A DNA stretch of 64,000 bases from an uncultured Siphonobacter sp. (GTDB lineage Bacteria; Bacteroidota; Bacteroidia; Cytophagales; Spirosomataceae). The position numbers and the translations under genes are program-made. Under the pieces are notes generated by a model. The model saw only the letters and a list, made by a program, of their open reading frames with translations. It made no database searches and had not been told where the DNA came from. The stretch spans positions 124,001 through 188,000 of the forward strand of contig CAJYHS010000204.1 in assembly GCA_913774715.1 (NCBI GenBank), in the 5' to 3' direction. Within the stretch, counting starts at the first letter, position 1. Each line of letters starts with the position of its first letter. Positions 1 to 64,000 of this stretch are shown piece by piece.

Positions 1-276
1 AGCCGGACGAAGACGTTTCAGGAATGCACCACCATCTACGAAAATAGTTTTTACGTAGAGATCAGCATCTTCCAGCTTTACTTCTTCGCCGAATTTCTCC
101 TGCCAGTTTGCAATTGCCGACAGCAGCAACTTTTCCAGACGCGGAGAGCCCGACTTAGGCTGATATTTTAAAATCGCCAACGCTTTGTTTACTTTCTGGC
201 CACGAATCAAATCGGCAACCAGACGCATTTTCTGAGGCGACGTCGGGACGTTATTAAGTTTTGCGATTGCTTCCAT
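1..276 (-). CDS. rplV: 50S ribosomal protein L22 (partial, 3' end outside window)
   Basis: Large-subunit protein that binds 23S rRNA and lines the exit tunnel. The visible part starts [20 protein letters not shown] and continues with [14 protein letters not shown], the usual L22 N-terminal half. The start is the ATG at 274-276. The frame runs off the left edge, so about 92 codons are visible. It is the last visible gene of the S10 operon, 86 bp downstream of rpsS. That gap is filled by heptamer repeats that end four bases before the start codon. The gene is ordinary; the gap is not. Confidence 0.95.
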
Positions 277-280
277 TACT

Positions 281-360
281 TAGTTGTCAGTTTTTGGTTC
301 TTAGTTTTCAGTAACCAGTGATTAAGCATCCGTCAACTGAAGACTGCCAACTGTAAACTG
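281..360. repeat. heptamer repeat locus 1 (between rpsS and rplV)
   Basis: Two runs of degenerate 7-base units in opposite orientation. Six units of form YRGTTNN occupy 281-322 (TAGTTGT, CAGTTTT, TGGTTCT, TAGTTTT, CAGTAAC, CAGTGAT). Four units of form NNAACYR occupy 333-360 (TCAACTG, AAGACTG, CCAACTG, TAAACTG). A 10-base spacer separates them. The left run ends four bases from the rplV ATG and the right run two bases from the rpsS stop. The locus lies inside the S10 operon, so it must be transcribed, and the two runs could pair imperfectly in the mRNA. Confidence 0.8.
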
Positions 361-362
361 GT

Positions 363-641
363 TTATCGTTTTCCTTTGTCCTTTTTAGCGACGTGGCCAC
401 GGAAATTACGAGTCGGAGCGAATTCGCCCAGTTTATGACCCACCATGTTTTCCGTCACGTACACAGGGATAAACTTGTTACCGTTATGCACGGCGAAAGT
501 GTGACCCACGAAGTCAGGAGAAATCATCGAACGACGCGACCAGGTTTTGATAACCGATTTCTTTCCTGCTTCATTCATTACCTCCACTTTGTTGGAGAGG
601 CGAAAATCAATATAGGGGCCTTTTTTAAGTGAACGTGCCAT
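363..641 (-). CDS. rpsS: 30S ribosomal protein S19
   Basis: Small-subunit protein that forms a complex with S13 at the head of the 30S subunit. The 92-residue product starts [12 protein letters not shown] and contains [16 protein letters not shown], both S19 signatures, at the family's normal length. The ATG shares its A with the TAA stop of rplB (TAATG), which implies translational coupling. Upstream is rplB and downstream rplV, the standard S10 order. Only the repeat-filled gap after the stop codon is unusual. Confidence 0.98.
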
Positions 642-1465
642 TATTTCTTCCGCTTGCTAATGATTAACTTGTTGGATGCCTTCTTCTTGTCGCGAGTTTT
701 CTTACCTTTCGCTAAGAGACCCGTACGTGAACGAGGGTGACCTCCTGAGGCCCGGCCTTCACCACCACCCATGGGGTGATCAACTGGGTTCATTGCTACA
801 CCACGTACACGCGGACGACGACCTAACCAACGCTTACGACCCGCTTTACCCAGGCTTTCGTTCATGTGATCAGCGTTGGATACTGAACCTACGGTTGCAA
901 TACCATTGCCTAATACCATGCGAGTTTCGCCGGATGGCAGTCGCAGAATTACATATTTTCCGTCACGACCTACAATCTGAGCGTAAGTTCCGGCACTACG
1001 GGCCAATTGGCCACCTTTACCAGGCTTTAACTCAATGTTGTGAACAATCGTACCGATAGGTAATGCAGAAAGTACTGATGCATTTCCTACTTCGGGAGCA
1101 ACACCTTCTCCAGACAAGATCGTCTGACCTACGGTCAAACCTTGAGGAGCAATGATATAGCGTTTTTCTCCGTCTGTATATTGAACTAAAGCGATACGAG
1201 CTGAACGGTTTGGATCATACTCGATTGTCTTTACTTCTGCGGCTACACCTTGTTTATCGCGTTTGAAATCGATAATACGGTATTTACGCTTGTGGCCACC
1301 ACCGATGTAACGCATGGCTCGGCGACCCTGATCATTACGACCACCTGATTTTTTCAGAGGCTCTAAGAGACTCTTCTCAGGTTTGCTAGCCGTAATCTCA
1401 TTGAACGTCGGGGCCGAACGAAAACGGGTTCCCGGCGTAACAGGCTTCAACTTCTTGATTGCCAT
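641..1465 (-). CDS. rplB: 50S ribosomal protein L2
   Basis: Core large-subunit protein needed for subunit association and peptidyl transferase activity. The product has 274 residues, the usual length. GGGHKRKYR lies near residue 57 and the conserved [17 protein letters not shown] block near residues 222-238. The C-terminal tail is lysine-rich. It overlaps the rpsS start by one base and follows rplW after an 84 bp gap. That gap holds a small palindrome (CATCCT at 1526-1531, AGGATG at 1534-1539). An opposite-strand reading frame over this gene has no family resemblance and is a shadow. Confidence 0.98.
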
Positions 1466-1549
1466 TGGGATTATTTGCTACGGTCAGGCTATGTCCTCCT
1501 ATGCCAGCCTAACCTGTTCAAAACGCATCCTGGAGGATGGGGATGTTTA

Positions 1550-1837
1550 TTAAATACCTTGATAGAAATCGATTACTTCACCTTCGGCAACAGTAATGAT
1601 CGCTCTCTTGATGGTGGAAGTTTGACCAGTCGTGATACGAGTACGCGTGCTGCGGGATTTTTTCTTCCCAATCTGACGGACTGTGTTCACTGACTCAACT
1701 TTCACACCATACATCTTTTCGATGGCTTTCTTGATTTCGACCTTATTGGCCTTAAGAGCCACTTCGAAGCCATACTTACCTTGCTCGTTCTGAGCCGTAG
1801 ACTTTTCAGTCAGCAAGGGGCGAATGATGATGCTCAT
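1550..1837 (-). CDS. rplW: 50S ribosomal protein L23
   Basis: Large-subunit protein at the tunnel exit, where it docks the signal recognition particle and trigger factor. The 95-residue product starts MSIIIRPLLTEKST and has KANKVEIKKAIEKMYGVKV, both typical of L23, followed by a basic KKKSRSTRTR stretch. It lies between rplD (43 bp upstream) and rplB in the standard order. The start is the ATG at 1835-1837. Nothing is unusual about it. Confidence 0.97.
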   Translation of the reverse strand: MSIIIRPLLTEKSTAQNEQGKYGFEVALKANKVEIKKAIEKMYGVKVESVNTVRQIGKKKSRSTRTRITTGQTSTIKRAIITVAEGEVIDFYQGI

Positions 1838-1880
1838 AATGTTTTGTCGTCAATCGTTAGGTACCTTTCGGACCAACGGA

Positions 1881-2507
1881 TTAGTTCAATAATGCTTCGA
1901 TTTTTTCTACTGCACCTTCAGCGATGATCACACGATCAGCATTCAGTAATGCGTAGGTTGTCAACTGATCTGCTGGAAGCACATTAGCTTTAGGCAGGTT
2001 ACGAGCCGACAGGAATACATTGTTGTCAGCCGTTGGCAAAACTAGCAACGTTTTCGTTTCAGCGATCTGAAGTGCATTCAGAACTGAAATGTATTGCTTG
2101 GTTTTAGGTCCTTCAAAAGTGAAGTTTTCTACGACTGTAACTACGCCTTCTTTCGCTTTAGAAGCCAAAGCAGACTTACGAGCCAGACTCTTCACTTTTT
2201 TGTTCAATTTAAAGGAGTAATCGCGGGGCTTAGGGCCGAATACACGAGCACCACCTTTAAAAATGTTAGCTTTGAAAGAACCATGACGAGCTCCGCCAGT
2301 ACCCTTCTGACGCATCAGTTTGCGGGTTGAGCGAGCTACCTCCCAACGTTCTTTAGACTTGTGCGTACCCTGACGCTGATTAGCCAAGTACTGCTTAACG
2401 TCGAGCCACATTACGTGCTCATTAGGTTCGATTCCGAACACTCCGTCTGAAAGCGTTACTTTCTTTCCCGTGTCTTGGCCTTGAATATTAAATACGGACA
2501 GTTCCAT
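1881..2507 (-). CDS. rplD: 50S ribosomal protein L4
   Basis: Large-subunit protein whose extended loop reaches the exit tunnel. In many bacteria it also regulates its own S10 operon. The product has 208 residues, a normal length. The conserved loop with RKLMRQKGTGGARHGS lies near residues 61-77, followed by GGARVFGPKPRDYS. It sits 54 bp downstream of rplC and 43 bp upstream of rplW. I saw no classic enterobacterial-type S10 leader upstream of the operon. Confidence 0.97.
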   Translation of the reverse strand: MELSVFNIQGQDTGKKVTLSDGVFGIEPNEHVMWLDVKQYLANQRQGTHKSKERWEVARSTRKLMRQKGTGGARHGSFKANIFKGGARVFGPKPRDYSFKLNKKVKSLARKSALASKAKEGVVTVVENFTFEGPKTKQYISVLNALQIAETKTLLVLPTADNNVFLSARNLPKANVLPADQLTTYALLNADRVIIAEGAVEKIEALLN

Positions 2508-2561
2508 TTTCTTGTCAAGTGCTACTATGAGAGTAGATTAAGGTGAGAATTCACGTTAACC

Positions 2562-3179
2562 CTATTTCTCAAGAATTACGAACGAATTTTTGGCACCCGG
2601 AACTGAACCGCTGATAACGATCAGGTTTTGCTCAGGATACACTTTAAGTACTTGCAGGTTTTGGATTTTAACGCGGTTGTTACCCATACGACCTGCCATG
2701 CGAAGACCCTTGAATACTCGTGAAGGGAATGAGCAAGCTCCGATAGAACCTGGGTGACGTTGACGGTTGTGCTGACCGTGAGTCTGGCCACCAACTCCAC
2801 CAAAACCATGACGTTTTACTACACCCTGGAAGCCACGACCTTTAGCCGTTCCGATAGCGTCAACGAATTCGCCTTCAGCAAATAACGTTGCATCAATCGT
2901 TGCTCCTAAATCCAGAGATTGTTCAAACGTTTTAAACTCTACCAATTTCCGCTTGGGTGTAGTTCCGGCCTTTTTGAAGTGACCAGCCAAGGGCTTAGAG
3001 GTATTTTTTTCTTTTTTGTCGCCGAAACCTAATTGAACAGCTTGGTAGCCATCCGTTTCGACGGTCTTTACTTGCGTCACGACGCAGGGACCGGCTTCAA
3101 TCAGCGTACAAGCAACGGCAGAACCGTCAGCATTGTAGAGGCTGGTCATGCCAATTTTCTTCCCAATAATACCAGACAT
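2562..3179 (-). CDS. rplC: 50S ribosomal protein L3
   Basis: Early-assembling large-subunit protein near the peptidyl transferase centre. The 205-residue product starts [15 protein letters not shown]. It contains the L3 signature around [15 protein letters not shown] and the [20 protein letters not shown] block. It is the first gene of the S10 operon here: rpsJ, which normally precedes it, is absent, and 615 bp without a gene separates it from a broken beta-lactamase gene. A promoter -7 element of the Bacteroidota type lies about 60 bases upstream. Confidence 0.98.
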
Positions 3180-3794
3180 CTTCTTGATTTTTAATTGGTT
3201 ATCAGCTCTCCCACCCGGGGGCCTCAGAAAACGGACTGCAAAAGTAGCACTTTTTCCGCTGTTTACCGTATCAAGCCAGAAAATCCCTTATATTTTTTTG
3301 AAAACCAGAATGTACCGAGAAAAGAAAGCAGAGAGGAGACTTGATCATGGGGTGCGTCAGAAGAATTTCTACAGTACTATAGAGGCACGCACCTCATTCC
3401 CTTTGCCAGGGAAAGCATCCTGTCAGCTTACTACTCAACTCTAAATAATTGGGCATTCAATGATTAGAGCCAGTAACAGTCCTGACGTTCAAAATCGGGA
3501 AATTACCGAATTTTAACGTTAAATCGAACAATAATTGCCTGATAATCAATAACTCAGGTAGTTCTGCCAACCACTCTGAGCAAATAGCTTTTTGTTCGAT
3601 TCTTAAACAGAGTTGCAAAATAACAGCGTTTCTGTTTGATAAACAAGTATTTACCTAAAGATTTTATAAATTATTTAAAAAAAATTTCGCAGCTCGTTTT
3701 GCAAAACCCCTCTTCATGGATTAGTGACAATCTATCTACTGTTATCAATAGTAATTTTCTCAGTTACAGCCGTTTGACCTTATCTTTCAAAACT
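3180..3794. other. 615 bp gene-free stretch upstream of rplC
   Basis: No reading frame with family resemblance and no recognisable RNA gene. The stretch holds the probable rplC promoter at its left end and a 7-base inverted repeat (GGTGCGT at 3351-3357, ACGCACC at 3387-3393). The rest, roughly 3460-3790, is AT-rich. A 98-codon plus-strand frame at 3148-3444 starts inside rplC on the opposite strand and looks like chance. rpsJ would be expected here and is not found. Confidence 0.6.
3239..3246 (-). promoter_or_regulatory. candidate promoter -7 element for the S10 operon
   Basis: On the minus strand this reads TACTTTTG, an exact fit to the Bacteroidota -7 consensus TAnnTTTG. It lies about 60 bases upstream of the rplC start. 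A TTG that could serve as the upstream element is about 25 bases away, a little far. It suggests that transcription of the ribosomal operon starts directly ahead of rplC. Confidence 0.5.
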
Positions 3795-4605
3795 TCATTG
3801 CATTAACCCTAGCTCATTTTTCAAAATAGCTTCGGTAACCGTAACCGCTTTCCTTCCCTGTATGAATGACTCAGAAACGGGTTTGGATGATTCTATATTC
3901 AGGGCAAAAATGTAAGTATTATTGTTTTGCTCGAGCCAACCTACAAACCAGCCATAATCCAGTGGTCTATCACCAGCTTTGTTATTAGGACTGGCCCAGC
4001 CCAACTTTCCTGATAATACCCAATTTTTTCCAGTACTAATTCGCATCATTGCTTTGGTTAGAGCCATAGAACGGGTTGAAACGGGCAACTGATTCAGATA
4101 TAATTTTTTCAGGAAACCAATCTGTTCCTACTGATTAATGCGTGAATTTCCCGTTAACCAAAACCACTCGACGCTGTCTGCTTTGACAGTTATTTTTCCA
4201 TAGCTTAATTTCGTTAACCACTGATCATAGTTGGTTTTACCAACCTTTAGGGCTATCTCCTGGTAACAATGTACACAGGAGGTTCGAAATGCCTGAGCAA
4301 AATTCAAATCCTGATTCCAGCCATCCCGAAATATTTTCTGACCGTCCCAGCGAAAGACAGCATTTGTGTCTTTCATTATTCCAGTTTCAAAGGCAATCAG
4401 AGTGTTTGGAATTTTAAAGGTAGACGCTGGTAGAAAGCCTTGTTGACAACGATTATCATCATACGTGAGATAGGAATCATGTTTCATATCATATACCATA
4501 AATGAACCTTTCAGTCCATATGCATCAAAGTATTTTTTGAAATCCTGTTCTCTTCTAAGCAATCGCTGGAAAGGCAGTTAATAGAAAGAGGGTAATGATT
4601 CTCAT
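3795..4605 (-). pseudogene. class D (OXA-like) beta-lactamase, inactivated by frameshift and nonsense codon
   Basis: Remnant of a periplasmic serine beta-lactamase. The signal peptide MRIITLFLLTAFPAIA starts at 4605 but runs into TAG at once. The mature region continues one base out of frame from about 4559 (FDAYGLKGSFMVYD). Class D motifs follow: STFK (active-site Ser and Lys), SCV, and YGK where YGN is expected. After FWLTGNSRINQ an in-frame TAG at 4128-4130 interrupts the frame, which resumes as EQIGFLKKLYLNQLPVSTRSM. Then comes KLG where KTG is expected, then DYGWFVGW. Two disabling lesions and two altered motifs indicate a decayed gene. A functional enzyme would need both lesions bypassed. 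Confidence 0.85.
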
Positions 4606-4614
4606 ATAAAGAAA

Positions 4615-4644
4615 ACGGTAAGTGTACTTTCATACACTTACCGT
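4615..4644 (-). terminator. intrinsic terminator of the thioredoxin-like gene
   Basis: Perfect 12-base inverted repeat (4615-4626 with 4633-4644, 6-base loop). On the minus strand it is followed by TTTTCTTT, 20 bases after the stop codon of the thioredoxin-like gene. It separates that gene from the beta-lactamase remnant. Confidence 0.85.
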
Positions 4645-4664
4645 CTCATTAGCGTTTGGAAATC

Positions 4665-5096
4665 TTATTGAGCAATGGCTTCTTTAGCCATAGAAATAAG
4701 TTGTTCAGGCGTTTTAGCTCCAGCTTCTTTGATAACTACTTCTCCTTCAAAATCAATAAAAAACAGAGTAGGATACCCTTGTACCGGGTAACGATCCAGC
4801 AGTTTTGGCCCTTCCCCAGATTCCATATCCATTTTCACATTGATAAAATTGCTATTATAGAATTCTCCCAATTGCTTATTAGGAAATGACTTTGTTTGCA
4901 TCCACTTGCAAGGTCCACACCAGGTCGTATACGCATCCAGGAAGATCATTTTGTTTTCAGCCTTTGCTTTCGCTAAAGCTTGTTTCCAAGTGCCGTGAAA
5001 GAATTGGATGCCCTCTTTCTTGGGTTCATCCGAAGCATTAGTTTGGAAGGTCAGTCCGGTCAGTAGCAGAATTACTACAAGTCGAAGTGTTTTCAT
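4665..5096 (-). CDS. secreted thioredoxin-family protein
   Basis: Predicted periplasmic or envelope thiol-disulfide protein. With the start at 5096 it has 143 residues: a signal peptide (MKTLRLVVILLLTGLTFQTNA) and then one thioredoxin fold. The active site WCGPCKWM lies near residues 62-69, and the cis-proline loop is GYPTLFFID. The frame stays open upstream to 5165, but that extension destroys the signal peptide, so the internal ATG is preferred. The pattern (FLDAYTTWCGPCKWMQ) resembles the DUF255/thioredoxin_7 group of Bacteroidota. The partner substrate is unknown. It has a terminator on each side and is probably monocistronic. Confidence 0.85.
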   Translation of the reverse strand: MKTLRLVVILLLTGLTFQTNASDEPKKEGIQFFHGTWKQALAKAKAENKMIFLDAYTTWCGPCKWMQTKSFPNKQLGEFYNSNFINVKMDMESGEGPKLLDRYPVQGYPTLFFIDFEGEVVIKEAGAKTPEQLISMAKEAIAQ

Positions 5097-5181
5097 AGTA
5101 TAAAACAAGAAGGGATTTATCAGAATCAATAACGTGAAGTTCGCTGGGAAAAGTCTTTTGTCCAACTAATTAACAAATAAA

Positions 5182-5207
5182 AAGAGCCTCTCTTTCAAAA
5201 GGCTCTT
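5182..5207 (-). terminator. intrinsic terminator of dnaN
   Basis: On the minus strand AAGAGCCT (5200-5207) pairs with AGGCTCTT (5182-5189) over a 10-base loop, and TTTATTTG follows. It lies 22 bases beyond the dnaN stop codon. Confidence 0.8.
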
Positions 5208-5228
5208 CTCAACACATCCTTATACTCT

Positions 5229-6353
5229 TTATGCGTAAGTATTTAACATTACAGGCATAACCAACATCAGAATATCCTCGTTTTCATCCTGCTCGTTCGG
5301 CACCAGAATTCCGGCCCGATTCGGTGCTGATAAGCGAAGTTGTAACTGGTTTGTGCTTAAGTTACTTAACATTTCGATCAGGAACTTAGCATTGAAGCCA
5401 ATTTCCAGGTCATCTGCATCGTATTCACACGCCAAACGTTCAGATGCTTCGTTCGAATAATCTAAATCTTCTGCTGAGATTACTAGCTCATCTTTAGAAA
5501 TTCGTAAGCGAATCTGATGCGTTGTTTTGTTAGCATAAATTGAAATCCGACGTAACGAACTCAATAACTCCAGACGATTAATAGTCAGAATATTAGGGTT
5601 ATTTACGGGAATTGCATTTTCGTAATCCGGGAAACGTTCATCAATCAGTCGACAAATCATTTTGATGTTACCGAACGTGAAGAATGCATTGGACTGGCTG
5701 AAATCTGCTTTAACTAAGGTATCATCCGAAGGTAATGTCGACTTTAGTAAGTTCAGAGCCTTACGGGGAATAATCATCGTACTGGTATTCGATGATTTTA
5801 GATCCTGACGACGGTAACGCACCAAACGGTGACCATCCGTTGCTACGAAAGTGGCATTAGCTTCGCCCAGTTGAAGGAACATTCCTGTCATGTTGGGCCG
5901 AAGATCATCCGTACTGGCCGCGAAGCTCGTATTGGCAATCGCTTTACCTAGTACTTCCGCCGCTACTTCGATCGATAAGGTTTTATTAACCGCAGGCACT
6001 TTCGGGAAATCAATTGGGTTTTCACCCGACAATTTGTAGCGTCCGTTTTCAGAAATGATTTCGGTACCAAAGGTCTCGGCATCAATTTTGAAGGTAATAG
6101 GTTGTTCCGGTAAACCACGGAGGGTATCGAGCAATAATTTGGCAGGAACGGCAATAGAGCCTTTATCGGAAGATTCCACCTCTATTTCAGTAATCATAAC
6201 GGTCTGTAAATCCGAGGCCGTCACGGTCAGTATAGTCCCTTCGAGCTGAAACAGGAAGTTTTCCAGAATCGGAACGATCGGATTGGACGCTACGACTCCG
6301 TTGATAGCCGCCAATTGTTTCAACAATGCCGAAGAGGAGACAATAAATTTCAT
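5229..6353 (-). CDS. dnaN: DNA polymerase III beta subunit (sliding clamp)
   Basis: Ring-shaped processivity clamp that tethers DNA polymerase III and other partners to DNA. The product has 374 residues, the normal length. It starts MKFIVSSSALLKQLAAINGVV and contains the conserved TGMFLQL and FVATDGHRLVRYR in the middle domain and VMPVMLNTYA at the C-terminus. dnaA and recF are not adjacent, as is common in this phylum. The near-consensus minus-strand -7 sequence TACTTTCG lies about 70 bases upstream (6422-6429). The gene is divergent from treA across a 310 bp gap. Confidence 0.98.
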   Translation of the reverse strand: MKFIVSSSALLKQLAAINGVVASNPIVPILENFLFQLEGTILTVTASDLQTVMITEIEVESSDKGSIAVPAKLLLDTLRGLPEQPITFKIDAETFGTEIISENGRYKLSGENPIDFPKVPAVNKTLSIEVAAEVLGKAIANTSFAASTDDLRPNMTGMFLQLGEANATFVATDGHRLVRYRRQDLKSSNTSTMIIPRKALNLLKSTLPSDDTLVKADFSQSNAFFTFGNIKMICRLIDERFPDYENAIPVNNPNILTINRLELLSSLRRISIYANKTTHQIRLRISKDELVISAEDLDYSNEASERLACEYDADDLEIGFNAKFLIEMLSNLSTNQLQLRLSAPNRAGILVPNEQDENEDILMLVMPVMLNTYA

Positions 6354-6663
6354 TGACTATCAGAAGTTTAAACGAGTTTAAACAAAAAATTTCCGGATAC
6401 CCGAAAATAGAATTTAGAGAGCGAAAGTACAACATTTTGTCAAACCATATCAGATTTATTTACCACTGACGAAAACTTTACGTAGATTTTCACAACAGGC
6501 TTTCTGTAAATTGATTCGACTCTCTGAGATATCTACCTTTGCACACAAATGAAGATTGGTCGTTTTTCCCCATTCTTCTCCTCAATGTAGAGTAAGCTCT
6601 ACTATCACGGAACGGAATCTCCTAAAGTTTTCTGGAAACAATTAAGCATTATTATTTAGCCCT
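6354..6663. other. 310 bp divergent promoter region between dnaN and treA
   Basis: No gene is seen. It holds a near-consensus minus-strand -7 element for dnaN (6422-6429) and a full plus-strand promoter candidate for treA (6511-6541). A few short poly-T and poly-A stretches are the only other features. Confidence 0.6.
6511..6541 (+). promoter_or_regulatory. candidate treA promoter
   Basis: TTG at 6511-6513, a 20-base spacer, then TACCTTTG at 6534-6541. This is an exact match to the Bacteroidota pattern TTG-N19..21-TAnnTTTG. The predicted 5' untranslated region is about 115 bases. Confidence 0.55.
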
Positions 6664-8271
6664 ATGCCCTTTATACCTCATCGTTGTTTAGTATTTATTT
6701 TAGCTATTCCCTTGTTACTACTAGAATGTACACCGGCAGAACTTCAGACTCCCCCGAGCCCTGATGCAGAACTTGGACAACTCTTTGTGGATGTCCAAAT
6801 GAAGGAGTTATTCCCTGACTCCAAAACCTTTGCGGATGCCGAGCCTCTCATTCCTGCCAAGCAGATTCTGAAGGCTTACGAAGAGGAAAAAACGAAGGAC
6901 GGTTTTGATTTACGGACCTTCGTAAATCAATATTTCCGCTTTCCTGATGCTCCCAATAGTCATTTCGTTTCCGATACTTCGTTATCACCGGAAGCTCATA
7001 TTAACGCACTCTGGCCCATTCTGACCCGCAAGCCTACGGGTGACGTGAAAGGTTCACTTTTGTCCTTACCGCGTAGTTATGTAGTACCGGGTGGACGATT
7101 CGGTGAAATTTATTATTGGGATAGCTACTTTACGATGCTTGGCCTTCAGGTTTCCGAAAAAGATTCGCTCATGGAAGGTATGGTATCAAACTTTGCTCAC
7201 CTGATTCGTTACCAAGGGCATATTCCCAACGGAAACCGGAGTTACTACCTGAGTCGCTCGCAGCCGCCCTATTTTTCTTTAATGGTAAAGCTGCTGGCAG
7301 AGACCCGCAAAAGTGATCAGATCATCGTTCAGTACCTTCCCGAAATGTTAAAGGAGTATTACTTCTGGATGGGTGCGGCGGATGAGGACGACCTAAAAAA
7401 AACGAATGATCTAAAGCCTGGTGAAGCGTATCGCCGCGTGGTTCGTGTTTCAGGAGGGTACAGTCTGAATCGTTATTATGATGATAGCCCAACACCGCGT
7501 CCGGAAGCATACAAGGAAGACGTTTCCGTAGCTCAACACACGGGTCGTAAAGCCGAAGATGTCTACCGGGATATTCGGGCGGGTGCCGAATCAGGCTGGG
7601 ATTTTTCCTCCCGCTGGTTACGAGATGGTAAGTCATTAACTAGTATTCATACGACGGATATTATTCCCGTGGACTTGAATTGTCTGTTGTATGAACTTGA
7701 AATGACTCTTTCAGAAGCTTATTCATTGATGGAAGATCAACAACATAGCCAGAGCTTTAAAAATTTGGCTGAAAAGCGTAAGAAAGCCATCTTACAATAT
7801 TGCTGGAATCAGGAAGACGGCTTTTTCCACGATTATGATTTTGTTGAAGAAAAACAAACGCCGATTGTTTCTCTGGCAGCGGTTTATCCCCTTTTCTTTA
7901 ACATTGCTTCAGACGAACAGGCTCAGAAAGTAGCCCAACGGCTGAGAGACGACTTTTTGCAACCAGGCGGGTTAACCACCACATTAATGACTACGGGGCA
8001 GCAGTGGGATGCTCCCAATGGTTGGGCTCCTCTGCACTGGATGGCCATTAGTGGACTACGTAACTATAAAGAAAACGCCCTCGCTGAAAAAATTAAAGAC
8101 ATTTGGGTAGAAGAGAACATCCGGGTTTATAAAGCGACGGGACGTATGGTTGAGAAATACAACGTCTATGATATTTCACTCTTAGGCGGCGGGGGAGAAT
8201 ATCCCCTTCAGGATGGCTTCGGCTGGACCAATGGGGTGCTGCTCAAATTACTCTCCGAAGATAAAAAGTAG
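6664..8271 (+). CDS. treA: alpha,alpha-trehalase (glycoside hydrolase family 37)
   Basis: Hydrolyses trehalose to two glucose molecules, probably in the periplasm. The 535-residue product starts with a hydrophobic signal segment (LVFILAIPLLLLECT). The Cys there has Glu before it, so a lipobox is doubtful. Both GH37 signatures are present: PGGRFGEIYYWDSYF near residues 142-156 and QWDAPNGWAPLHW near 446-458. GGGEYPLQDGFGWTNGV lies near the C-terminus. Length and motifs match bacterial TreA. It has its own promoter and terminator and no trehalose transporter or synthesis gene nearby. Confidence 0.95.
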   Translation: MPFIPHRCLVFILAIPLLLLECTPAELQTPPSPDAELGQLFVDVQMKELFPDSKTFADAEPLIPAKQILKAYEEEKTKDGFDLRTFVNQYFRFPDAPNSHFVSDTSLSPEAHINALWPILTRKPTGDVKGSLLSLPRSYVVPGGRFGEIYYWDSYFTMLGLQVSEKDSLMEGMVSNFAHLIRYQGHIPNGNRSYYLSRSQPPYFSLMVKLLAETRKSDQIIVQYLPEMLKEYYFWMGAADEDDLKKTNDLKPGEAYRRVVRVSGGYSLNRYYDDSPTPRPEAYKEDVSVAQHTGRKAEDVYRDIRAGAESGWDFSSRWLRDGKSLTSIHTTDIIPVDLNCLLYELEMTLSEAYSLMEDQQHSQSFKNLAEKRKKAILQYCWNQEDGFFHDYDFVEEKQTPIVSLAAVYPLFFNIASDEQAQKVAQRLRDDFLQPGGLTTTLMTTGQQWDAPNGWAPLHWMAISGLRNYKENALAEKIKDIWVEENIRVYKATGRMVEKYNVYDISLLGGGGEYPLQDGFGWTNGVLLKLLSEDKK

Positions 8272-8296
8272 ATACCTGTTTTATTATCATGTACTC

Positions 8297-8334
8297 AAAG
8301 CGATCTGGAACACTCATTCAGATCGCTTTTTTTT
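8297..8334 (+). terminator. intrinsic terminator of treA
   Basis: 11-base perfect inverted repeat (8297-8307 with 8319-8329, 11-base loop) whose right arm runs into an eight-T tract. It begins 26 bases after the treA stop codon. Confidence 0.9.
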
Positions 8335-8684
8335 ATGATTCAGGCTTATTTTGATCGGATTATGTCTTCTATTGACCTCTTTTGAGCTTACTTCCGAAAA
8401 AGCAAAAACCATAAATCTAGCCAAATATTAATAATCACAAAAGTCTTTTTTGTTAATGATTTTTCCATAAAACTTAACGATTGAAAAATTAGGTTTTTTC
8501 CCGGGCAATCATAAAATTGCCATTCGTTTGCCTTTGAAATAAGCACGGTATCAGGAGGTTCAACCGCATTTTCTTATTTTCCTGAAAACCGAGTATCAAT
8601 CATTTTTCAACCTCAAAACAGGAGGAGCAGTAGTTGGTTCTCCCGTTCACTGATTGATCTGGCGGTCCTTCCCGCTTTAAACCT
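8335..8684. other. gene-free stretch between treA terminator and SNF2 gene
   Basis: About 350 bases, AT-rich, without a supported gene. GTTTGCCTTTG near 8528 resembles a promoter -7 element but lacks the leading TA. I see no repeat or RNA structure worth naming. Confidence 0.5.
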
Positions 8685-11609
8685 ATGAAAGTCGCTACCT
8701 CCCAACCGTTCTGCCTTATTTACTCGCTGTACCAGCACGAGTACCTGGGCTATCTATGGGAACCCTTTATTGTGCAATTAAATGACCGGGATGAGCTCAC
8801 GCTGCTCCACCAATCGATCTCTTCCAAAAATATTGATGAATTCGCGGAACGACTCGATGAAGCCGATTTTGAACTCGTTCGTCTGATGGACGCGATTCAA
8901 CAGGAAGTGGTTATCAAGAAATTCAGTTCAAAGAAGACTACACCAACCGATTTCTTTCTAAAAGTTTTCGATAAAAATAAAGGCGATAAAAATACTCAGG
9001 ATTCCATCTGCCACTACATCGAACATCACCGGGCCAAGATTTGTCCATTATTACCAGGTAAGCGGGTTTTTATCATGGGCAATGACGGAAATCCGATTCG
9101 TGAGGAAGTCGAAATAGTAGCAGAACCCGCCAGCGTTCGCTTCCATGTGATGCGAAATGTGGACAATACCCATTATTACCCTACCATTCGGCATCGGGGT
9201 GTAAAAGTAGAGTTTCAGCACCGCGATGCTATTTTACTCGGGGAAGACCCGGCCTGGTTATTACTGGATTCTAAGCTCTATCATTTTAAACCGGCCGTCG
9301 ACGGAAAAAAGCTGAAACCTTTCTTTCATAAGAAATTCATTGTTATTCCTAAAAGCATCGAAGAGGACTATTATCGCAAGTTTGTTTCTTCGCTCATTAC
9401 GCTTTTTGACGTATATGCCAAAGGGTTTGAAATTCGCTCGGAAGTCTTCCGACCCATTCCTCTATTAAATGTGAGTGAGGCTGTATCTCGTCTGGAATCA
9501 GTTACGGCTTCTAATGGTTCTGCTGTAGCAACTGATACGGACGTAACCCTCACATTATCTTTCCAATACGGTGATTATAGTTTTCGTTTGGATAATTTTT
9601 CTCATGCGTCCAATGTGAGCATGGAAACGCAGGGTAATGAGTATATTTTTCATAAAATCAGGCGAGACATTGGCAAGGAAAAGGAAACTGTCCGTATGCT
9701 TCGGGATCGTAATCTTCATTTACGAAACGGACAGGTTATGTTACCCAAATCTGAAGCATTCACCTGGATTCAGGATCATTTTGAGTCGTTAAAAGAAGAA
9801 GGTTTTCTCATTAGCCAGAATCCAACTGACCATAAACGGTACTTTCTGGGTTATTCTTCGTTACAGTTATCCATTAATGAAAACCGTGACTGGTTTGACA
9901 TTTTCGCAGTCGTGCGTTTCGGTGAATTTGAAATTCCATTTTTGCAGCTAAAGCAGCTTATTCTCGATAAAAAACGCGAATTCAGTTTGCCTAATGGCGA
10001 AATTGCTATTATACCCGATTCCTGGTTTACTCAATATTCCGAGCTTTTTGCCTTTGCTAACGACAATGAAGATCAGACCCATTTGATTCTTCAGAAACAT
10101 CACATTTCATTGGTACAGGAGTTACAGGAAGAAAGCCTGGCCGATACCATCATTAACCGGAAACTCGAAAAGCTACGTGACTTTGAAGAAATTGAAGAAT
10201 ACCCTACCCCAGCGGGTTTAAACGGAACTTTACGCCCTTACCAGAAAGCCGGGTACGACTGGTTGCGGTTTCTTAACCAGTACCAGTTTGGCGGATGTCT
10301 GGCAGATGATATGGGCTTGGGAAAGACCTTACAAACTCTTTCCTTGTTACAGTCCCAGCATGAAAACGGAGCAAAAGAAGCGACGTTAATTGTCATGCCT
10401 ACTTCCTTACTTTATAACTGGCAACTTGAAGTGCAGAAGTTTACGCCTCAATTGCGGGTATTGATTTACACCGGAACGTATCGGGAAAAAAATACGGAGT
10501 TATTCAATCAGTACGACATTGTATTAACCTCGTATGGTATCGTTCGGATTGATGTTGATGTATTGAAGCATTATCATTTTCATTACATTATTCTGGATGA
10601 GTCACAGGCAATCAAAAATCCGGGATCGAATATTTCCAAAGCGTTAAGTCAGCTTCAGAGCCGGCATCGGCTTATTTTGAGCGGAACGCCATTAGAAAAC
10701 AGTACGATGGATTTATGGAGTCAGATGAACTTTGTGAATCCGGGCTTACTAGGTAGTCAGTCTTTTTTCAGAAATGAATTTCAGATTCCCATTGAGAAAA
10801 AGGGCGATGACAAAAAGCGTCAGCGGTTATACAGCATTATCAAGCCTTTTATGCTAAGAAGGCATAAATCGCAGGTAGCAACGGAGTTACCCGAAAAAGT
10901 AGAATCAATTCAGTATTGTGAAATGACGGAAGAACAGGAAAAAGCTTACGAAGAAGCCAAATCCTATTACCGCAACATGATTCTGCAATACATCGAAGAA
11001 GAAGGGATTGCCAAGTCGCAGATGGTCGTCTTACAGGGTCTGACGCGATTGCGGCAGTTAGCCAATCACCCGCGAATGATCGACGGCGAATATGAATTCA
11101 GTTCAGGTAAGCTCGAAGAAGTATTGGCGAAAATTGAAACCGTGGTGGGCGAAAAGCATAAGATTCTCATCTTCAGCCAATTCGTCAAACATCTGGATAT
11201 TATTCGAACGGAACTGGAAGAACGCGGCTTCTCCTACGCTTATCTGGACGGTAATACGCAGGATCGCCAGGGCCAGGTAGAGTTATTCCAGAATAATGAA
11301 GACATTCCTATTTTCCTGATCTCATTAAAAGCGGGTGGATTGGGCTTGAATTTAACAGCAGCCGATTACGTCTTTATTCTTGACCCTTGGTGGAATCCAG
11401 CCATCGAAGCTCAGGCTGTAGATCGGGCTCACCGCATTGGTCAGGACAAAACGGTCTTTACCTATAAATTCATTTCACAAAATACAGTTGAGGAGAAAAT
11501 TCTGGCTTTACAGCACACCAAACAGCGACTGGCCAGTGAACTTATTACTACCGAGGATACCTTCGTCAAATCACTTTCTAAAGAAGACGTATTGTCCTTA
11601 CTGGCGTAA
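8685..11609 (+). CDS. SNF2/RapA-family DEAD-box-like helicase (DNA translocase)
   Basis: Superfamily 2 ATPase expected to translocate on double-stranded DNA and displace bound proteins. The 974-residue product has a long N-terminal region (about 500 residues) without an obvious motif, as in other large bacterial SNF2 proteins, but no zinc-binding SWIM cysteines are seen. The helicase core follows: LRPYQKAGYDWL near residue 513, Walker A in DDMGLGKT near 540-547, DESQ near 635 in place of DEAH, SGTPLENS near 665, and DPWWNPAIEAQAVDRAHRIGQ near 899-920. It stands alone between two single genes. The role could be transcription recycling or repair; the sequence does not decide. Confidence 0.9.
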   Translation: MKVATSQPFCLIYSLYQHEYLGYLWEPFIVQLNDRDELTLLHQSISSKNIDEFAERLDEADFELVRLMDAIQQEVVIKKFSSKKTTPTDFFLKVFDKNKGDKNTQDSICHYIEHHRAKICPLLPGKRVFIMGNDGNPIREEVEIVAEPASVRFHVMRNVDNTHYYPTIRHRGVKVEFQHRDAILLGEDPAWLLLDSKLYHFKPAVDGKKLKPFFHKKFIVIPKSIEEDYYRKFVSSLITLFDVYAKGFEIRSEVFRPIPLLNVSEAVSRLESVTASNGSAVATDTDVTLTLSFQYGDYSFRLDNFSHASNVSMETQGNEYIFHKIRRDIGKEKETVRMLRDRNLHLRNGQVMLPKSEAFTWIQDHFESLKEEGFLISQNPTDHKRYFLGYSSLQLSINENRDWFDIFAVVRFGEFEIPFLQLKQLILDKKREFSLPNGEIAIIPDSWFTQYSELFAFANDNEDQTHLILQKHHISLVQELQEESLADTIINRKLEKLRDFEEIEEYPTPAGLNGTLRPYQKAGYDWLRFLNQYQFGGCLADDMGLGKTLQTLSLLQSQHENGAKEATLIVMPTSLLYNWQLEVQKFTPQLRVLIYTGTYREKNTELFNQYDIVLTSYGIVRIDVDVLKHYHFHYIILDESQAIKNPGSNISKALSQLQSRHRLILSGTPLENSTMDLWSQMNFVNPGLLGSQSFFRNEFQIPIEKKGDDKKRQRLYSIIKPFMLRRHKSQVATELPEKVESIQYCEMTEEQEKAYEEAKSYYRNMILQYIEEEGIAKSQMVVLQGLTRLRQLANHPRMIDGEYEFSSGKLEEVLAKIETVVGEKHKILIFSQFVKHLDIIRTELEERGFSYAYLDGNTQDRQGQVELFQNNEDIPIFLISLKAGGLGLNLTAADYVFILDPWWNPAIEAQAVDRAHRIGQDKTVFTYKFISQNTVEEKILALQHTKQRLASELITTEDTFVKSLSKEDVLSLLA

Positions 11610-11657
11610 AAATCAGGAGTTTTCGTTTCAGAAAGCAATCACTACTAGTTTAGCTTC

Positions 11658-11665
11658 TATCTTTG
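11658..11665 (+). promoter_or_regulatory. candidate trmB promoter -7 element
   Basis: TATCTTTG fits TAnnTTTG exactly and lies 17 bases before the first trmB GTG. Transcription would start close to the initiation codon. A clear TTG upstream element at the usual distance is not seen. Confidence 0.45.
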
Positions 11666-11681
11666 CAGGGTTAAACTATTA

Positions 11682-12419
11682 GTGGTCGTGGCACGTCAGA
11701 AACGTCAATTTTTTGCTCATAATGCCCAGGCAGATAATGTACTGGAGCCCCCCAAACCCATTTACCAGGAGATTAAAGGTCAGTGGAATGAACGCCTTTT
11801 CAAGAATAACAACCCAATCGTGGTCGAAATTGGCTGTGGAAAAGGTGAGTATAGTATTGGACTAGGAACGGTATTTCCCGAGAAGAACTTCATTGGTGTA
11901 GATGTAAAAGGAGATCGACTGGCTCGTGGTAGCCGAAAAGCGATCAACGCTGGTATTACCAATGTGGCTTTTTTACGAACGAAAGTTCAGGACATAGATC
12001 AATTCTTTGAACCGGGCGAAGTAGATGAAATCTGGGTAACCTTTCCCGATCCGCGTTCGCGTAATCGAGACATCAGACGCCGGTTAACGCACCCCCGTTT
12101 TCTCAGGTTATACCATTCCATCTTAAAACAGGATGGAATATTACACCTCAAGACGGATAGCGATAGTTTGTTTGATTATACTTTAGAATCACTCGAAGAA
12201 TTCGGTTGCGAAAATCTGATTTACACCCGTGATTTATATAAGTCAGACCTGAACGTTCGTCATTACGGTATTAAAACGCATTTTGAAACGCTCTTTCACG
12301 AGCAGGGTTTTAGCATTAAATACCTGAGCTGTAATCTGGCTCCCAAAGTTAAGGAAGCTCCTTTTGAAGAAGAAGAAATAGATGAAGAAGTAACTTCAGA
12401 TTCAGAAAACGTTTTATAA
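11682..12419 (+). CDS. trmB: tRNA (guanine-N7-)-methyltransferase
   Basis: Uses S-adenosylmethionine to methylate G46 in the tRNA variable loop. The product has 245 residues. The SAM-binding motif EIGCGKGEYSIGL lies near residues 49-61, followed by GVDVKGDRLARGSRKA, and the TrmB hallmark VTFPDPRSRNRDIRRRLT near residue 109. No ATG is available at the N-terminus, so initiation is at GTG 11682 or GTG 11688. The last 20 residues are acidic and serine-rich, an extension beyond the usual domain. The stop codon is part of a 42-base palindrome that acts as a terminator. Confidence 0.95.
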   Translation: MVVARQKRQFFAHNAQADNVLEPPKPIYQEIKGQWNERLFKNNNPIVVEIGCGKGEYSIGLGTVFPEKNFIGVDVKGDRLARGSRKAINAGITNVAFLRTKVQDIDQFFEPGEVDEIWVTFPDPRSRNRDIRRRLTHPRFLRLYHSILKQDGILHLKTDSDSLFDYTLESLEEFGCENLIYTRDLYKSDLNVRHYGIKTHFETLFHEQGFSIKYLSCNLAPKVKEAPFEEEEIDEEVTSDSENVL

Positions 12420-12458
12420 TGAAAAGGCCCGTAGAAATTTCTACGGGCCTTTTCATTA
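12417..12458. terminator. 42-base perfect palindrome, bidirectional terminator
   Basis: Every base from 12417 to 12458 pairs with its partner around the centre 12437/12438 without a mismatch. The outer arms contain A-runs and T-runs, so it can terminate both trmB (plus) and the ABC exporter (minus). It begins with the trmB stop codon TAA itself. Confidence 0.9.
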
Positions 12459-12464
12459 GTATTA

Positions 12465-14288
12465 CTATACGCCTTGCATCATACTTAATTTCCGATACAT
12501 TCCTTCTTCCTGTTCCAGTAACTCGGCGTGCGTGCCCTGCTCGATGATTCTTCCCTGCTGAAGTACCAGAATCTGGTCGGCATGCTGAATGGTGCTTAAT
12601 CGGTGAGCAATAACCAGCGTCGTGCGATTTTTCATCAGACGCGTTAAAGCTTCCTGTACCAATTTTTCCGATTCGGTATCCAAGGCTGAAGTTGCTTCAT
12701 CGAGGATAAGAATCGGCGGATTTTTCAGGATTGCTCTCGCAATGGAAATCCGTTGCCGCTGTCCACCGGAAAGTTTACCACCCCGATCGCCAATAAAGGT
12801 TTGATACCCGTGCGAAGTCTGGGTAATGAACTCATGAGCATTAGCGATGCGAGCGGCTTCTTCAATCTGCTGCTGAGTAGCATTACTGCCAAAAGCAATG
12901 TTATTAAAAATAGTGTCGTTAAAAAGGATGGATTCCTGCGTAACAATGCCCATTAAGTCCCGTAAGGAATGCTGAGTTAACTTCCGAACATCCACTCCAT
13001 CCACCAGAATTTGCCCTTTCGTCACATCAAAAAAACGGGGGACTAAATCCGCAATGGTAGATTTTCCACTTCCAGAAGATCCTACCAAAGCTACAGTCTG
13101 ACCCTTGGGAATACTTAACGAAACGTTCTTGAGGACTTCAATGCCAGAAATATATTCAAAAGAAATATTTTTAAGTTCGATGGACTGCCTGAACTCTTTA
13201 GCGATCACTGCATCGGGTGCATCCTGAACGGCCATAGGCGTATCCATCAGAGCAAAAATGCGATCTGCTGAGGCTTTACCTCGCTGCATGCCCGAAATAG
13301 AGTTCGAAATTTCTTTTGCGGGCCGGGTGACCTGAGAAAACAGAACAATATAGGCTATAAAGTCCTTCGCATCCATCTCACCATTACCTGATAATACCAG
13401 ACTTCCGCCGTACATCAACACCCCTGCTACTACGAAAACGCCCAAAAACTCGGACATCGGAGAAGCTAACTCCTGACGATAGATCATGTTTCGCCAGACA
13501 CGGTAATAACGGGTGTTCTCTTTATTAAACTTCTCGCCAATGAATGGTTCGGCATTAAAACCTTTTACTACACGAATCCCTCCAAATGATTCTTCAATCA
13601 CACTCAGAATATTGGCCATTGTTAGCTGGACATCAGCAGCGTGCTCTTTGAGACGCTTGCTTAATAAACCAATAATAGCTCCTGACAAAGGAATGACGAT
13701 CAGTGAGAAAAAAGTCAGTTCAACAGAAAGGTAAAAGAGTGTAATGAAGTAACCCGTTAAGAGTATAATTTCTTTAAAAATAGCTCCAAACGCCCGGCCG
13801 ATTGAGCCTTCTACTTCCAGAATGTCAGTAGTGAGGCGGGCCATTAAATCGCCTTTCCTTTCATTATTGAAGAAACCTAAATGTAGCCGAATGATGCGTT
13901 CAAATACTGCCGAGCGAAGATTACGGATCGTAGCTCCTCTCATTTTTTCAATAATGCGGCTGGAGAGGTAGCGAAAAATGTTCGATAAGAAAACGGAGCT
14001 AATAATGACAATACAAACGAACTGTAAGGCAGCTAATTTCCCGTGATTGATGGTAGAATCGTATAATTGATACTTAAAGAGCTCAATAAAATATTCAGGA
14101 TTCAAATGGAAATCAGGTTTTGCAACGACCTCTGCGGGCTTTACGTCAAAAAGAACTCCTAATAGAGGTCCAATAAGGGCGAAATTCAAAATACCAAAAG
14201 TGCTTCCTAGCAGGGAGAAGACCAGATAAGGAGCAATGAAGCGTCCCAGAGGCTGTGCATACTGTAGGAGTCGTAAATATGTTTTCAT
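12465..14288 (-). CDS. MsbA-like ABC transporter, fused membrane and ATPase domains
   Basis: Half-transporter of the lipid/multidrug exporter type, expected to act as a homodimer in the inner membrane. The 607-residue product has six predicted membrane helices in about the first 330 residues. The nucleotide-binding domain carries Walker A GSSGSGKST near 400, the signature LSGGQRQRISIARAILKNP near 503, Walker B ILILDEATSALD, and IAHRLSTI as the H-loop. The family includes MsbA (lipid A flippase) and multidrug exporters. lptC lies nearby, which fits lipopolysaccharide export, but the substrate cannot be assigned from sequence. It probably forms a single-gene unit. Confidence 0.9.
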   Translation of the reverse strand: MKTYLRLLQYAQPLGRFIAPYLVFSLLGSTFGILNFALIGPLLGVLFDVKPAEVVAKPDFHLNPEYFIELFKYQLYDSTINHGKLAALQFVCIVIISSVFLSNIFRYLSSRIIEKMRGATIRNLRSAVFERIIRLHLGFFNNERKGDLMARLTTDILEVEGSIGRAFGAIFKEIILLTGYFITLFYLSVELTFFSLIVIPLSGAIIGLLSKRLKEHAADVQLTMANILSVIEESFGGIRVVKGFNAEPFIGEKFNKENTRYYRVWRNMIYRQELASPMSEFLGVFVVAGVLMYGGSLVLSGNGEMDAKDFIAYIVLFSQVTRPAKEISNSISGMQRGKASADRIFALMDTPMAVQDAPDAVIAKEFRQSIELKNISFEYISGIEVLKNVSLSIPKGQTVALVGSSGSGKSTIADLVPRFFDVTKGQILVDGVDVRKLTQHSLRDLMGIVTQESILFNDTIFNNIAFGSNATQQQIEEAARIANAHEFITQTSHGYQTFIGDRGGKLSGGQRQRISIARAILKNPPILILDEATSALDTESEKLVQEALTRLMKNRTTLVIAHRLSTIQHADQILVLQQGRIIEQGTHAELLEQEEGMYRKLSMMQGV

Positions 14289-14526
14289 GGGTAAGCACCA
14301 ATGTTATAGATTCGATGGGCGGATTTTTCAGCCTATATTAAGGAGAAGTTCATGACAAAAATACATATATACCTCACAGTTACTTCTAAATCCAACCGCT
14401 CGGATTAGCTTTTGTTATAATAAATTATTGGAGTTAGTTTGATTTTTAACAGGTTGTCGCAAAATCAATCCCTGCTTCAGCGGTGTTTTTGATTAACTTG
14501 CCACCCCTCAGAAGAGAATTTTGATT

Positions 14527-14964
14527 ATGAGTATGCACACGAGCCTTAATAAATTTCTAGTGGGCCTGAGCTTCATCAGCTCTTGTTCGCTGTTTTCCTG
14601 TCAGTCTAAAGAAGAAGTAAAACGTCAGCAGTACGTAGCGGAAGGTTTCGAGTTATACAAAAACAACTGTATGAACTGCCATCAGCCGAAGGGAGAAGGA
14701 ATGGCGAAGCTGTACCCTCCGCTGGCTAATGCTGATTTTCTGAATGCGAAAAACAAAGCTCTGGTAATCTGCGGAATTCGCCACGGCTTTGATCAACCCC
14801 TGACGGTGAATGGTCAGATATATCACCAGACCATGCCCGGTAATACTGCTTTGAAAGCTCTGGATCTCGCCGTTTTGACTACGTTTCTTTACAACGAATG
14901 GGGAAAAGAGAAAAAAATCACGGACGTGCAGGAGGTTGAAAAGGCTCTGGCAACGTGTCCCTGA
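14527..14964 (+). CDS. lipoprotein monohaem cytochrome c
   Basis: Small electron-transfer protein anchored by lipid on the periplasmic side. With the ATG at 14527 it has 145 residues. A hydrophobic signal ends in SLFSC, a plausible lipobox. The haem site is CMNCH near residues 49-53, and an axial Met is offered by HQTMPGN near residue 99. It resembles the cytochrome c (CBB3/class I) domains seen with terminal oxidases in Bacteroidota, but no oxidase gene is adjacent. An upstream TTG at 14521 and an ATG at 14533 are alternative starts. Its stop codon abuts that of lptC on the other strand with no base between. Confidence 0.85.
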   Translation: MSMHTSLNKFLVGLSFISSCSLFSCQSKEEVKRQQYVAEGFELYKNNCMNCHQPKGEGMAKLYPPLANADFLNAKNKALVICGIRHGFDQPLTVNGQIYHQTMPGNTALKALDLAVLTTFLYNEWGKEKKITDVQEVEKALATCP

Positions 14965-15516
14965 TTATTCAGGCAAATCATTTACTTGCATCTGGCTATT
15001 ACGGACCTTACCCAGACCATACTGCTTGAAATCCTGCGTTGCTACTAAACCAGTGCCGTGCGTAACGCCCGTTGGCGTACGGCTTGTGACGGGTCTATCG
15101 GTATAAATTCGTTTTTGGTCGGGGCTCCAGAAAAGCTCGTCCGTTTCAAGCGTTTCTTGTTTTACCCGATTTTCAATTCGAACATTACCAATCATCCGAT
15201 ACACATTCTGCATTCGAATGTACCGTCCCGAGTCGGCCCGAAGCCAGGTGTGTTCCGTGCCGGCTTTATCGTAGAAAAAAAGTTTAATTTCCTTGGTAAA
15301 GATCCGGTCACCATTCAGCATATCTAACTGAACGGGAGTTACCATACGAATAACCTTCCGGCCCGAATCACTATAAACCATCTGAATATTGTAAGTCTCC
15401 TGCTGAGGGCCCTGATAAATCGTCGGCTTCCCCTGCTTTTCTTCCTCACAAGATCCTAAAATGAGCATACTCACAAGCATTAGGCCTGTGAGTATGAAAT
15501 ATTTGAATAGCTTCAT
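14965..15516 (-). CDS. lptC: LPS export ABC transporter periplasmic protein LptC
   Basis: Component of the lipopolysaccharide transport bridge that passes LPS from LptFG to LptA. With the ATG at 15516 it has 183 residues. The signal carries lipobox LILGSC, so it is predicted to be a lipoprotein, unlike the membrane-anchored E. coli protein. The body (ETYNIQMVYSDSGRKVIRM, YRMIGNVRIENR, LETDELFWSPDQKRIYTDRPV) is the LptC/OstA beta-jellyroll pattern. A GTG at 15528 would add four residues. It follows the OMP gene by 12 bases and coaX before that, so it is probably the end of one operon. Confidence 0.88.
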   Translation of the reverse strand: MKLFKYFILTGLMLVSMLILGSCEEEKQGKPTIYQGPQQETYNIQMVYSDSGRKVIRMVTPVQLDMLNGDRIFTKEIKLFFYDKAGTEHTWLRADSGRYIRMQNVYRMIGNVRIENRVKQETLETDELFWSPDQKRIYTDRPVTSRTPTGVTHGTGLVATQDFKQYGLGKVRNSQMQVNDLPE

Positions 15517-15528
15517 GGTTTGTAACAC

Positions 15529-16836
15529 CTAGTCAACTACCTGGCGATAGAACCAGCGATCACTAATAGTAACGCCAAGATTAAACCGGAAGAATTGTTC
15601 CTTAATAACGCCAATGGCATCATGTCCACGCTGGCCTACCGTTACACCAATATTGGCATCCGAAAGTCCTACTTTCGTCAGAGGCAAACCTAATCCTGCC
15701 GAAATGCTGGCTTCCGTAATACGTTGTCCAGCTATGGTATAAGGTAACTGGCCGTAACTTAAACCAAAACGGTAAGGAATTCGGTTCCAGAACGAAGAAG
15801 AGTTCCAGGAAGGCGTATACTCTACCCCTACTTTTACGTGATAACTATCTTTAAGATTCTGATTACTACGATTGAAATCCCGGAATTGAGACCACTGCTC
15901 CATACCAAAATCAGCTGATACAGCCAGTTTATAAGGATTTTCGAACGTTACCCCTACTTTGTATCCACCAGGTACTGTGGTATGACCTTTACTATTATAG
16001 CTCAATGTGTCTGTTCCATTAGCAATAGGCACATCTCCTACGAGCGTTCCGAGCGTCCGAACCCGGGTAGTCCGAAGACGGGCAGGTAAGTCATAGGTAC
16101 CAGCCACGTTTATATACCGCTTGTCATTTAGCTTCAAACGATACGCTAAGCCTCCTTTGAATACAAAATCACGTTGCTGATCATTATCCGTCAATAAAAG
16201 TGTATAATCGTTAGTACCATCTTTTACCGTACGAGTAGAGGCTTCGCGAGTTAGGTTACCAAACAGATAAGAGGCTGAAACCCCAGCGTATAAATTTTTG
16301 AATACCCGCACCCCATTCACCAGCGAGATTTTATTCGTACCACCGGAACCTTTGTATTCCGTAACATAAGGGTAAATATCTCCGGGAATCTGAGCTGTAG
16401 TCTGGTTCTGATAATCAAGGTAACTATGCGGAGCGTAGTTGGCACTAATAGTCCAGCGACTATTCAAGGGGAAAGCCATCGCCAGATAGTTAAGGTTTCC
16501 ACCCACTACTTGCTGACTTAGGTTACCCTGTCTGAGTTGTTTGGTTTGAATGAGTGTTCCTACTTCCAGGGTTGTCACCCGGTTTCGAGCAATCAGAGCT
16601 GGGTTTAACGTATTAATAAACAATCCGTTTGTATAGGCTACACCGCTTCCACCCATCATTTGCTGAGCGGCAACCGCTCCACTAAAGGTTTCCCCAATAC
16701 CATAGTTTGAGTAAGGCGTATTGCCTAACCCTTGTCCCACCGCATTCAGTGAACAGAGTCCAGAAAAAACCACCATAGCATATACGCGGCGGGAAACTGA
16801 TGACTGAAGACGGGTAAAGATTGACTTTTTACACAT
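15529..16836 (-). CDS. outer membrane beta-barrel protein (FadL/PorV-like), function unknown
   Basis: Predicted outer membrane protein of 435 residues. A signal segment ends near VGQG. NTPYSNYGIGETFSG, MGGSGVAYTNGLFINTLNPA and many alternating amphipathic strands follow. The NPA pattern near residue 77 is shared with FadL-type and PorV-type barrels of Bacteroidota. It overlaps the end of coaX by eight bases and is followed 12 bases later by lptC, so the three are co-transcribed. The linkage suggests a role in envelope assembly or lipid export. The family is not firmly recognised and no substrate is assigned. Confidence 0.75.
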   Translation of the reverse strand: MCKKSIFTRLQSSVSRRVYAMVVFSGLCSLNAVGQGLGNTPYSNYGIGETFSGAVAAQQMMGGSGVAYTNGLFINTLNPALIARNRVTTLEVGTLIQTKQLRQGNLSQQVVGGNLNYLAMAFPLNSRWTISANYAPHSYLDYQNQTTAQIPGDIYPYVTEYKGSGGTNKISLVNGVRVFKNLYAGVSASYLFGNLTREASTRTVKDGTNDYTLLLTDNDQQRDFVFKGGLAYRLKLNDKRYINVAGTYDLPARLRTTRVRTLGTLVGDVPIANGTDTLSYNSKGHTTVPGGYKVGVTFENPYKLAVSADFGMEQWSQFRDFNRSNQNLKDSYHVKVGVEYTPSWNSSSFWNRIPYRFGLSYGQLPYTIAGQRITEASISAGLGLPLTKVGLSDANIGVTVGQRGHDAIGVIKEQFFRFNLGVTISDRWFYRQVVD

Positions 16837-17566
16837 TATAGTTTAAAATTCGGTATAGGCCCAAAAGGACCAGTTCGGGGGCTGCAAATATCGGTTCTTT
16901 CAGCCGAGATTCAAACAAAGGGGCATCGCCACCGCATAAAATCACTTGAAAATCAGGATAAATACTATGGTATTGTTCGATAATACCCTGTAGTTCTGCG
17001 ATTAATCCATTCATCACGCCACTTTGCATAGCGTGCATGGTACTCTTACCCACTAAAGAGGGGAATTCTTGAGAAGGTTCAATCAGGGGTAACCGTTGTG
17101 TAAACGAATGCATCGCCTTGAATCGCATACGAAGCCCCGGAGAAATCAACCCACCGTGAAAATTATCCTGCGTATCTACATAGTCGTAGGTGATACAGGT
17201 TCCCATATCAATAACTAAACTATTTTGATCCGGGAATAACCCCCGAGCTCCAATCACAGCAGCTACACGGTCAGCCCCTAACGTCTGAGGAGTATCGTAA
17301 AGCTTCTGCAAGGGAACGGGTGTTTCGGGAGTTAACCAAACCATAGTGGCTGGCGAAAAAGCAAACCACGATCGAATTATTTCCTCCGAATGTCCAGTAG
17401 ATGATATAATGAGCCGTTCAGGTTGCTTGGCCTTGACATAATTTATTAATTCGGCAACGGTGAAGCTTCCATGCGTCTCCAGCAAGGTCCCGGCAACATC
17501 AAATAAGCCGGTTTTCGCATAGGTATTACCCAGATCTACCGCTATGGCGTACTTTTCTAATTCCAA
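16829..17566 (-). CDS. coaX: type III pantothenate kinase
   Basis: Phosphorylates pantothenate, the first step of coenzyme A synthesis. The 245-residue product shows the ASKHA-fold motifs of CoaX: AVDLGNTYAKTGLF near residues 9-22, LGADRVAAVIGAR near 97-109, VIDMGTCITYDYVD near 117-130, and GGLISPGLRMRFKAMHSFT near 138-156. Length is normal. It starts a three-gene minus-strand unit with the OMP gene and lptC. It is divergent from thiN, and the gap between the two carries a weak copy of the heptamer repeats. Confidence 0.95.
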   Translation of the reverse strand: MELEKYAIAVDLGNTYAKTGLFDVAGTLLETHGSFTVAELINYVKAKQPERLIISSTGHSEEIIRSWFAFSPATMVWLTPETPVPLQKLYDTPQTLGADRVAAVIGARGLFPDQNSLVIDMGTCITYDYVDTQDNFHGGLISPGLRMRFKAMHSFTQRLPLIEPSQEFPSLVGKSTMHAMQSGVMNGLIAELQGIIEQYHSIYPDFQVILCGGDAPLFESRLKEPIFAAPELVLLGLYRILNYNV

Positions 17567-17609
17567 CTTTGAGCTTTGTTAGTCATCTTTGCCCTTTGCA
17601 ATGAGCCTG

Positions 17610-17644
17610 CGAACTTCAAAATAGAAACCCGAAACTCAAAATAA
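17610..17644 (+). repeat. weak heptamer repeat locus 2 (upstream of thiN)
   Basis: Five 7-base steps, CGAACTT, CAAAATA, GAAACCC, GAAACTC, AAAATAA. They keep the same AAC core and register as the other heptamer loci, with more mismatches. The run ends five bases before the thiN GTG. No clear opposite-orientation run is visible. It could be a degraded copy or a chance A-rich stretch. Confidence 0.4.
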
Positions 17645-17649
17645 AAGCC

Positions 17650-18312
17650 GTGTCTTCTCATCATATTATTCGAGACAAACAGGAACCCGCTCTCATTATT
17701 GCCAATGGCGAAGCCTGTAGCTGGGATCTACTGGCCCAACTACTGGAGTGGTCACCTTTCATCGTAGTGCTGGATGGGGCAATCAATCGAGTATTAGAAC
17801 TGGGAATTAAAATTGATGTGTTACTGGGTGATTTTGACAGTAGCGTTAATCACGAAGATATCCGTCAGGCTCAACATCCCATTGAATTCGTTCATACACC
17901 CGATCAGGAAAAAACGGATCTGGAAAAAGCTTGTGATTTTCTATTGGAACGCGGACATCAGGCGGTTAATGTGGTTTGGGCAACGGGCCGTCGGGCGGAT
18001 CATACGATTACCAATATTACCAATATCGTTCGCTTCCGCGATAAACTTAAAATCGTTTTACTAGACGATTACTCTAAAATTTTCCTGCTTGCTCGTCAGT
18101 ACGAAAAGTGGTATCCGGCCCAGACTCCCTTATCTCTCATTCCTGTCGGCACAGTTTCGGGCATTACGACAGAAGGCTTGACTTACAATTTGTCGAACGA
18201 ATCTCTGAAAATCGGGTATCGAACCGGCAGTAGTAACGAAGCCGCTCAGGACGGCCTCGTTAAAATTTCCTATACCTCCGGGGATTTATTGCTAATGGAA
18301 TGCTGGGATTAA
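17650..18312 (+). CDS. thiN: thiamine diphosphokinase
   Basis: Converts thiamine to thiamine diphosphate with ATP. The 220-residue product carries the family motifs VVLDGAINRVLELG near residue 38, LLGDFDSS near residues 57-64, TPDQEKTDLEKACDFLLE near 83-100, and WATGRRADHTITNI near 110-123. The start is GTG; no ATG is available in frame near the N-terminus. It reads away from coaX and converges on the macroglobulin-plug gene. The two stop codons touch without an intervening base. Confidence 0.92.
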   Translation: MSSHHIIRDKQEPALIIANGEACSWDLLAQLLEWSPFIVVLDGAINRVLELGIKIDVLLGDFDSSVNHEDIRQAQHPIEFVHTPDQEKTDLEKACDFLLERGHQAVNVVWATGRRADHTITNITNIVRFRDKLKIVLLDDYSKIFLLARQYEKWYPAQTPLSLIPVGTVSGITTEGLTYNLSNESLKIGYRTGSSNEAAQDGLVKISYTSGDLLLMECWD

Positions 18313-20754
18313 CTAGTTAGTCTGATAGGTAAAACGAGCCGTTCCAATTCGTCCGTCGAAAGCCGAACCCTCTAAACGAGCTTGAATGCGAGTGGCATGG
18401 TCAGAATTCCAGAACGTAACCTTCGCCTTTCCATCGGCATCGGTTTTAATATGAGGGTTCCAGTAGAGCGTAGGTCGGTAATCAGGGCGAACGTTTTCCG
18501 GATCGTCTGAACTGTAGTCAGGACTGTAAAACTCACGGACTTTCGCATAGCCGCTTAACACTTGAATCAACTGTCCGGGTACTACGTCTTTGGCAGGATC
18601 GTAGGTACTACCTCCCCGTTTAGTTAAGATAGATACGACGCCAGCTCCGCCCCTTGAACCGTAAATAGCTGCCGAAGCCCCTTTAAGCACATCAACGTAA
18701 TCTACATCCGATGGGTTAATGCTGTTAATAGCTTCTTTATCTATGGGCATGCCGTCTAATACAAACAGAGGCTCCAAAAGTCCTCCGAAATTAGCTGCTC
18801 CCCGAATTTGAACGGTATAATTCAAACCACTTCCTGTTACCACCATTCCAGGAACTCTGCCCTGAAGTACCTGAAAAATAGAAATAGCCCCTGCTGTATT
18901 CATCTGGTCAAATTTCACAGTGTTATCTGGGGTGCCATAAATTTTACGGGTATCGCTTTCTGGCACTTTCTTAGCCTTCACAGTAATTTCCTTCAAAAGC
19001 TTTGCCTTGTCCAGACGCAGTTGTCGGGTAATCTCCAGCGATTGATTCGCTCGATTTAAGTATTCCTCAAAGTCCTCCGCTTTCACTTCTACCGTCTGAA
19101 ACGGAGTTTTCGTAATTCGAACAACTGGCTCCGGGAAAGGCTTGAGCGTAATACTCAGGTTACGATCATTTTTACCAGCCACAGCCTGAATCATTACCCG
19201 AGCTGAATCTCCAAAACTTAGCTGATGAAAACCATATGAACCATTAGGTTCGGCGGGTTCCACCCGTACCAGGGCATCTTTATCCGAAGTTCTTAACAAC
19301 AAGGTTACGTTAATCGCTTTTTTCTCAATAACCTGCCCTCTCGGACGGGTTACCTTTCCTTCCAGGGATAGTCCACGTTCAACGAGATATGCTGGCTGTG
19401 GAATTTCGCTACTAAGAACCTTTTTCCAGACAAATCGCCGCCAACCTTGAGTCATCAGTAACAAATCGAGGTGATAGGCTGCATTAGGATTATTCACATT
19501 AAAGTAATTTCCTGGCTGTTCGATACGACCTTTTAAATCTGAACTCATCAATAGATACGACACCAGCGTTTCATCAGCAGAATCGGGACTAGCCAGTCCG
19601 GCATCCGTTACCGCCAGCGAGAAATCTCCCAGGATCGGACGACCCGTATGATCTTTTGCTTCAATTTCAAGCGTTATCTTCTCCCGGGGTTTATACTGGG
19701 CCTTGTCTGCTTTAACTCCCAGGTCAAGTGTAGTAGCAGGTCGATTCAGGTAAACCAGACGCTCCGCCAGCGGTTCTCCTTTGTCATCAAATAAAGTCAA
19801 ATGAACGATTCCTGCGTCTGAAAACTTACTTTGGGGGATATTCGCAACAAAGGTACTTTTCTCGGTACTGCCCTTGGCCGTTGCCATTACCTGCCCTCGT
19901 TCCTGGGCTACTACATATAGTGGTTTTGCTACACCTTTGGGTAACTGATTAAAGACAAAAATTCGGATAAAATCTTTACTGGAAAGGTTATCCACAATCA
20001 TTACGTGGCCTTGGGGTTGAGTAGAGGGAAGCGTAAATCGTTGCTGATGATTTTTTACAACGGCGGTATACTGACTTCCCACTTTAGGCTTCAGACTGAT
20101 GCGTCCCATCCCAAGGTGCTCCGTCTGAAAAATGGAAATAGTATCTCGGTCATTCTCCAGAATCACGCCTTCTACGTCTACTCCCCGACCAAACACATCA
20201 GTAGCCTTGAAAGCAATCCGCGATTCTATTTCATTGACTAAAGCTCCGCCTTCGGGGAAAAATTCAAGTGATAGATTATTCTTTACCTGTAAGGCAGGTC
20301 GTTCCTTTACTAAAGGCTGGTAAACGCGAAACGCTTTTGTAAAGAAAAAATCTTCATCAAAATTCCGCATCCAGTTGGTATATGCTCGTAACTGGTACAC
20401 GCCTTCTTTTAGCGTGTCAGCAAGAAAAAAATCTCCCTCTGCAGTGCCTTCCTGAGGGCGTAAGCGTTTTTGAAGAATCGTTTTCCCCTCTTCCGCATGA
20501 ATCAAGTCCACATATAAAACCTGACTTACCGTATCTGACTGATGACCGACGGCATCAAACAGGTAACCCTTGAACCAAATTGTTTCACCCAAAGCATAAT
20601 AAGATCGGTCGCAGTGCAGATACACTTTTTCCTGAGGTAGCTGCTGATGGTAGTTAATAAACTGGTTAACAATACGGGTTAGCGGCTCATCAGCAAGAAA
20701 AGTAAAGGCCAGACTGATACATCCCAGAAGGAAGAGAAGAATTCGTAATCGCAT
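18313..20754 (-). CDS. macroglobulin (MG2)-like protein with C-terminal TonB-receptor plug domain
   Basis: Exported 813-residue protein. After the signal segment (LLFLLGCISLAFTFLA) it has an MG2-type beta-sandwich (EKVYLHCDRSYYALGETIWF, residues about 43-62) and a second such domain near residue 350 (YKPREKITLEIEAKD). Near residues 600-720 is a TonB-dependent receptor plug (VRGAANFGG-type QIRGAANFGG, DVDYVDVLKGASAAIYGSRG, GVVSILTKRGG). No barrel follows, so it is not a complete receptor. Similar plug proteins without a barrel occur in Bacteroidota and are not functionally defined as far as I know. It may work at the outer membrane with SusC-like partners. Single gene, convergent with thiN. 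Confidence 0.8.
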   Translation of the reverse strand: MRLRILLFLLGCISLAFTFLADEPLTRIVNQFINYHQQLPQEKVYLHCDRSYYALGETIWFKGYLFDAVGHQSDTVSQVLYVDLIHAEEGKTILQKRLRPQEGTAEGDFFLADTLKEGVYQLRAYTNWMRNFDEDFFFTKAFRVYQPLVKERPALQVKNNLSLEFFPEGGALVNEIESRIAFKATDVFGRGVDVEGVILENDRDTISIFQTEHLGMGRISLKPKVGSQYTAVVKNHQQRFTLPSTQPQGHVMIVDNLSSKDFIRIFVFNQLPKGVAKPLYVVAQERGQVMATAKGSTEKSTFVANIPQSKFSDAGIVHLTLFDDKGEPLAERLVYLNRPATTLDLGVKADKAQYKPREKITLEIEAKDHTGRPILGDFSLAVTDAGLASPDSADETLVSYLLMSSDLKGRIEQPGNYFNVNNPNAAYHLDLLLMTQGWRRFVWKKVLSSEIPQPAYLVERGLSLEGKVTRPRGQVIEKKAINVTLLLRTSDKDALVRVEPAEPNGSYGFHQLSFGDSARVMIQAVAGKNDRNLSITLKPFPEPVVRITKTPFQTVEVKAEDFEEYLNRANQSLEITRQLRLDKAKLLKEITVKAKKVPESDTRKIYGTPDNTVKFDQMNTAGAISIFQVLQGRVPGMVVTGSGLNYTVQIRGAANFGGLLEPLFVLDGMPIDKEAINSINPSDVDYVDVLKGASAAIYGSRGGAGVVSILTKRGGSTYDPAKDVVPGQLIQVLSGYAKVREFYSPDYSSDDPENVRPDYRPTLYWNPHIKTDADGKAKVTFWNSDHATRIQARLEGSAFDGRIGTARFTYQTN

Positions 20755-21232
20755 AAATTGACCAAAGGTTAGGTTAGGAAACGGGCGATATTACGAAAAA
20801 ATGAAGGGTTCCTAGCTAATATATTCCCTGACGGTAGAACGAAAAATATATAAAATGGAATTTTTCAAAAAAACTTATCTCTTTTCGATATTTTTTTTGA
20901 GGTAGGTGAGTATAAATTTAAAAAACTCCACTCTTGTAAATAGAAGTAATTGTATTAGGTTTTGTTCAAAAATCCCTTTTTCTGTGAAGAAGGGATTTTT
21001 TATTTTCCTATCCAGCCTAAACATTTTAGGTATTTATGCATTTTCTACAAGGAGGCCTTAAAAGCCTTTTAACATTAATACTAAGAATAATCCAGTGAAC
21101 AAAGCATTTAACTGCTAATATTCTTTCTGGAATACAATCTTACGTAAGCCCTAACGTTGAAGCCATAAGGCCTGCTTTGGTCTTCCGCTGGTTCCTTTGC
21201 ACCTTTGTAGTTATACACCTTTATCAGTAGCT
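20755..21232. other. 478 bp divergent gap with an orphan hairpin
   Basis: Lies between the divergent macroglobulin-plug gene and the PBP1A gene. No supported coding frame was seen, only a 16-codon frame at 20855. It is AT-rich on the left half. It contains an intrinsic-terminator-like hairpin (20968-21005) that neither flanking gene needs, which hints at a short independent transcript. Confidence 0.55.
20968..21005 (+). terminator. orphan intrinsic terminator-like hairpin
   Basis: AAAAATCCCTT (20968-20978) pairs perfectly with AAGGGATTTTT (20990-21000) over an 11-base loop, and the right arm continues into TATTTT. No gene on the plus strand precedes it and the minus-strand gene starts on its left, so it would end an unannotated transcript. 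An attenuator in the PBP1A leader is an alternative. Confidence 0.6.
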
Positions 21233-23518
21233 ATGTTTAAGTTTCTCCCGGGTCCTTATAAGCAGATGATCCGTCAGATCTGGCGGTTTACTTTATTCGG
21301 CTTAGGCTCCTTTCTGATTTATATTCTGGCTGTCTATTTTAACCTGTTCAATTTATTTGGTGGTATGCCCAGTCTGAAACAGCTGGATAACCCCCGTAAT
21401 GAATTGGCATCCGAAATTATCTCTTCGGACGGGGCCGTTTTGGGCAGTTACTTCCTGGAAAACCGCAGCCCTGTAGAGTTACAGGACATTTCTCCAAACG
21501 TTATTAATGCTCTGATTGCGACAGAGGACGTTCGTTTCGTCAAACACTCAGGTATTGATCCCCGAAGTATTGGCCGTTCCGTAGCCGGAATGGGAAAAGC
21601 AGGGGGTGGTAGTACGCTGACGCAACAGCTGGTTAAAAACCTTTTTGAAGCTCGCAGTGAACGCTACAAGGGGTTCCTGGGTGATGTACCTCTGATCAAG
21701 TTACTCATCATTAAAACGAAGGAATGGATTACCGCCATTCGACTCGAGCGTCGGTACACGAAGCAGGAAATCATGCAGATGTACTTGAATACGGTTGAAT
21801 TTAGCGATAATGCATACGGTATTCGAACGGCTTCGTTACATTATTTCAGCAAAGAGCCTTCTCAGCTTTCTATCGAAGAAGCAGCCGTTTTGGTGGGCAT
21901 GTGTCAGAATCCCGATCGCTTTAATCCTCGCATGCACCCCGAAGCTTCCAAAACCCGTCGAAACATTGTGATGCAACAGATGGTGCATTATGGTTTTCTG
22001 AGTGCTTCGCAATTCGAAGCCTACCAGAATGATGCCATTGCTCTGAAGCTCAAGTCACTGAACCATAACAGTAACCAGGCTCCTTACTTTGTAGCCGTCA
22101 TGCGGGATCGATTACTGAAAGAAATTGAGGAACTCAACCGTCAGCGTTCCAGCGATGATCCACTGGATTTATACACCAGCGGCTTGAAAATCCACGTGAC
22201 GATTGATTCGCGGATGCAACGCCATGCTGAAGATGCCTGCATGGAACATATTAGAGAGCAGCAACGCTTGTTTAATGCTCACTGGAAAGGCCGTAACCCC
22301 TGGATTGACGAAAATGGCCGGGAATTAAAAGGTTTCATTGAAAACCGGATTGCCCCCCGCACCGAACGTTACCGAACCCTGAAACAGAGTTATGGGGATG
22401 ATAAGGAGAAAATCATGCAGGGTATGAATACACCCACGAAAATGCGAATTTTCACCTATAGAGGAGAACGTGATACAACCATGACTCCCATGGATTCCAT
22501 TCGGTATTACAAGCGTTTCCTGCACATTGCGATGATGTCAGAAGATCCTAATACCGGGCAGGTTAAGGCCTGGGTTGGAGGTATTAATTTTAAATACTTC
22601 AAGTACGATCACGTCCGTCAGGCCCGTCGCCAGCCAGGTTCTTCCTTTAAGCCCTTTGTGTATGCTACGGCCATTGATAAAGGATACACTCCCTGTGACA
22701 TTGTCAGAGATGAAGCGACTTGTATTGGGAACTGGTGTCCTAATAACTACGAAGGAGGAGCCTCCGGTAATAGCATGACACTACGGCAAGCCATTGCGAA
22801 GTCCGTAAATACCATTTCGGTTCAGTTAATGAAGAAATTCGGACCGGAAACGATCATTGAATACGCTCATCGACTGGGCGTGCAATCTGAGATTCCGAAA
22901 GATGTAACTATTTGTCTGGGAACGCCAGATGTGAATCTTTATGAGATGGTTAACTCCTATTGCACCTTTGTGAATGGTGGAGTTGCCTGGAACGAACCTC
23001 AAACGCTGATTCGGATTGAAGATCGGTACGGTAACGTTTTGCGAAAATTTGAAACCACTACTCACGATGCGTTAAGTCCAGAAACGGCCTGGCGAATGGT
23101 ATATATGCTACAGGGAGCCACGCAGGAACCCGGCGGAACATCAGTTCGTTTAAATCGTGAACCCTGCGGACAGAACAATCAAATTGGGGGAAAAACCGGA
23201 ACAACTTCCAACTACTCGGACGGATGGTTCATGGGTGTAACTCAGGGACTGGTAACGGGCGTTTGGGTTGGTGGAGATGAGCGTTCGATTCACTTCCGTA
23301 CGGGTGCTCTCGGTCAGGGTGGACGGATGGCTTTACCCGCCTGGGCAAAGTACATGAACCGCGTTTACGCCGATCAGTCCATTGGCTTAAAGAAAATTCC
23401 TTTTAAGAAACCGGCAAACGATAAAATTTGCGATAATCCCTTTGGAGATCGTTCATACGGAGATTCCACTATTGTAATTCCGAATGAAAAACGACCTACC
23501 GATGGCGAATTACTCTAG
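21233..23518 (+). CDS. penicillin-binding protein 1A (bifunctional transglycosylase/transpeptidase)
   Basis: Polymerises and cross-links peptidoglycan from the inner membrane. From the ATG at 21233 it has 761 residues; a TTG 12 codons upstream is less likely. One membrane helix lies near residues 17-36. The GT51 domain shows EDVRFVKHSGID, GGSTLTQQLVKNLF near residue 122 and RRYTKQEIMQMYLN. The transpeptidase shows SSFK (catalytic Ser and Lys near 470), SVN near 523 and KTGTT near 653, all intact. A non-conserved insert near 350-410 separates the two domains. The gene ends at a very long perfect hairpin. Isolated transcription unit. Confidence 0.95.
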   Translation: MFKFLPGPYKQMIRQIWRFTLFGLGSFLIYILAVYFNLFNLFGGMPSLKQLDNPRNELASEIISSDGAVLGSYFLENRSPVELQDISPNVINALIATEDVRFVKHSGIDPRSIGRSVAGMGKAGGGSTLTQQLVKNLFEARSERYKGFLGDVPLIKLLIIKTKEWITAIRLERRYTKQEIMQMYLNTVEFSDNAYGIRTASLHYFSKEPSQLSIEEAAVLVGMCQNPDRFNPRMHPEASKTRRNIVMQQMVHYGFLSASQFEAYQNDAIALKLKSLNHNSNQAPYFVAVMRDRLLKEIEELNRQRSSDDPLDLYTSGLKIHVTIDSRMQRHAEDACMEHIREQQRLFNAHWKGRNPWIDENGRELKGFIENRIAPRTERYRTLKQSYGDDKEKIMQGMNTPTKMRIFTYRGERDTTMTPMDSIRYYKRFLHIAMMSEDPNTGQVKAWVGGINFKYFKYDHVRQARRQPGSSFKPFVYATAIDKGYTPCDIVRDEATCIGNWCPNNYEGGASGNSMTLRQAIAKSVNTISVQLMKKFGPETIIEYAHRLGVQSEIPKDVTICLGTPDVNLYEMVNSYCTFVNGGVAWNEPQTLIRIEDRYGNVLRKFETTTHDALSPETAWRMVYMLQGATQEPGGTSVRLNREPCGQNNQIGGKTGTTSNYSDGWFMGVTQGLVTGVWVGGDERSIHFRTGALGQGGRMALPAWAKYMNRVYADQSIGLKKIPFKKPANDKICDNPFGDRSYGDSTIVIPNEKRPTDGELL

Positions 23519-23519
23519 A

Positions 23520-23581
23520 TAAAAAGGTTATAAAAAAGCCCGGATTGAAAAATCAATCCGGGCTTTTTTATAACCTTTTTA
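23520..23581. terminator. long perfect hairpin terminator after PBP1A
   Basis: 29-base arms (23520-23548 and 23553-23581) pair without a mismatch around an AAAA loop. The GC core lies inside A/T-rich flanks, giving a T-run on either strand. It follows the PBP1A stop codon immediately and can serve as a bidirectional terminator. Confidence 0.9.
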
Positions 23582-23760
23582 GTGTTATCCACCAATGAGT
23601 TTTATTATATCAGGTTTTATTCAAAAATCACACAATTTTATCCAGTCCTCCGACTATTTCAAAATAATCTCAATTTTTTTATACCCATTTTTCAATAAAC
23701 CCCTCAGCTTTTGCGACTTACCTTTCTCATTTTTCGACTAAAGGTCTTTTTTCTTCTTCA

Positions 23761-26700
23761 TCAGGGCTGAAAGCTGAGTGAGTAAACTAATAACCGCCCA
23801 TTATTCCGCCCTACAAATAGTCGATGCTGGGTTCCATAAGGCACTAAAGCAAAGTCTCGGATCTGTCCAGTTAGTAAGCCCCGTGAAGGTTTGTATTCTT
23901 TGAAGGTCAGCCCAGATTCATTAACTAATAATACCCCCCGATTGCCATCCAGCCGTCCCCGATCTACTGGCATTCCCCAGAGATTGCCGCCCAGTAAAAT
24001 ATCCGGCTTTCCATCCTTCGTAAAATCATGAATAGCAATGCCGAAAATGGGACCATTCTGGGCATTGCCGGGCAAGGCCTGCAAACGAAAATTTCCATTT
24101 CCTTCATTAATGAGTAAGCTCGTTTTGAAGTCAACTGCTTTTTTCTCCAGCGTCCCTCTTCGCTGCGAAGCCGTAATGAGTTGATGAAATGTCTTTTCTG
24201 CAAATTTCTTATTCGTTGAAAAAGGTGTATTCCAGTTAGGTAACTGCTGTTCCCATTCCCGTCGCGTTGCCAAAGGGTACTGCTCTCCGTCGGCATCCGA
24301 TTTGGTAATGAGAGCATCCAGACTACCATTACGATCAAAGTCGTTGACCTGCAGAAATATAGGTTGCTCCAGTGATGCTTTATACTCGGAATTCAATCCC
24401 CAGTTTCCTACCACAAAATCCATATCTCCATCACCATCCAGATCGGCCTTCTTAATAGCCGTCCACCAGCCTTCCGAATTGGGAATAGTCTGGTTATCCG
24501 AATACGTAAATTTTCCGCCCCGGTTATAAAAGATGGAAATCGGCATCCATTCGCCAACTACCATCAAGTCAGGAAAACCATTCCCATCCAGATCCTGCCA
24601 GAGGGCATCCGTGATTAATCCGATTTTACTTAAGACCTCAGGAGTTTCTGCTTTGAAAAAGCCTTTATCATTTTTCAGCAAGTAACTTTTGGGTGTAACG
24701 CCGTAGGTTCCGGGTACGCTTCGGGCTCCTACGAAAATGTCCATGTCTCCATCCTTATCAACATCCGCCACCGCCAGACAGGAAGCATTGAGGGAAATAT
24801 TCGGTATCCGTTCTTTGTCAAAGCTAAAGTTACCTTTTCCGTCGTTTAGGTACAGCCGAACAAAGGAGCTATCCGCCGACTGATTTCCCCCGGAAGCGAC
24901 AATTAAATCCAGGTCCTGATCTTGATCTACATCGACAAAAACGGCTGCTACTTCTTCCGAATACTTATTTTCCAGAAAAGCTTTCTGTACACTCGGGATC
25001 CATTTACCAGCCTTAGTCTGTAACAATAACTGCCCGGCCTGATTTTTAACACCCGTAATGAAGAGATCCTCTAAACCGTCGCCATTGACATCACCAACGG
25101 CCATTTTGGGACCTTCCTTGGAAAGCGTTCGGGGCAGGTAAGGTTGAAGAGCCAGATCATTAAACGTATCCTCTTCGTGACGTACTTCCTGACTCAGTAA
25201 TTCCGTGGAAACATCACTGAATATTTTCGTAATTGGCGAATTACCTGCTGCTATTTTCTTGGGAATAGCCTGAGCTGCCTCTAGAATCAGCGTTTGTTTA
25301 GCAGAAACGTTTCGTAGCGTTTGGGTAGTAAAGTCCGGCCAGTTAACCACAACGGAATCTACTTGAGTAGCTTTATCCAGCCCCGCTATCAACACGGGCT
25401 CCTGACTAGACTGATACCCCTGATTGGGCTGTAGTAAGAGTTTTTGTTGAAGCTTACCCGTATATATCCGAACCTCTGTTCCATATCCAAAGGGATTTCC
25501 CGCCGGACCTTTGAATTTCATTTTAAGGGATTGAATATCTTGATTCTGATCATACTCATTCCGAAACACCCGGGCGGCTTTACCCATTTGATTGACGATC
25601 AAATCCCAGTCTCCGTCATTATCCAGATCAGCGTAAGCGGCTCCGTTGGAGTACCCCGGCTCGGCCAAGCCTAACCGTAAAGCTTGGTTATCGAAGGTTA
25701 ACTCTTTTTGATTAAGAAAAGCAAAATTAGACTGAGCCGCTGCGGGCATCCATTCCAGCAATTTCCGCATGGTAATGCGGACAGGTGATTTACCATTATT
25801 GGTCAGCTTCTCCAGAAAATCCAGATCCCGGACATCGCGGTTATTACCATTCGGAATGAAGATATCCTTCCAGCCGTCGGCATCCATGTCAAACAATAAA
25901 GCCCCATGGCTAATATCTGTTGCAGCGACGCCCGCCATCCAGGCTCGCTCTGAATAGTTACCTTCTCCTTTATTTTGTTGAAGCGTGTTGTGAGGTACTG
26001 TTGGAAAAATACTGCGATTATCGCCAAATTTTACCTGCGTTCGGCGACGAACCGCGTCGTCTGATAAGGCTGAAGTAGCAAAAACATCCGTTTGGGCATC
26101 ATTATCCATATCTCCCGCCACCACACTCATACTCCGCTGAGGTGTGTGTTGAAAGGGTCGGGTTTCCTGGAAAAGCCCTTTTTTTTGATTCAGATAGATT
26201 GCATCTGTTTCAGGAGAATCTCGTGACAGAACGATATCAGGCCACTGATCACCATTAATATCAACAATAGCGACGCCCGTAGAAGTAAAACTTTCGGCTA
26301 GGCCCGCCTTTAATGATACATCGATGAATACTCCTTTATCATTCCGATACAGTCGATTAGAGCCATTGGGCCAGCTTTTCAGGGAATCACCTGATAAGGC
26401 TTTGATTTCGTTATTAACTACGAAACAGTCCAGATCTCCATCCAGATCATAATCAAAAAAAACGGACTGTACTGCCTGCCGGTTATTAGTTAATCCTAAG
26501 GGCTGGGCCTGTTCAGTAAATTTCGGAATTCCGTTCTCATCAAGTGCTCCAGTATTAAGAAACAATTCATTCTGAGCATTCGGCCCGAAATGACAAACAT
26601 ACATATCCAGCCATCCGTCGCCGTTGACATCGGCCATAGACACTCCCGCCGACCACTGCCTATTTCCTACCAAACCCGCCGCTTCGGTTACGTTTTCAAA

Positions 26701-27042
26701 CCGCCAGCCGCCCCGGTTGAGGTATAGTTTATTCTTACCCGATGCCGCAGTAAAGAAAAGATCAGGTAAGCCGTCATTATTCAAATCACCCGCAGCAACA
26801 CCTCCCGCCCCAAGCAGGCGTTCAGCAAATCGTAATATATGTTCCTGTTGAGCAGAATCCGAAGAAAGGTCCAGATAGAGACTATCCAGATTAGGAAGCT
26901 GATTTTGAAAATCAAGCCCTGTTTTATTAACGGATACATTTACAAAGATAGGATCATCGGGAGCCTCGTATGGCCGCTTACGTTCCGAACGCTGACAGGC
27001 AACGACGAACAGCAGTAGCATACCGAAAATCCAATACTTCAT
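23761..27042 (-). CDS. FG-GAP/VCBS repeat lipoprotein with ASPIC/UnbV domain
   Basis: Very large (1093 residues) surface or periplasmic lipoprotein. The signal ends in LFVVAC, a good lipobox. The body is built of calcium-binding-like FG-GAP repeats of the form D-x-(N/D)-x-DG, for example GDLNNDGLPDLFF, ADVNGDGWLDMYV, VDINGDQWPDIVL, FVDVDQDQDLDLIV and ADLDGDGDMDFVVG, which predict beta-propellers. A central block (PFGYGTEVRIYTG through VVNWPDFTTQTL, about residues 515-580) matches the ASPIC/UnbV type. CRTAC1-like proteins of this kind are common in Bacteroidota; ligands are unknown. It shows no T9SS C-terminal signal that I can recognise. Single gene. Confidence 0.88.
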   Translation of the reverse strand: MKYWIFGMLLLFVVACQRSERKRPYEAPDDPIFVNVSVNKTGLDFQNQLPNLDSLYLDLSSDSAQQEHILRFAERLLGAGGVAAGDLNNDGLPDLFFTAASGKNKLYLNRGGWRFENVTEAAGLVGNRQWSAGVSMADVNGDGWLDMYVCHFGPNAQNELFLNTGALDENGIPKFTEQAQPLGLTNNRQAVQSVFFDYDLDGDLDCFVVNNEIKALSGDSLKSWPNGSNRLYRNDKGVFIDVSLKAGLAESFTSTGVAIVDINGDQWPDIVLSRDSPETDAIYLNQKKGLFQETRPFQHTPQRSMSVVAGDMDNDAQTDVFATSALSDDAVRRRTQVKFGDNRSIFPTVPHNTLQQNKGEGNYSERAWMAGVAATDISHGALLFDMDADGWKDIFIPNGNNRDVRDLDFLEKLTNNGKSPVRITMRKLLEWMPAAAQSNFAFLNQKELTFDNQALRLGLAEPGYSNGAAYADLDNDGDWDLIVNQMGKAARVFRNEYDQNQDIQSLKMKFKGPAGNPFGYGTEVRIYTGKLQQKLLLQPNQGYQSSQEPVLIAGLDKATQVDSVVVNWPDFTTQTLRNVSAKQTLILEAAQAIPKKIAAGNSPITKIFSDVSTELLSQEVRHEEDTFNDLALQPYLPRTLSKEGPKMAVGDVNGDGLEDLFITGVKNQAGQLLLQTKAGKWIPSVQKAFLENKYSEEVAAVFVDVDQDQDLDLIVASGGNQSADSSFVRLYLNDGKGNFSFDKERIPNISLNASCLAVADVDKDGDMDIFVGARSVPGTYGVTPKSYLLKNDKGFFKAETPEVLSKIGLITDALWQDLDGNGFPDLMVVGEWMPISIFYNRGGKFTYSDNQTIPNSEGWWTAIKKADLDGDGDMDFVVGNWGLNSEYKASLEQPIFLQVNDFDRNGSLDALITKSDADGEQYPLATRREWEQQLPNWNTPFSTNKKFAEKTFHQLITASQRRGTLEKKAVDFKTSLLINEGNGNFRLQALPGNAQNGPIFGIAIHDFTKDGKPDILLGGNLWGMPVDRGRLDGNRGVLLVNESGLTFKEYKPSRGLLTGQIRDFALVPYGTQHRLFVGRNNGRLLVYSLSFQP

Positions 27043-27155
27043 GCGGGAGGGGAAACATTTTACTTTCGCAATTTACCACTCCAGCCTTAAAAAACGTAAT
27101 CAAGTCATGGTTTCCATTCACCGAAAATCCTGAACGATTTATTCAAAGGCCTTCT

Positions 27156-27163
27156 TACTTTTG
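27156..27163 (+). promoter_or_regulatory. candidate promoter -7 element for glycerate kinase-uvrC
   Basis: TACTTTTG fits TAnnTTTG and lies 41 bases before the glycerate kinase ATG. It would drive the two-gene unit with uvrC. Confidence 0.45.
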
Positions 27164-27204
27164 AATTTACATTACGAGTAAACGCCTCTAAATTCATTCG
27201 TCTC

Positions 27205-28338
27205 ATGCAAATTATCCTGGCCCCCGATAAATTCCGAGGTTCTTTGACTGCCTCACAGGCCTGTGAAGCCATGGCAGCAGGCATTCGGGAAGCATTACCC
27301 GAAGCCATTACTCATTCCCTTCCTCTATCGGATGGCGGTGAAGGGTTCCTGGAAACGCTGGTTCAGGCTACACACGGTTCTTTGCATCCAATCACCTGCC
27401 ACGACCCACTAATGAGAAAAATAGAAGCTTGCTATGGGATTTCGGGCGATGGCCAGACGGCTTTTATTGAAATGGCTACGGTTTCCGGTCTTGCTTTACT
27501 GAAACCAGAGGAATACCAGGCAATGCAAACCAGCACGTATGGGACGGGAGAATTACTGAAAGCCGCTATTGAAGCTGGAGTTAAAAAGGTTATTTTAGGT
27601 ATTGGCGGTTCAGCCACAACCGACGGTGGAATCGGTATGGCTCAGGCTTTAGGCTGGCAGTTTTTTGATGAAAACGATCAGTTAGTCGAAGCTAAAGGAG
27701 CTTCCTTATCTACTATTCATCGCATTGAATCTCCTGCCAATCCTTCAGATGTTGAGTTAATAATAGCCTCAGATGTAACGGCCCCTCTATTCGGGCCAAA
27801 CGGAGCAGCTTATGTATATGGTCCGCAAAAAGGAGCTTCTCCTGAAGAAGTAGAATTACTCGATAAAGGGTTACGTAATCTGGCTGCCAGAATCGCTGAA
27901 AAAGGACTTGGCATAAGTTCTTTAGCGGAAGTTCCGGGAGCAGGAGCCGCAGGTGGTTTAGGCTTTGGCTTGATGGCTTTTGCGGGAGCCACAATTCGTC
28001 CCGGAGCAGAACTGGTAATGGAACTTACCGGCTTTCAGAATGCGTTATCTAATGCTGACCTGATTCTCACTGGGGAAGGTAAACTAGACGAGCAAAGCTT
28101 ACAGGGTAAGCTCATTGGCAGAATTTGTCAGGAGGCTCAGAAACGGCAGATTCCCGTACTGGCTTTGTGCGGAACGCTGGCAGCGAAGCCTGCCCAGCTA
28201 CAAGCGATGGGTCTGACCTATGCCGCTTCTATTCTGCGGTCACCCGTCTCCCTGGAAGAAGCCCTACAAACCGCCGCCGAACGACTTCGGGAAGCCAGCT
28301 TCTGGGCCGTTCATCTGTATTGTGTTGGAAAAAACTGA
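27205..28338 (+). CDS. glycerate kinase (GlxK/GarK family)
   Basis: Phosphorylates D-glycerate with ATP; members of this family usually yield 2-phosphoglycerate. The 377-residue product starts MQIILAPDKFRGSLTASQA. It has LSDGGEGFLETL near residues 45-56, VILGIGGSATTDGGIGMAQALGW near 129-151 and ILTGEGKLDEQSLQGK near 291-306, the family's hallmark blocks. Length is normal. It ends 11 bases before uvrC on the same strand, so the two genes are probably co-transcribed, although their functions are unrelated. No other glycerate or glyoxylate genes are nearby. Confidence 0.92.
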   Translation: MQIILAPDKFRGSLTASQACEAMAAGIREALPEAITHSLPLSDGGEGFLETLVQATHGSLHPITCHDPLMRKIEACYGISGDGQTAFIEMATVSGLALLKPEEYQAMQTSTYGTGELLKAAIEAGVKKVILGIGGSATTDGGIGMAQALGWQFFDENDQLVEAKGASLSTIHRIESPANPSDVELIIASDVTAPLFGPNGAAYVYGPQKGASPEEVELLDKGLRNLAARIAEKGLGISSLAEVPGAGAAGGLGFGLMAFAGATIRPGAELVMELTGFQNALSNADLILTGEGKLDEQSLQGKLIGRICQEAQKRQIPVLALCGTLAAKPAQLQAMGLTYAASILRSPVSLEEALQTAAERLREASFWAVHLYCVGKN

Positions 28339-28349
28339 TTCGATTATTC

Positions 28350-30155
28350 ATGGCATTCGATTATAAAACTGAACTCACCAAAATTCCTCATCAACCCGGC
28401 GTCTATCGGTACTTTGATGAGGAAGGAACCGTTATTTACGTCGGTAAAGCGAAAGATTTGAGGAATCGGGTGAGTAGTTACTTCCAGAATTCCCGCGATC
28501 ATGATCGGAAAACCAAACGGCTGGTTTCATACATCCGTAAAATTGAGTTTACGATTGTTCCAACGGAATTTGATGCCTTATTACTTGAAAACTCGCTAAT
28601 TAAACAGTATCAGCCCCGCTTCAACATTCTGTTGCGGGATGATAAAATGTATCCGTTCATTTGTATCACCAATGAACGTTTCCCCCGCATCATTACCCTT
28701 CGTCGGGTAGATCGAAAATTGGGGACTTTTTTTGGTCCTTATGCTAACGTAAAGGCCATGCATAGTCTGCTGGACATGTTCGGACAGTTATATACCATCC
28801 GCACCTGTAGTTATGCTTTGACTCCTAATAACATCGAAAACCGGAAGTTCAAGGTTTGTCTCGAATACCATATTGGACGGTGCAAAGGTCCCTGCGAAGG
28901 TTTGGAGTCGGAAGAGAACTACAATCGGAATATTGAGCAGATTAAACAGATTTTAAAGGGTAATCTTCAAATTCCTAAACAGTTTTTTCAGGAGCAAATG
29001 ACTTCTGCTGCTGGACGACTTGATTTTGAGGAAGCTCAGGAATGGAAAGAGAAACTGGACCGGATCGAGAATTTCCAGAGTCGTAGTACGGTGGTGAATC
29101 CGAACATCGGCAATGTAGATGTCTGCACGATTGTATCGGATGAAACCACGGCTTTTCTTAATTTCATGCGGGTAACGAATGGTTTTATTACCCTGACTCA
29201 AACCGTTGAAATCAAGAAAAAACTGGATGAGACGGATGCTGATATTCTCACGATGTGGGCCTGGGAGCTACGCACGCAATACCAGTCCGAATCGAAGGAA
29301 ATTATTTCCAACTTACCCCTTACCATCGAACTGAAGGGCATTACCAACACGGTCCCACAAATTGGAGATAAGCGTAAACTACTGGATGTTTCGCTCAAGA
29401 ATGTATTGTTCTTCCGGAAAGAAAAAAATGACCGTAAAGTAGCTGAAGATACCGCGGGTAACCCTAAAATGCGGGTATTAATGACGCTGAAGAATGATCT
29501 TCAGCTGAAAAGTATTCCCCGACATATCGAGTGTTTTGATAACTCAAACATTCAGGGAACGAACCCTGTCTCAGCAATGGTCTGTTTTATGGACGGCATG
29601 CCTTCCAAGAAAGATTATCGCCACTTTATTCCTAAAACCGTTGAAGGTCCTAACGACTTTGCAACGATGAAAGAAGTTGTGGGCCGGCGGTACAGCCGTT
29701 TGCTGGAGGAGGAATCACCTCTTCCCGATCTGATTATTGTCGATGGAGGAAAAGGCCAACTCTCGGCGGCTTGTGAGGCCCTCAAGGAATTGAAGCTTTA
29801 CGGTCAGGTACCTATTGTGGGCATTGCTAAACGCCTGGAAGAAATCTATTTTCCGGAAGATTCCATTCCTCTGTACATTGATAAACGCTCGGAAAGTCTG
29901 AAGCTGATTCAGCGACTGCGGGATGAAGCTCACCGTTTCGGCATTACCCATCACCGCGACCGTCGTAGTAAAACTTTCCTGGTAAGCGAGCTGGAAGATA
30001 TTGAAGGTATTGGAAAAATTACTGCTACTAAACTGCTCAAATATTTCAAAACCATCAAAGCGTTAAAAGAAGCCCCAATCGAGGAGATTGAAAAAGTAAT
30101 GGGTAAGGATAAAGCTCAAAAAATCAAGTCGCATTTTGAGGCCTTAAAAGCTTAG
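28350..30155 (+). CDS. uvrC: UvrABC excinuclease subunit C
   Basis: Makes both incisions in nucleotide excision repair. From the ATG at 28350 it has 601 residues, the normal size. The frame is open further upstream, but that part overlaps glycerate kinase and is not UvrC-like. GIY-YIG nuclease: PGVYRYFDEEGTVIYVGKAKD near residues 12-32. The cysteines in IRTCSYALT, KVCLEYHIGRCKGPCEG fit the reported iron-sulfur site. A UVR helix pair lies near 205-225, then the RNase H-like domain (IECFDNSNIQGT, LIIVDGGKGQLSAA) and C-terminal helix-hairpin-helix repeats (IEGIGKITATKLLKYF). uvrA and uvrB are elsewhere. Confidence 0.97.
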   Translation: MAFDYKTELTKIPHQPGVYRYFDEEGTVIYVGKAKDLRNRVSSYFQNSRDHDRKTKRLVSYIRKIEFTIVPTEFDALLLENSLIKQYQPRFNILLRDDKMYPFICITNERFPRIITLRRVDRKLGTFFGPYANVKAMHSLLDMFGQLYTIRTCSYALTPNNIENRKFKVCLEYHIGRCKGPCEGLESEENYNRNIEQIKQILKGNLQIPKQFFQEQMTSAAGRLDFEEAQEWKEKLDRIENFQSRSTVVNPNIGNVDVCTIVSDETTAFLNFMRVTNGFITLTQTVEIKKKLDETDADILTMWAWELRTQYQSESKEIISNLPLTIELKGITNTVPQIGDKRKLLDVSLKNVLFFRKEKNDRKVAEDTAGNPKMRVLMTLKNDLQLKSIPRHIECFDNSNIQGTNPVSAMVCFMDGMPSKKDYRHFIPKTVEGPNDFATMKEVVGRRYSRLLEEESPLPDLIIVDGGKGQLSAACEALKELKLYGQVPIVGIAKRLEEIYFPEDSIPLYIDKRSESLKLIQRLRDEAHRFGITHHRDRRSKTFLVSELEDIEGIGKITATKLLKYFKTIKALKEAPIEEIEKVMGKDKAQKIKSHFEALKA

Positions 30156-30172
30156 ATTTTAGCGATTACTTT

Positions 30173-30214
30173 AAAAAGCCAGTAATGAAGGATGGACTTC
30201 ATTACTGGCTTTTT
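30173..30214 (+). terminator. intrinsic terminator of uvrC
   Basis: 18-base perfect arms (30173-30190 and 30197-30214) with a 6-base loop and T5 at the end, 17 bases after the uvrC stop codon. Confidence 0.9.
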
Positions 30215-30300
30215 GAATATACGCCGATGCAGTAAATGATTACTTATCAAACTCATTTTTAGAACTGACTTATGTCATTATTAGGCTCGTTACTGTGCTG

Positions 30301-30308
30301 TAGTTTTG
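30301..30308 (+). promoter_or_regulatory. candidate promoter -7 element for the small membrane protein
   Basis: TAGTTTTG fits TAnnTTTG and lies 22 bases before the ATG at 30331. No clear TTG element at the proper distance was seen. Confidence 0.4.
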
Positions 30309-30330
30309 TGTTATCAAACTGGTAATCAAA

Positions 30331-30684
30331 ATGGTACGCACAGAACTTACTCATACAGCACAGGGCCTCACGATCAACCCTACTTCTAATAATCTCTGGA
30401 ATCGTTTCATCGCATTTTGCGATAGTCAGGAAGCCGAGAACCACTGGCTCTGGGCCGGAGCAACAGTAGCTATTCAGGGTTGTATTCTAACCCCACTTCT
30501 GCTTTGGACTATTAGCCACTTTGGCCTTAATGATGGTTATTTACTCGTTGCAGTAGCTTCTATTTTTAGTGTAGTAGTGCCCAATCTTTCTGCGTTATCA
30601 ACGAAAATTGTACTGCCGATTTTTGCGACAAGTTTTCTGATTCATACCGCAATCATTATCAGCACCTTACTCACCCACGCCTAG
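30331..30684 (+). CDS. small integral membrane protein, unknown function
   Basis: 117 residues that I do not recognise. About 40 hydrophilic residues are followed by three hydrophobic stretches of membrane-helix length (near 41-61 LWAGATVAIQGCILTPLLLW, near 68-86 DGYLLVAVASIFSVVVP, near 95-113 IVLPIFATSFLIHTAIIIST). No signal peptide or motif is seen. Reality as a gene is supported by its own -7 element upstream, its own terminator downstream, and independence from the flanking genes. Confidence 0.65.
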   Translation: MVRTELTHTAQGLTINPTSNNLWNRFIAFCDSQEAENHWLWAGATVAIQGCILTPLLLWTISHFGLNDGYLLVAVASIFSVVVPNLSALSTKIVLPIFATSFLIHTAIIISTLLTHA

Positions 30685-30704
30685 TCTATTATACTTCATT
30701 ATAT

Positions 30705-30731
30705 GCCAGCTTGTCATTGAGCTGGCTTTTT
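30705..30731 (+). terminator. terminator of the small membrane protein gene
   Basis: GCCAGCT (30705-30711) pairs with AGCTGGC (30720-30726) over an 8-base loop, followed by five T. It lies 20 bases after the stop codon. Confidence 0.7.
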
Positions 30732-30738
30732 CCTGAAA

Positions 30739-30769
30739 AAAAGAGCCTACCGTAAGGGCAGGCTCTTTT
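30739..30769 (-). terminator. terminator of the TonB-receptor-like gene
   Basis: AAAAGAGCCT (30739-30748) pairs with AGGCTCTTTT (30760-30769). Read on the minus strand it ends in a run of T after the stop codon at 30789. It could also back up the plus-strand terminator next to it. Confidence 0.8.
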
Positions 30770-30788
30770 CTTATCAAGCTAGACTGGA

Positions 30789-33461
30789 CTAGTGACGTTG
30801 TCCACCACCCGTTCCACCTGGGCGATTACCAGGAGCATTGTTTTGAGGAGTTCCCTGTGGCTGGCTGCCGGGCATTCCGCCTCCTTCATTACCATCACCA
30901 CCTTTAATGTCATCGTTGTTCACACCACGACCCTTACGACGGGGTTGTGGGTTAAAGCTCATTTTACCGATGCGATAGCTAAACGTTACCCGAACCCCTG
31001 TGTTATAACGAATATTTACGGTTTGCTGCGTAAACACGGGTGACGTGTAACTGCTACGAACTTTAAATCCTCCAAAGTTCAGGAAGTTTTCGAAGCCGAA
31101 ACCTAAGCTGGCTTTCTTGTCGTTAAATTCCTTACGGATCCCCAGGTTATAGAAAGCCATTCCGCCGCGACTACCCTGCAAATCAATATCACGACCGCGA
31201 ATAAAGCCGAAGCCCTGCATCGCCCAATTGTTTTTCATGGCTAATGATACATTGAAACGACCACCAATCACCATGCCCGAATTAGACGTACTCAGGGTAG
31301 TATTACTTCCATTGCTAAGCATCTTGTACTGCATGTCAAGGCTACCGCCGATGGAAAATTTAGAGGTAAAGTTAATGTTACCGAAGATGTTCAGACCTAC
31401 TGATTCTTCGCGACCAATATTACTGGAAGTCGTTACGATGGCGTCGCTTGATACATTCGTCAGGGCTGCATTCAGGATATTACCGTAATCTGTTCCTTGA
31501 AAAATAGCCCGAATATCCGAAGCATTGGAACGGATCGAGTTAATGGAGTTACCGGTATAGCGATAAAACCCGCTAAAGTTCAGATACGTTTTGTTAATCG
31601 ACGTACTCCAGGTCATTTCGAAGTTATCCGTTAACTCCGGACGCAGGTAAGGGTTACCCAAACTGATATTAAGCGGGTTCGCCAGGTTCAGGTTAGGGTT
31701 CAGCGACTGAATACCCGGACGTTGCAAACGGCGGTTGTACCCCCATTTCAGCGTACTTCCACCAAAAGTTTTCGAAAGGTTAACACTGGGTACCAAGTTG
31801 GAATAGTTCGGAATATTCAAAGCGTCAAAACCTGTGCTGAAATTACCCGTGATAGACGTATATTCATAACGAGCACCCGCCTTGAAGTACCATTTATTAG
31901 TTGTTGAATATTGATAGGTTGCGTAACCTGCGGCTACGTTCTGATCATAGTTCAATTGGTTATTCGTCCGGCTTGTGTCGGGACGATAAGCACCGTTTTC
32001 GCCCTGAGCAATGAAGTATTCATAGTTACTTTGAACCTGACGTAAAATCGTTTTTGCTCCTACTTCCAGTAACTGATTTTTACCCGTAGGCATCTGATAA
32101 TCAATCTGAAGAGTCGACTCCTGGTTATAACTATCGTTATCATTCCGCTGACGGGTTCCGACCAGACCTTCACTATTCAGCGAATCAGCTATGTAATTAT
32201 TAATTCGATTATTACGACTAAACTGGCCCGAAATGCTTAATTCCTGCTGGGGCTTGAAGATTTTGGTATAATCAAGGTTAGCATCAACCGTCCCCGATTT
32301 ATCCTTGGAATCAATCTCGCGGCGGTTCGTGTTCGTTAATACGCCTGCCCGATACACGTTGGTTGAAAGATCCTGCGTATTCCAGCCATTACGCGTTCCG
32401 AAACGTACATTACCCGTTAAAGAAGAGTTTTTAGAGATATCATAATCAAGTCCTAATGAGTAGTTACCAAACAGGTTACGGTCTAAAGTGTTTGCCGTCT
32501 GGCTAGTTAGTGTTTCTACACCGTTACGAGTCGCCGTTTGATTATTTTCACTTCTACCCTTTACGTTATAATTAGAGCGACCGAAGCCATTCAGCGTAAT
32601 ACCTAATTTGCCTTTGCGATAACTTCCATTTAAACCCAGGTTAGCTCCACGGTTACCTACGCCCGAATCAATATTCAATGTTAAGCCTTGCAGCGTATTT
32701 TTCTTGGTGATGATGTTAATGATACCTCCGGAGCCTTCCGCGTCGTATTTTGCCGAAGGAGACGTAATTACTTCGACTGTTTTAATCAAGTCAGAAGGAA
32801 TCTGCTTCAAAGCATCGCCGATGTTCTGAGCCATAATGGTCGAAGGCTTACCATTGATAAGCACACGTACGTTTGAATTACCCCTTAATTGTACATTACC
32901 GTCCAAGTCAACCGAAAGCATGGGCACCTTACGTAGAATCTCTGTAGCATCGCCACCTTTCGCCGTAATATCTTTCTCTGCATTATAAACCATCCGGTCT
33001 ACTTTCTCCTCAACCAGTTCACGCTGTCCGGTAACAGTTACTTCCTGTAAGGTTTTCGTGGTAGGAGTCAGCTTAATTACACCCATATCCAAATCCTTAC
33101 CCCCGAAAATGACAACATTATCAATCGTTTTCGTATTGAATCCAATGAAAGTAATCATTAGCTTGTAAGAACCATCCGCTACACGATTGAGCGTAAATTT
33201 ACCTTTATCATCCGCTACGCTACCGTCTACGGGTTTATTGGTAGCTTTACTATATAGAGCAATGCTGGCAAATTCAACAGCACTGGTTACCGTTGAATCT
33301 ACAATAAAGCCCGTAATTTTTGCATTCCCTTTCGGAGCCTGATCCTGAGCTGTTCCTGGAATAGCCTGAGGCTGCTGTGTTGGTCGCGGAGTATCGGGTA
33401 CCTGAGCAAACGCCGATCCAACGGATAGGATGGAAAAAAGAAAAAATAAATACTTAATCAT
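30789..33461 (-). CDS. TonB-dependent receptor-like outer membrane barrel with CarboxypepD_reg domain
   Basis: Predicted outer membrane protein, 890 residues from the ATG at 33461. That start gives the clean signal MIKYLFFLFSILSVGSAFAQ; an ATG eight codons earlier is possible. A carboxypeptidase-regulatory-like fold follows (KITGFIVDSTVTSAVEFASI, near 45-130). Then a plug (VLINGKPSTIMAQN, VEVITSPSAKYDAEGSGGIINIITKK) and a long OMP_b-brl_3-type barrel. After the barrel strand FSYRIGKMSF comes a hydrophilic Gly/Asn/Pro/Gln-rich tail of about 45 residues ending GGGQRH, unusual because barrels normally end in an aromatic. No SusD partner is adjacent. The ligand is unknown. Confidence 0.88.
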   Translation of the reverse strand: MIKYLFFLFSILSVGSAFAQVPDTPRPTQQPQAIPGTAQDQAPKGNAKITGFIVDSTVTSAVEFASIALYSKATNKPVDGSVADDKGKFTLNRVADGSYKLMITFIGFNTKTIDNVVIFGGKDLDMGVIKLTPTTKTLQEVTVTGQRELVEEKVDRMVYNAEKDITAKGGDATEILRKVPMLSVDLDGNVQLRGNSNVRVLINGKPSTIMAQNIGDALKQIPSDLIKTVEVITSPSAKYDAEGSGGIINIITKKNTLQGLTLNIDSGVGNRGANLGLNGSYRKGKLGITLNGFGRSNYNVKGRSENNQTATRNGVETLTSQTANTLDRNLFGNYSLGLDYDISKNSSLTGNVRFGTRNGWNTQDLSTNVYRAGVLTNTNRREIDSKDKSGTVDANLDYTKIFKPQQELSISGQFSRNNRINNYIADSLNSEGLVGTRQRNDNDSYNQESTLQIDYQMPTGKNQLLEVGAKTILRQVQSNYEYFIAQGENGAYRPDTSRTNNQLNYDQNVAAGYATYQYSTTNKWYFKAGARYEYTSITGNFSTGFDALNIPNYSNLVPSVNLSKTFGGSTLKWGYNRRLQRPGIQSLNPNLNLANPLNISLGNPYLRPELTDNFEMTWSTSINKTYLNFSGFYRYTGNSINSIRSNASDIRAIFQGTDYGNILNAALTNVSSDAIVTTSSNIGREESVGLNIFGNINFTSKFSIGGSLDMQYKMLSNGSNTTLSTSNSGMVIGGRFNVSLAMKNNWAMQGFGFIRGRDIDLQGSRGGMAFYNLGIRKEFNDKKASLGFGFENFLNFGGFKVRSSYTSPVFTQQTVNIRYNTGVRVTFSYRIGKMSFNPQPRRKGRGVNNDDIKGGDGNEGGGMPGSQPQGTPQNNAPGNRPGGTGGGQRH

Positions 33462-33891
33462 GGCTCGTTTAAAAAATAGGTTCATAGATGTGCGTATCCA
33501 GTACGGATAAGAAATGGGTTACTCAACCTGAAAATAGTTTGGGAGATTACTCAGTCAATTGATCCAATTGTGAAAGGATCATTCATCCAAAAATGTTTAT
33601 AACAATTTGATTAATGATGTAAACTCGACGAAAGGTTATACTTTAGAGATCAATGTATGTTCGATAATTTTGGCATTAGAAGCTGATTATCAAGGATGAA
33701 ACAATAGGAATAATGTACAAAATGGAAGAGTCATGCGACCAACTCATTGAATCTATCGCCTTCCTGAATGTACTTTTAGTAGGTACTTTTACAGTCTATA
33801 AAATCCTGTTATTTTGATTACTCAGCTTTATTCTCTCTGCTACGAAGAATGTAATTTCATTTCATGCGTTACTTTTAGTAAAGGTGAATAT
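33462..33891. other. 430 bp divergent gap between the receptor-like gene and the PorP-like gene
   Basis: No well-supported gene. A 34-codon frame at 33713-33817 (MYKMEESCDQLIESIAFLNV...) encodes one hydrophobic segment and cannot be confirmed. TACTTTTA at 33870-33877 is one base from the -7 consensus and lies just before the PorP-like ATG. Confidence 0.5.
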
Positions 33892-34908
33892 ATGAAGCAT
33901 TGTTACTGGCTAATACTTTTATTTCTGTGGGGTGGTTGGGTTCAGGCTCAACAACGGGCCCAATACAGTCAGTATATGCTGAATGCTTATATACTTAATC
34001 CAGCGATGAGCGGTCTTGAAGATTACATTGATGTAAAAGCAGGATACCGTAACCAATGGGGCGGCTTGGAAGGGGCTCCTAAAACATTTTACGTGACAGC
34101 TCACGGAGCATTAAATAAAGCAGATCGTACCAGTTCTTTATCCGTTCGCGGTCCGTACGGCAGGCCAATGCCTCGTTCACGAGTTTTCCCTTCGCAGCCT
34201 GCTGCTCCGGGCCATAATGGAGTTGGTGGGATGGTTCTTTATGATGAGATGGGCCCTAGCTCACGTACCACCCTGAATGGGTCCTATGCTCGCCATATTC
34301 CCTTATCTAATCGCATTAAACTTGCTGCAGGTGTAAGTGGAGGTATTACTCAGCATACCATTAACTTCGATAAGTTACACTTACTGGATCCGACTGATCC
34401 TATTTTACAATTCGGCAGGCAAAGTGTTATCATTCCTGATCTATCGGCGGGATTATTATTGTACGATCCTAACTTCTACGTAGGTTTTTCAGCGAATCAG
34501 CTAATTTTTAAAAATCTGAATTACCGTACAACCCAGCAATCTGTGTATGAATGGCTGGGAACGCTGTATAATCACTACTTCTTAACAGCAGGTTATCGCG
34601 TTGAAGTAACAGAAGATTGGGTATTTCTGCCTTCAATTATGGTAAAATCAGTAAGACCTGTTCCTGTTTCATATGACATTAACGCCAAGCTCTCCTATCA
34701 GGATCGGATTTGGGCAGGACTTTCTTACCGACATAAAGACGCTATTGTGGGCTTGATTGGCGTTAACGTTAATTATCGACTGAACTTGGGTTATTCCTAC
34801 GATTTCACTCTGTCGAATCTTAGAAATGTATCTCGTGGCACACACGAAATTGTGATTGGCTTGATGCTTAATAATCATCAGCGAATCATTTGCCCACGAC
34901 TATTCTAA
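33892..34908 (+). CDS. PorP/SprF family type IX secretion outer membrane protein (stand-alone copy)
   Basis: Outer membrane barrel of the PorP/SprF family, whose members help export or anchor specific T9SS substrates. From the ATG at 33892 it has 338 residues; the open frame upstream gives no signal peptide. The signal ends at VQAQ, then QYSQYMLNAYILNPAMSGLE, the family's N-terminal signature, followed by YRNQWGGLEGAPKTF. It converges on gldN with a shared terminator, so it lies beside the motor operon but is transcribed separately. No large adhesin partner of the SprB kind lies next to it. Confidence 0.88.
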   Translation: MKHCYWLILLFLWGGWVQAQQRAQYSQYMLNAYILNPAMSGLEDYIDVKAGYRNQWGGLEGAPKTFYVTAHGALNKADRTSSLSVRGPYGRPMPRSRVFPSQPAAPGHNGVGGMVLYDEMGPSSRTTLNGSYARHIPLSNRIKLAAGVSGGITQHTINFDKLHLLDPTDPILQFGRQSVIIPDLSAGLLLYDPNFYVGFSANQLIFKNLNYRTTQQSVYEWLGTLYNHYFLTAGYRVEVTEDWVFLPSIMVKSVRPVPVSYDINAKLSYQDRIWAGLSYRHKDAIVGLIGVNVNYRLNLGYSYDFTLSNLRNVSRGTHEIVIGLMLNNHQRIICPRLF

Positions 34909-34943
34909 AAAAAGAAACCCGCCGATGGGCGGGTTTCTTTTTT
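34908..34943. terminator. bidirectional terminator between PorP-like gene and gldN
   Basis: 16-base perfect arms (34908-34923 and 34928-34943), GATG loop, GC core with A-run and T-run flanks. It starts at the last base of the PorP-like stop codon and ends 13 bases from the gldN stop, so it serves both strands. Confidence 0.92.
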
Positions 34944-34956
34944 ACTATGCTGAATC

Positions 34957-36036
34957 TTAATATTCCCAAAGGTTGTGTTCCCACTCCATAAGTTTATATT
35001 CCAGCTGTTGAGCTTTCACCAGACCTTCTTTTTCGCCACCATAAATTTGTGACAAATAAGCATTTTTAGAGTTGGACTGTTTCAAGATCCGGGAAGAGAA
35101 TAATCTCAGATCAAATGCATCAGCCATATTCAGGTGTCTGGCGTTGTTCTGATTATTATACCAGATGAATTTCGTTGGATTACTACGGAAATATTGATCT
35201 ACATCTCTATACCGAAACGAAGCCACTTCGCGATCAAGACCCGTTGATGTTTTTGCCGCAGGAATAATCAGTGTAATTGACTTCATGTCGTAATACTGAC
35301 GTGAACGACGTTTATCAAATACATAGTCTTCTTTAAGCTCCAGAACGGTAATATCCGTTGGGAAATATTCGTAAGCCGAATTATCTGAATAAGCAGGCTG
35401 ATCGAAGCCATTAGAGTCTGACTTTGCTGGTGTGCTTCCACCCCAACCATCATCAACGCCACCTGCTGCGGGAGCTGTAGGTTTTTTAGCAGGAGCATTC
35501 TGTTTTTTACCAGCGTCACCCCAGCCATCATCGCCACCACCGGCAGGAGCAGGATCACCGAAACCAGCCGCTTTTTCTTCATCTGAAAGACCGCTTCCGA
35601 TACCTTCCATTCTAAGGTTAGCCTGGAATTGTTCGGGCGTCAGTTCAGTAGCTAAAGAATCGTTTTTATAAGCTTTCAATACGCCTGCTTTCATTCCATC
35701 AATTAAATAGCGAGTCACCTCATTATTCGTAGAAAAGAAAGGCTGGTTTTGAATTTCCTGCAAATCCATGCGACGCCAAAGAGTCGTTTTGAACATAATG
35801 TCTTCATCATCAATCGGACGGAGTGATTCAGAAGTACGATTACGTTCCGCCATTGGTGCCCGCTGATTATTCATAGGAGCACCTTGCTCTGCTCTCATTA
35901 CTTGATTACCTGGAGCAGGCTGTAAATTGGCCGGAGGGGCTTGCTCTGGCATGGGGGCGTTAGGCTGCTGAGCATAGGCCGTTCCTGCCACCACCAGTGA
36001 CAGCATCAGACCCCCAATTCCTTTCAATTTTGTCAT
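34957..36036 (-). CDS. gldN: type IX secretion / gliding motility protein GldN (PorN)
   Basis: Periplasmic partner of GldK in the ring that links the T9SS motor to the outer membrane. The 359-residue product has a signal ending TAYAQQ, a Pro/Gln/Asn-rich segment (about 24-70), the conserved IDDEDIMFKTTLWRRMDLQE block, and the C-terminal GldN domain (FPTDITVLELKEDYVFDKRR, SRQYYDMKSITLIIPA). An insert at about residues 155-215 is low-complexity, rich in Gly, Ala, Pro, Lys, and carries two copies of DDGWG. The gene is 23 bp after gldM, last of the operon. Confidence 0.95.
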   Translation of the reverse strand: MTKLKGIGGLMLSLVVAGTAYAQQPNAPMPEQAPPANLQPAPGNQVMRAEQGAPMNNQRAPMAERNRTSESLRPIDDEDIMFKTTLWRRMDLQEIQNQPFFSTNNEVTRYLIDGMKAGVLKAYKNDSLATELTPEQFQANLRMEGIGSGLSDEEKAAGFGDPAPAGGGDDGWGDAGKKQNAPAKKPTAPAAGGVDDGWGGSTPAKSDSNGFDQPAYSDNSAYEYFPTDITVLELKEDYVFDKRRSRQYYDMKSITLIIPAAKTSTGLDREVASFRYRDVDQYFRSNPTKFIWYNNQNNARHLNMADAFDLRLFSSRILKQSNSKNAYLSQIYGGEKEGLVKAQQLEYKLMEWEHNLWEY

Positions 36037-36059
36037 GGCAACTTGTGTGTTTTATTACC

Positions 36060-37634
36060 TTAATTTAATGGAACGGTAATAGGTTCGTTGATCGCCGTAG
36101 TCGATACTTTACCCTGGAAATTCTGACGCTGATAGCCTTTAACTTCAATCACGTAGCGATCTCCGGGTTGAGCAGCGGCGGCTAGAGAAGCAATGTTACC
36201 CTGATTTACAGGACCCGCTACTCGTTTCGCACCACGAGCTAAAGAAATCTGCACATCGCTTACCCGGAATTTAGCATCTTCGGGGTTAGAGGCTGCGAAA
36301 TCTTCATCTGCAATGGCACGAACTTCTAATACCCGTAACTGACTGGCACCAATACCTTTACGAACATCCAGTTTCGCTCCATTACCAAACGGAACTAGTT
36401 GAGGAGCTGGTACACGACGTACATTAAATTTTTCCGTTCCTAACGTATTACCCATGTTTACAACGTTCAGACTAACCTGACGATTGTTGGGAACGATCGT
36501 AACTTTTCCTTGTCCTCCGGCGATAGTTTCAGCACCATCAGCGTTAAATGATGGATTCCACATCGCACCCATCTGAGGGCTTACGAATTGCAGACGGTTT
36601 GCACAACCTAAATATAAAGGAGGCAGAGAAGCCGACTGAATGCTATACGAAGGTTTTGCTACGAAGTACTCGCCTGTAACCGTAAAGGTTTTCATGGCTC
36701 CCGTAGGATCAGGATAATTAACCGTAGCTGTATACGATTTTTTAGCAAGTCCATCGGCACCGTAAGCACCACCCTGAGCAACAAACTGAATTTGGCCGCG
36801 ACCGTCTTTCATCGGTACTGCTGCTCCATTGAAGCTCATGCGAGGCGTAATAGCTGAAGACGTAGCTGCCACATACATTTCAGCTTCGTATTTCATACCC
36901 GCTACTACCGTGCTAGACTTCGCAGAGATAACTGGAAAAATCTTATCAAATTTGATTTCTTTCAGACCAACTTTCGCAGCTAACTGATCCAGAACGGTAT
37001 TTTCATAACGTAAAACTTCAGACTGCTTCTGACTCAATACAGCTAAAGCTGCAGGAACTGGAGTCTGAGCAAAGTTTAGTTCGGCAAAATCCTTATTGCG
37101 TTGTTCAGAGCTTTTGCTAGTAATTGGATCATCCTTGGCGTCCAATGCCAAAGGAGTAAATTGGGTTCCTTTATCAGCATATGCCTGAAGATCCGTTACG
37201 TATTTGTTAAGCTGGTTTTTCAGAGCATACGCCTTTCCGCTTCCTCCATTACCCACCATTAACATGGCTACCTCTTCTTCTTCTTTGGGATTTTTGAGGT
37301 TACCCTGGTTATCATAACCGCCGCTTTTCTCAATAATTTGTGATTTTAAAGCGTCCAGCTCACTATACATTGCTGAAGACAATTTCCGAACAGCATCCGC
37401 TTTTGTCATCACATCTGCATACAAACTTCCGCTTTCCGCAGCTTTATCTTTAATCCCTTTTACCGACTGTTGGTTCGTAACACCAGCGGTACTGTTAGCA
37501 GCCTCCAGACTTCGGTTTAACAAAACGAATTTGTCAATTAAAGCCGAACTTACCTGCAAGGCCAGCATTGCCGTCAGTACCAGGTACATCATCCCGATCA
37601 TTCGCTGCCGGGGTGTTTCTTTGGCACCTGCCAT
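36060..37634 (-). CDS. gldM: type IX secretion motor protein GldM (PorM)
   Basis: Inner membrane motor subunit whose long periplasmic part transmits rotation toward the outer membrane. The 524-residue product has a single membrane helix near residues 13-33 (GMMYLVLTAMLALQVSSALID) and then four periplasmic domains, the usual architecture. The cytoplasmic start MAGAKETPRQRM puts Arg at position 9, the residue reported to act with GldL Glu49 in the proton path. It follows gldL by 61 bp with a hairpin in the gap, and precedes gldN by 23 bp. Confidence 0.96.
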   Translation of the reverse strand: MAGAKETPRQRMIGMMYLVLTAMLALQVSSALIDKFVLLNRSLEAANSTAGVTNQQSVKGIKDKAAESGSLYADVMTKADAVRKLSSAMYSELDALKSQIIEKSGGYDNQGNLKNPKEEEEVAMLMVGNGGSGKAYALKNQLNKYVTDLQAYADKGTQFTPLALDAKDDPITSKSSEQRNKDFAELNFAQTPVPAALAVLSQKQSEVLRYENTVLDQLAAKVGLKEIKFDKIFPVISAKSSTVVAGMKYEAEMYVAATSSAITPRMSFNGAAVPMKDGRGQIQFVAQGGAYGADGLAKKSYTATVNYPDPTGAMKTFTVTGEYFVAKPSYSIQSASLPPLYLGCANRLQFVSPQMGAMWNPSFNADGAETIAGGQGKVTIVPNNRQVSLNVVNMGNTLGTEKFNVRRVPAPQLVPFGNGAKLDVRKGIGASQLRVLEVRAIADEDFAASNPEDAKFRVSDVQISLARGAKRVAGPVNQGNIASLAAAAQPGDRYVIEVKGYQRQNFQGKVSTTAINEPITVPLN

Positions 37635-37673
37635 ATTCTTTATTTAGTTTTTCAGTGTCAGAAAAAAATGAGC

Positions 37674-37696
37674 ATCAGTGTGGGAGTAACACTGAT
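37674..37696 (-). promoter_or_regulatory. hairpin in the gldL-gldM gap
   Basis: ATCAGTGT (37674-37681) and ACACTGAT (37689-37696) form a perfect 8-base stem with a 7-base loop that includes the first base of the gldL stop codon. On the minus strand GCTCA and seven T follow, so it could act as a partial terminator or a 3'-end stabiliser between gldL and gldM. Confidence 0.6.
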
Positions 37697-38517
37697 TATT
37701 GTACGCCTTTCATGGCCGACAACATACCGCCATAAATATTATTCAGCGACTGTAAATTGTTGGTCAGACGGCCCATTTCATTCTTGAATTGCTGGGCATC
37801 TTTAGAAGCTTCCTGCATATTATCCATAGCTGAAGACAGGTTACCATAGAAAGCATTCATGGCTTTCAGGTGTTTTTGAGTATCCTGTAATTCAAGCTCG
37901 TACACAGCATTCAAAGCACCCATAGTCTGAGTGATTTGCTGGAATTTCACACGGTATTCTTTAGCATCCATCGTAGCGGAAGCCATATCGGACATAGCAT
38001 TCACAGCTGTTCCGTAAGACTTGTTCATTTCCTGTAAGGAACCCGCAGCAATTTTAACATTTTTCGCGTACTCGTTCGTAGCTACAGTAGCATCCGTTAG
38101 CTGACCAATTTTACCAACTGTATCAGTCAGGCTACGTAGCCCCGTACCTAAGTTGTTAAATACGTCAGGCGTAACTTTCGCATTAGCCAGCATATCGTCC
38201 ATTTTCGACATTAAACCTAAATTAGGAGAAACCGCAACTGGAGCAGTAGCACTACGCGTAGGTAATTCGCCTTTATAGTTATCGTCTAATTCAGGATATA
38301 CTTTTTCCCACTGATAAGAGTTATCTGGAGCTACAAACTGCTGGAAGGCAAAGAGGAAGAAAATAACTGCTTCCGTTCCCATACCAATGGTCAGCATTTC
38401 ATCGGCTCCCGGACGGTGTTGAATTTTAAAAAGAGCCCCTAAGATTACAATAGCGGCCCCAACGCTATAAACTACTGGAAGAATTTTGTCGAAGAAGACG
38501 TTACGTTTCGCCGCCAT
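37696..38517 (-). CDS. gldL: type IX secretion motor protein GldL (PorL)
   Basis: Inner membrane proton-channel subunit of the T9SS and gliding motor, a pentamer around two GldM helices in solved complexes. The 273-residue product has two membrane helices (about 12-30 and 43-61). Glu49 lies inside the second (GMGTEAVIFFLFAFQQ), matching the essential acidic residue described for the family. The C-terminal cytoplasmic part (about 90-273) is predicted helical and coiled-coil-like. It lies between gldK and gldM, with hairpins in both flanking gaps. Confidence 0.96.
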   Translation of the reverse strand: MAAKRNVFFDKILPVVYSVGAAIVILGALFKIQHRPGADEMLTIGMGTEAVIFFLFAFQQFVAPDNSYQWEKVYPELDDNYKGELPTRSATAPVAVSPNLGLMSKMDDMLANAKVTPDVFNNLGTGLRSLTDTVGKIGQLTDATVATNEYAKNVKIAAGSLQEMNKSYGTAVNAMSDMASATMDAKEYRVKFQQITQTMGALNAVYELELQDTQKHLKAMNAFYGNLSSAMDNMQEASKDAQQFKNEMGRLTNNLQSLNNIYGGMLSAMKGVQ

Positions 38518-38622
38518 GAGTAAAGAAAAAGGTTTAAACGTGAAAAGGACTGGATTAAATCTTTAAAGAAACAGATCCCTTTGTTAAATAGAGGGTAAAT
38601 ACTAGCGGTTTTAAACGCATAT

Positions 38623-38661
38623 AAAGCATCTACTCTATGAAAAAAATAGAATAGATGCTTT
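38623..38661 (-). promoter_or_regulatory. imperfect hairpin in the gldK-gldL gap
   Basis: 16-base arms (38623-38638 and 38646-38661) with one mismatch and a 7-base loop, nine bases beyond the gldK stop codon. No T-run follows on the minus strand, so it looks more like an mRNA processing or stability element than a full terminator. Confidence 0.6.
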
Positions 38662-38669
38662 CAAAAGTT

Positions 38670-39734
38670 TTAACGGAATTCTCTACCAGAAGACATACCT
38701 AGGTGTTGCATCACGCAACGGAAACCAATATAAGAACGACGGGCATCTTTATATTCCCAGCTACGAGTACCTGTTTCAAGGAAATAGGCTACATCTTTCC
38801 AAGAACCACCGCGGATAACTTTACGGGGCTCATCGTCATTGATATTATCAGAGTTCAAATCCCAAGTAACAACGGCTGCATTATCAGCCCAAGCATCCAG
38901 ACACCATTCAGCTACGTTACCTGCCATATTGTACAGACCATATTCATTGGGGTTGTACATGTTAGCGGGAGCTGTATAGGCGTAACCATCCGCATCGTAG
39001 TTACCACGCTGGGGTTTGAAGTTGGCGAGCATACAGCCTTTACCGTTAGCTACATAAGGATTTCCCCAGGGATATTTAGCACCTGCTTTACCACCTCGAG
39101 CAGCCCACTCCCACTGAGATTCCGTAGGTAACTCGAACCGAGGCATGGCTGCCTGATTTTCATTAGCCCGATAATCGTTGAGGACTGATGTACGCCAGCG
39201 ACAGAAATCACGAGCAGCATCCCAGCTTACGCCAACCACAGGATAGCGGTCAAACGCGGGACTAGAATAATAGTACTCCGTCATTGGGTCACCATTATGA
39301 TAGGTAAAGTCTTTCTTCCATACCGTTGTATCTGGATAAACTTTACTCATGATGTATTCTTCACCAAGCACAGAAACGGAATCCGTCAACATTGCATTGA
39401 CATACTGACGGTATTCGTTATTCGTGATTTCCGTATCATCCATGAAAAACTGGCTGATCGTTACACGCTTGTTAAAGTTGACCTGAGCGGTAGCAACATC
39501 CTCATCCGCCTGACCCATCAGATAAGAGCCCGAGGGAATCAATACCATCCCGTAAGGAGTAGGTTGCTTCCAGCCTTTACGAGCATCAGCGACAATCTCT
39601 CCATTATAGACCCCAACGTCTCCTTTTTTGCTTTTGCCACCCCCATTGCTGGCGTTGTTGCCTTTTTTACCGCAACTCTGCACGATCAACATTGGGAAGA
39701 GAATCAAAAGACTCCAAATGAGGCGTTTACTCAT
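38670..39734 (-). CDS. gldK: type IX secretion lipoprotein GldK (PorK)
   Basis: Outer-membrane lipoprotein forming the periplasmic T9SS ring with GldN. From the ATG at 39734 it has 354 residues with a compact lipoprotein signal (MSKRLIWSLLILFPMLIVQSC). In-frame ATGs at 39755 and 39776 would add a long polar leader. After a Gly/Lys/Asn-rich linker comes the formylglycine-generating-enzyme-like (SUMF1) fold: GMVLIPSGSYLMGQ, FFMDDTEITNNEYRQYV, PVVGVSWDAARDFCRW, NMAGNVAEWCLDAW, VIRGGSWKD, IGFRCV. The enzyme activity is not expected in this family. First gld gene after porP, from which it is separated by 313 bp. Confidence 0.94.
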   Translation of the reverse strand: MSKRLIWSLLILFPMLIVQSCGKKGNNASNGGGKSKKGDVGVYNGEIVADARKGWKQPTPYGMVLIPSGSYLMGQADEDVATAQVNFNKRVTISQFFMDDTEITNNEYRQYVNAMLTDSVSVLGEEYIMSKVYPDTTVWKKDFTYHNGDPMTEYYYSSPAFDRYPVVGVSWDAARDFCRWRTSVLNDYRANENQAAMPRFELPTESQWEWAARGGKAGAKYPWGNPYVANGKGCMLANFKPQRGNYDADGYAYTAPANMYNPNEYGLYNMAGNVAEWCLDAWADNAAVVTWDLNSDNINDDEPRKVIRGGSWKDVAYFLETGTRSWEYKDARRSYIGFRCVMQHLGMSSGREFR

Positions 39735-40047
39735 ATACCGCTCATTCATAATCATATAGTTGTTTTTCTTATTCAATCGCTGTTTGTGAATTATTACAAA
39801 AACCTAGTACGCACATCAGAGATATGATGCCGCAAAAAAACGATAAATACGTCGATATCGTATTTAACTCAGCTGGCAAAAATAAAAAATTTATTTTTGG
39901 TACTTTATTCCTTTCGCTAAACTTACGTTAATCAACTAGCGAGGTGTTTTAAGAAGAACTGATTTTTATAAAAAATGCAGTACCTTTTCACCTATTTTCT
40001 TTCACACATAACATTGAAGAAATATAAACTTCATGTTGGATATTTTT
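39735..40047. other. 313 bp gap between porP and gldK
   Basis: No gene is seen. It is AT-rich and contains the back-to-back -7-like inverted repeat at 39877-39899. No intrinsic terminator follows porP, so read-through into gldK is possible in addition to an internal promoter. Confidence 0.55.
39877..39899. promoter_or_regulatory. inverted repeat carrying a -7 element for gldK
   Basis: CAAAAATAAA (39877-39886) and TTTATTTTTG (39890-39899) form a perfect 10-base inverted repeat with AAA between. The minus-strand reading of 39884-39877 is TATTTTTG, an exact TAnnTTTG; the plus strand has the same octamer at 39892-39899. The minus-strand copy would start transcription about 140 bases ahead of the chosen gldK ATG. 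It could also be a regulator site. Confidence 0.45.
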
Positions 40048-40998
40048 CTAAAAACGGAATCGTGGGGTCCGTACGGGAATTCGTTTATTGGGTTTGGGTG
40101 CCGGTAAGGCGTAACTAAGCAATATGGAATAGGATCCTGGTGATTTTGCACTTACACCGCCTAAAATAATGTCATAGGAAGCTCCTAACCTAAATCGATT
40201 CCAGTTTACTCCGGCAAAAACAGGAACTCCATCTCCCTGTCTCCATCCTGCTCCTACCCAAACGAAATTACGCCACATGGCTAACAACGAAGCTTCAACA
40301 GAAAACGTATTTATATCTGACTTTAAAATTGCAGCCGGATTTAATTCTACGTCTTCGTTAACATAATAACGATAACCACCATTGATGAAGAAAGTTTTCT
40401 GAGCCTGGTTGACGGCTCCCTCCTGACCAAAGGAATAACGAGCTCCATTCAGGTGAATCATGGAAGCTCCTATATAATAAGTAGGGGTCGAATAATGCAC
40501 CCCCGCAGCAACATCTGGATTAGACTCGTTTACTTTTCCGCTTCCAATCAAAGGATCATTAGGATCACGAGCTCTGAGCTTGTCGAAATCAATGGTCCGG
40601 ATCAATAATCCCCCCTGAGCTCCGAAAGCTAACGTCCGGTCTCCCCCGAGTGGTATACGATACGCATAAGCAAGCTGCACTTCCTGATTTCGTTGTGGTC
40701 CAGCCTGATCGTTAAATACATTTAATCCAACCGCTGATTTAATTCCTGGAAGTGGTAACTGAAATGTAAAAAGCTGGGTAGTTGGGGCTCCGCCATCATC
40801 AGAAAAGCTACTCTGATAGCCCATGTACTGCTGACGGTGAATGAGCTGGAAACGAGTTAGTCCCTCATGTCCTACTGCCGCAGGATTAAAAAATGACTGG
40901 TTGTACATGTACTGACTGAATTGAGGATCCTGTTGAGCTCTCAATACACCAGAAGAAACCAAGAAGAGTACTATAATTAAGTATAGCTTTTTTTGCAT
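40048..40998 (-). CDS. porP: PorP/SprF family type IX secretion outer membrane protein
   Basis: Outer membrane barrel of 316 residues. The signal is MQKKLYLIIVLFLVSSGVLRAQ, then DPQFSQYMYNQSFFNPAAVG, the PorP signature, and beta strands to the C-terminal RFRF. Placement ahead of gldK-gldL-gldM-gldN matches the porP-K-L-M-N operon of Porphyromonas, so this is the core T9SS PorP rather than the stand-alone copy at 34 kb. A terminator after hemD separates it from the upstream genes. I saw no -7 element matching the full consensus upstream of it. Confidence 0.93.
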   Translation of the reverse strand: MQKKLYLIIVLFLVSSGVLRAQQDPQFSQYMYNQSFFNPAAVGHEGLTRFQLIHRQQYMGYQSSFSDDGGAPTTQLFTFQLPLPGIKSAVGLNVFNDQAGPQRNQEVQLAYAYRIPLGGDRTLAFGAQGGLLIRTIDFDKLRARDPNDPLIGSGKVNESNPDVAAGVHYSTPTYYIGASMIHLNGARYSFGQEGAVNQAQKTFFINGGYRYYVNEDVELNPAAILKSDINTFSVEASLLAMWRNFVWVGAGWRQGDGVPVFAGVNWNRFRLGASYDIILGGVSAKSPGSYSILLSYALPAPKPNKRIPVRTPRFRF

Positions 40999-41113
40999 GG
41001 CGAAACATTCACAATCATAAAACTATGAAACTATTTTGGTAAATCGACATTTCTGTTGGATTTCCCCGGCATAGTACCAAACGCCAGAAAGGCTATATTG
41101 TTACAGCAACATA

Positions 41114-41150
41114 AAAAAAACCTCCGATGAATTAAGTCGGAGGTTTTTTT
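41114..41150 (-). terminator. intrinsic terminator of hemD
   Basis: 14-base perfect arms (41114-41127 and 41137-41150) with a GC core and, on the minus strand, an eight-T tail. It lies between the hemD stop and porP, so the T9SS genes form their own transcription unit. Confidence 0.9.
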
Positions 41151-41163
41151 ATGAAAAGTATCG

Positions 41164-41949
41164 TTATTTCAAACCGTTTGCCTTTTTGATGTATAAATCT
41201 AAAGCTCCCGTCATGGATGGAGCATTGGGCATGGGGGCTTCAATATCTAAAATTAAGCCAGCTTCAGTTACCGCTTTGGCTGTGGTAGGTCCCAGAGCCG
41301 CAATGCGGGTCTTGTTTTGCTTGAAATCAGGGAAATTATCAAACAGAGACTTAATACCGGAAGGGCTAAAGAAACAGATAATGTCGTAAAACACCTCTTC
41401 CAGATCAGATAAATCAGCAGAGCCGGTTTCGTACATTACCGCTTCGCTCAAATGAATATCGTTGGATACCATGAAGCCGGGAATGTCATTCCGACGCTTG
41501 TCCGAACAAGGAAATAGGAATTTTTCCGTCTTGTGTTTCTTAATCAGATCCAGCAGATCAGCAGCCGTTTTCTGACCTACAAAAATCTTACGTTTCCGAA
41601 TAACAATGTATTTCTGCAGGTAATTGGCTGTTTGCTCCGTTACACAAAAATACTTCATTTCAGGGGGCATCTCAATTTTACCCTCCTTACAAATACGGAA
41701 GAAATGGTCTACTGCATTCCGGCTAGTAAAAATGATAGCCGTATGAGCCAGGATATCTAGCTTCTGTTTGCGGAAGTCTTTGTACGATACTCCATTTACC
41801 TCAATGAAGGGGCGGAAATCAATCTTGATATCGTATTCCCTTGCCAGATCAAAATAGGGAGATTTATCGTCAGCAGGACGTGCTTGGGTCACTAGAATGC
41901 TGGAAACTTTCGTGAGCCGTTCGTCCGCCTTGTTCGTCGTTTCACTCAT
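41164..41949 (-). CDS. hemD: uroporphyrinogen-III synthase
   Basis: Cyclises hydroxymethylbilane to uroporphyrinogen III in haem synthesis. The 261-residue product has the two-lobed HemD pattern: TAIIFTSRNAVDHFFR near residues 71-86, FCVTEQTANYL near 102, FLFPCSDKRRNDIPG near 144-158, and IICFFSPSGIKSLFDNFPDF with RIAALGPTTAKAVTEAGL in the last third. HemD is weakly conserved, but these blocks are clear. It follows the DUF4271 gene by 123 bp. Other haem genes are not nearby. Confidence 0.9.
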   Translation of the reverse strand: MSETTNKADERLTKVSSILVTQARPADDKSPYFDLAREYDIKIDFRPFIEVNGVSYKDFRKQKLDILAHTAIIFTSRNAVDHFFRICKEGKIEMPPEMKYFCVTEQTANYLQKYIVIRKRKIFVGQKTAADLLDLIKKHKTEKFLFPCSDKRRNDIPGFMVSNDIHLSEAVMYETGSADLSDLEEVFYDIICFFSPSGIKSLFDNFPDFKQNKTRIAALGPTTAKAVTEAGLILDIEAPMPNAPSMTGALDLYIKKANGLK

Positions 41950-42072
41950 TCAGATTCAAAAAATATGTACAAGATGTGATGGCAGTAATCGAGTAATGTC
42001 TGTAATAACCTGATAACTACCTACAATGTTTCGGTAATTATCCAGATTGAGCCTTCAGAAGTGCATTTACTT

Positions 42073-43299
42073 TTACAACGCAAACTTCAGACCAATGATG
42101 AATGGAACCAATTCAACGATGCAAAGGTAAGAAAATAAGTACAGATTTTTAGCATCAGACAATTTATTAATGGAAAAGTACAAGAGTACTAACCGTCCGA
42201 TATAAAAGACTGTTATAGGTACTAAAAAGATGTTGTCCCAGTAAAAAGTTAAGGATGGAAATGTATTTAACATGAAAATCATTAATAAACTAATTCCAGT
42301 ATAAAATATAGCAGAAGACTGTATAGATTTAAAGAAATGAATATTAACGATTTTATCAAATTTATATATATGACCTAAAACATTAATCATCACGTATTTA
42401 ATAAGAAATACAATGAATATTAAAAAGCCAATCAGGATAAAATAAAAGAATAATTGCCCCATTGTTTCATCCTGCTGAAAGAAAGCCTGAGTATTAAATA
42501 AATCAATACCCCGATGTCTAATTAACTGATAAAGAAAAGATAATAAAAAGCTGATCAATAATAAAACCAGCAAATTAGCCATTTCCAGAAGACCTCTTGT
42601 TACGAGTGGAGCTCCTTCTCTCGGATGAATCGTTAACAAATCTTTAACACTTAAATAACGTAAAAAATCCCGCGGAAAAGCCCGGTACGTTGCGGCATAG
42701 GCAGCTAATAATAATAAGGCTCCTAAGGCATAAAAATCTTCAAATGGTGAAGTATCTCTAGGTCGTGCCTGAAGAAATGATTCCGATACGTATATTGGCT
42801 TTTGACCTACGGCTATCTTATGCCCGATCTGTAAGGTTTTCTGATCTATACCGGGTTCAGGCCCGTAAAGCGTAAGTAAGACCCGGCGATCCGGCGACAC
42901 TTTGTACAAGCTGTCCAGTTTCAAAACGGCCCAAGTCTTGACGGGTAACTTTTTCTGCAAAGAGCCATTGATGAACAGGTAGTTTTCCTGATCGGATCTG
43001 TACAAGAGATAGTAATGACGATTCTGAGCAATATCTAAAATGACACTGTAAGATCCATAAGGCTGGTGCATTTCCCGAATATAAGGGACGTAGGTTTTCG
43101 CTCGTTCATCGTATACCCGCCAATCGTTGCGAAAATCGTGAACAAGGAAATACCCATCCTCCGGGCCGGTCGTTTGAGCGAAGCTGGACGTACAGGAAAG
43201 GACGAAGAGGATAAAAATCCAAAAACAGTGAAGCCTGTGGGTTAGAAAACTACCCACAGGCTTTCGTACTGTCGAAAAAGTGAAATCAAAATCCACCAA
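42073..43299 (-). CDS. DUF4271 integral membrane protein
   Basis: Polytopic protein of 408 residues, function unknown. An N-terminal signal (HCFWIFILFVLSCTSSFAQ) precedes a soluble domain of about 160 residues, then roughly seven hydrophobic helices from residue 190 to the end (ALGALLLLAAYAATYRAF, VLLLISFLLSFLYQL, LFFYFILIGFLIFIVFLIKY and others). DUF4271 proteins are known from Bacteroidota and commonly neighbour hemD, as here. The long soluble N-terminal part is larger than in the short versions I know of. The first start codon is uncertain; it gives a rather long n-region. Confidence 0.8.
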   Translation of the reverse strand: MVDFDFTFSTVRKPVGSFLTHRLHCFWIFILFVLSCTSSFAQTTGPEDGYFLVHDFRNDWRVYDERAKTYVPYIREMHQPYGSYSVILDIAQNRHYYLLYRSDQENYLFINGSLQKKLPVKTWAVLKLDSLYKVSPDRRVLLTLYGPEPGIDQKTLQIGHKIAVGQKPIYVSESFLQARPRDTSPFEDFYALGALLLLAAYAATYRAFPRDFLRYLSVKDLLTIHPREGAPLVTRGLLEMANLLVLLLISFLLSFLYQLIRHRGIDLFNTQAFFQQDETMGQLFFYFILIGFLIFIVFLIKYVMINVLGHIYKFDKIVNIHFFKSIQSSAIFYTGISLLMIFMLNTFPSLTFYWDNIFLVPITVFYIGRLVLLYFSINKLSDAKNLYLFSYLCIVELVPFIIGLKFAL

Positions 43300-43367
43300 A
43301 TCTCGCTTTCAGTAAGTCTGTAAACTCTGATCAGCTCAAAGCAACAGAACCATTACAGAATAATCTT

Positions 43368-44258
43368 TTACGCATTAGCCTTGCGGTCAGCCAGAGCTTT
43401 CAGCATGGTTTCACCAATAACGGCTGGCGATTCTGCAACGTATAAGCCGCATTCACGCATGATTCTCATTTTAGCTTCAGCAGTATCATCCGCACCACCA
43501 ACGATGGCACCTGCGTGACCCATCCGGCGTCCTTTAGGAGCAGTTTGGCCAGCGATGAAACCTACTACTGGTTTCTTGTTACCCGTAGCTTTGATCCAGT
43601 GAGCAGCTTCGGCTTCCATGCCACCACCGATCTCACCGATCATTACGATTGCTTCCGTTTCTGGATCATTCATCAGGAGTTCAACGGCTTCTTTCGTCGT
43701 TGTTCCGATGATAGGATCACCACCGATACCGATAGCCGTTGTCTGGCCTAACCCAGCTTTCGTCAACTGATCTACCGCTTCGTACGTCAGGGTTCCTGAT
43801 TTTGATACCAGACCGATGGTTCCTTTTTTGAAGATGAAACCAGGCATGATACCTACTTTGCATTCTTCGGCCGTAATGATACCAGGGCAGTTAGGGCCAA
43901 TCAGGCGAATATCTTTACCCTGTACGTATTCCTTAACGGCAACCATGTCTTTCACGGGGATACCCTCCGTGATGGTTACAATAACTTTGATACCTCCGTC
44001 AGCTGCTTCCATGATGGCGTCAGCCGCAAAAGCGGGGGGAACAAAAATGATTGATACATCAGCACCCGTTTCTTTTACGGCATCAGCTACCGTATTAAAC
44101 ACGGGTTTGTCCAGGTGTTTCTGGCCGCCTTTACCGGGCGTTACACCGCCAACAACCTGGGTACCATATTCAATCATTTGCTGGGCATGGAAGGTACCTT
44201 CTGAACCCGTGAAGCCTTGTACAATGATTTTTGAATCTTTGTTAACTAATACACTCAT
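43368..44258 (-). CDS. sucD: succinyl-CoA synthetase alpha subunit
   Basis: Alpha subunit of the citric acid cycle enzyme that converts succinyl-CoA to succinate with nucleotide phosphorylation. The 296-residue product has the CoA-binding [19 protein letters not shown] near residues 15-33, [20 protein letters not shown] near 121-140, [10 protein letters not shown], and the phosphohistidine loop GHAGAIVGG near 250. Length is normal. The beta subunit gene (sucC) is not adjacent. A 7-base inverted repeat (44299-44317) lies in the probable 5' leader. Confidence 0.97.
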
Positions 44259-44519
44259 AGAGATGGGATTTGCAGTGGCCAGTTCGGAAAGAATGTGGCT
44301 GTTCTGGCAAAGAACAGAAAAATCCGGCGTAAAAGTAGAAAGCTAAGGCCAGTTCGGCAATTCCCTTGCTAATATTTTTGGGTGAATAGATATAGGTATT
44401 TCCTTTTATTTTCTGGAAATGTGGCTTTTGAACTTTTCAGAGGCGTAAAATTTTATTAGATCCCTGAGGCTTCGTACGAATTTTTAAACCTTTACCTACA
44501 GCTTTTATCACGTATCACT

Positions 44520-45182
44520 ATGAATTCTTCTAAAACTGCTCTGCTTATTGGTGCTTCAGGTCTGGTTGGGAATTATCTCGTTTTTAAATTACTCCAGTCA
44601 GATCGTTACGCAAAAGTGATCGCCCTCGTTCGACGACCTATGCATTTGAAACATTCTAAACTGGAGGAACGCCTGGTTGATTTCGATCAGCTTACCTCTG
44701 AAGACGTAGCTGGAGCAGATGATGTATTCTGTTGCTTAGGAACAACGATTAAACAGGCAGGGTCCAAAGAAGCCTTTCAGAAAGTGGATTTAATTTATCC
44801 GGTAGAGGTAGGGAAGTTAGCGTTGAAAGCAGGGGCAAAACAATACCTCCTTGTTTCTTCGATCGGAGCCAATGCCGGTTCTTCCATTTTTTATAGTAAA
44901 ACCAAAGGCGAAGTGGAAGCCCAGATTGCCACTTTGGGTTATCCTAGCTATACTATTTTCAGGCCTTCTATGCTATTAGGAAAACGGAAGCAATTCCGCT
45001 TGGGTGAAGAACTAGGTAAAGTATTTGATTTAGTATTATCTCCCGTTACCCTACTCATCTCACCCTTGCGAAAATACAAAGGTATTCAAGCCAGTAAGGT
45101 AGCCTCAGCTATGTTGGGGAGAGCCGGCCAGGAAGCTCCCGGCCAGCATATCCTGGAATCTGATGTCCTACAGAAGTATTAG
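44520..45182 (+). CDS. NAD(P)-binding SDR-like oxidoreductase (HTATIP2-like atypical SDR)
   Basis: 220 residues with a Rossmann fold: LIGASGLVGNYLVFKLL at residues 9-25, VIALVRRP near 35, DDVFCCLGTTIKQAGSKEAF near 63-82, and LLVSSIGANAGSSIFYSKTKGE near 111-132 with the YxxxK pair. This is the pattern of the TIP30/HTATIP2-like atypical short-chain dehydrogenases. Substrate is unknown. It converges on the GlmU-like gene, and their stop codons overlap (TTAG). Divergent from sucD across 261 bp. Confidence 0.85.
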   Translation: MNSSKTALLIGASGLVGNYLVFKLLQSDRYAKVIALVRRPMHLKHSKLEERLVDFDQLTSEDVAGADDVFCCLGTTIKQAGSKEAFQKVDLIYPVEVGKLALKAGAKQYLLVSSIGANAGSSIFYSKTKGEVEAQIATLGYPSYTIFRPSMLLGKRKQFRLGEELGKVFDLVLSPVTLLISPLRKYKGIQASKVASAMLGRAGQEAPGQHILESDVLQKY

Positions 45183-46405
45183 CTCTCTGTAGTAGTTTCA
45201 TCATCGGTATAATGAATGGACTCGGTTTGTTCTAAAGCAAAGATTGTTCGCCAGATGTCTTCTTCAATTTCGGTGAAGAGTTTACCACGACGATCCATCG
45301 TGTTACGAGCTACATCTACTGCTTTCGTAAAACGGTAGGGTTCAAAACCCGTGTCAGCTCCGCCCCAGCTAAAGGAAGGAATGTGTTTCGGTGGGAAGCC
45401 TGCTCCAAAAAGGTTCACGTTTACTCCTACAACCGTTCCGGTATTAAACATGGTAGAAATTCCCGCTTTGGAGTAATCACCCATGAATAAACCTACAAAC
45501 TGACGCCCTGTATCCTCAAGCTGCTTGGTGGTATAGTCGTAAAGCTTGACGTTACCGTAGTCATTTTTCAGATTAGAGTTATTAGTATTCGCTCCAAGGT
45601 TACACCACTCAGCCAGATACGAATTACCTAAGAATCCATCGTGTCCTTTATTGGAGTAACCCATGAGAATACTCATGCTGATCTCGCCTCCCACTTTACA
45701 GTGTGGGCCAATGGTCGTGCTTTTTCGCATCTTTCCCCCCAGATTAATCACCGCTCCTTCCAGAGCAGCAAAAGGACCCTGGATAATTACCCCATCCTGT
45801 ACCTGAACGTCCTTACCCAGATAAATAGGTCCGTTTTCAGCATTCAGAATAGCCGAACGTAACTCTACTCCTTCTTCAATAAAAATTTTAGATTCGTTGT
45901 AGTAAGCCGTAAACCGATCCGTAATAGGCTGACTGGTGCGTCCCTGCGTAATCCGATCAAAATCCGCTGAGATCTGCTCGCCATTATAGGCTACCAGATC
46001 AGGCAAACGTTGAATAACCGTTACTTTATCCCAGTAGTACTGCTTATGAAACGCTGTGTTATCGTGAATCAGTTCTTCAATAGGTAGAGGTTTGGATCGC
46101 ACAGCCAGTAGAATGGGCCCCTGCAATAAGGCCTCTCCCATTTCTAGCTCTTCAATGGCCCGAACGAGCCGTTCGTTAGGACAAAGTCCTCCGTGAATGT
46201 ATATAGTATCCGAGCTTTTTTTATAGGGATACTTATTTTGCAAATAAGACTGTGTATAATGCGTAGGTTGTACGCCAAGCCAGTCTGTCCATTTTTCGGT
46301 AATGGTCCGAATGCCTACCCTTAATTCAGCCATGGGCCGGGTGAAAACCAGCGGCAATAAGTGAGGACGAATTTTGGGGCCGTCAAACAGTACATAGTTG
46401 ATCAT
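45179..46405 (-). CDS. GlmU-like nucleotidyltransferase/left-handed beta-helix protein
   Basis: 408 residues from the ATG at 46405; an upstream alternative start gives 12 non-conserved residues. It starts MINYVLFDGPKIRPHLLPL and TRPMAELRVGIRTITEKW, the N-terminus of a Bacteroidota group annotated as GlmU-family sugar nucleotidyltransferases. The canonical GxGTRM motif is missing. The second half holds hexapeptide repeats of a left-handed beta helix (AILNAENGPIYLGKDVQVQDG, IGPHCKVGGEIS, GVNVNLFGAGFPPKHIPSFSWGG). Probably involved in nucleotide-sugar formation for envelope polymers; activity is uncertain. Confidence 0.82.
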   Translation of the reverse strand: MINYVLFDGPKIRPHLLPLVFTRPMAELRVGIRTITEKWTDWLGVQPTHYTQSYLQNKYPYKKSSDTIYIHGGLCPNERLVRAIEELEMGEALLQGPILLAVRSKPLPIEELIHDNTAFHKQYYWDKVTVIQRLPDLVAYNGEQISADFDRITQGRTSQPITDRFTAYYNESKIFIEEGVELRSAILNAENGPIYLGKDVQVQDGVIIQGPFAALEGAVINLGGKMRKSTTIGPHCKVGGEISMSILMGYSNKGHDGFLGNSYLAEWCNLGANTNNSNLKNDYGNVKLYDYTTKQLEDTGRQFVGLFMGDYSKAGISTMFNTGTVVGVNVNLFGAGFPPKHIPSFSWGGADTGFEPYRFTKAVDVARNTMDRRGKLFTEIEEDIWRTIFALEQTESIHYTDDETTTES

Positions 46406-46577
46406 AAGACAGTAATTGGATTTGCTGCCAAAGTAAAGCAAAAAATACGCGTGGGGACAGGCATGTTTTAAGATTATCCAAAGACAAAAAATAATTTATC
46501 TACTCTTTTTACAGACTTTACTTACTAGGCCCATCCCTTTCTAAAATTTAACAAAACAATAAAAGTCGTTTAGCCTC

Positions 46578-46609
46578 TTGAATGATTGATTGGTTTACGT
46601 TTACATTTG
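46578..46609 (+). promoter_or_regulatory. promoter candidate for the acidic mini-gene
   Basis: TTG at 46578-46580, a 21-base spacer, and TACATTTG at 46602-46609, an exact Bacteroidota-type promoter. The small gene starts 24 bases further on. Confidence 0.6.
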
Positions 46610-46633
46610 AGTGTAATCTAACACCTAAAACTT

Positions 46634-46795
46634 ATGAGAATACCTGAAGATGATTTCGAGTTTTTTGATGAACCCATGGACGAAAGCGGAGATACCATGG
46701 ATCCTGCCGAAGAGATGGACGAATTTACAGCGGAACAGGACTACGAAGATGAAGATACCGATGACTTTGAAGAAGAAGAGCTAGACGATATGTAA
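46634..46795 (+). CDS. highly acidic 53-residue protein, unknown
   Basis: A short plus-strand frame from ATG 46634 to TAA 46793-46795. It begins MRIPEDDFEFFDEPMDESGD and ends FEEEELDDM. By my count 29 of 53 residues are Asp or Glu and one is Arg, with no Lys, so the predicted charge is strongly negative. No signal peptide or membrane segment is seen. It has its own promoter match upstream and a strong terminator 20 bases downstream, which makes it more than a chance frame. It could be a DNA-mimic, ion-binding or disordered regulator, but nothing in the sequence chooses between these. Confidence 0.65.
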   Translation: MRIPEDDFEFFDEPMDESGDTMDPAEEMDEFTAEQDYEDEDTDDFEEEELDDM

Positions 46796-46814
46796 TCTTA
46801 AAATTTCTCCCATA

Positions 46815-46850
46815 AAAAAGGCACTTATCCCTTCGGATAAGTGCCTTTTT
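46815..46850. terminator. bidirectional terminator between the acidic mini-gene and icd
   Basis: 16-base perfect arms (46815-46830 and 46835-46850) with a CTTC loop, A5 and T5 flanks. It serves the small plus-strand gene and the convergent icd gene. Confidence 0.92.
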
Positions 46851-46867
46851 AGTAAACTCACTTGTAA

Positions 46868-48097
46868 TTATTTTGCGAGTTTTACCTGTAAGCCTTTGTC
46901 CAGCTCATCCAGGAACTCTTCGGTATATAAATAATGCTCACCGTGATTTACTTTGTTACCGTGGATAGTAATAGCTAAATCTTTAGTCATTTTACCAGCT
47001 TCAACGGTTTCTACGCAAACTTCTTCCAGAGCCGTAGCGAAACGAATCAGTTCTTCGTTGCCATCCAGTTTACCACGGAAAGCCAGACCACGCGTCCAGG
47101 CGTAGATCGAAGCGATTGGGTTCGTAGACGTACGGTTACCTTTCTGGTGTTCGCGGTAGTGACGAGTTACCGTACCATGAGCTGCTTCAGCCTCCATTAC
47201 AGAGCCATCGGGAGTTAACAGTACGGAAGTCATCAGACCTAAAGATCCGAAACCTTGAGCTACAGTATCAGACTGAACGTCTCCGTCGTAGTTCTTACAA
47301 GCCCAAACGTAGCTACCACTCCATTTCAGAGCCGCGGCAACCATGTCATCAATCAGGCGGTGTTCGTACGTAATGCCTGCTTCTTTGAACTTCTCAGCGA
47401 ATTCAGCATCAAATACGGCCTGGAATACATCTTTGAAACGACCATCGTATTTTTTCAGGATGGTGTTTTTCGTAGAAAGGTATACAGGCCAGCCTTTTTG
47501 CAGACCTACCTGGAAGCAGGAACGAGCAAAACCAGCAATCGATTCGTCCAGGTTATACATACCCATCGCTACACCAGCTCCGGGGAAGTTGAATACTTCG
47601 AATTCCTGTACGTTTCCATCTTCGCCTTCGAATTTCATCGTCAGCTTACCTTTGCCAGGTACTACGAAATCCGTTGCACGGTATTGATCACCGAAAGCGT
47701 GACGGCCTACGATGATAGGAGAAGTCCAGGTAGAAACCAGACGAGGAACGTTCTGCATTACGATGGGCTCACGGAATACCGTCCCATCCAGAATGTTACG
47801 GATCGTTCCGTTTGGAGAACGCCACATTTGCTTCAGGTTGAATTCTTTCACCCGAGCTTCATCTGGAGTAATAGTAGCACATTTAATACCAACACCGTAT
47901 TCTTTGATGGCGTTAGCAGCATCTACCGTCACCTGATCATTCGTCTCGTCACGGTATTCGATTCCTAAATCGTAATATTTAATATCGACATCAACATAGG
48001 GAAGAATAAGCTTTTCCTTGATAAACTTCCAGATGATTCGGGTCATTTCGTCCCCATCGAGTTCAACGACTGGGTTCGCTACTTTAATTTTCTGCAT
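46868..48097 (-). CDS. icd: NADP-dependent isocitrate dehydrogenase (eukaryotic-type homodimeric)
   Basis: Oxidatively decarboxylates isocitrate to 2-oxoglutarate. From the ATG at 48097 it has 409 residues; an in-frame extension upstream is not conserved. [66 protein letters not shown], and [17 protein letters not shown] are the pattern of the eukaryotic IDH1/2-like subfamily rather than E. coli Icd. The active-site Ser and the Arg residues in that block are present. It has an exact -7 element upstream. Single gene; ffh is divergent. Confidence 0.95.
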
Positions 48098-48136
48098 GAT
48101 TAGACGTCGGAAAGAGTCAGGTAATGAATTGAACCC

Positions 48137-48144
48137 CAAAGGTA
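48137..48144 (-). promoter_or_regulatory. candidate promoter -7 element for icd
   Basis: Minus-strand TACCTTTG, exact TAnnTTTG, 39 bases ahead of the chosen icd ATG. This supports the shorter start, because the longer frame would begin very near or upstream of the transcription start. Confidence 0.5.
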
Positions 48145-48219
48145 AGCAGGACGGGGAAATGAAGCTAAAAAAAAACGGTTTATACCATTTTATCTATTCA
48201 AATACTCAATCGGGAATGG

Positions 48220-48227
48220 TAACTTTG
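48220..48227 (+). promoter_or_regulatory. candidate promoter -7 element for ffh
   Basis: TAACTTTG, exact TAnnTTTG, 93 bases before the ffh ATG. No upstream TTG at the preferred distance. Confidence 0.4.
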
Positions 48228-48320
48228 CAGGAAAATATAATAAATACGATCTGTAGAGGGATTCTAAAGCTTACGCTAGGCTCTCATTAGGCCACACTTT
48301 ACAGCATTTCCTTATTCACC

Positions 48321-49652
48321 ATGTTTGATAATTTACAGGACAAGCTCAATAAAGCCATCCGTACGCTGAAAGGTAGCGGCAAGATTACGGATGTAAACGT
48401 GGCCTCGACCGTTAAAGAAATTCGTCGGGCCCTTACCGACGCTGACGTTAACTTCAAAGTAGCTAAAGATATTACGGACCAGATCCGGGAAGAAGCCATC
48501 GGTCAGAAAATCATGATCGCGGTTGAACCCGGCCAGATGCTGGTGAAGATTGTGCACGACAAGCTTACTGAACTGATGGGCGGTCAGGCGGAAAGTGTCA
48601 ATCTGAAAGGCTCTCCGGCTATTGTTCTGATTGCCGGTCTGCAAGGATCTGGTAAAACGACATTTACCGGAAAACTGGCTCATAATATCAAGAAACAGGG
48701 TCGTCAGGTAATCGTAGCGGCTTGCGATATTTATCGTCCGGCTGCCATTGCCCAGCTTCAAACGTTAGGCGAGCAAATCGGCGTGGAAGTTTACGCGGAA
48801 CCTGATAATAAAAACGCCGTTGAAATTGCCCGCAATGCCGTTGAATATGCGAAGAAGAACTCCAAAAACGTAGTCATCATCGATACCGCTGGTCGTCTGG
48901 CGATTGATGAGGCCATGATGCAGGAGGTTGAAAACGTGAAGAAGGCTATTGAGCCTACCGAAACGCTTTTCGTAGTGGATTCGATGACGGGTCAGGATGC
49001 TGTGAATACGGCCAAGACTTTCAACGATCGTCTGAATTTTGACGGCGTAGTATTAACTAAGTTAGACGGGGACTCCCGTGGGGGTGCAGCCCTTTCGATT
49101 CGTCAGGTGGTTAGTAAGCCCATCAAATACATGTCGACGGGCGAGAAAATGGAAGATCTCGACATTTTCTATCCCGATCGTATGGCGAGCCGTATCCTTG
49201 GTATGGGTGACGTGCTTTCGCTGGTAGAACGGGCTCAGCAGGCGTTTGACGAAGACGAAGCCAACCGGATTAACAAGCAGATTCGTCAGAACCAGTTCAA
49301 CTTCGAAGATTTCTACTCGCAGCTGCAACAGATCAAGAAGATGGGTAACATCAAAGACTTGATGGGCATGATTCCCGGTCTGGGCGGAGCGATTAAAGAT
49401 GTTGATATCAGTAACGATTCTTTCAAACCCATCGAAGCCATTATTAGCTCGATGACATTGAAAGAACGTAAAAACCCGGATCTGATTGACGGCTCACGCC
49501 GCCGCCGGATTGCTACCGGTTCAGGAACGAGCATTCAGCAGGTAAATAACCTCATGAAGCAGTTCGAAGAAATGCGGAAGATGATGAAAACCATGAACAA
49601 AGTTCAGGATGGCAAAATGAAACTGCCTAACATGAATATGCTCAAGAAGTAA
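48321..49652 (+). CDS. ffh: signal recognition particle protein Ffh (SRP54)
   Basis: GTPase that binds signal sequences with the SRP RNA and delivers ribosomes to the membrane. 443 residues: N domain (1-90), G domain with GLQGSGKTTFTGKLA near 106-120, DIYRPAAIAQLQ, DTAGRLAIDE and TKLDGDSRGG, then the M domain rich in Met and Arg (MGMIPGLGG, RRRRIATGSG, MKQFEEMRKMMKTM). All GTPase motifs are intact. The stop codon runs directly into a heptamer-repeat run and then a terminator. The SRP RNA gene was not seen in the window. Confidence 0.98.
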   Translation: MFDNLQDKLNKAIRTLKGSGKITDVNVASTVKEIRRALTDADVNFKVAKDITDQIREEAIGQKIMIAVEPGQMLVKIVHDKLTELMGGQAESVNLKGSPAIVLIAGLQGSGKTTFTGKLAHNIKKQGRQVIVAACDIYRPAAIAQLQTLGEQIGVEVYAEPDNKNAVEIARNAVEYAKKNSKNVVIIDTAGRLAIDEAMMQEVENVKKAIEPTETLFVVDSMTGQDAVNTAKTFNDRLNFDGVVLTKLDGDSRGGAALSIRQVVSKPIKYMSTGEKMEDLDIFYPDRMASRILGMGDVLSLVERAQQAFDEDEANRINKQIRQNQFNFEDFYSQLQQIKKMGNIKDLMGMIPGLGGAIKDVDISNDSFKPIEAIISSMTLKERKNPDLIDGSRRRRIATGSGTSIQQVNNLMKQFEEMRKMMKTMNKVQDGKMKLPNMNMLKK

Positions 49653-49656
49653 GTTT

Positions 49657-49789
49657 TAGTTTTCCGTTTACTGTGTTCAGTTTTCAGTAAAAAGAGAAGT
49701 CCTTTCTGTGTGGAAAGGACTTCTCTTTTTTATTGCATCTGGTTTACTAGTGCTAAAACTAAAAACCGTAAACCGACAACTGGAAACTA
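49657..49789. repeat. heptamer repeat locus 3 flanking the ffh terminator
   Basis: Left run (49657-49691): TAGTTTT, CCGTTTA, CTGTGTT, CAGTTTT, CAGTAAA. Right run (49755-49789): AAAACTA, AAAACCG, TAAACCG, ACAACTG, GAAACTA, in reverse orientation. An 18-base-arm terminator sits between. The left run begins four bases after the ffh stop codon and the right run ends at the base before the crtZ stop codon. Confidence 0.8.
49689..49730. terminator. bidirectional terminator between ffh and crtZ
   Basis: 18-base perfect arms (49689-49706 and 49713-49730), 6-base loop, A5 and T5 ends followed by more T. It lies inside heptamer locus 3. Confidence 0.9.
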
Positions 49790-50245
49790 TTACATTTTCA
49801 TCTTCTCAAACTTCTTAGGGGCATATAGAAAACCGAAGGCCTGGGCTCCTCGCTTGGTATGAACTTTGTGATGAATATAATGAGCCCGCATCATTCGTTT
49901 CATGTAGCGGGATCGGGCCACGAATCTGATCTTGATACGACGGTGAACGATCACGTCGTGGAAGATAAAATAGAAAATTCCATAGCCCGTTACACCAACA
50001 CCCATCCAGAGCAGAAATTCAAATCCGGGAATTTGTAAGCCTGCGATAATTAAAGAAATAGCCACGGTAGCAAACACCACGGCGAAATAATCGTTCTTTT
50101 CAAAAAAGCCAGGATGATGATTATGGTGATCTTCATGCCAGGACCACAGCCAGCCGTGCATAATGTATTTATGCGTAGACCAGGCTACGGCTTCCATGAG
50201 AAAAAACGTTCCTATAGCAATTAAAATGTTCCAGAACAGCTCCAT
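49790..50245 (-). CDS. crtZ: beta-carotene hydroxylase (CrtZ-type, fatty acid hydroxylase superfamily)
   Basis: Membrane di-iron enzyme expected to hydroxylate the beta-ionone rings of carotenoids. The 151-residue product has about four hydrophobic helices and the four histidine motifs HKYIMH, HEDHHNHH, HDVIVHRR and HYIHHKVH, which place it with CrtZ rather than sterol desaturases. No other carotenoid gene is adjacent. The C-terminus is basic (APKKFEKMKM). It converges on ffh with a heptamer-repeat locus and terminator between. A -7-like CTAATTTG lies just upstream but is imperfect. Confidence 0.92.
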   Translation of the reverse strand: MELFWNILIAIGTFFLMEAVAWSTHKYIMHGWLWSWHEDHHNHHPGFFEKNDYFAVVFATVAISLIIAGLQIPGFEFLLWMGVGVTGYGIFYFIFHDVIVHRRIKIRFVARSRYMKRMMRAHYIHHKVHTKRGAQAFGFLYAPKKFEKMKM

Positions 50246-50377
50246 ACTATGATCGAATGATACCTGAGTTGAAACGACAAATTAGGGTGAAATGTTTGGA
50301 ATTTTTTAGTAAGAAAATCACTTTTTAGAAGTGAAAATTATTTCAACGAGAAGGCTTTTTTCTTTGAACTGATTAAG

Positions 50378-50385
50378 TAAATTTG
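50378..50385 (+). promoter_or_regulatory. candidate promoter -7 element for the AlbA_2 gene
   Basis: TAAATTTG fits TAnnTTTG exactly. If used, transcription starts near 50392, which excludes a TTG start at 50383 and favours the ATG at 50404 or later. Confidence 0.4.
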
Positions 50386-50403
50386 AGAAACCCTCTAACT
50401 ACG

Positions 50404-51114
50404 ATGGTCATGAAGGATGGCTGGTCGGGAATGGCGGAGAAAACCGCAACCCGTAGTGTACGTGGCACGATGGATCTTCGAGCCCTCAAAGAATTAGTGA
50501 AGAAAGGTGAACACGAGCGGCTGGAGTTTAAGCTCAAAGCAAACCATCCCGAAAAAATTATCCGCGAAATCGTTGCCTTCGCCAACACTCAGGGTGGTAT
50601 CCTGCTGGTAGGAGTAGGAGACGATAAATCCATTCCTGGATTGAAATTTGCTGACGATGACGAGTTTATCCTCTGCCGGGCTATTGAAAAATACTGCTTT
50701 CCTGAAATTGAATATACTCTTGAACGCGTTTACATCGAAAACGACCGAGAAGTACTGGTCTTTCGAATTCCCCGCAGCCAGCAGCGTCCTCATTACGTGA
50801 GTCTGGACCAGGCTAAACCGGAAAAGAAAACCTACGTTCGGGTCAATGATCGCTCAATTCAGGCTAGTAAGGAAGTGCGGCAAATTTTAAAGTGGGAAGA
50901 TCGGGTTCAGGATATCAAGTTCAAATACGGTCGGAAAGAGGAAGTGCTGATGAAGTACCTGGGCGAGCATGCCGATATTACCGTTGATCTTTTCTCGCAA
51001 ATTGCCCGTATTCCACTTTGGATGGCTTCTAAAACCTTAATTACCCTAACGCTTGCCAATGTTTTAAAAATCAGTCCTGATGAAACTGCTGATCATTTCA
51101 GCATGGCAGCCTGA
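50404..51114 (+). CDS. AlbA_2/Schlafen-type putative DNA-binding domain protein
   Basis: 236 residues from the ATG at 50404; later ATGs at 50410, 50431 or 50470 are possible. The AlbA_2 domain is clear: ERLEFKLKANHPEKIIREIVAFANTQGG near residues 40-67, then ILLVGVGDD, followed by YVRVNDRSIQASKEVRQIL near 165. The last 60 residues are helical and contain a possible winged-helix part (EEVLMKYLGEHADITVDLFSQIARIP). The family occurs in predicted regulators and defence-linked proteins; function here is unknown. Followed by folA after a 125 bp gap. Confidence 0.78.
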   Translation: MVMKDGWSGMAEKTATRSVRGTMDLRALKELVKKGEHERLEFKLKANHPEKIIREIVAFANTQGGILLVGVGDDKSIPGLKFADDDEFILCRAIEKYCFPEIEYTLERVYIENDREVLVFRIPRSQQRPHYVSLDQAKPEKKTYVRVNDRSIQASKEVRQILKWEDRVQDIKFKYGRKEEVLMKYLGEHADITVDLFSQIARIPLWMASKTLITLTLANVLKISPDETADHFSMAA

Positions 51115-51170
51115 TTTCTGGTTAATAGTTCTTTTTTCTTTCACTGCCAGCCCTCTGCTGGCAGTTTTAG

Positions 51171-51203
51171 TTTGGATACTTCACAGAGAGCTTGTTATTT
51201 TTG
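51171..51203 (+). promoter_or_regulatory. candidate folA promoter
   Basis: TTTG at 51171-51174, 21-base spacer, TATTTTTG at 51196-51203. Matches both Bacteroidota elements. The folA ATG is 36 bases downstream. Confidence 0.6.
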
Positions 51204-51239
51204 AGGCAGAAGCTTATCCTTCACCTCGATACACTTAGC

Positions 51240-51731
51240 ATGAAAATTACACTTGTAGCGGCGATGGATTCCAATCGTCTGATTGGCAATCATGGTATTC
51301 TTCCCTGGCCCTCTTTACCAAACGATCATGCTCATGTGCAGCGACTTATTACTGGCAAAAAGACCATTATGGGTCGAAAAAGCTATGACACCCCGGATCG
51401 GATCTGGTCGGAGGTAGGAAATATTGTGGTTACCAGTCAGCCCAATTACAAAGTCGATCCCGGTTTTGAAGTCGTAAGCAGTATTGAAGAGGCTTTATTT
51501 CGGTATCGGGATGAAGCTGAAATCATGGTGCTGGGAGGAGCTCAGATTTACACTGAAATTTTACCTAAAGCTGATCAGTTGGAGTTAACCTTCATTCACG
51601 GAGAGTTCAAAGGCGATGCCTATTTTCCTGCCTTTGATTCAGCTGATTTTGAATTAATCAAGCAAGAAGATTATCCCATAGATGAGAAACATGCGGTAGC
51701 CTATTCTTTCGTTACTTTCATCCGGAAGTGA
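51240..51731 (+). CDS. folA: dihydrofolate reductase
   Basis: Reduces dihydrofolate to tetrahydrofolate with NADPH. From the ATG at 51240 it has 163 residues; the upstream extension to 51192 overlaps the promoter and is rejected. Motifs: MKITLVAAMDSNRLIGNHG, LPWPSLPNDHAHVQRLITGKKTIMGRKSYD, IMVLGGAQIYTEIL and FVTFIRK at the C-terminus. The segment around LPNDHAHV differs from the more usual LPxDLxHF pattern. thyA is not adjacent. Confidence 0.93.
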   Translation: MKITLVAAMDSNRLIGNHGILPWPSLPNDHAHVQRLITGKKTIMGRKSYDTPDRIWSEVGNIVVTSQPNYKVDPGFEVVSSIEEALFRYRDEAEIMVLGGAQIYTEILPKADQLELTFIHGEFKGDAYFPAFDSADFELIKQEDYPIDEKHAVAYSFVTFIRK

Positions 51732-51935
51732 TCAAGCCTGATCTATTAGTTTACGCCGAAAATCTGTTTAACAGCATTAATTCACACTGTTTTCGTATAG
51801 AGTGTAACTATTCTTCTACCGTAATTCAGTAAAAGGTTATCTATTGATTTCAGGCTCTACTCTGAAGTAATTTCGGGCTCATTACGCATTTTTATATATT
51901 ACTTCTTTACAAGCATTACTTTATAAGATAGTTCA

Positions 51936-51982
51936 TATAAACAAACAGGCCTACCGAATTCCGGCAGGCCTGTTTGTTTATA
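51936..51982. terminator. bidirectional hairpin terminator between folA and secDF
   Basis: 17-base perfect outer arms (51936-51952 and 51966-51982), with a short inner CCG/CGG extension. T content at the ends is moderate (TTTGTTTA), so termination is less certain than elsewhere. Confidence 0.7.
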
Positions 51983-51993
51983 GTTACAATTGG

Positions 51994-52060
51994 CTGTTTT
52001 TAGTAGTCAGTTTATGCATTAATACCTAACTGTAAACTGACCATCGAAAACGGACAACTG
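51994..52060. repeat. heptamer repeat locus 4 (downstream of secDF)
   Basis: Left run CTGTTTT, TAGTAGT, CAGTTTA (51994-52014). Right run CTAACTG, TAAACTG, ACCATCG, AAAACGG, ACAACTG (52026-52060) in opposite orientation. The right run ends one base before the secDF stop codon. Two units are noticeably degenerate but hold the 7-base register. Confidence 0.75.
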
Positions 52061-52061
52061 A

Positions 52062-55000
52062 TTAAAGTTTCGGCTTCATGATCCGATCCTTTTTCTCTTT
52101 TTTCGCTTTCTCTTCAGGAGCTTGTTGCTCTTCACCTTCGATTAGGAAATCTTCGGGCGAAGGAACGGCAAACTTATCTGCAGGTTTCACGACTTTCACT
52201 TCATTTACCGCCAGAGCGTTTTTCTCCTGATCTTTTTTCAGGAAATCAACCACGATTGGCGTAGCTACGAAGAGTGAAGAATAAGTACCTACGATAACCC
52301 CGATCAACATGGCGAAGGAGAACCCACGAATGGTTTCACCACCAAAGAAGAACAGTACGATCAGTACCAACATCGTCGAAAGACCCGTTACTGCCGTACG
52401 GCTCAGCGTAGAGTTCAAGGCATTGTTAATAATGGTCGGAATAGACTCATTTTTCGCATTACCCTCACGAAGGTATTCACGAACCCGGTCAAATACTACC
52501 ACGGTATCGTTCATCGAGTAACCCATGATCGTCAGCAAAGCACCCACGAATGACTGATCTACATCGAGTGAGAATGGCAGGAAGCCATTAAAGATCGAGA
52601 AGATCGCCAGAATAATCAGAACGTCGTGGGATACAGCAACCATCGCTCCGTAGCCGAAAGCCAGCTTCTTGAAACGAAGGAGGATATAGGCAAATACAAC
52701 GGCAATACCAGCCAGAATAGAATAAAGCGATGAGAAAATCATATCGTTGGCAATCGTAGGACCAACTTTCGATGAACTCAATACTTCTGCTTTACCAATT
52801 TTGCTAACCCCCTGGAGTAATTTATTCTGAGCTTCACGATCGGACTCAACCGTAGTTTGATCTACGAGGTAATCCGTCGTAACCAATACTTGATTACCTC
52901 CGATACCACTACCACCGTACGTTTTCACTTCAGGAGCACCATCTAAGGGACCTGTCAGAGCATCACGAACTTCATCCGTACTTACACTATTTTCGAAACG
53001 TACCACGTACGTACGACCACCCTTGAAATCAACGCCTAAGCCAAATCCTTTAATTACTACGGAGATAATACCTGCCGCAATGATCGCAGAAGAAATAGTA
53101 TAATACAGACGACGTTTTGATACGAAATCGAAAGAAGAATCTTTGAACCAGTTTTTCGTCAAGCTGGAAACGAAATTGATTTTCCAACCTTTGTCCACCC
53201 AGGTATCCATTAATACGCGGCTTACCAGGAATACTGCGAACAGCGAAGTAATGATACCAATTACCAGCGTTACGGCGAAACCTAAGATCAGACCTGTTCC
53301 GAAGAATAACAGAATCAGACCGGATAACATTGTCGTCGCATTGGAGTCAATGATCGAAGACGTAGCATTTTTAAAACCATCGGCTACGGCCAGCTTCATC
53401 GGCTTTCCTAAGGCTAGCTCTTCTTTAATCCGTTCAAACACCAGTACGTTTGCATCGACGGCCATGGCAATCGACAATACGATACCAGCAATACCCGGTA
53501 GGGTTAATACAGAGCCTAAAGAAGCCATGATCCCCATCAGGAAGAACAAGTTGATCAACAGGGCGATATCAGCGATGAATCCGGAACGGTTGTAATAAGC
53601 AACCATGAATAACAATACGATCACCACGCCAATTACGGAAGAAATCACCCCGGCATTCACGGCCTCAGAACCCAGCGTAGAACCGATAACGGCTTCCTCA
53701 ACAATCGTTGTAGGAGCAGGTAGTTTACCAGCTTTCAATACCGTTGCCAAGTCTTTACCTTCGTCCAGAGTGAAGTTACCTGAGATGCTTGAGTTACCGT
53801 TAGGAATTTCGCCGTTTACTACGGGAGCTGATTGTACGTAACCATCCAGCAGGATTGCAATACGACGACCTACGTTAGCACCCGTCAGGTTTTTCCATTT
53901 ACGAGCACCTTCAGCGTTCATTTGCATGGACACGTCCACACGACCACTCTGATCGTAATCCTGTGTTGCGTTCGTAATGACAGAGCCATCTAAAGGAACT
54001 TCACCGTTAGGACCGCGTTTTACCGCGATCAGAGCCATGATGTCCTTATTGTTCAGGTTACGAGGCTTCGACTCATACGCAAAGTTCAGATCCGTTGGGA
54101 ATAAAGAACGAACGTCGTTACGAGCTAAAAGAGCGTTTACACGAGGGGTATCTTTTACAGCTACACCCAGTCCATCCTGCATAGGAATGAACAATTTCGT
54201 TAATGCAGTACCTGCGTTAGCAGATTTTGTTGTATCGTTCTTCGCAACACCCGAATCTTTCTTTGTTAAGGCAGAAGCTAAGCCACCATTTGCTTTCGCA
54301 GCAGTATCTGCAGAAGCCTGTTGCGTAGCGGGGCTTTTCAGGGCCGCACTTTGCTCACGCTCTTCTTCCAGAAGAATCTCACCTAATCCATCCAGAGCAG
54401 GAGCGTACTCCTGTAATTCATAGACTTCGCAGAATTCCAGTTTTGCAGAACCCGTCAACAGTTTACGCACCCGGGCCGGATCATCCACACCCGCTAACTC
54501 TACCTGAATACGGCCAGAGTTAGGGATACGCTGAATGTTTGGGTTCGATACCCCGAATTTATCCACCCGTTGCTGAATCACGCGGAAGGCACGATCTACC
54601 GCACCGTCCATTTCCGTTTTGATCATTTTCACTACATCCGCATCGGAAGTCTGGAAGTTGATCGTCGCACGGTTCGTGGTGTTCGCGAAGATGTCTGCCA
54701 GTTTCTTGTCTGGGTTCAGACGCTTGAAGTTACTGGCAAAGGCATCTACGAAGCTAGACTGCGAGTTACCCTGCTCTTTCTGCGTGGTAGCCAGAGCTTC
54801 CAGGAATTTAGGATCACGGCTGTTACCAGACAGAGACTTAATGATATCTACTGGAGAAACTTCCAGCATTACGTGCATACCACCCTGAAGGTCAAGACCC
54901 AGATTCAGTTCACGCTCGGTAACTTGTTGAAGCGTACTTCCTAACCATACATTTTCTTTCCATAGGGAGTCAATGTATCGTTGTTTTTTAGCTTTGTCTA

Positions 55001-55139
55001 CTTCACCCGTTTTGAGATCAGTAGCGTATTCGGTCGCTTTTTTCTTGTAATCCTGCGAGACGAATGTGAAAGAGAGGTAGTAGAGGCACAACGCAGCGAA
55101 TACGCCGGTTAAAGCCACTATAACACCACGATTTTGCAT
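52062..55139 (-). CDS. secDF: protein translocase SecD/SecF fusion
   Basis: Proton-driven accessory subunit of the Sec translocon. 1025 residues in one chain, the fused form normal in Bacteroidota. SecD half: N-terminal helix, NLGLDLQGGMHVMLEVSP near residue 78, a large periplasmic part with an Ala/Lys/Asp-rich insert (about 260-310), then the helix block with GIAGIVLSIAMAVDANVLVFERIKEEL. SecF half: FGLGVDFKGGRTYVVRF near 705 and GALLTIMGYSMNDTVVVFDRVREYL. The Asp and Arg residues of the proton path lie in those blocks. The tail is Lys/Glu-rich. Confidence 0.97.
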   Translation of the reverse strand: MQNRGVIVALTGVFAALCLYYLSFTFVSQDYKKKATEYATDLKTGEVDKAKKQRYIDSLWKENVWLGSTLQQVTERELNLGLDLQGGMHVMLEVSPVDIIKSLSGNSRDPKFLEALATTQKEQGNSQSSFVDAFASNFKRLNPDKKLADIFANTTNRATINFQTSDADVVKMIKTEMDGAVDRAFRVIQQRVDKFGVSNPNIQRIPNSGRIQVELAGVDDPARVRKLLTGSAKLEFCEVYELQEYAPALDGLGEILLEEEREQSAALKSPATQQASADTAAKANGGLASALTKKDSGVAKNDTTKSANAGTALTKLFIPMQDGLGVAVKDTPRVNALLARNDVRSLFPTDLNFAYESKPRNLNNKDIMALIAVKRGPNGEVPLDGSVITNATQDYDQSGRVDVSMQMNAEGARKWKNLTGANVGRRIAILLDGYVQSAPVVNGEIPNGNSSISGNFTLDEGKDLATVLKAGKLPAPTTIVEEAVIGSTLGSEAVNAGVISSVIGVVIVLLFMVAYYNRSGFIADIALLINLFFLMGIMASLGSVLTLPGIAGIVLSIAMAVDANVLVFERIKEELALGKPMKLAVADGFKNATSSIIDSNATTMLSGLILLFFGTGLILGFAVTLVIGIITSLFAVFLVSRVLMDTWVDKGWKINFVSSLTKNWFKDSSFDFVSKRRLYYTISSAIIAAGIISVVIKGFGLGVDFKGGRTYVVRFENSVSTDEVRDALTGPLDGAPEVKTYGGSGIGGNQVLVTTDYLVDQTTVESDREAQNKLLQGVSKIGKAEVLSSSKVGPTIANDMIFSSLYSILAGIAVVFAYILLRFKKLAFGYGAMVAVSHDVLIILAIFSIFNGFLPFSLDVDQSFVGALLTIMGYSMNDTVVVFDRVREYLREGNAKNESIPTIINNALNSTLSRTAVTGLSTMLVLIVLFFFGGETIRGFSFAMLIGVIVGTYSSLFVATPIVVDFLKKDQEKNALAVNEVKVVKPADKFAVPSPEDFLIEGEEQQAPEEKAKKEKKDRIMKPKL

Positions 55140-55260
55140 GGAGAATTGAGCTTTTGACTATTCGCAATCACGAAAAGTCATTGGAGTATGAATAAAGGGA
55201 AAAGGGGTTACTATTTAAAGAAGGAGAAGGAAAGCCGGTTAGCCTGCCAGATTACCGAAA

Positions 55261-55617
55261 TTACGGAGCATTCGGGGATATGACATGCTCAAAAAGCACC
55301 TCATGATACGGAAGTCGGAATTGAGTAATTCCAATCGACGTCGGCTGCGGTGTTACCGTTTCAACACTATACACCGCTGGTGGCAGCAGGTAGAAATCCT
55401 GCGTAAATGAAAAATCAGCCACCGTGACTGTCGCCATCGGTGAGAGTGCCTGAACGGTTGCTTTGGGTATACCGGACGTATGACCTGATTTTTCAGTTGG
55501 AGCGGCGGGAAGCGGCAAAGGTCTTGCCGACACTCCTTTCACTGCTACCGAAGCAATCAGCAACACACTTGCCAGAAACAAGCTGAATAACCGTGCTATG
55601 GACCGTGATTTTTTCAT
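55261..55617 (-). CDS. small exported protein, unknown
   Basis: 118 residues with a clear signal peptide (SIARLFSLFLASVLLIASVAVKGVSA) and a proline- and threonine-rich mature part of about 85 residues (PLPLPAAPTEKSG, YLLPPAVYSVETVTPQP). No domain is recognised. It lies between the secDF start (121 bp away) and the PH-like gene, same strand as both, without a clear terminator. The reading frame is supported by the signal peptide; function is unknown. Confidence 0.6.
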   Translation of the reverse strand: MKKSRSIARLFSLFLASVLLIASVAVKGVSARPLPLPAAPTEKSGHTSGIPKATVQALSPMATVTVADFSFTQDFYLLPPAVYSVETVTPQPTSIGITQFRLPYHEVLFEHVISPNAP

Positions 55618-55685
55618 TTGGGAGACGAAAATAACACTTTCTGAGGGAAGGCAAAGGATATCTATCTTATTTATTCAGAAAATGT

Positions 55686-56651
55686 TTACTGCTGCTCCAT
55701 TTCTGGCTCTCTTCTTTCGGCATAAACGTATTTATTTCTCACCTTCAGCTCTTTCTGCCGAAGTTGCTCCCGTAACTCCAGCCATTCGTGAACGTTTAAC
55801 CCATCGGCAATGAATGATTCGGTTTTAAAGTCTTTTTGAATCACGGTTAAGGCCTTCATTCCCTTTCCCTTCAGTTCATAAACAACTTCACGAATATTTT
55901 CGATTGAAATAACTTTCTGATAACCGGGCCAAAGCGAATTTTTAATAACGAGTTCCCGATCAGACAATCTAACGTTATACAAGGAGTAGGCCGCTAACTG
56001 CCATAATACAAAAACAAAACCCGTGTACATCCCATAACCGAGAGGTTCCCTGTTTACGGGATTTGTGAATACGATTGGAAAACTAAAAACGAATAGTAAC
56101 AACATATAAAATGGAAAGGATCGCCACACACTTCCTTTGTAAATTGTGAGATTCCCTGTTTCTCTTTCACCTACGAACGGTTCATGTACTACTGGCTGTT
56201 TTTGCTGGACAATCTGCTCCAAAAAAAGCTTCATAATCCTGCTATTCTGATACTTATCATCAAAGAATATAACTTCCTTATTTCCTTTGAAAATCATGCG
56301 TACCCCTTCTCCTGTCCTCCAAAATCGTTTGGAATAATGGGTACCCGTCAAATCCAGACGTTCTATGTCTTTCCAGAGGAGCGTCTCCTTGTCGTCGTAT
56401 ATTAACTTTTCCGCATCTATTACCCAGTTCGGGGCCTGTTCCCAGATCGACCAGGCCACGTAGACGTAAGAAATACTAAAGAATATCCCCAAAACCATTC
56501 CCGCCTGTTCGCCAGTAGTAGTTTTCTGAAGGCCATAATGAGAAAAAAATGGATACGTAGCCAGTCCACCGAAACCTATCATAAGCGAAGCCATGACTAC
56601 CAGCAATCCCCAGAAATAAAGAATATGACGTTTGGAGTGAAGTGTTTTCAT
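55686..56651 (-). CDS. membrane protein with two PH-like halves
   Basis: 321 residues, not firmly recognised. It has two pairs of hydrophobic helices (about 11-33 with 47-66, and 181-196 with 208-226). Each pair is followed by a soluble segment of the kind seen in bacterial PH-domain (bPH/YdbT, STM3941-like) membrane proteins: WVIDAEKLIYDDKETLLWKDIERLDL near 75 and VRLSDRELVIKNSLWPGYQKV near 230. The duplicated arrangement suggests internal duplication. The C-terminus is charged. Function is unknown. Confidence 0.65.
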   Translation of the reverse strand: MKTLHSKRHILYFWGLLVVMASLMIGFGGLATYPFFSHYGLQKTTTGEQAGMVLGIFFSISYVYVAWSIWEQAPNWVIDAEKLIYDDKETLLWKDIERLDLTGTHYSKRFWRTGEGVRMIFKGNKEVIFFDDKYQNSRIMKLFLEQIVQQKQPVVHEPFVGERETGNLTIYKGSVWRSFPFYMLLLFVFSFPIVFTNPVNREPLGYGMYTGFVFVLWQLAAYSLYNVRLSDRELVIKNSLWPGYQKVISIENIREVVYELKGKGMKALTVIQKDFKTESFIADGLNVHEWLELREQLRQKELKVRNKYVYAERREPEMEQQ

Positions 56652-56805
56652 AAAGCTAGCGGGTTAGAGGTTTTCAGTAACTTTAAAAATAGGAATCAAT
56701 CATTGCTTTTGAGAACCCTTTTATGATAAAAGGCACGTAAGGCACGAGTCTTTACGAAATACATTATTTTCGCCTCCATAATGGAGTGTATCTCTATCAT
56801 TGATT

Positions 56806-57657
56806 ATGTACGGACAAGATATTCATGAATTTATACGCCTGGCTCTTCAGGAGGACGTCGGTGACGGAGATCATACCTCACTTTCAACCATTCCGGCTGA
56901 GGCTATGGGTCGAGCCCGGTTATTGGTAAAAGATACCGGAATTGTAGCCGGAGTTGAACTGGCTCAATTGATTTTTGCGGAAGTCGACTCTGACCTCAAG
57001 GTAGAAGTGCTCATTAACGACGGAACGCCTATTGAGAAAGGCGATATTGTCTTAACCGTTGAAGGTCGTTCACAATCCATTTTGAAAGCCGAGCGGCTGG
57101 TATTGAACTGCATGCAACGTATGAGTGGCATTGCCACTTATACCCGAAGCCTTGCCGATCTGATTGCGGATTTACCCTGTAAATTACTTGATACTCGTAA
57201 AACCACACCGAATTTTCGGATTTGCGAAAAATGGGCGACTCGTATTGGTGGAGCAGTGAATCATCGGTATGCCTTATACGACATGATTCTGATCAAGGAT
57301 AATCACGTGGATTATGCTGGAGGCATCGAAGCTGCCATTACCAAGGCGAATGACTATCTGAAAGAAACAGGTAAAAACCTGCAAATTGAGATTGAAGTAC
57401 GAAACCTGAAGGAGCTGGACGAGGTTTTACGCGTAGGTGAAACGCAGTCGCTGCACCGGATTATGTTTGATAACTTTAGTTTTGAGGACATGCGGGAAGC
57501 CGTTCGTCGGGTTAATAGAAAATATCCCACGGAAGCTTCCGGTGGCATCAACGAACAAACCATCCACACTTATGCCGAATGCGGCGTAGATTATGTGTCG
57601 GTAGGAGCATTAACGCATCAGGTCAAAAGTCTGGACTTAAGCCTGAAAGCCTGGTAA
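56806..57657 (+). CDS. nadC: nicotinate-nucleotide pyrophosphorylase (quinolinate phosphoribosyltransferase)
   Basis: Converts quinolinate and PRPP to nicotinate mononucleotide in de novo NAD synthesis. From the ATG at 56806 it has 283 residues. Motifs: [15 protein letters not shown] near residues 12-26, [24 protein letters not shown] near 136-159, [12 protein letters not shown] and [18 protein letters not shown], and SGGI...YVSVGALTH. Length is normal. nadA follows on the same strand after a heptamer-repeat-filled gap; nadB is not in the window. A -7-like TATTTTCG is seen near 56765. Confidence 0.95.
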
Positions 57658-57672
57658 CAACGAGAAAAAAGA

Positions 57673-57763
57673 GTTTACAGTTTTCGGTTTGCAGTTGTCA
57701 GTTAATGCGGAGCATACTGTATTAGTAACCAACTGCAAACCGAAAACTGTAAACCGAAAACTA
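57673..57763. repeat. heptamer repeat locus 5 (nadC-nadA gap), 25-base perfect inverted repeat
   Basis: Arms 57673-57697 and 57730-57754 are perfect reverse complements with a 32-base spacer. They are built of heptamers: CAGTTTT, CGGTTTG, CAGTTGT, CAGTTAA (57678-57705) and CCAACTG, CAAACCG, AAAACTG, TAAACCG, AAAACTA (57729-57763). The right run ends nine bases before the nadA ATG. This is the best-preserved copy in the window and would fold as a strong hairpin in the nadCA mRNA. Confidence 0.88.
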
Positions 57764-57772
57764 AACGAATTT

Positions 57773-58777
57773 ATGCCTGCTGTATTCCCCATGAGCCCTG
57801 AGGAGGAAGTCAATCGAATTGGCTATATCAGTCGCTCTGTTCCAAAGAATGTTGATTTAAAAGCCGAGATCCTTCGGATGAAGAAGGAAAAAAACGCGGT
57901 TATTCTGGCTCATTATTACGTTGACGGTGAAATTCAGGATTTAGCCGATTTTGTGGGGGATAGTCTTGGTCTGGCTCAGGCTGCCGAGGAAACTACTGCC
58001 GACATGATCGTTTTCTGTGGCGTTCATTTCATGGGTGAAACAGCTAAGATTCTTAACCCGAATAAAAAGGTAGTTATTCCCGATTTCAACGCGGGTTGCT
58101 CTCTGGCTGATTCGGCTCCCAAGGAAGATTTCGCCGCCTTTAAAGCTCAACATCCTGATGCTCTGGTGGTGAGTTATATCAATTGCACTGCCGACATTAA
58201 GGCGATGACGGATATCATCTGTACATCATCCAATGCTTTAAAAGTTGTTGAATCCATTCCCAAAGATCGGCAGATTATCTTTGCCCCTGACGCGAACCTG
58301 GGCCGCTTTGTAGCGAAGAAAACAGGTCGTGACCTAATTCTCTGGGACGGAGCCTGCATCGTGCATATCGATATTTCGCGGGAGAAACTGGCTAAACTCC
58401 GGGCCGAACATCCAAATGCGTTATTAGTCGCTCACCCCGAATGTAAAGAAGACATTCTGATGGAAGCTGATTACGTGGGAAGCACCACGGGTCTCTTGGC
58501 CTATGTACAAACATCGCTCAATAAAGAGTTTATCGTGGCAACGGAGGCGGGGATTATGCACAAGATGAAAATGGCCAATCCCGACAAGCTGATTATTCCA
58601 GCTCCGGCCAATGAAAATAACTTCTGTGCCTGTTCAGAATGTCCTTACATGAAGATGAATACGGTAGAAAAGCTTTATAACTGTATGTATTACGAAATGC
58701 CGGAAATTCAGGTTCCTGAAGAAACCCGGGTAAAAGCGTTGAAAGCCGTAAAGGCCATGCTCGAAATCAGTAAATAG
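57773..58777 (+). CDS. nadA: quinolinate synthase
   Basis: Iron-sulfur enzyme that condenses iminoaspartate with dihydroxyacetone phosphate to quinolinate. From the ATG at 57773 it has 334 residues. The open frame continues upstream, but that part is translated repeat DNA and is rejected. Motifs: [25 protein letters not shown] near residues 43-67, [17 protein letters not shown] near 80-96, [19 protein letters not shown] and [20 protein letters not shown] near 284-303, which supply the conserved cysteines. Works with NadB and NadC; nadC is just upstream. Confidence 0.96.
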
Positions 58778-58806
58778 TTGGTCTTCGCTGATTTTTAGAA
58801 ATTTAG

Positions 58807-58845
58807 CTTCCCGAAAGTTTAAAACTTTCGGGAAGTTTCGTTTTG
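58807..58845 (+). terminator. intrinsic terminator of nadA
   Basis: 14-base perfect arms (58807-58820 and 58822-58835), a very tight loop, then TTTCGTTTT. It begins 30 bases after the nadA stop codon. Confidence 0.8.
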
Positions 58846-58878
58846 AGAGGCAGCATAACTAAGAATGGTACAAGTCTT

Positions 58879-58913
58879 TAAACCATTAACCAGCAACTAC
58901 CAACCAACAACTG
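58879..58913 (+). repeat. heptamer repeat locus 6 (upstream of the macrodomain gene)
   Basis: Five consecutive units in one orientation: TAAACCA, TTAACCA, GCAACTA, CCAACCA, ACAACTG. The run ends two bases before the ATG at 58916. No clear opposite-orientation partner run is seen, so this is a half-locus. Confidence 0.65.
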
Positions 58914-58915
58914 AA

Positions 58916-59431
58916 ATGATCGAAGTGATTCAGGGAGACATTACTAAACTGGAAGTCGATGCCATTGTTAATGCGGCCAATTCTTCCCTACTCGGCGGTG
59001 GCGGGGTAGATGGTGCTATTCATCGAGCCGGAGGGTCAGCCATTCTGGAAGAGTGTAGAGTCATCCGAGCGAAACAGGGCGGATGCAAAACAGGTCAGTC
59101 GGTTCTGACAACGGCCGGAAAGTTACCCGCCAAGAAAGTAATCCATACGGTTGGCCCTATATGGCAGGGAGGGAAAAACGAAGAAGCTACCCTACTAGCC
59201 AACTGTTATACGAATAGTCTGAATTTAGCCGTTGAGAACGGTCTGCGAAGCATTGCCTTTCCGAACATCAGTACCGGAATTTACGGTTATCCCAAAGCTG
59301 CCGCTGCGGAAGTGGCCGTTGAAACCGTTCGTAGTTTTATCAAACAACATCCAGACGCTTTTGAGCGAGTGATTTTCGTTTGTTTTGAGGCAGACAATAC
59401 TGCCCTCTATCAAAAGCTACTGGAAGGGTAA
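58916..59431 (+). CDS. macrodomain protein (ADP-ribose/O-acetyl-ADP-ribose deacetylase type)
   Basis: Binds ADP-ribose derivatives; YmdB-type members deacetylate O-acetyl-ADP-ribose. From the ATG at 58916 it has 171 residues, one domain. The extension upstream to 58865 is translated repeat DNA. Motifs: [34 protein letters not shown] near residues 7-40, [10 protein letters not shown] near 77, and [23 protein letters not shown] near 116-138, all intact. It follows nadA with its own terminator between. An NAD-related context is suggestive only. It converges on moxR with four bases between stops. Confidence 0.93.
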
Positions 59432-59435
59432 TCCT

Positions 59436-60404
59436 TTATCGACCAATGGCTACCCTTCGTAGAATAGAATCAATAATCTGTAAGCTGGAAATACCATCAG
59501 CCTCAGCTTCATAATTCAGAATTACCCGGTGGTTCAGCACATCAGGAGCTATTTCTTTAATGTCTTCAGGTAAAACGTAGTCCCGCTCGTTGAAGTAAGC
59601 TAATACTTTTGCTCCTAAATTGAGGGCAATACTAGCCCGAGGGGACGCTCCAAACTGAATGTAGCGGGCTTCATCTTTCAAGCCATATTGTAAGGGTCTA
59701 CGTGTTGCAAAAACCAGCTCAATAATGTAGTGTTCAAGGGTTTCGGAGATGGCAATCTGATTGATTTCTTTACGAATCGCAAAGATTTCTTCCCGACTTA
59801 GAATGGGTTGTACCTCATAGACCGCTTCCATATTCGTCATCCTACGCATGACTTCCAGCTCATCCTGCTTATCCAGATAGTCTACGAATACTTTCATCAT
59901 AAAACGATCTACCTGAGCTTCGGGAAGGGGATATGTTCCCTCCTGTTCTACTGGGTTTTGCGTTGCCATGACGAAAAAAGGCTTATCCAGGATAAACGTC
60001 TGATCTCCAATAGTTACCTGCTTTTCCTGCATGGCTTCCAGTAGAGCCGACTGTACTTTTGCCGGAGCCCGGTTCACCTCATCCGCTAAAATCAAATTCG
60101 CAAAAACGGGTCCTTTCCGAACGCGGAAGTCATCCATTTTCCGGTCAAAAATCATCGTTCCGACCAGATCAGCGGGTAATAAATCAGGCGTAAACTGAAT
60201 TCGGTGAAAATCCAGATCCAGCACTTTCGCTAATGTATTAATCGTTAGTGTCTTTGCTAGTCCCGGCACCCCTTCCAGCAAAATATGGCCTCCGGTGAAT
60301 AAGCCAATCAGCAGGCGATTGAGCAGACGCTCCTGGCCTACCACGACTTTGCTCATTTCAGCAAACATCTGCTTGATTTTCCGGGCATGTTGCAAATCGG
60401 CCAT
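59436..60404 (-). CDS. MoxR-family AAA+ ATPase
   Basis: Putative chaperone ATPase that matures other proteins. 322 residues: Walker A in LLEGVPGLAKTLTINTLAK near 37-55, Walker B LILADEVNRAPAKVQSALLEAMQE near 103-126, sensor 1 ATQNPVEQEGTYPLPEAQVDRFM near 149-171, and the C-terminal lid with FGASPRASIAL near 250. Usually followed by a DUF58 gene, but none is seen here. It is the last gene of a minus-strand cluster with NUDIX, DUF4834 and prmC. It converges on the macrodomain gene. Confidence 0.93.
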   Translation of the reverse strand: MADLQHARKIKQMFAEMSKVVVGQERLLNRLLIGLFTGGHILLEGVPGLAKTLTINTLAKVLDLDFHRIQFTPDLLPADLVGTMIFDRKMDDFRVRKGPVFANLILADEVNRAPAKVQSALLEAMQEKQVTIGDQTFILDKPFFVMATQNPVEQEGTYPLPEAQVDRFMMKVFVDYLDKQDELEVMRRMTNMEAVYEVQPILSREEIFAIRKEINQIAISETLEHYIIELVFATRRPLQYGLKDEARYIQFGASPRASIALNLGAKVLAYFNERDYVLPEDIKEIAPDVLNHRVILNYEAEADGISSLQIIDSILRRVAIGR

Positions 60405-60451
60405 ATCGTTATTTTCTTACTTCAGATGAAATGTTATTAAAAGAGTCAAGT

Positions 60452-61291
60452 TTACAGCCGGGCCATAATCATTCGATCCCGACCCGGTAAATCCTGCCGT
60501 AACTCCACGGTAGCGAACCCTGCTTTTTTAAATTCCTCAACCGTTTCCGCCCCCAAAGCCTGATTGATCTCTACGGCACAGAAGCCCCTACTTTTCAAAT
60601 GGGAAAAAGCGTACTGAGCAATCGCCCGATAGAAGATAAGCGGATCGTCATCTTCTACAAATAAAGCCAGATGAGGCTCATGTTCCAGCACATGGGTTGA
60701 CATTTCCTGCGATTCTGAAGCTTTTACGTAAGGCGGATTCGAAAGAATAACATTAAAAAGCGAATCGGGTAAAGCTCCTGTCTGCAAGGCGTTACCCTGC
60801 TGAAACGCTACGTTAACCTTCAGTCGCTGAGCGTTTTCGCGGGCAATGGTTAAGGCTTCTTCCGAAATATCAAAAGCAGTTACTTGAGCATCGGGGCGTT
60901 CAGCAGCCATAGTTAGGGCTATACAACCCGAACCCGTTCCTATATCAAGTAACTTCGGAGTTTGTACGCTTTTCAGTTCCTGCAGGGTCCAGTGAACCAG
61001 TTCTTCCGTTTCAGGTCTGGGGATTAATACGCCGGGGGCTACTTTGAAGGTCCGTCCATAAAAATCTCCTTCACCCAGTACGTACTGTACAGGTTCCTGA
61101 TTTTTCAGACGTTCAAGAATAGATTCCAGATCCGTTACTGGGTGCGTAACGGGCGTATCCATTAATACCTGCGTTCGGGTCAGTCCATACCGAGTCTCCA
61201 AAACCAGATAAGCAATGGATTTGGCTTCGTTGGAATCGTAAAGTTCAGAAAGGGGTTGGGTAAGCTGGTGAAAGAGTACCTGGGCGGTCAT
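60452..61291 (-). CDS. prmC: peptide chain release factor N5-glutamine methyltransferase
   Basis: Methylates the GGQ glutamine of RF1 and RF2. The 279-residue product has the SAM motif LLDIGTGSGCIALTMA near residues 113-128, FDISEEALTIARENAQRL, and the substrate-binding NPPYVKASE near 184-192. An N-terminal helical domain precedes (YVLGEGDFYGRTFKVAPGVLIPRPETEELV). Length is normal. It overlaps neither neighbour: DUF4834 ends three bases before its start and moxR begins 47 bases after its end. Confidence 0.95.
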   Translation of the reverse strand: MTAQVLFHQLTQPLSELYDSNEAKSIAYLVLETRYGLTRTQVLMDTPVTHPVTDLESILERLKNQEPVQYVLGEGDFYGRTFKVAPGVLIPRPETEELVHWTLQELKSVQTPKLLDIGTGSGCIALTMAAERPDAQVTAFDISEEALTIARENAQRLKVNVAFQQGNALQTGALPDSLFNVILSNPPYVKASESQEMSTHVLEHEPHLALFVEDDDPLIFYRAIAQYAFSHLKSRGFCAVEINQALGAETVEEFKKAGFATVELRQDLPGRDRMIMARL

Positions 61292-61294
61292 AGA

Positions 61295-61540
61295 CTATTC
61301 CTTCACCTCCTCATAATCAATGTAATCGCCCCCTTTATACCCCTCTTTTTGAGGCGGTGCGTAATCTACATTGATTTTACCTTCGCGGGGACGCGATTGA
61401 CTGGATCGTTGCTGATCCTGACGAAATTCCCGTTCTACCCGGGAAAACTGTTCTTTCAAAAATAAACGGAACACCCAACGCACAATGCGGGGGAATATGA
61501 AACCAATGGCCATGATGACCAAAAAGATCTTGAATATCAT
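61295..61540 (-). CDS. DUF4834 small membrane protein
   Basis: 81 residues. An N-terminal hydrophobic helix (FKIFLVIMAIGFIFPRIVRWVFRLF) is followed by a charged, Gln/Arg/Ser-rich linker and an acidic tyrosine-containing end (INVDYAPPQKEGYKGGDYIDYEEVKE). This is the pattern of DUF4834, a short family of Bacteroidota often beside prmC. Function is unknown. It lies three bases before prmC and 29 bases after the NUDIX gene, so it is part of the same operon. Confidence 0.8.
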   Translation of the reverse strand: MIFKIFLVIMAIGFIFPRIVRWVFRLFLKEQFSRVEREFRQDQQRSSQSRPREGKINVDYAPPQKEGYKGGDYIDYEEVKE

Positions 61541-61569
61541 TTCGTTAAGTCTAAATTTTTAACGACACC

Positions 61570-62202
61570 TTAATCACACAACGCCGGAGCATCGGGATTT
61601 GTTACAAAGGTAAACAGCATTTCGAGCTGTGAAGCCGTTACGCGGTCTTCTGACAACGAAAGCTCCGGTAATTCCGTTCGGCGAACCCAGCGAACCTGCC
61701 CAATGTCGTGTCCATCGGAGCGAATTTCGCCACCAATGACTTCACAACGAATAAAAAATTTATAAACGTACCAGGGCTGTGGTGGATGGGGATGCTGGCG
61801 TTTATCCAGGACGGCCAGGAGGCGAATAGGTTTAACGAGTAATCCCGTTTCTTCCTTCGTTTCTTTCACGGCAACTTCTGACGGAGTATATCCTACATCA
61901 GCCCAGCCACCTGGTAAGGTCCAGCGGAGGCTGTCAACCTTTTCCTGGACCATCAATACCTCATCCTCTCCCCGGAACACAACCGCCCGGATATCCACTT
62001 TAGGCGTAGGGTACTCTCCCGTTCCACTGGCAAATAAAGGAGCAATTTTCTCAATGGGCTCCTCCGTCAACTCATGCAGTAACTGCACACTGATTTCCCG
62101 AATTTCTTCATACCGTTCGAGATCATAGGCATGAGGTGAATAGGTTAACCCAGCCTGAGCCAGTGCATTCAGCCTTTTCGCAATTTCAAGTACATGATCC
62201 AT
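61570..62202 (-). CDS. NUDIX hydrolase with N-terminal NUDIX_N_2-like domain
   Basis: Hydrolyses a nucleoside-diphosphate-linked substrate. From the ATG at 62202 it has 210 residues. An N-terminal helical domain (AKRLNALAQAGLTYSPHAYDLERYEE) is followed by the Nudix box GGWADVGYTPSEVAVKETKEETG near residues 104-126 with the catalytic REXXEE-type glutamates (KETKEE, Lys in place of Arg). Members of this group act on ADP-ribose or NADH derivatives. First gene of the DUF4834-prmC-moxR cluster. Divergent from the Wzi-like gene. Confidence 0.88.
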   Translation of the reverse strand: MDHVLEIAKRLNALAQAGLTYSPHAYDLERYEEIREISVQLLHELTEEPIEKIAPLFASGTGEYPTPKVDIRAVVFRGEDEVLMVQEKVDSLRWTLPGGWADVGYTPSEVAVKETKEETGLLVKPIRLLAVLDKRQHPHPPQPWYVYKFFIRCEVIGGEIRSDGHDIGQVRWVRRTELPELSLSEDRVTASQLEMLFTFVTNPDAPALCD

Positions 62203-62335
62203 AAGGTTCAGAAGCAAAACTAGGAGACAAAAATACGCCTTGGATTAAAAGACTTCATGTAAACTTCATAAACAACTTTCGTAATTATGAAGTTAGTTTA
62301 CTGCCTTTACGTAATTTTTCATTACCTATCTATCT

Positions 62336-63844
62336 ATGACTTTCCGCCCCCACACTGTAAGGATTCTAATTTTTGGTTGCGGATTGCTTCTAATGGCAAT
62401 AACTAATTCGTTTGCCCAAGTAAAAAAACCTTATTCCATCCATCTTCAGGCCGATGGATTAACCGCTGGAGATCTGCAAACTCCTTTCTGGTTAAGAGCT
62501 AACGAGTTTGGGTTAATTCCACTGAAAGGCCCTGCTGCTCTGTTTCGGGCTGGGGCTTCGCTGGACTTTATTACTCCTCTTCCTGATTCCATCAAAGCGA
62601 ATCGCCGCAAACTTGACTGGGGTTTAGGCGTGGAAGGAGTTCAGGTAACCGGGTCACAGAAAGCTTTTTTCTTACCCGAAGCTTACGCCAAATTACGCTA
62701 CGGAAAAGTAGAGCTTTGGGGCGGTCGCCGGAAGGAATTCATTGGGATTACCGATACTACCCTTACTTCCGGGTCTATTGTCTGGTCCAATAATGCCTTA
62801 CCCATTCCTAAAATTCAGATCGGTACAGCCGGTTTCATTCCTCTAAAATTCCTGAACAACTTCGTTGCATTAAAAGGAAGTTTTGCTCACGGCTGGTTTG
62901 ATGTTCCTTATATACAGGGAGCTTACCTGCATTACAAATCTCTGCATGGCCGTTTCGGTAAACCCGACGGCAAGGTTGCCTTTTACTTCGGTATTAATCA
63001 TATGGTCCAATGGGGTGGTCATGCTGACTATCTAAAAAATTCTCCCGTAGCCGTTAACGGACATCTAACTACAGCTCCAAAGGATTTTTTATGGGGAATA
63101 TTATTGGGACAACTTTCCAGAGAGCGAGAAAATGACCGGTTTACTGGCTTTGACGGAGAAAATCGGGTCGGTAACCATTTGGGCAATTATGATATTGCCT
63201 TAACCGTAAAGGGCGATCACCAGTCTTTATTATTCTATCACCAGCACATTTTCGAAGATCTTTCTGGCTTATTATTCCTCAATCATTTTGACGGATTGTA
63301 CGGTTTGAGCTGGACGCTCCCGAATGCATTTACGAAATCATCCGGTCTTAATAAGTTACTCTTTGAATTTCTTACCACTAATGATCAGGCTGGATCTGTC
63401 TTTGATATTACGGCCCGTTATCAGGGAGGCGATAATTATTTCAACCATTCTCAATACGTTCAGGGTTGGTCTTATTACAACAAAGCCATCGGAACGCCCT
63501 TATTACCTGTTCATCAGGAGCTTGATCACGAAAATTTACCGCATACTGAAAATAATTTCCCCATCAACCGGGTTACTGGATTCCATCTTGCAGGAGATGG
63601 ATTAGTATTGGGGAAAATTCACCTCCAAGCTCGATTTACCTATACACTCAACCGCGGTACCTTTAGTTTTCCATTTCCATCTGATGTTAAGCAGTTTTCT
63701 TCACTCCTTAACATAAAAACTAGTCCAAAATGGCTACACGGGTTCTCTGTGGGTGGCAAAGTTGCTTATGATTCAGGAGAGTTGTACCGTTCCCGCTTTG
63801 GGGCATTCTTGTCTTTGTCCAAAACCTGGAGAAATGATAAGTAA
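62336..63844 (+). CDS. Wzi-like capsule assembly outer membrane protein
   Basis: Predicted outer membrane barrel of 502 residues in the Wzi family, which helps retain capsular polysaccharide at the surface. The signal ends TNSFAQ, then YSIHLQADGLTAGDLQTPFWLRANEFGLIPL, EAYAKLRYGKVELWGGRRKEFIG and GHADYLKNSPVAVNG, blocks I associate with this family in Bacteroidota. The end (FGAFLSLSKTWRNDK) is close to a barrel strand. No capsule cluster is seen in the window, so the substrate is uncertain. The 156 bases after it hold a small hairpin near 63863-63875 and nothing else. Confidence 0.85.
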   Translation: MTFRPHTVRILIFGCGLLLMAITNSFAQVKKPYSIHLQADGLTAGDLQTPFWLRANEFGLIPLKGPAALFRAGASLDFITPLPDSIKANRRKLDWGLGVEGVQVTGSQKAFFLPEAYAKLRYGKVELWGGRRKEFIGITDTTLTSGSIVWSNNALPIPKIQIGTAGFIPLKFLNNFVALKGSFAHGWFDVPYIQGAYLHYKSLHGRFGKPDGKVAFYFGINHMVQWGGHADYLKNSPVAVNGHLTTAPKDFLWGILLGQLSRERENDRFTGFDGENRVGNHLGNYDIALTVKGDHQSLLFYHQHIFEDLSGLLFLNHFDGLYGLSWTLPNAFTKSSGLNKLLFEFLTTNDQAGSVFDITARYQGGDNYFNHSQYVQGWSYYNKAIGTPLLPVHQELDHENLPHTENNFPINRVTGFHLAGDGLVLGKIHLQARFTYTLNRGTFSFPFPSDVKQFSSLLNIKTSPKWLHGFSVGGKVAYDSGELYRSRFGAFLSLSKTWRNDK

Positions 63845-64000
63845 GAAATAAATTACTCATTTTAGACTTAAAGTCTGGTAAAATCCGCTGGTAAGATTTT
63901 TTATATAGAGATTTGGTAATTTTTTAATCCCTGACTTTCTATATAATGGTTGGCTAGGATGTGTGAATTATTTGTAAACTATTTGTTTTCAATAGCTTAC

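Follow-up and report, generated by a model that had tools for sequence, protein, structure and literature searches.

What kind of gene is a free-standing frame of 53 codons, lying between glmU and icd in an uncultured Siphonobacter, whose product is acidic over more than half its length? The window, by which we mean the whole 64,000-nucleotide stretch of DNA analysed here, contains such a frame, for which the original prediction had named two kinds of function: DNA mimics and anti-restriction proteins on the one hand, and disordered cation-binding proteins on the other. Here we show that positions 46634-46795 are a genuine gene with promoter-like and terminator-like elements of its own, a fixed core position and a record of purifying selection, and that its product is a new orphan family. 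For the role of this product we put forward a tentative reading, a disordered microprotein that would bind a basic host partner through two short motifs, and weigh it against the alternatives as the evidence on each is presented.

An acidic gene between glmU and icd

The product of the frame, MRIPEDDFEFFDEPMDESGDTMDPAEEMDEFTAEQDYEDEDTDDFEEEELDDM, has 14 Asp and 14 Glu among its 53 residues (28/53, 53%), one Arg and no Lys, which gives a computed charge of about -27 at pH 7. A scan of 293,777 bases of the contig (window included) gave 924 ATG-initiated ORFs of 30-150 aa, of which none but this one reaches 35% Asp/Glu. The runner-up in the ∼294 kb scanned, a 63-aa ORF on the minus strand (L071 4422-4613), has 33% Asp/Glu and is also rich in Lys. 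The gene has 42.6% G+C, the window 43.8% and the intergenic stretch upstream 32%. The free-standing acidic mini-gene of the original prediction, with a promoter match of the form TTG-N21-TACATTTG on one side and a terminator hairpin on the other, is thus borne out (Table 1).

Table 1. Features of the acidic gene and its surroundings, in window coordinates
Feature	Position	Strand	Basis and remarks
Alternative bacterial GlmU, divergent neighbour	45179-46405	-	TIGR03991 (NCBIfam E 2.3e-121, above cut-off), PF13562
TTG, -33-like promoter element (N21 to the -7 box)	46578-46580	+	Sequence; motif according to an excerpt of PMC2483708
TACATTTG, -7 promoter box (consensus TAnnTTTG)	46602-46609	+	24 bases to ATG
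TAAAA, RBS-like motif, 3 bases before ATG	46626-46630	+	Sequence; in 3/6 genomes
Acidic microprotein gene, 53 aa, ATG to TAA (stop included)	46634-46795	+	ORF list; 6/6 genus genomes
Motif 1, codons 23-33, DPAEEMDEFTA (DPAEE..EF.A)	46700-46732	+	Alignment; sole predicted helix, residues 24-33
Motif 2, codons 43-52, DDFEEEELDD (DDFEEE.LDD), acidic C-terminal	46760-46789	+	Alignments
Terminator hairpin between the acidic gene and convergent icd	46815-46850	.	-23.8 (+) / -24.7 (-) kcal/mol; z -9.5 / -7.4
icd, NADP isocitrate dehydrogenase (IDH), convergent	46868 to about 48097	opposite to acidic gene	NF006156

The gene was compared across six Siphonobacter genomes, namely that of the window and five others (G001 to G005). 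In all six, glmU lies divergently ∼200-230 bases away. Directly after the acidic gene comes icd in five of the six (in the window with ffh beyond it), and in G005 the distance to icd is 8.3 kb. The ∼8 kb in between (L069 4550-12660) carries a 7TMR-DISM sensor gene, a TonB-dependent receptor/SusD pair and a GH30 hydrolase, and is likely a polysaccharide-use locus. The glmU match of G002 (L012 1501-2301) consists of two overlapping pieces, one of them with internal stops, and ftsZ is split likewise in that genome (L096, L098); both splits are possibly sequencing errors of that assembly.

On the downstream side of glmU, a DNA polymerase III delta'-like gene was recognised by eye in at least 11 of 24 loci from outside the genus (and confirmed with Pfam in both of the two tried), and Siphonobacter has a gene for an NAD-binding protein there instead (window 44520-46405 region). 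The acidic gene occupies the upstream side of glmU, where neighbours, again judged by eye, differ between genera. A modulator of the adjacent alternative GlmU, or of cell-wall precursor supply, would account for the divergent pairing in all six genomes, but adjacency in six related genomes is weak evidence and GlmU occurs in 54 of the 59 genomes searched, the acidic gene in only six, and we regard this role as unlikely. An antitoxin of a toxin-antitoxin pair finds no support, as the neighbours are the divergent glmU and the convergent icd and no co-directional toxin gene is adjacent.

Conservation and selection within Siphonobacter

The acidic frame is open and kept in all six genomes. Identity to the window protein is 92-96% in the four closer genomes, and in G005, where the gene lies at L069 12743-12922, it is 43% over the alignment and 47% over the local match. 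Substitutions fall mostly at third codon positions, with counts at positions 1/2/3 of 1/0/14 between the window and G003, 2/2/13 against G002 and 2/2/19 against G001. Estimates of dN/dS are accordingly low, at 0.015 (window-G003), 0.029 (window-G002), 0.033 (G002-G003) and 0 (G001-G004), these being the four of the ten close-genome pairs for which the ratio could be computed, as dS was saturated in the other six and G005 was left out. When the same substitutions were placed at random, none of 5000 placements gave as few amino-acid changes, in each of the six pairs tested. In three genomes, identity in the coding region (86-91%) exceeds that in the upstream intergenic region (69-81%). The two marks of a protein-coding gene that we looked for, a kept frame and a synonymous bias, are thus both found, the bias as measured among five genomes. 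The original prediction had staked the gene on just such a bias among relatives that keep the locus.

An RNA-level element with an incidental reading frame, or coding in a different frame or on the opposite strand, is very hard to reconcile with these data and we consider it highly improbable. The unit is compact (∼270 bases), the +1 frame is partly open and basic, and the antisense frames are long, the last for compositional reasons. The third-position bias (14/15, 13/17 and 19/23 differences) nevertheless follows the acidic frame, and the window copy has no Rfam match. Because icd is convergent, moreover, an RNA element would have nothing downstream to lead into. The other frames and the opposite strand were rejected as the gene, since the relatives read have another codon in place of the ATG of the window's 44-aa +1 ORF, and stops interrupt the antisense frames in several relatives.

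Toward G005 the picture changes, with identity to the window copy of 80% for GlmU and 91% for IDH but only 43% for the acidic protein. The protein is near-frozen among the five close genomes, yet diverges fast toward G005 with free exchange of Asp and Glu.

Transcription signals

Promoters were compared with the Bacteroidota-type consensus TAnnTTTG/TTTG, with a TTG-type upstream element, as given in the excerpt of PMC2483708, which also places TAAAA 2-12 bases from the start in Flavobacterium johnsoniae. A TAnnTTTG box stands 24-34 bases before the ATG in all six genus members, as TACATTTG, TACGTTTG or TATCTTTG, with both sequence and place varying, and a TTG at a spacing of 17-23 bases from the -7 box is found in three of the six. 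In shuffled versions of the 60 upstream bases a box arises by chance in 5.7% (window) and 3.5% (G005) of cases, so that a single box is weak evidence taken alone; we infer, however, that a chance origin of the separately placed boxes in the window, G001 and G005 lineages together is unlikely. A scan of the window with an E. coli-type promoter consensus returned two sites against 1.3 expected, none above chance.

None of 200 shuffles of the plus strand gave as good a hairpin as that at 46815-46850, which could serve both strands. A simple terminator scanner reported no terminator, and our guess is that it missed the hairpin because the T-run is itself paired. Hairpins also occur 3' of the other five copies (z -4.6, -2.5, -3.5, -5.3 and -4.6). 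The weakest is that of G002 (z -2.5), matched by 3 of 200 shuffles, compared with 0/200 for each of the other four, and the hairpin of G005 is of unrelated sequence with a poor T-tract.

Distribution outside the genus

Profile searches recovered the protein from Siphonobacter alone. Within the family, 6 of 222 genomes matched at E 2.3e-20 or better, all of them Siphonobacter, and none of the 216 others held a credible homologue. A sample of the order gave two of 390 genomes, both Siphonobacter, together with four weak matches that were rejected, and a sample of the phylum gave one of 395, the genome of the window itself (the family, order and phylum samples overlap). A search of genome contigs, in which records very near the window were possibly left out, returned three loci, again all Siphonobacter. 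With a query this short and low-complexity filtering, distant homologues may be missed by these searches. The relatives across Cytophagales with the same gene order that the original prediction had proposed looking for are thus confined, in the family and order searches, to Siphonobacter.

Six weak family matches (E 0.16-0.74) were rejected as homologues, each falling within an open frame whose length is between 602 and 1013 aa. Of the four weak matches in the order (E 0.022-0.076), one is a frame with two stops and three come from genomes of a single genus, where the open frame is 124-129 aa long; in two of these three (L083, L084) the match is to a 121-aa protein, which we take to be SUI1/eIF1-like. 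The neighbourhood was also inspected directly. None of the 24 glmU loci recovered from 48 non-genus genomes with a GlmU match contains an ATG ORF of 25-149 aa above 28% Asp/Glu, with one of these loci (L019) spanning just ∼90 bases upstream. None of 16 non-genus icd loci contains a similar ORF, and one (L068) carries an unrelated Ala/Glu-rich ORF. A neighbourhood peculiar to the genus would be consistent with de novo birth of the gene, with its acquisition, or with its loss in other lineages.

Searches of family and sequence libraries were equally silent, in agreement with the original statement that the protein belongs to no known family. In Pfam none of five members matched a family even at E values as high as 10, and NCBIfam and Rfam (both with the window only), PHROGs, PADLOC and PDB sequences gave no credible match to the gene or its product, the sole PDB sequence match, a xylanase at E 3.6, being taken as chance. 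In the titles and abstract openings of the matches listed for Bacteroidetes acidic small proteins, DNA mimics, Siphonobacter and de novo genes, the acidic gene does not appear.

A DNA-mimic protein of the Ocr or ArdA kind, blocking restriction enzymes or other defences, had been suggested on the strength of acidity and small size, and ArdA proteins about one third of full length are reported in the excerpt of PMC12548430. PHROGs, PADLOC, Pfam and NCBIfam offer no match to support this suggestion, however, and the predicted structure has no confident rigid fold. The protein has no relative among plasmids, phages or viral contigs, although low-complexity filtering may hide some, and its position beside glmU is fixed in six of six genomes; this combination of a fixed core position and no mobile relatives speaks against the suggestion and makes an anti-restriction role quite unlikely.

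Asp/Glu exchange and conserved motifs

At the third base of GAN codons, transitions are silent and transversions exchange Asp and Glu, so that the two outcomes can be counted at the same sites. Among the five close genomes there is at most one swap in any pair, against up to nine silent changes. In two disjoint pairs, picked without a tree, the ratio of swaps to silent changes was 0:9 (window-G003) and 1:7 (G002-G001), compared with 24:20 and 57:24 at fourfold sites of icd, a significant shortage of transversions (Fisher p 0.002 each, 3e-6 pooled). Acidic linkers used as controls in the same two pairs gave 2:6 and 1:8 for RecQ and 1:5 and 0:5 for FtsZ (all six rows), the latter on a poor alignment in which the G005 row is partial. 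Scarcity of Asp/Glu swaps as a special mark of the acidic gene is therefore not supported, since the RecQ and FtsZ linkers, too, rarely swap the two residues over short times.

Over the longer distance between the window and G005, swaps and silent changes stand at 10:7 in the acidic gene, 62:37 at icd fourfold sites and 1:18 in icd acidic codons. Asp and Glu are exchanged at 10 of the 24 acidic positions shared by the two proteins, and the G005 protein remains acidic (56% Asp/Glu). Because 10:7 is near the fourfold ratio of icd, Asp and Glu are interchangeable in most of the protein over longer time, which favours a role that would depend on charge for most of the chain.

The exchanges are not spread evenly. 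Nine of the ten fall outside two short motifs (alignment read by eye). In motif 1, D23, P24, A25, E26, E27, E30, F31 and A33 are invariant even in the divergent G005, and in motif 2 the invariant residues are D44, F45, E46, E47, E48, L50, D51 and D52, residue 43 being Glu in G001 and G004.

These patterns bear on a serious rival to our preferred reading, in which a disordered polyanion acts by bulk charge, whether by binding cations (Ca2+, Mg2+, Fe) or polyamines or by protecting other proteins. Such a role is only slightly less probable than the reading we prefer. It would accommodate a chain that is 53% Asp/Glu without Lys and predicted to be mostly coil, as well as the retention of acidity toward G005 despite the swaps. 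It sits less easily with the persistence of two motifs whose aromatic, Pro and Leu positions are fixed, or with the overall scarcity of changes among the five close genomes, although a similar scarcity of Asp/Glu exchange in the RecQ and FtsZ linkers tempers the last point.

Predicted structure and proposed role

AlphaFold2, supplied with only four close and near-identical sequences, returned a model with mean pLDDT 61.3 and pTM 0.22, consisting of the one helix over motif 1 and coil elsewhere. DPAEE is a usual helix-start pattern. The model is weak, but its mostly coil character agrees with the composition of the protein. The disorder in the earlier suggestion of a disordered cation-binding protein fits this model, and cation binding itself becomes one part of the bulk-charge alternative.

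The reading we prefer, tentatively, is that this acidic microprotein is disordered and would use the two motifs to bind a basic partner in the host, perhaps one that binds nucleic acids, its flanks being generically acidic. The protein would reside in the cytosol, no signal peptide being apparent by eye, and on its own would be largely disordered. It would attach to a conserved host protein at a surface of positive charge, where motif 1 may form, or settle as, a helix, and where both motifs would confer specificity, anchored by F31, F45 and L50. The acidic stretches between the motifs, where Asp and Glu can replace each other over longer time, would contribute long-range attraction only. The likeliest partners would be nucleic-acid-binding proteins such as RNA polymerase, ribosomal or nucleoid proteins, and the protein may compete with a nucleic-acid site or chaperone it, which would make it a small housekeeping regulator and not a mobile-element weapon.

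Several lines of evidence point to this reading of a motif-driven binder: the frame, promoter box and downstream hairpin found in six of six genomes beside a constant glmU neighbour, the low dN/dS with its rarity of amino-acid changes relative to random placement, the persistence of the motifs in G005 as the rest of the protein drifts, and the predicted helix over motif 1. Free Asp/Glu exchange between the window and G005 and the poor structure model count against it. Whatever the role, the locus offers a clean, testable case of a gene that is restricted to one lineage, forms its own transcription unit and encodes a product that is more than half acid and yet keeps two short motifs. If a partner comes to light, it would reveal how specificity arises in a very short acidic chain in a bacterium.

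Comparison with known systems

Ocr of phage T7, an acidic folded dimer of about 117 residues, acts as a DNA mimic against restriction enzymes and RNA polymerase, inhibiting both. A mimic of this folded type would carry its charges at phosphate-like spacing on a stable fold, and the low-confidence model of the Siphonobacter protein predicts no stable fold. ArdA and sArdA proteins resemble the Siphonobacter protein in being small and acidic, and chromosomal sArdA genes exist according to the excerpt of PMC12548430. The latter differs from them in having no Pfam, NCBIfam or PADLOC match and no confident fold, and no mobile element was seen at its locus. The ArdA family PF07275 gave no match in five members or in the window's own genome, where the genome search was also silent in its 14 control genomes. 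Carriage on mobile elements is usual but not universal for ArdA; the acidic gene instead lies beside glmU throughout the genus. Motif-driven disordered microproteins, as presented in the excerpt of PMC13276856, are alike in their shortness, disorder, short conserved motifs and disorder-to-order binding, although the examples given there are non-bacterial and have no homology to the Siphonobacter protein.

The nearest described behaviour is that of Gp44 from phage SPO1, and the likeness that we draw is one of mode and not of descent. Residues 56-122 of Gp44 are 57% Asp/Glu, free of basic residues and disordered, and in the excerpt of PMC8208478 this part is proposed to be a flexible mimic of single-stranded DNA, with RNA polymerase beta/beta' contact seen in two-hybrid assays. 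The Siphonobacter protein is similarly acidic and almost free of basic residues. Gp44 is a phage protein of 27 kDa in which a folded DNA-binding domain and a C-terminal part flank the acidic stretch, whereas the Siphonobacter protein is free-standing, 53 residues long and chromosomal. A bolder version of the comparison, to which we attach little probability, would have the gene encode an endogenous, free-standing protein that flexibly mimics single-stranded nucleic acid. The gene would have arisen de novo in Siphonobacter, within the genus-specific glmU neighbourhood, and have since become fixed because its product regulates core machinery that binds nucleic acids, for example RNA polymerase. 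Identification of a partner would show whether flexible nucleic-acid mimicry, described for the phage protein, is also self-directed in cells.
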